8,991 nucleotides of DNA from Thermodesulfobacteriota bacterium. Its GTDB lineage: Bacteria; Desulfobacterota; BSN033; UBA1163. Numbering within the stretch: position 1 is the first letter of the stretch; each line of letters opens with the position of its first letter. The translations under genes and the position numbers were made by a program. The stretch lies in NCBI GenBank assembly GCA_030024065.1, contig JASEIE010000152.1:1-8991 (forward strand), in the 5' to 3' direction. This document shows positions 1 to 8,991 of this stretch, in pieces. Under the pieces are notes generated by a model. That model worked only from the letters and a program-made list of their open reading frames with translations. It was not told the DNA's origin and did not search any database.

Positions 1-55
1 GACAAACAGCATGGACAGTGTGCCCAACCATCAGCAATGCCTGAAAAGGCACCAT
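1..55. repeat. Terminal direct repeat, left copy (circle overlap)
   Basis: Bases 1-55 are identical to bases 8937-8991. A perfect 55-base overlap of contig ends is the size left by a de Bruijn assembler with k=55 when a path closes on itself, so it should be counted once. The unique circle is 8,936 bp. Confidence 0.95.
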
Positions 56-112
56 GACCTCATAATCCTCCACAAAATCCCCAACCATCATCAAAATTTT
101 CTTGGCAGCCAT
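1..112 (-). CDS. DJ-1/PfpI family protein, N-terminal part (continues at 8936-8467 across the circle junction)
   Basis: This is the first 37 codons of the DJ-1/PfpI gene whose remainder lies at the other end of the window. Reading minus from ATG at 112-110 gives MAAKKILMMVGDFVEDYEV and then runs into MVPFQALL, which is encoded again at 8991. An AGGAG Shine-Dalgarno sequence lies about 8 bases before this ATG. The opening hydrophobic strand and GDFVEDYE (Glu15) are the usual beta-1 and conserved-glutamate segment of the family, which the linear open frame at 8467-8991 lacks. Joining the parts gives 582 nt, 193 residues plus stop, the normal length for single-domain PfpI proteins. The join is supported by an uninterrupted reading frame, a family-typical N-terminus and a good ribosome binding site. 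Confidence 0.9.
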   Translation of the reverse strand, partial: MAAKKILMMVGDFVEDYEVMVPFQALLMVGHTVHAVC

Positions 113-215
113 ATCCAGCTCCTTTCTTTGGTTTCCTGAAAAATGTTGTTAGGCATTTAAACTTGGAACAAAACAAATGACGGTTTTGGGAAAGCCTGGT
201 TCACATTTCAAGGCC

Positions 216-245
216 TGACACCTTTTCATTTGACACCTTTTCATT
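216..245. repeat. Two perfect tandem 15-mers in a REP-like tract
   Basis: TGACACCTTTTCATT occurs twice back to back (216-230 and 231-245), followed by CATTGCATTGC. It lies in the gap of about 165 bases between the TIR-like gene and the pfpI start. On the minus strand it reads AAAAGGTGTCA(GGCC), resembling the ends of REP or REP-transposase-associated elements common in environmental genomes (recollection, not checked). A related GATGCCTGACCCCAAAAGCC tract lies near 8381-8400. Only two units are present, so it is not a convincing iteron array. Nothing else is recognised in 113-276. Confidence 0.6.
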
Positions 246-276
246 GCATTGCAAGACTCCTTTTGTGTTGTACGTC

Positions 277-894
277 TCATATTGTATGAACTTTTAGCCA
301 CTCAGTTATAATATAAGTAAAATCCACGAACGTAAGTTCTTTGATTTGGATATTTAATTCGTTGGATATATCCGGAAGGTCTCTCTCAAATAGAGTGTAT
401 CGTTCATAGATTTTACTCCCACCGGGTATATTAGTACGCTTAGATCCAGTCCTAAGCCAGTCTCGGACTTTGCTAATAGCTTTATTAGAGTCGTTATCAT
501 GAGTAAATATGTCCTGACCAGCTATATCAGATATAAACTTTTGATATCGATATGGTTCTCTATCGATGATCATACAGACTTTCATACGATTTCTCTTAGT
601 ACCGAACCTCCTGCATCCAAAAAAAATTCCAAGCTCAAGTGGCATGTTGAACCGAGGGAGTTGATTTATAGGATCAATCTCAGTTCGCGATATATCATGA
701 ATGCCATATTTACACTCTGAGACAATATTCATAATTTTTTCCAATCGATTTTGGGCTGCATTACTGATCTCCAGAGCACATCTTGCAATAAAACCAGCAT
801 CATGGACAGCGAAGACTATGGCATCAAATAGATGTTTGTACTCGTCGTCAAAAGGACAATTTATAAAAACATTATCTTCATAATATGCAGACAT
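277..894 (-). CDS. Conserved TIR-like / nucleoside deoxyribosyltransferase-like protein, 205 aa
   Basis: I recognise this as a conserved bacterial hypothetical family, but no characterised member is known to me. The start DNVFINCPFDDEY (residues 7-19) looks like the first strand and loop of a Rossmann-like sensor or effector fold. It is followed by CKYGIHDISR (61-70) and by N83-x3-E87-L-G. That last arrangement resembles the N-x-x-x-ELG segment of TIR-like and 2'-deoxyribosyltransferase-like domains, where the glutamate is catalytic. A later block, IIDREPYRYQKFISDIAGQD (109-128), is family-specific. There is no signal peptide or membrane segment, so it is probably cytoplasmic. The ATG at 894 is 15 bases after the stop of the small basic gene at 910-1029, and only a weak AGG precedes it, so translation may be coupled. 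A defence role or NAD-glycohydrolase activity is inference only. Confidence 0.8.
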   Translation of the reverse strand: MSAYYEDNVFINCPFDDEYKHLFDAIVFAVHDAGFIARCALEISNAAQNRLEKIMNIVSECKYGIHDISRTEIDPINQLPRFNMPLELGIFFGCRRFGTKRNRMKVCMIIDREPYRYQKFISDIAGQDIFTHDNDSNKAISKVRDWLRTGSKRTNIPGGSKIYERYTLFERDLPDISNELNIQIKELTFVDFTYIITEWLKVHTI

Positions 895-909
895 AGTTGA
901 ACCTATTTC

Positions 910-1029
910 TTATGCTGCTCTTCTAGATGATACCCGCCTTACTGCCCGCTTGATTCGCGCTTTTCCAATAATGCTACGCTTTCTGAGAGCTTTGACAACT
1001 CTTTTCGCCCTAAATCGCTTCTTTTGCAT
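910..1029 (-). CDS. Small, extremely basic 39-aa protein upstream of the TIR-like gene
   Basis: This short gene has 39 codons from ATG at 1029-1027 to TAA at 912-910. A strong GGAGGAG ribosome binding site lies 7 bases upstream. The product begins MQKKRFRAKRVVKALRKR and contains 11 Arg and 7 Lys with no Asp or Glu, so almost half its residues are positively charged. The pattern suggests an amphipathic helix able to bind nucleic acid or an acidic partner. Another in-frame ATG at 1035 would sit too close to the Shine-Dalgarno sequence. It is followed after 15 bases by the TIR-like gene, implying an operon. I do not recognise a family. It could be a chaperone, antitoxin, nucleic-acid-binding accessory subunit or a minor peptide. 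The coding call rests on the ribosome binding site, spacing and lack of internal stops. Confidence 0.65.
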   Translation of the reverse strand: MQKKRFRAKRVVKALRKRSIIGKARIKRAVRRVSSRRAA

Positions 1030-1138
1030 ATACATTCTCCTCCATGTTCATCGATCCTTTCTATTCGCATTTCTCCAAATATATAGGCCAGCTACACCGG
1101 TGATTTGGTTTAGCAGAAATGTCGTGGGTAACCGGAAC

Positions 1139-1159
1139 AAAAGGGGGCAGTCCCCTTTT
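1139..1159. terminator. Perfect 8-bp hairpin, bidirectional terminator or REP-like unit
   Basis: AAAAGGGG (1139-1146) and CCCCTTTT (1152-1159) form a perfect stem around the loop GCAGT. On the minus strand it begins 15 bases past the stop of the 1175-1603 gene, and its right arm ends in a T run, so it could act as an intrinsic terminator. The same motif is a familiar dispersed REP-like sequence in environmental genomes, so it may instead be an inserted repeat. It separates the 1175-2210 genes from the basic-peptide operon. Confidence 0.6.
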
Positions 1160-1174
1160 CACTTTTAGCCGCTT

Positions 1175-1603
1175 TTATTTGCATACTTTTTTGTATAATA
1201 TCTCTTCTGATGAGTCTGGGGTGATAAATCTCCAGTGGCTGTCAGGGTAATCGTCTTTGCTTATAATATCTCCTTCCTTAGAATAGAAAATTCCCGAAGC
1301 AATATTGATCATTTTATCTATACAATTCATTTCATTTAATTGAACTGAATATTCTAAATTCTTATACTCTTTACCCAAATTTTTTAGTATAAGATTTACC
1401 CCCTTATTTGTATAAACATTTTTCGTCCATACTCTAATGGTATTCTCCGCTGACCGAGTCAAATTTTCCGCATCATAGTAACAATAAAAATGCTCGTTTC
1501 TGGCATACGGTTTCCAATCCGCTCCCCATAACTCTGAATAAACAAAAAAAATAAGACCAAAAACAACAAGAATTACTGGAAAACTACACATTAGTGATTT
1601 CAT
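1175..1603 (-). CDS. Exported surface-adhesin-E-like small protein, 142 aa
   Basis: The protein starts with a short basic stretch and one hydrophobic segment (about residues 5-22), followed by a mature domain, so it is probably secreted to the periplasm or surface. There is no clear lipobox. The mature part has W30, YYD (42-44), VW (58-59), a Y-x-V-Q-L-N-E-M-N-C strand ending at C94, GIFYSKEGDII, W124, a proline at 129 and a C-terminal VC at 140-141. This order matches the surface-adhesin protein E-like family that is widespread in proteobacteria. C94 and C141 probably form a disulfide. A near-consensus AAGGGGGTGATC precedes the ATG at 1603. It lies 58 bases downstream of the PD-(D/E)XK-like gene and may be co-transcribed. 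The gene is strikingly AT-rich. The family name does not prove an adhesive role here. Confidence 0.75.
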   Translation of the reverse strand: MKSLMCSFPVILVVFGLIFFVYSELWGADWKPYARNEHFYCYYDAENLTRSAENTIRVWTKNVYTNKGVNLILKNLGKEYKNLEYSVQLNEMNCIDKMINIASGIFYSKEGDIISKDDYPDSHWRFITPDSSEEILYKKVCK

Positions 1604-1630
1604 TCAGATCACCCCCTTGCTTTAATCGAC

Positions 1631-1658
1631 CTAAAATTTTAGTTGGGTTACCTCCTTT
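1631..1658 (-). other. Orphan strong Shine-Dalgarno sequence beside a 12-bp palindrome
   Basis: In the 58-base gap between the genes at 1662-2210 and 1175-1603, the minus strand has AAAGGAGGT (1658-1650) with no ATG, GTG or TTG within 5-13 bases. It is followed by the perfect palindrome CTAAAATTTTAG (1642-1631). The next gene has its own ribosome binding site nearer its ATG. This may be a remnant of a lost start or a ribosome standby site. Confidence 0.3.
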
Positions 1659-1661
1659 CTT

Positions 1662-2210
1662 TTATCCGTAGGGTTTCCTAAAAAAGTCTGGACGTGGATA
1701 GTATCCCCACCACTTCAATGGATGGAGTCCAAATAGTTCTATAAACCTATATATGTCTACTTCTGTATAATCAGCAATCCAGATCTCTGTAAATTCTGTG
1801 TCGGCAAAATCTCCCTGCAAACTTTGACCTAAACATATCTCTAATCCGGATAGTGTGCAATCCATTAATTGAATAACTAAAATGGTGTCATCAGAAAACA
1901 ACCAATCTCCCTTGGCTCTCTGTTCATTTTTTCTTTCAATTGCCATGTAGATACGATCAAGTGCTTCGAAAGGATCCATGTATTCCCGGCGATTTAGAAT
2001 CCTGTCACAAACAGCGGAACCAGGATCTCTTGTCACTTTAGTCAGTTCTACCCCCATATTTAAACCATCTATTCTTTTGCATATAAAATCAGGTCGCTCG
2101 CCATTAGCCACTATAGATAACTCTTCCCCAGTGATTTCTTCATAAGCATCAAGGAAATAATGTAATCGGATTCTTTCTTCTTCCTTCTTTCCGATTTGTT
2201 GATCTGACAA
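1662..2210 (-). CDS. PD-(D/E)XK-nuclease-like conserved protein, 182 aa
   Basis: The reading frame begins with TTG at 2210, supported by AGGAG 9 bases upstream (2224-2220) and by the lack of an in-frame ATG before residue 52. Residues ERPDFIC (38-44), then GVELTK (53-58), resemble the Asp-strand-Glu-x-(x)-Lys arrangement of PD-(D/E)XK nucleases, with D41 and E55 as candidate metal ligands and K58 one position off the classical spacing. Later features are TILVIQL, FTEIWIADY and a C-terminal FGLHPLKWWGYY...KPYG block that I recall from a conserved uncharacterised family. No signal peptide or membrane segment is seen. It lies behind copy 1 of the repeated promoter module (2306-2435), giving a leader of about 95 bases. 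Nuclease activity is inferred from motif layout only; the gene itself is well supported. Confidence 0.75.
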   Translation of the reverse strand: MSDQQIGKKEEERIRLHYFLDAYEEITGEELSIVANGERPDFICKRIDGLNMGVELTKVTRDPGSAVCDRILNRREYMDPFEALDRIYMAIERKNEQRAKGDWLFSDDTILVIQLMDCTLSGLEICLGQSLQGDFADTEFTEIWIADYTEVDIYRFIELFGLHPLKWWGYYPRPDFFRKPYG

Positions 2211-2305
2211 TCTTCTAATCTCCTGTAAGTGATTGGGGTCGAACCTTTATACTTAACTAAATGACCAAAAGATTAGATTTATCTTTCCTCTCGTCTTTCT
2301 TCTGA

Positions 2306-2435
2306 TGCACAGAATATACCACGGGGAGGATTATGTCAACGATTAAAAACGTGTCCGTGACCGTGATCCGTGTCCGGAGTTTAAAAAATGAAAAGAGCGA
2401 AGGGCACAGAGCATGGCGCTAAATTCGTGTCCGTG
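2306..2435 (-). repeat. Promoter-module repeat, copy 1 (upstream of the PD-(D/E)XK-like gene)
   Basis: This segment shares TGCACAGAATATACCACGG and the following TGTCAA block with copies 2 and 3. Its distal part (about 2382-2435, ending CTAAATTCGTGTCCGTG) matches 3408-3460 of copy 2. Between them are degenerate GTGTCCGTGACCGTGATCC repeats. It lacks the MKQFNL leader found in copies 2 and 3. Confidence 0.8.
2313..2339 (-). promoter_or_regulatory. Sigma-70-like promoter of module copy 1
   Basis: Minus strand: TTGACA (2339-2334), 15-base spacer, TGG-TATATT with the -10 hexamer at 2318-2313. The TGn before it suggests an extended -10. The spacer is short, but a 17-base reading (TATTCT) is also possible. 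The same geometry occurs in two other places. It points at the gene starting at 2210. Confidence 0.6.
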
Positions 2436-2437
2436 TC

Positions 2438-2456
2438 CCTACCTGCGGTAGGCAGG
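2438..2456. repeat. Small nested palindrome (CCTACC/GGTAGG)
   Basis: CCTACC (2438-2443) pairs with GGTAGG (2447-2452), and the shifted pair CCTGC (2442-2446) with GCAGG (2452-2456), so alternative hairpins form. This is a common dispersed REP-like unit. It lies between hepT and module copy 1, followed by GTTAGGCGTAAGGAGTGAAG-type degenerate repeats (2484-2510). Nothing coding is seen in 2220-2530. Confidence 0.5.
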
Positions 2457-2530
2457 CATGGAGCATAGCGTGATTCTAAGACTGCAAGGCGTTAGGCGTA
2501 AGGAGTGAAGAATAACCGGTAACAAGTTAC

Positions 2531-2878
2531 TTAGGAACTTGTATATTCTTTGCCAAGAATGTCGGTAATCTTACGTTTCAGCTCAGGGGCTTCCTGAGTG
2601 GCTGCAACCCACACAATAGACCATTCCACAGCGAAGTAGGCATGAACTGCTATGTTTCGAAACCCTATAATATCTTCCCATTCAATTTCAGGATGTTTAT
2701 CGCAAAACTCTTTGGAAAGGCGAGAAGCCGCCTCACCGATGATCATTAATTTCTGGAGAACAGCACTTTGCAACAGCTCGTTTCGGAGGAAAGTATTTTG
2801 TCCAACGTCTACGAGAAATCTTTGGATGGCATCGGCGGCTTCAATAATATCTGTTAAATACAGTTCTTCACGGCGCAT
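2531..2878 (-). CDS. hepT: HepT-like HEPN toxin (putative RNase), 115 aa
   Basis: This is the toxin half of a HEPN/MNT toxin-antitoxin pair. From ATG at 2878 the protein is 115 residues, all helical in pattern. It carries RNIAVHAY at 74-81, the R-x4-H-x-Y motif that forms the RNase site of HepT toxins (R74, H79). In the characterised Shewanella pair, the motif tyrosine is where MntA adds AMP (Y81 here). A longer reading starting with TTG at 2905 is possible, but the ATG at 2878 gives a classic start MRREELYLTDI and an 11-base overlap with the mntA stop at 2868, implying translational coupling. An AAGG lies just upstream of the ATG. The catalytic residues are intact, so the toxin is probably functional. 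Its target RNA cannot be told from sequence. Confidence 0.9.
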   Translation of the reverse strand: MRREELYLTDIIEAADAIQRFLVDVGQNTFLRNELLQSAVLQKLMIIGEAASRLSKEFCDKHPEIEWEDIIGFRNIAVHAYFAVEWSIVWVAATQEAPELKRKITDILGKEYTSS

Positions 2879-3173
2879 AAAGCACCTTCGCGCTGGAAAT
2901 GACAATCTCTCGGATTTTGGGTTTCAACCCTCCTTTTGGAACCAGATCCACCGGTCGATTTAGAATCGCTGAAAGCTCTCTTTGCATTCTGGACAGCGTC
3001 ACAAAACCAATCTGTGCTTCTGGCTCAAATTCAACTAAAAGATCAATGTCGCTATCTGTTTTGAAATCTTCACCAAGGGCTGAGCCAAAAATAGAGAGTT
3101 CTTTCACTCGATATCGTTGGCACAGTTTCTTCATCGCCTTTAATGCATCCGGAGCTAAATCCATATTTGCCAT
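2868..3173 (-). CDS. mntA: MntA-like minimal nucleotidyltransferase antitoxin, 101 aa
   Basis: This is a small DNA-polymerase-beta-like nucleotidyltransferase (MNT) and the antitoxin partner of the overlapping hepT. The signature G30-S31-x10-D42-x-D44 (FGSALGEDFKTDSDIDLL) is complete. It is followed by a strand with E48, and the C-terminal NRPVDLVPKGGLKPKIRE is typical of short MNT proteins. In known pairs MntA neutralises HepT by transferring AMP to its active-site tyrosine. I prefer ATG at 3173 because GGTG lies 6 bases upstream; GTG at 3182 would add three residues. The order antitoxin then toxin, overlapping by 11 bases, is as expected. Transcription probably starts at module copy 2, giving a leader of about 155 bases with a possible small frame at 3270-3217. 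Confidence 0.9.
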   Translation of the reverse strand: MANMDLAPDALKAMKKLCQRYRVKELSIFGSALGEDFKTDSDIDLLVEFEPEAQIGFVTLSRMQRELSAILNRPVDLVPKGGLKPKIREIVISSAKVLYAP

Positions 3174-3216
3174 TCTTATCACCAGATTAGAATTTTATTG
3201 CTCTTTTAGAGCTCTT

Positions 3217-3270
3217 TTAAGGTAAATAGAGGGCGGTTGGGACGTTGTTGACTAAGTTGAATTGTTTCAT
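3217..3270 (-). other. Candidate leader ORF of 17 codons (MKQFNL type) before mntA
   Basis: Minus from ATG 3270 reads MKQFNLVNNVPTALYLP and stops at 3219-3217, 43 bases before mntA. The first 11 residues match the leader frame ahead of uxaC with one replacement (V/F) and two synonymous changes. The only Shine-Dalgarno-like sequence (GGAGAGG) abuts the ATG, so translation is uncertain. The conservation could simply reflect repeat ancestry. Confidence 0.35.
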
Positions 3271-3460
3271 CCTCTCCAAAGCCCCCTCTACCTAAACGCA
3301 TTGATATTTCCTTTTGTGTCTCACCTGGTGCACAGAATATACCAAGGGTAGGTTTATGTCAAGATTAAACACCGTAAGGCGTGAAGAGTGAGGCGTGAGG
3401 TGTAAACTCTAAAATGAAAATAAAGATTGTACAGAGTATAGAACTAAATTCGTGTCCGTG
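3239..3460 (-). repeat. Promoter-module repeat, copy 2 (upstream of mntA-hepT)
   Basis: Bases 3239-3370 align with 4988-5120 (copy 3) at roughly four bases in five, from GGGACGTTGTTGA through the promoter. Bases 3408-3460 align with the distal part of copy 1 (2382-2435). Between them is a degenerate GTAAGGCGTGAAGAGTGAGG run (3373-3405). Copy 2 therefore links the other two and may be nearest to the complete element. It fills the gap between mntA and the uxaC 3' end; no gene is seen in 3271-3514. Confidence 0.8.
3336..3362 (-). promoter_or_regulatory. Sigma-70-like promoter of module copy 2
   Basis: Minus strand: TTGACA (3362-3357), 15 bases, then TTGG-TATATT with the -10 hexamer at 3341-3336, followed by CTGTGCACC. 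It is the same geometry as copies 1 and 3. The expected transcript starts near 3329 and reads a leader of about 155 bases into mntA. Confidence 0.6.
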
Positions 3461-3514
3461 ACCAAAACTTTAAAAATACACAAAGGGCGGAGAGCTATCG
3501 GCAGAGCGTGTCTG

Positions 3515-4939
3515 TTACAGCATATAAGCTTTCTTGGTCAGGCGGTAGGCCAGATCCACAACCATCTCCTGAGCGTCTTCGAGATCCACAATCCCCCGCG
3601 TCACCAATCCTGCGACCCAGTTTGCACTGATGCGACGCCAGAGATCGTGTCGTGCTGGTATAGAGGCAAAGGCCCGTGTATCATCATTGAACCCTGCCGT
3701 GTTCTGAATCCCTGCCGTCTCCATGACCTGGTCGAAGTAGCGCTTCATTCCGTTGATGCTATCAAAAAACCACCACGGCGGACCGAGCTTGATGGCTGGA
3801 TAGTGACCGGCAAGTGGGGCCAACTCACGTCCATAAGTCGATTCATCCAACGTGAAAAGTATCAATTTAAGCCGGAGATCATTTCCATACTGATTCAGGA
3901 GGGGCCTTAAGTTACGGGTGAACTCGCTCTGCCCAGGGATGTCGGCTCCCTTATCAGTCCCGAAGCGCTTGTAGAGGAGTTCATTGTAATCGCGGACAGA
4001 GCCAATATGAAGTTGCATGACCAAACCATCCTCAAGACTCATCCGGGCGAATTCCATGATCATGTGAGCGGTGAATCGTTGCGCATCGGCAGCGGTCGCA
4101 CTTCCCTGCAACGCGCGCAGGAAGATCGCCTCTGCTTCGGATAAGCTCAACTCCTCGGTAAAAGCCGACTCAGCCGCATGATCGGTTGCCGCGGCACCCA
4201 TCGACTTGAAGAAACTGCGGCGATCTTTGAGGGCGGTGATGAACTTCGAATACGAATCGACAGAAATCCCGCTCACTTGACTCAGGGCATCTATATTTTC
4301 TCGCCAGCGGGGATTCCGCAGGTTTGTCACACCGTCCGGACGGAATGTGGGACGAATGTTCCCGTCCCATCCCGATTTGCGGATCTGCTGATGATAGAGA
4401 AGCGGGTCAGTTGCCGCATCCGTGGTGCAAAGCACCTCAATGTTGAAACGTTTAAAGAGTGCACGGGGCCGAAATTCGGCAGAAGCAAGCTTCGTTTCAA
4501 TTTGATCATAGATGGCCCTTGCCGTTTTTGAACTCAATTTCTCTTCGATCCCGAAGACAAAATAGAGCTCGTGAGCCAACCATGCGCCAGTCGGGGTCCC
4601 GCGAAACATGTGGAAGTGATCGGCGAAGATTTGCCAGATTTTCCGATGATCCCTCTCTACCGGACCACCGTCAACCCTTGGAACCCCCAGATGTTCGAGA
4701 GGGATACCCTGTGAATAGAGCATGCGGAAAACGTAATGATCCGGAATGATGAAGAGGTCGGCAGCAGAACCGAAAGAAGCCTTCTCATCCGCCAGGAGTC
4801 GAGGGTCCACATGGCCGTGGGGGCTGATGATCGGCAGGTGGGCCACCGATTTGTATAGGTTCATTGCAACTTTTCTTTGAGAGGGATCTGGGTCAAAGTA
4901 ACGATCTTCCGGCAAGTACCATTTCGAATCATCTTTCAT
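3515..4939 (-). CDS. uxaC: Glucuronate (uronate) isomerase UxaC
   Basis: A full-length 474-residue member of the UxaC family (EC 5.3.1.12). It interconverts glucuronate with fructuronate, or galacturonate with tagaturonate, in the cytoplasm. Recognisable marks are the metal-binding SPHGHVDP (H41, H43), the LHELYFVFGI region, EVLCTTDAATDPL, LQLHIGSVRDYN, and C-terminal AGFNDDTRAF followed by SIPARHDLWRR. An AAGGAGG lies 8 bases before ATG 4939. No uxuA, uxuB, kdgK, kdgA or uronate transporter is nearby, so the enzyme is isolated from its pathway. It is GC-richer than the genes at 277-2210 and lies between module copies 2 and 3, suggesting it arrived separately. The ATG overlaps the stop of a candidate leader frame as ATGA. 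Confidence 0.97.
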   Translation of the reverse strand: MKDDSKWYLPEDRYFDPDPSQRKVAMNLYKSVAHLPIISPHGHVDPRLLADEKASFGSAADLFIIPDHYVFRMLYSQGIPLEHLGVPRVDGGPVERDHRKIWQIFADHFHMFRGTPTGAWLAHELYFVFGIEEKLSSKTARAIYDQIETKLASAEFRPRALFKRFNIEVLCTTDAATDPLLYHQQIRKSGWDGNIRPTFRPDGVTNLRNPRWRENIDALSQVSGISVDSYSKFITALKDRRSFFKSMGAAATDHAAESAFTEELSLSEAEAIFLRALQGSATAADAQRFTAHMIMEFARMSLEDGLVMQLHIGSVRDYNELLYKRFGTDKGADIPGQSEFTRNLRPLLNQYGNDLRLKLILFTLDESTYGRELAPLAGHYPAIKLGPPWWFFDSINGMKRYFDQVMETAGIQNTAGFNDDTRAFASIPARHDLWRRISANWVAGLVTRGIVDLEDAQEMVVDLAYRLTKKAYML

Positions 4940-5019
4940 CTTCGCTCCCTCCTTCTATCATCCTTGGTGGGAGAGGTGAGGAGAGAAGGGACGTTGTTGA
5001 ATAAGTTGAATTGCTTCAT
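4936..5019 (-). other. Candidate 27-codon leader ORF overlapping the uxaC start (ATGA)
   Basis: Minus from ATG 5019 reads MKQFNLFNNVPSLLTSP, then a charged tail ending RRRERR. Its TGA stop (4938-4936) overlaps the uxaC ATG (4939-4937) in an ATGA junction. The uxaC ribosome binding site lies inside its last codons, an arrangement suited to translational coupling. Pyrimidine runs CTTCTCTCCTC and CTCTCCC in the frame could pair with the purine-rich uxaC ribosome binding site. Its own Shine-Dalgarno sequence (GAGAGG) abuts the ATG, which weakens the case. Confidence 0.4.
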
Positions 5020-5146
5020 CCTCTCAAGCACCCGCCACCCCGAACGTATTAATATTTCTCTTTTCGCTTCACTGGGTGCACAGAATATACCACGGGGAGG
5101 TTTGTGTCAACAATTTAAAACGTGCTGTGATCGTGATTCGTGTCCG
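4988..5146 (-). repeat. Promoter-module repeat, copy 3 (upstream of uxaC)
   Basis: It aligns with copy 2 from GGGACGTTGTTGA (4988) through the promoter block, and with copy 1 in the promoter and the following CGTGATTCGTGTCCG tract. It is followed by a degenerate GTAAGGCGCGAAGCGTTAGGAG run (5188-5210). Together with copy 2 it brackets uxaC in direct orientation, about 1.75 kb apart. Confidence 0.8.
5084..5110 (-). promoter_or_regulatory. Sigma-70-like promoter of module copy 3, uxaC promoter
   Basis: Minus strand: TTGACA (5110-5105), 15 bases, then TGG-TATATT with the -10 hexamer at 5089-5084, followed by CTGTGCACC. It predicts a uxaC transcript starting near 5077 with a leader of about 138 bases. 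No uronate-regulator (UxuR/ExuR/KdgR-type) operator is recognised. Confidence 0.65.
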
Positions 5147-5267
5147 ACTCCCCTCAAAAAGCATAGGACATATCCCAAAGTGTAAATCGTAAGGCGCGAA
5201 GCGTTAGGAGAAATTTGGAATGGCGGCGTCATCCTTCTTATTATCAACGGTAACCTTTATGGGGCAT

Positions 5268-5297
5268 TTCCCGTCTTAAAGAGTAGAAACCTATAAT
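5268..5297 (+). promoter_or_regulatory. Promoter for the plus-strand membrane-protein gene
   Basis: A perfect TATAAT at 5292-5297 follows a weak -35 (TTCCCG at 5268-5273, 18-base spacing). The expected transcript start, near 5304, leaves a leader of about 30 bases before ATG 5335. This argues against the earlier in-frame ATG at 5302, which would lie at the transcript start. Confidence 0.5.
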
Positions 5298-5334
5298 TGA
5301 TATGCACGAATATGAATCAACGGAAGGTGATTGT

Positions 5335-5574
5335 ATGTCCTGGGTCAGAAAAAGATGCCACCGTGCTGGGTTCGGCATCCTACTCATCGTGATCGGACTG
5401 CTGTGGTTTGGTCAGAGGGCTGGATGGTTCTCTTTAGAAATCTTCGGCCCATTAGTCCTATTAACTCTTGGTCTATGGATGATCGCCACTTCATACCTTT
5501 ACAAACGGTGGGCTCCTCCTTGGTGCCCTGCCCATTGCTCAAAAAATTGGTGGAAAGGAGGGAAATTGTCGTGA
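5335..5574 (+). CDS. Small two-helix membrane protein, LiaI/LiaF-like (DUF5668-type), 79 aa
   Basis: From ATG 5335 the product is 79 residues: a basic N-terminus (MSWVRKRCHR), a first membrane helix (about 12-27, GFGILLIVIGLLWF), a short loop with Gly and Trp, a second helix (about 35-54) and a basic, Cys/Trp-containing tail. The G-I-L-L-I-x-I-G-L-L-W-F helix followed by a loop and a second helix is the pattern of LiaI-LiaF-like transmembrane regions (DUF5668). AAGGTGAT lies 3-4 bases before the chosen ATG. It is one of only two plus-strand genes, and the next gene starts across its stop codon. Function is unknown; in this family such proteins are linked to envelope-stress sensing, which is inference here. 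Confidence 0.75.
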   Translation: MSWVRKRCHRAGFGILLIVIGLLWFGQRAGWFSLEIFGPLVLLTLGLWMIATSYLYKRWAPPWCPAHCSKNWWKGGKLS

Positions 5575-5999
5575 TGGGAGAGATATTAAGACAATATACA
5601 GAAGCTCGTATTAACGAAAGATTGCATTTGTTCCTACAATTTCCTGATCTGAGGAGATCTTTTCAAGAGATTGACCGCAAAGATCTGGCTTTTCAGAAAG
5701 CATCCACATCCTTACGTGGAGAAGAGCATACCAAGGAATCTTTAATTGATGCAGACATATTCTTCAGAAAATCTCATCTCACCCCTCTTGGCTCTTCGGG
5801 CCATAGGCCCTATGGGCCGGAGGCCAAAGAGGGGAAATTATTATCTTTCGTAAAGGGAAGGAGTGAAGGAAGGATTTTTCAACGAATCATCGAGATAAGA
5901 AATAGGATCAGGTCTTGCATTAACACATTTCTAAAGCGTTCTTCGAAATACGATGTTGCGAGACCTAATTTATGTCACCCTGAAACAAGTTCAGGGTGA
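5574..5999 (+). CDS. Unrecognised ORF of 141 aa containing an in-frame palindrome
   Basis: The frame starts at ATG 5574, sharing one base with the preceding TGA (TGATG), or at GTG 5571 in a GTGA overlap. AAGGAGGG lies 8 bases before the GTG, so translation is plausible and coupled to the membrane-protein gene. The N-terminal part (MGEILRQYTEARINERLH) is charged and helical. I do not recognise a family. Two palindromes lie within the frame. A 54-base stretch at 5781-5834 reads through as 18 codons (TPLGSSGHRPYGPEAKEG), and the final codons with the stop fall in the 5972-6002 hairpin. The native C-terminus may therefore have been replaced by inserted repeat DNA. Confidence is moderate that it is expressed and low that its whole length is native. 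Confidence 0.5.
   Translation: MGEILRQYTEARINERLHLFLQFPDLRRSFQEIDRKDLAFQKASTSLRGEEHTKESLIDADIFFRKSHLTPLGSSGHRPYGPEAKEGKLLSFVKGRSEGRIFQRIIEIRNRIRSCINTFLKRSSKYDVARPNLCHPETSSG
5782..5834. repeat. Long imperfect palindrome (53 nt) inside the 5574-5999 ORF
   Basis: CCCCTCTT...AAGAGGGG form the outer stem, GGC/GCC follows across a one-base bulge, and CGGGCCATAG/CTATGGGCCGG form the inner stem around GCC. The foldback has about 20 pairs with small bulges. It looks like a mobile palindromic (REP or MITE-like) element. With the base before it, it occupies 54 nt, a multiple of three, and leaves the reading frame open. Confidence 0.7.
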
Positions 6000-6002
6000 C
6001 AT
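5972..6002. terminator. Perfect 13-bp hairpin at the end of the plus-strand operon
   Basis: ATGTCACCCTGAA (5972-5984) and TTCAGGGTGACAT (5990-6002) pair perfectly around ACAAG. It lies between convergent units (plus-strand genes ending at 5999 and the minus-strand GNAT gene ending at 6067), where a bidirectional terminator is expected. There is no proper T run. The GTCACCCTGAA..TTCAGGGTGAC palindrome is also a widely dispersed repeat in many genomes, so terminator function is probable but not certain. Confidence 0.6.
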
Positions 6003-6066
6003 TTAGGACGAGTTGGAACAGGCGCAAACATCTCACTTAATTTGTACAGGGGATTGGTAGGTGAAT

Positions 6067-6582
6067 TTAGATGGCTTCGGTGAATTCATGTCTATATTTT
6101 GCGACGCCTGAGATACCTTTAAGCACTTCTTTATCAAGGACGAGGATCATGAATGCCTCATCTGGCACATTCTCGTATTCACTCCTGATACTATAACGAG
6201 ATGCAGGCACAAATCCAAAATGAGGATAGTATTCTGGATGACCCAAAACAATGACAAAGGGATATTTAGTTTCCTCTACTAACTCCAGGCCAGCTTTGAC
6301 TAATTGGGAGCCTATGCCTTGACGTTGTAACTCTGGAATAACAGCCATCGGACCAAGCCCCATGCCTATAATGATCCTTTCTTTTGCCTGAATTGTAACC
6401 GGTGTGAAAAGAATGTGACCGACAATCTGGTCATTTGAGACAGCGACCAGCAATATTGAATTGGGGCAGGATTGGCGTAGCTTATCTACAATGTCAGCTT
6501 CTTCGATACGACCGAAGGCGCGTTCAATCACGGTCCGGATCTGCTGTTCGTCGCCCAACTTCTCTTTTCGAATGGTAACCAT
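6067..6582 (-). CDS. YhbS-type GNAT N-acetyltransferase, 171 aa
   Basis: A single GNAT domain that transfers acetyl groups from acetyl-CoA to an unknown amine. The acetyl-CoA loop is clear: GLGPMAVIPELQRQGIG (about 75-91), with Q86-R-Q-G-I-G91 as motif A. Next come VIVLGHPEYYPHFGF (110-124) and EAFMILVLDKEVLKGISG, both typical of the YhbS-like subgroup. ATG at 6582 is preferred because GGAG lies 6 bases upstream; a TTG one codon earlier also fits. It begins 52 bases after the DUF2284 gene in the same direction and may be the second gene of that operon. The substrate cannot be predicted; most relatives are uncharacterised. Confidence 0.93.
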   Translation of the reverse strand: MVTIRKEKLGDEQQIRTVIERAFGRIEEADIVDKLRQSCPNSILLVAVSNDQIVGHILFTPVTIQAKERIIIGMGLGPMAVIPELQRQGIGSQLVKAGLELVEETKYPFVIVLGHPEYYPHFGFVPASRYSIRSEYENVPDEAFMILVLDKEVLKGISGVAKYRHEFTEAI

Positions 6583-6634
6583 CAACTACTCCGGCAGTCC
6601 CATTTCTGAATCATATCGCATTCCCTTTCTCTCA

Positions 6635-7198
6635 CTACTCAACAAATAGAAAGGCATATCGGTTCATCTCCTGGGAATAGTTGTAAAGAACATCAATTGG
6701 GTAACCGATCTTTCGAACCGTAGCAAAAACATCCATAGCCATGGATTCAGGAGTGGGCCGAGCCATTTTCGGGTTCTTGCACAGTTGCCTTATGCCGGGG
6801 CAGGATGCACAGAGGTTACAGGAATCCATAAACAGGAGAAATGCCTTGTAATAACCCGAAAGAAAGACCTCCCGTTCCAATTTCAGTAGTTTCGAATTGA
6901 CCTTTCTTGTCCAGGCAAATCGGTCTTCGGGCTTCTTCACTCTTTTCGTGAAACGAAAAACCACACAGGTCTTATACCCCTGAACAAATTCTTTAGATTC
7001 TGCCACAGAGGGAGTATTCGGCGGACAGGTGCCGCATTTGCCGTAATTTTTACAGCCAAACATGCATTTCATCCTCGCCCATTGAGCCACAGCGATGCTT
7101 TTCGGGTTCATCCATTTATAATCAGCATAACCGTGCTTTTTGAAAACCTCCTCTAATTTCTTCTGGTTGTTCCTCTTCCCTCTGGAGCTTTTCTTCAT
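6635..7198 (-). CDS. DUF2284 cysteine-rich predicted metal-binding protein, 187 aa
   Basis: The protein has two cysteine clusters. The first is at residues 45-58 (C-x3-C-x5-C-x2-C, in CKNYGKCGTCPP), the second at 127-140 (C-x2-C-x2-C-x6-C, in SCNLCASCPG...LCKNP), followed by ARPTPESMAMDV. This is the DUF2284 signature, predicted to bind an iron-sulfur cluster or zinc. Related proteins are frequent in anaerobes, often near corrinoid or methyltransferase systems, none of which is seen here. The start is ATG 7198 with AGGAGG 6 bases upstream; a TTG one codon earlier is possible. It is followed by the GNAT gene. The role is unknown. Both metal-ligand sets look complete. Confidence 0.92.
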   Translation of the reverse strand: MKKSSRGKRNNQKKLEEVFKKHGYADYKWMNPKSIAVAQWARMKCMFGCKNYGKCGTCPPNTPSVAESKEFVQGYKTCVVFRFTKRVKKPEDRFAWTRKVNSKLLKLEREVFLSGYYKAFLLFMDSCNLCASCPGIRQLCKNPKMARPTPESMAMDVFATVRKIGYPIDVLYNYSQEMNRYAFLFVE

Positions 7199-7241
7199 CA
7201 ACTCCCTCCTAATTCAAGTTTAAATAAAATGATCGAGAACT

Positions 7242-7268
7242 TCTATACTTTGTTAACCCCAAATGCAA
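7242..7268 (-). promoter_or_regulatory. Possible promoter of the DUF2284-GNAT unit
   Basis: Minus strand: TTGCAT (7268-7263), 15 bases, then TATAGA (7247-7242), about 45 bases before ATG 7198. The 15-base spacing equals that in the three promoter modules, though the surrounding sequence is unrelated. Weak evidence. Confidence 0.35.
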
Positions 7269-7337
7269 GAACAATGAGCTTGCCCGAGGAGTTTCATTCA
7301 CTTTATGGTTGGATAAAACCATTAAATAATGATTGAC

Positions 7338-7904
7338 TTATCTTCCGTCTTCTTTATTCAGCTTTAACACTTGTGCCTTGCCCTCCCCCGCTGAAAAGTA
7401 ATTAATTATTTTTTGAGCTTCTTGTTTTTTGGCGGCCTCCCACCTTGCTCTTTCCTGTTCAGTGGCTGCAACAAAATTCAAACCTTTTTTATACTCCTCC
7501 ACTTTATTCCAAAGTTCGGACCCTCGATTTACAGGTGTAAAATCCATGCGGGCTTTCCATGCTCCCATCCTGACATTAGTTCCAATATAATAGGATTTCC
7601 CCGCCTCCAAATCCGCTTCAATGGCCACCCTGTTTTCAGCAAACCCCAGAAAGAGATGTTTACCGGGTTCACATTCATAGGCAAAATAGGACTTGGCCTG
7701 GCTTAAACCAACAAAGTGATTACTATCCCATATTTGAAAATTAACGGCAAAACCCACGCCTGAGGGTCGCATAAAATAAACCAGGGCTTTTTGAGGTGAG
7801 GGGCCTGAAGTGGGTGTAGCCTTCACCATATATTGGCTGGAACCAGCGCACCCTGTCATTAAGATAAAAACCATTAGCAGAATCATTTTGGGATAACGTT
7901 TCAT
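7338..7904 (-). CDS. Outer-surface lipoprotein, DUF2846-like, 188 aa
   Basis: The N-terminus has a basic start and hydrophobic core ending in the lipobox LMTGC, with Cys19 as the likely lipidated residue, so the mature protein is membrane-anchored in the periplasm. No Asp follows the cysteine, so outer-membrane sorting is plausible in a Gram-negative cell. The mature domain has KALVYFMRPSGVGFAVNFQI, FAYECEPGKHLFLGF and ADLEAGKSYYIG, the strand order seen in DUF2846-type lipoproteins. A charged helical C-terminus follows (EEYKKGLNFVAATEQERARW). AAAAGGAG precedes ATG 7904. It lies just downstream of the decayed DUF3795 gene. A weak foldback ATGGTT/AACCAT (7305-7322) lies past its stop. Function unknown; family assignment moderate, lipoprotein call strong. 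Confidence 0.85.
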   Translation of the reverse strand: MKRYPKMILLMVFILMTGCAGSSQYMVKATPTSGPSPQKALVYFMRPSGVGFAVNFQIWDSNHFVGLSQAKSYFAYECEPGKHLFLGFAENRVAIEADLEAGKSYYIGTNVRMGAWKARMDFTPVNRGSELWNKVEEYKKGLNFVAATEQERARWEAAKKQEAQKIINYFSAGEGKAQVLKLNKEDGR

Positions 7905-7926
7905 AATCTTCTCCTTTTCCTAAATT

Positions 7927-8324
7927 TCATTTTATTTGAATAAAGCCACCTTTTTCTTTCCCGCACTTTCTTATTTTACAGACCTTGCAGTGAAGCTCTT
8001 CAAGCTTTCGCATGGGGCATCTTCACAACTTTGGCGAAACCCGCCGAAGCATTTTCATCTTTGGTGTATCTTAAGTGGACATCCTTTTTGTATTCATCCC
8101 CACCCTTGTAGACGGGGCATCCTGCGAAGGCGGGTAATTGAAAATACGCTCTCCGTTGGATAAACAACCCTCACAATTAATATCTTCAGGTTTGATCTCA
8201 ACTTAAATAGCTTCGACTACTTTTGAGCCACTTCAGCTCTTTTTTGATTATCGTTCTTTTTTGTCGCCAAGAATGAGCCACATTCATCACAACCCAACCC
8301 ACAAAACGCAATCATTTCTTTCAA
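7927..8324 (-). pseudogene. Remnant of a DUF3795 cysteine-rich gene
   Basis: From a TTG at 8324, with GGAGG about 9 bases upstream, the frame reads LKEMIAFCGLGCDECGSF, the characteristic DUF3795 N-terminus, through KRAEVAQK. It then stops at TAG (8219-8217), where the family usually has Trp. After SKLFK the homology moves by one base, so EIKPEDINCEGCLSNGER (8199 onward, ending FNY at 8134) is in another frame. At 8135 begins a 97-base segment with inverted ends. Beyond it, two overlapping frames still show family-like cysteine motifs: CEDAPCESLKSF (8027-7992) and CKVCKIRKCGKEKGG (7989-7945). The gene thus carries a nonsense codon, a one-base deletion and an insertion, and cannot give a full DUF3795 protein. 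The first 35 codons could still be translated. Confidence 0.75.
8039..8135. repeat. 97-bp segment with inverted ends interrupting the DUF3795 remnant (MITE-like)
   Basis: ACCCGCCGAAGCA (8039-8051) and TGCGAAGGCGGGT (8123-8135) are imperfect inverted repeats (10 of 13 pairs). The right end coincides with the point where DUF3795 similarity stops (codon ending at 8134). No transposase is encoded. It could be a miniature inverted-repeat element or a REP pair. Confidence 0.4.
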
Positions 8325-8466
8325 ATCTGTATTCCTCCTACTAAAATAATTAAATTCTCGAAATTTGAATACCGTATTACCGATGCCTGACCCCAAAAGC
8401 CTGGTAAGAACGTTTCCTTTCAGGTCTATCAGTAAAACTTACTAATGGCGTAAGGGAAAAATCTCC
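8325..8466. other. Intergenic region upstream of the DUF3795 remnant
   Basis: An AT-rich spacer with no gene. It holds the GGAGG of the DUF3795 remnant (near 8334-8339), and a tract GATGCCTGACCCCAAAAGCC (8381-8400) that resembles the REP-like sequence near 211-227. No clear promoter or terminator is seen. Confidence 0.4.
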
Positions 8467-8991
8467 CTATGGTTCGATCTTCGTCCCCAACACTTTCAGG
8501 AACTTCGCCAGCCACTCAGGATGGGCTGGCCAGGCAGGTGCGGTAACAAGGTTGCCATCCACATGAGCCTGATCCACCGGTATGTCAACATACTTGCCAC
8601 CCGCAGTTTTCACATCGAGTCCCACTGCTGGATAAGCTGAACACGCTTTGCCTGCAATCACCCCTGCCGCTGCCAGTACTTGCGCGCCATGGCAAATGGC
8701 CGCAATCGGTTTATTTGTTTTGGCAAAGTGACGCACCGCCTCAAGTACCTTCTCGTTCAGACGAATGTATTCCGGCGCGCGTCCACCAGGGATCACCAAT
8801 GCATCGTAAGTTTCCGGCTTGACTTCATCAAATGTTGCGTTCAGTGTGAAGTTGTGGCCCGGTTTCTCGCTGTATGTCTGATCTCCCTCAAAATCATGGA
8901 TCGCTGTCCGAACCCTTTCTCCAGCCTTCTTCCCAGGACAAACAGCATGGACAGTGTGCCCAACCATCAGCAATGCCTGAAAAGGCACCAT
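8467..8991 (-). CDS. DJ-1/PfpI family protein, main part (N-terminus at 112-1)
   Basis: A single-domain DJ-1/PfpI (class I glutamine amidotransferase-like) protein. In full-length numbering the nucleophile elbow is [10 protein letters not shown] with C119 followed by H120, and the conserved glutamate is E15, encoded at the other window end. [15 protein letters not shown] and the C-terminal [16 protein letters not shown] strand-helix block are typical. Relatives are annotated as intracellular protease I, general-stress or glyoxal/methylglyoxal-detoxifying (deglycase) proteins; which applies is not visible. The linear window makes the gene appear to begin at ATG 8991 (MVPFQALL), but that is residue 20 of the true protein; the start is ATG 112. 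It is GC-richer than the 277-2210 block. It lies downstream of the TIR-like gene on the circle, 164 bases away. Confidence 0.95.
8937..8991. repeat. Terminal direct repeat, right copy (circle overlap)
   Basis: Identical to 1-55. It lies within the pfpI coding region; removing one copy restores an uninterrupted pfpI frame. Confidence 0.95.

Follow-up and report, generated by a model that had tools for sequence, protein, structure and literature searches.

Most of what is known about mobile promoters comes from statistical surveys of genome sequences. Under the names of mobile promoters and promoter propagation, Matus-Garcia in 2012 and van Passel in 2014 reportedly described near-identical promoter-bearing sequences located before non-homologous genes. 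Two further groups of elements are close to the case considered here. TIRtrons are Y1 transposase genes with flanking terminal inverted repeats (TIRs), some of them forming dispersed families (PMC3733652, PMC6006769), and certain insertion sequences have outward promoters, such that a mobile piece of DNA brings a promoter to its neighbor (PMC9208149).

The window, that is, the whole stretch of 8,991 nt that was analyzed, carries a promoter module that can be set against the available parts of these descriptions. As with mobile promoters, a near-identical promoter-bearing sequence stands before non-homologous genes; unlike them, the block found here ends near a transposase-type TIR, and few copies are known. 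As in TIRtron or TIRYT families, the TIR is found on both sides of a Y1 transposase gene, whose C-terminal HTH match is weak, and is also dispersed alone, but the module's TIR is one-sided, it agrees with the GGGGWSAS motif in 6 of 8 letters at best, and the promoter part is absent at the transposase loci inspected. The likeness to insertion sequences with outward promoters would lie in a mobile piece carrying a promoter to its neighbor, whereas a block of 134 nt cannot accommodate a transposase gene. In the portions of the literature examined we met no account of a promoter joined to a TIRYT-type repeat, and the association of a mobile promoter with such a terminal repeat appears to be the new point.

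Results

Three copies of a promoter core in the window

The sequence-only reading of this DNA claimed one promoter module repeated on the minus strand before three unrelated units. Three exact sites, TTGACA-N15-TATATTCTGTGCA, each aimed at the next gene, bear this out.

2306-2339, minus strand: promoter core copy 1, exact match, facing the ORF at 1662-2210 (minus)
3329-3362, minus strand: promoter core copy 2, exact match, facing mntA-hepT
5077-5110, minus strand: promoter core copy 3, exact match, facing uxaC
1662-2210, minus strand: 182-aa ORF behind copy 1, without family match, such that the PD-(D/E)XK likeness of the sequence-only reading gained no confirmation
2868-3182, minus strand: mntA-like nucleotidyltransferase gene behind copy 2, ATG at 3173 (Pfam PF01909, E 6.9e-14)
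2531-2905, minus strand: hepT-like gene (Pfam PF01934, E 1.3e-25; NCBIfam HepT match under cut-off)
3515-4939, minus strand: uxaC, glucuronate isomerase, behind copy 3 (Pfam PF02614, E 1.6e-89)

From TTGACA to TATATT the sites span 2313-2339, 3336-3362 and 5084-5110, the longer spans listed above running to the end of CTGTGCA, and CTGTGCAYC comes directly after TATATT in all three copies. With up to three mismatches allowed, the whole window holds these three core sites and no others, and 200 dinucleotide shuffles of the window hold none. The three copies of the 8.9-kb window all lie inside 2.8 kb of one contig, with about 100 (copy 1), 160 (copy 2) and 145 nt (copy 3) between TATATT and the start codon. 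The mntA-like protein matches NCBIfam MntA under the cut-off and receives from PADLOC the label PDC-S09 only.

Elsewhere in the window, a 205-aa ORF (277-894) matched nothing in Pfam, NCBIfam or PADLOC, and a hairpin, TGTCACCCTGAA...TTCAGGGTGACA, was seen by eye between ORFs at about 5972-6003. The window ends carry a 55-nt exact direct repeat (1-55 and 8937-8991); given this repeat and a PfpI frame that is whole across the join, the contig probably represents a circle of 8,936 bp or else a tandem unit. Assemblers also commonly use k-mers of 55. No replication gene was recognized among the window ORFs inspected.

Homologous copies in three related genomes

The exact pattern was sought in a genome collection with one genome per species (84,980 species, 257 Gb), which was scanned once. 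It occurred in five stretches, all from MAGs, with the titles Thermodesulfobacteriota, Desulfobacteraceae, Deltaproteobacteria (two) and Geobacteraceae. Three of the five are homologous, with spacer and flanking DNA as in the window: L002 in genome G001, L004 in G002 and L005 in G003. Together with window copies 1-3 they form a homologous set of six. The remaining two, L003 and L006, were dropped as homologues, their spacers and flanks being unrelated despite identical boxes; small ORFs overlie both sites, the one at L003 beginning at the TTG of TTGACA. Also set aside was L001, the sole viral_contigs match, which lies inside a 749-codon ORF, has an unrelated spacer and was taken as chance. A distant search of plasmids and phages gave no match.

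All six homologous copies are aimed at the next gene. The sequence-only reading had named copies lying inside genes or randomly oriented as what would speak against it; the three homologous copies elsewhere are intergenic, outside ORFs of at least 60 aa, and co-oriented with the next gene. Across the six, one ORF of at least 60 aa overlies a core site, a 102-aa frame read from the other strand at copy 3, for which we found no evidence of a real gene.

The description of the flanks as diverging in the sequence-only reading is correct in part. In an ungapped comparison of the six homologous copies, the 15-nt spacer is better kept (mean pairwise identity 82%) than the flanking zones (29-57%); the 100% identity of the hexamers is a product of the search, which required the boxes. 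The window copies nevertheless share longer stretches, namely about 125 nt at 82% between copies 2 and 3 (3239-3362 versus 4988-5110), 71 nt at 89% between copies 1 and 3 (2306-2376 versus 5077-5146), and 168 nt at 73% between copies 1 and 2.

Genomes G001, G002 and G003 fall within a single order, for which the search covered 17 genomes. Allowing up to three mismatches, spacer letters included, gave three sites, one in each of G001-G003 and all with 0 mismatches; imperfect relatives with 1-3 mismatches were absent from the 17 genomes. Because the homologous site is found in 3/17 order genomes, one each, active spreading is not evident, the 3/17 figure resting on MAGs for which completeness is not given. 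At the level of the phylum, the promoter half of the block (see below), used as query, matched 2 of 395 sampled genomes, G001 and G003, and the class search found 7 of 23, those outside G001-G003 with TIR matches only. When the spacer was left free in the five genomes behind the collection matches (up to three mismatches), four of the five yielded seven more sites, each with 2-3 mismatches; these were set aside as unrelated, by their spacers alone.

A 134-nt block in different surroundings

Similarity between copy 2 and its counterparts in G001 and G002 takes the form of a block with visible ends, of which copy 3 has a diverged version. The sequence-only reading had overlooked this longer block and the inverted repeat at its end.

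3229-3362, minus strand: 134-nt block of copy 2, 131/134 identical to L002 (G001) and to L004 (G002) each
4988-5110, minus strand: diverged block at copy 3, about 82% identical to copy 2, similarity stopping at the TIR

The block common to copy 2, L002 and L004 runs from TTGACA through CGCCCTC, the three pairs being identical at 131, 131 and 130 of 134 positions, and the three blocks have different flanks and different downstream genes. Between L004 and copy 2 both flanks are unrelated, homology beginning at the promoter and stopping after 134 nt. L005 has the promoter part only, which is likewise the part that copy 1 has in common. Identity across the rpoB region is 93.8% between G001 and G002 and 78-83% between G003 and the other two; the G001 and G002 blocks, at 97%, are thus more alike than this conserved gene, though differently placed.

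Rfam, run on the window and the three loci, reported nothing within the block (rRNA in L002 only), and the blocks of copies 2 and 3, folded as DNA on both strands, did no better than shuffles (z -0.02 to 1.14). In an alignment folding of four blocks, none of 36 pairs showed two-sided change, and we therefore do not claim a conserved leader RNA. A small ORF in the copy 2 leader, after AAGGA, was rejected, copy 3 being without the ATG and having a one-base gap. Searches for empty sites with the G001 and G002 loci found no relative carrying both flanks, and no target duplication was definable.

Genes behind the copies and their orthologues

The L002 block lies upstream of an M48 peptidase gene and the L005 promoter part upstream of a DUF3795 gene. 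The gene downstream of the L004 block is a 5´-truncated PfpI gene; its similarity to orthologues of six genomes begins at codon 61, and this placement of the module does not look like selected use. The genes behind the six copies have no evident common function.

For uxaC, orthologues were found in 5 of the 17 order genomes, with 72-75% aa identity, and the module is absent upstream of all five. Four of them are located about 10-140 nt behind an ORF resembling D-2-hydroxyacid dehydrogenase (named by eye), and the fifth follows a different ORF. The ORF next upstream of uxaC in the window (5302-5574) is on the other strand, with the module in between. Homologues of mntA, present in 14 of the 17 genomes at 45% identity at best, are included in the genome-wide pattern search. 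The ORF at 1662-2210 gave no homologue in the 17 genomes, in a search run without a positive control. Separately, the window holds a DUF3795-like remnant in two pieces (7944-8336), named by its DNA similarity to L005 (87% and 83% identity) and interrupted or partly deleted. Unlike L005, it has no module copy, the likeness fading short of the module's place.

Dispersed repeats on both sides of the core

The promoter core is positioned between two kinds of dispersed repeat, a TIR downstream and degenerate arrays upstream.

3239-3262, plus strand: 24-nt TIR GGGACGTTGTTGACTAAGTTGAAT, near the downstream end of the copy 2 block, inverse orientation
4988-5011, plus strand: TIR GGGACGTTGTTGACTAAGTTGAAT with one mismatch, at the downstream end of the copy 3 block
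2350-2376, minus strand: hexamer-like array upstream of copy 1, resembling a stretch upstream of copy 3
3373-3400, minus strand: heptamer-like array upstream of copy 2 (Tandem Repeats Finder)
5111-5146, minus strand: GGACACG-type stretch upstream of copy 3, common to copy 1

The TIR is found downstream of the core in four of the six copies, copy 1 and L005 being without it, and at that end of the block only. A second TIR at the left block end was considered by eye and not counted, the likeness being limited to TTGTTGAC (three copies) or TTGAC (the others). Among the fetched loci, which are no census and were inspected with flanks of up to 1.5 kb, the 24-mer (up to three mismatches) forms an inverted pair at five places, two in G001, two in G012 and one in G022, and stands single at 10 others, L025 being a weak match. 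Of these pairs, those at L012 and L013 were tested for an enclosed gene. In G001, the TIRs at L012 enclose a 327-aa Y1 transposase (110-1093; PF01797, E 7.2e-11), whose C-terminal HTH matches are under the cut-offs, as is its match to the NCBIfam REP-associated tyrosine transposase. The TIRs on both sides of this gene have one mismatch each to that of window copy 2, such that G001 carries, in the same genome as a module, a nearly identical TIR flanking a Y1 transposase. The pair at L013 encloses a fragment of a Y1 transposase. We did not find the promoter part at the inspected transposase loci. The closest approach of the TIR to GGGGWSAS is GGGGACGT, in which the last two letters differ, and the window copies have 5 of 8 letters. 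One of the inverted pairs, at L030:1293-1525, delimits a 233-nt element that is too small for a transposase gene and is seemingly an internally deleted TIRtron.

On the upstream side, hexamer- or heptamer-like degenerate repeats of the GGACAC, YACGCCT and CTATGCG types were seen by eye just before five of the six copies, L004 being the exception; within the window, Tandem Repeats Finder flags the arrays of copies 1 and 2 but leaves that of copy 3 unflagged. The dispersal of the CTATGCG type is seen in short matches to this part of the G001 locus (query 730-840), listed for 13 of the 17 order genomes. Dispersed degenerate arrays also occur at L072-L085 and at about 2020-2170 of L002, a CAATTAC-like type was noted by eye in L084 and L085, and a repeat of about 63 nt upstream of the G002 module (L004:2991-3053) recurs in six or more further genomes of the order. 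Copy 2 is a mosaic, its left side shared with L005 and its right block with L002 and L004, which fits recombination at the core.

Discussion

Similar upstream sequence stands before non-homologous genes, and it is absent before the orthologues of one of these genes (uxaC, 5 of 5). We read the module as a mobile promoter cassette of a known kind, bracketed by dispersed repeats and with a mover that we infer, and give this reading a rough probability of 0.65. The sequence-only proposal of a dispersed, relocated promoter element before unrelated genes is upheld by copies that are near-identical, differ in their flanks, are co-oriented and lie outside genes. Within a single order of uncultured Desulfobacterota, a sigma-70-type promoter with some leader would have been copied to intergenic positions ahead of unrelated genes, supplying each receiving gene with a ready promoter. 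The route would most likely be a Y1 transposase acting on the TIR, or recombination between dispersed repeats. The module matches a promoter consensus and would be transcriptionally active; neither a sigma factor nor a regulator dedicated to it is required.

The alternative that survives best, which we consider unlikely, is that the promoter is not a mobile unit and that an intergenic promoter was copied passively, as segments of a repeat-rich accessory region were duplicated and its genes shuffled. Such copying would suit three copies within 2.8 kb, homology of 70-170 nt that extends into the upstream repeats, regions rich in dispersed repeats, and three related genomes with one homologous copy each. 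It sits poorly with L004 and copy 2, where homology runs from the promoter for 134 nt with unrelated DNA on either side, and with the different surroundings of the G001 and G002 blocks.

A bolder reading, also unlikely, is a non-autonomous element of a new kind, in which a promoter placed between repeat arrays and a single TIRYT repeat would be mobilized one-sidedly by a Y1 transposase. If true, such an element would bring accessory genes, and operon genes that have been displaced (uxaC, for example), under new control in this Desulfobacterota order.

We regard it as very improbable that the copies form a regulon, with a dedicated sigma factor or a regulator binding the CCTCCCCGTGG spacer and controlling the genes behind them, as the sequence-only reading had proposed from the short spacer and extended -10. 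The boxes and most spacer letters are kept in the six homologous copies, and an extended TGn precedes TATATT in six of six. However, the site can also be read as TTGACA-N17-TATTCT, with 10 of 12 consensus letters in all three window copies, and a dedicated sigma factor is not needed, given this reading as a standard 17-nt-spaced promoter; on the present sequences, TATATT at 15 nt with the extended TGn and TATTCT at 17 nt appear indistinguishable. We saw no arrangement incompatible with the ordinary sigma-70 consensus. With a single homologous copy in each of the related MAGs G001-G003, there is no sign of a regulon, the downstream genes are without evident common function, and the spacers of L003 and L006 are unrelated.

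Chance or convergence among sigma-70 promoters is the least credible account: in L003 and L006 the boxes, with unrelated spacers, stand a short way ahead of an ATG, and at equal base frequencies chance alone predicts about 1.9 exact matches in 257 Gb (by arithmetic, with no control run), close to these two, but the six homologous copies have spacer letters and mostly also flanks in common, window shuffles give none, and for these six the extended similarity already contradicts chance.

A probable mobile promoter cassette with visible block ends, presence and absence before orthologues, and a candidate mover is a concrete system for testing promoter movement, and the use of a moved promoter by displaced genes such as uxaC becomes testable. 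The little-studied TIRYT repeat families are now linked to promoters. For this order of Desulfobacterota, the locus may be a small example of how bacteria re-use a ready-made "on switch" by moving promoter DNA.
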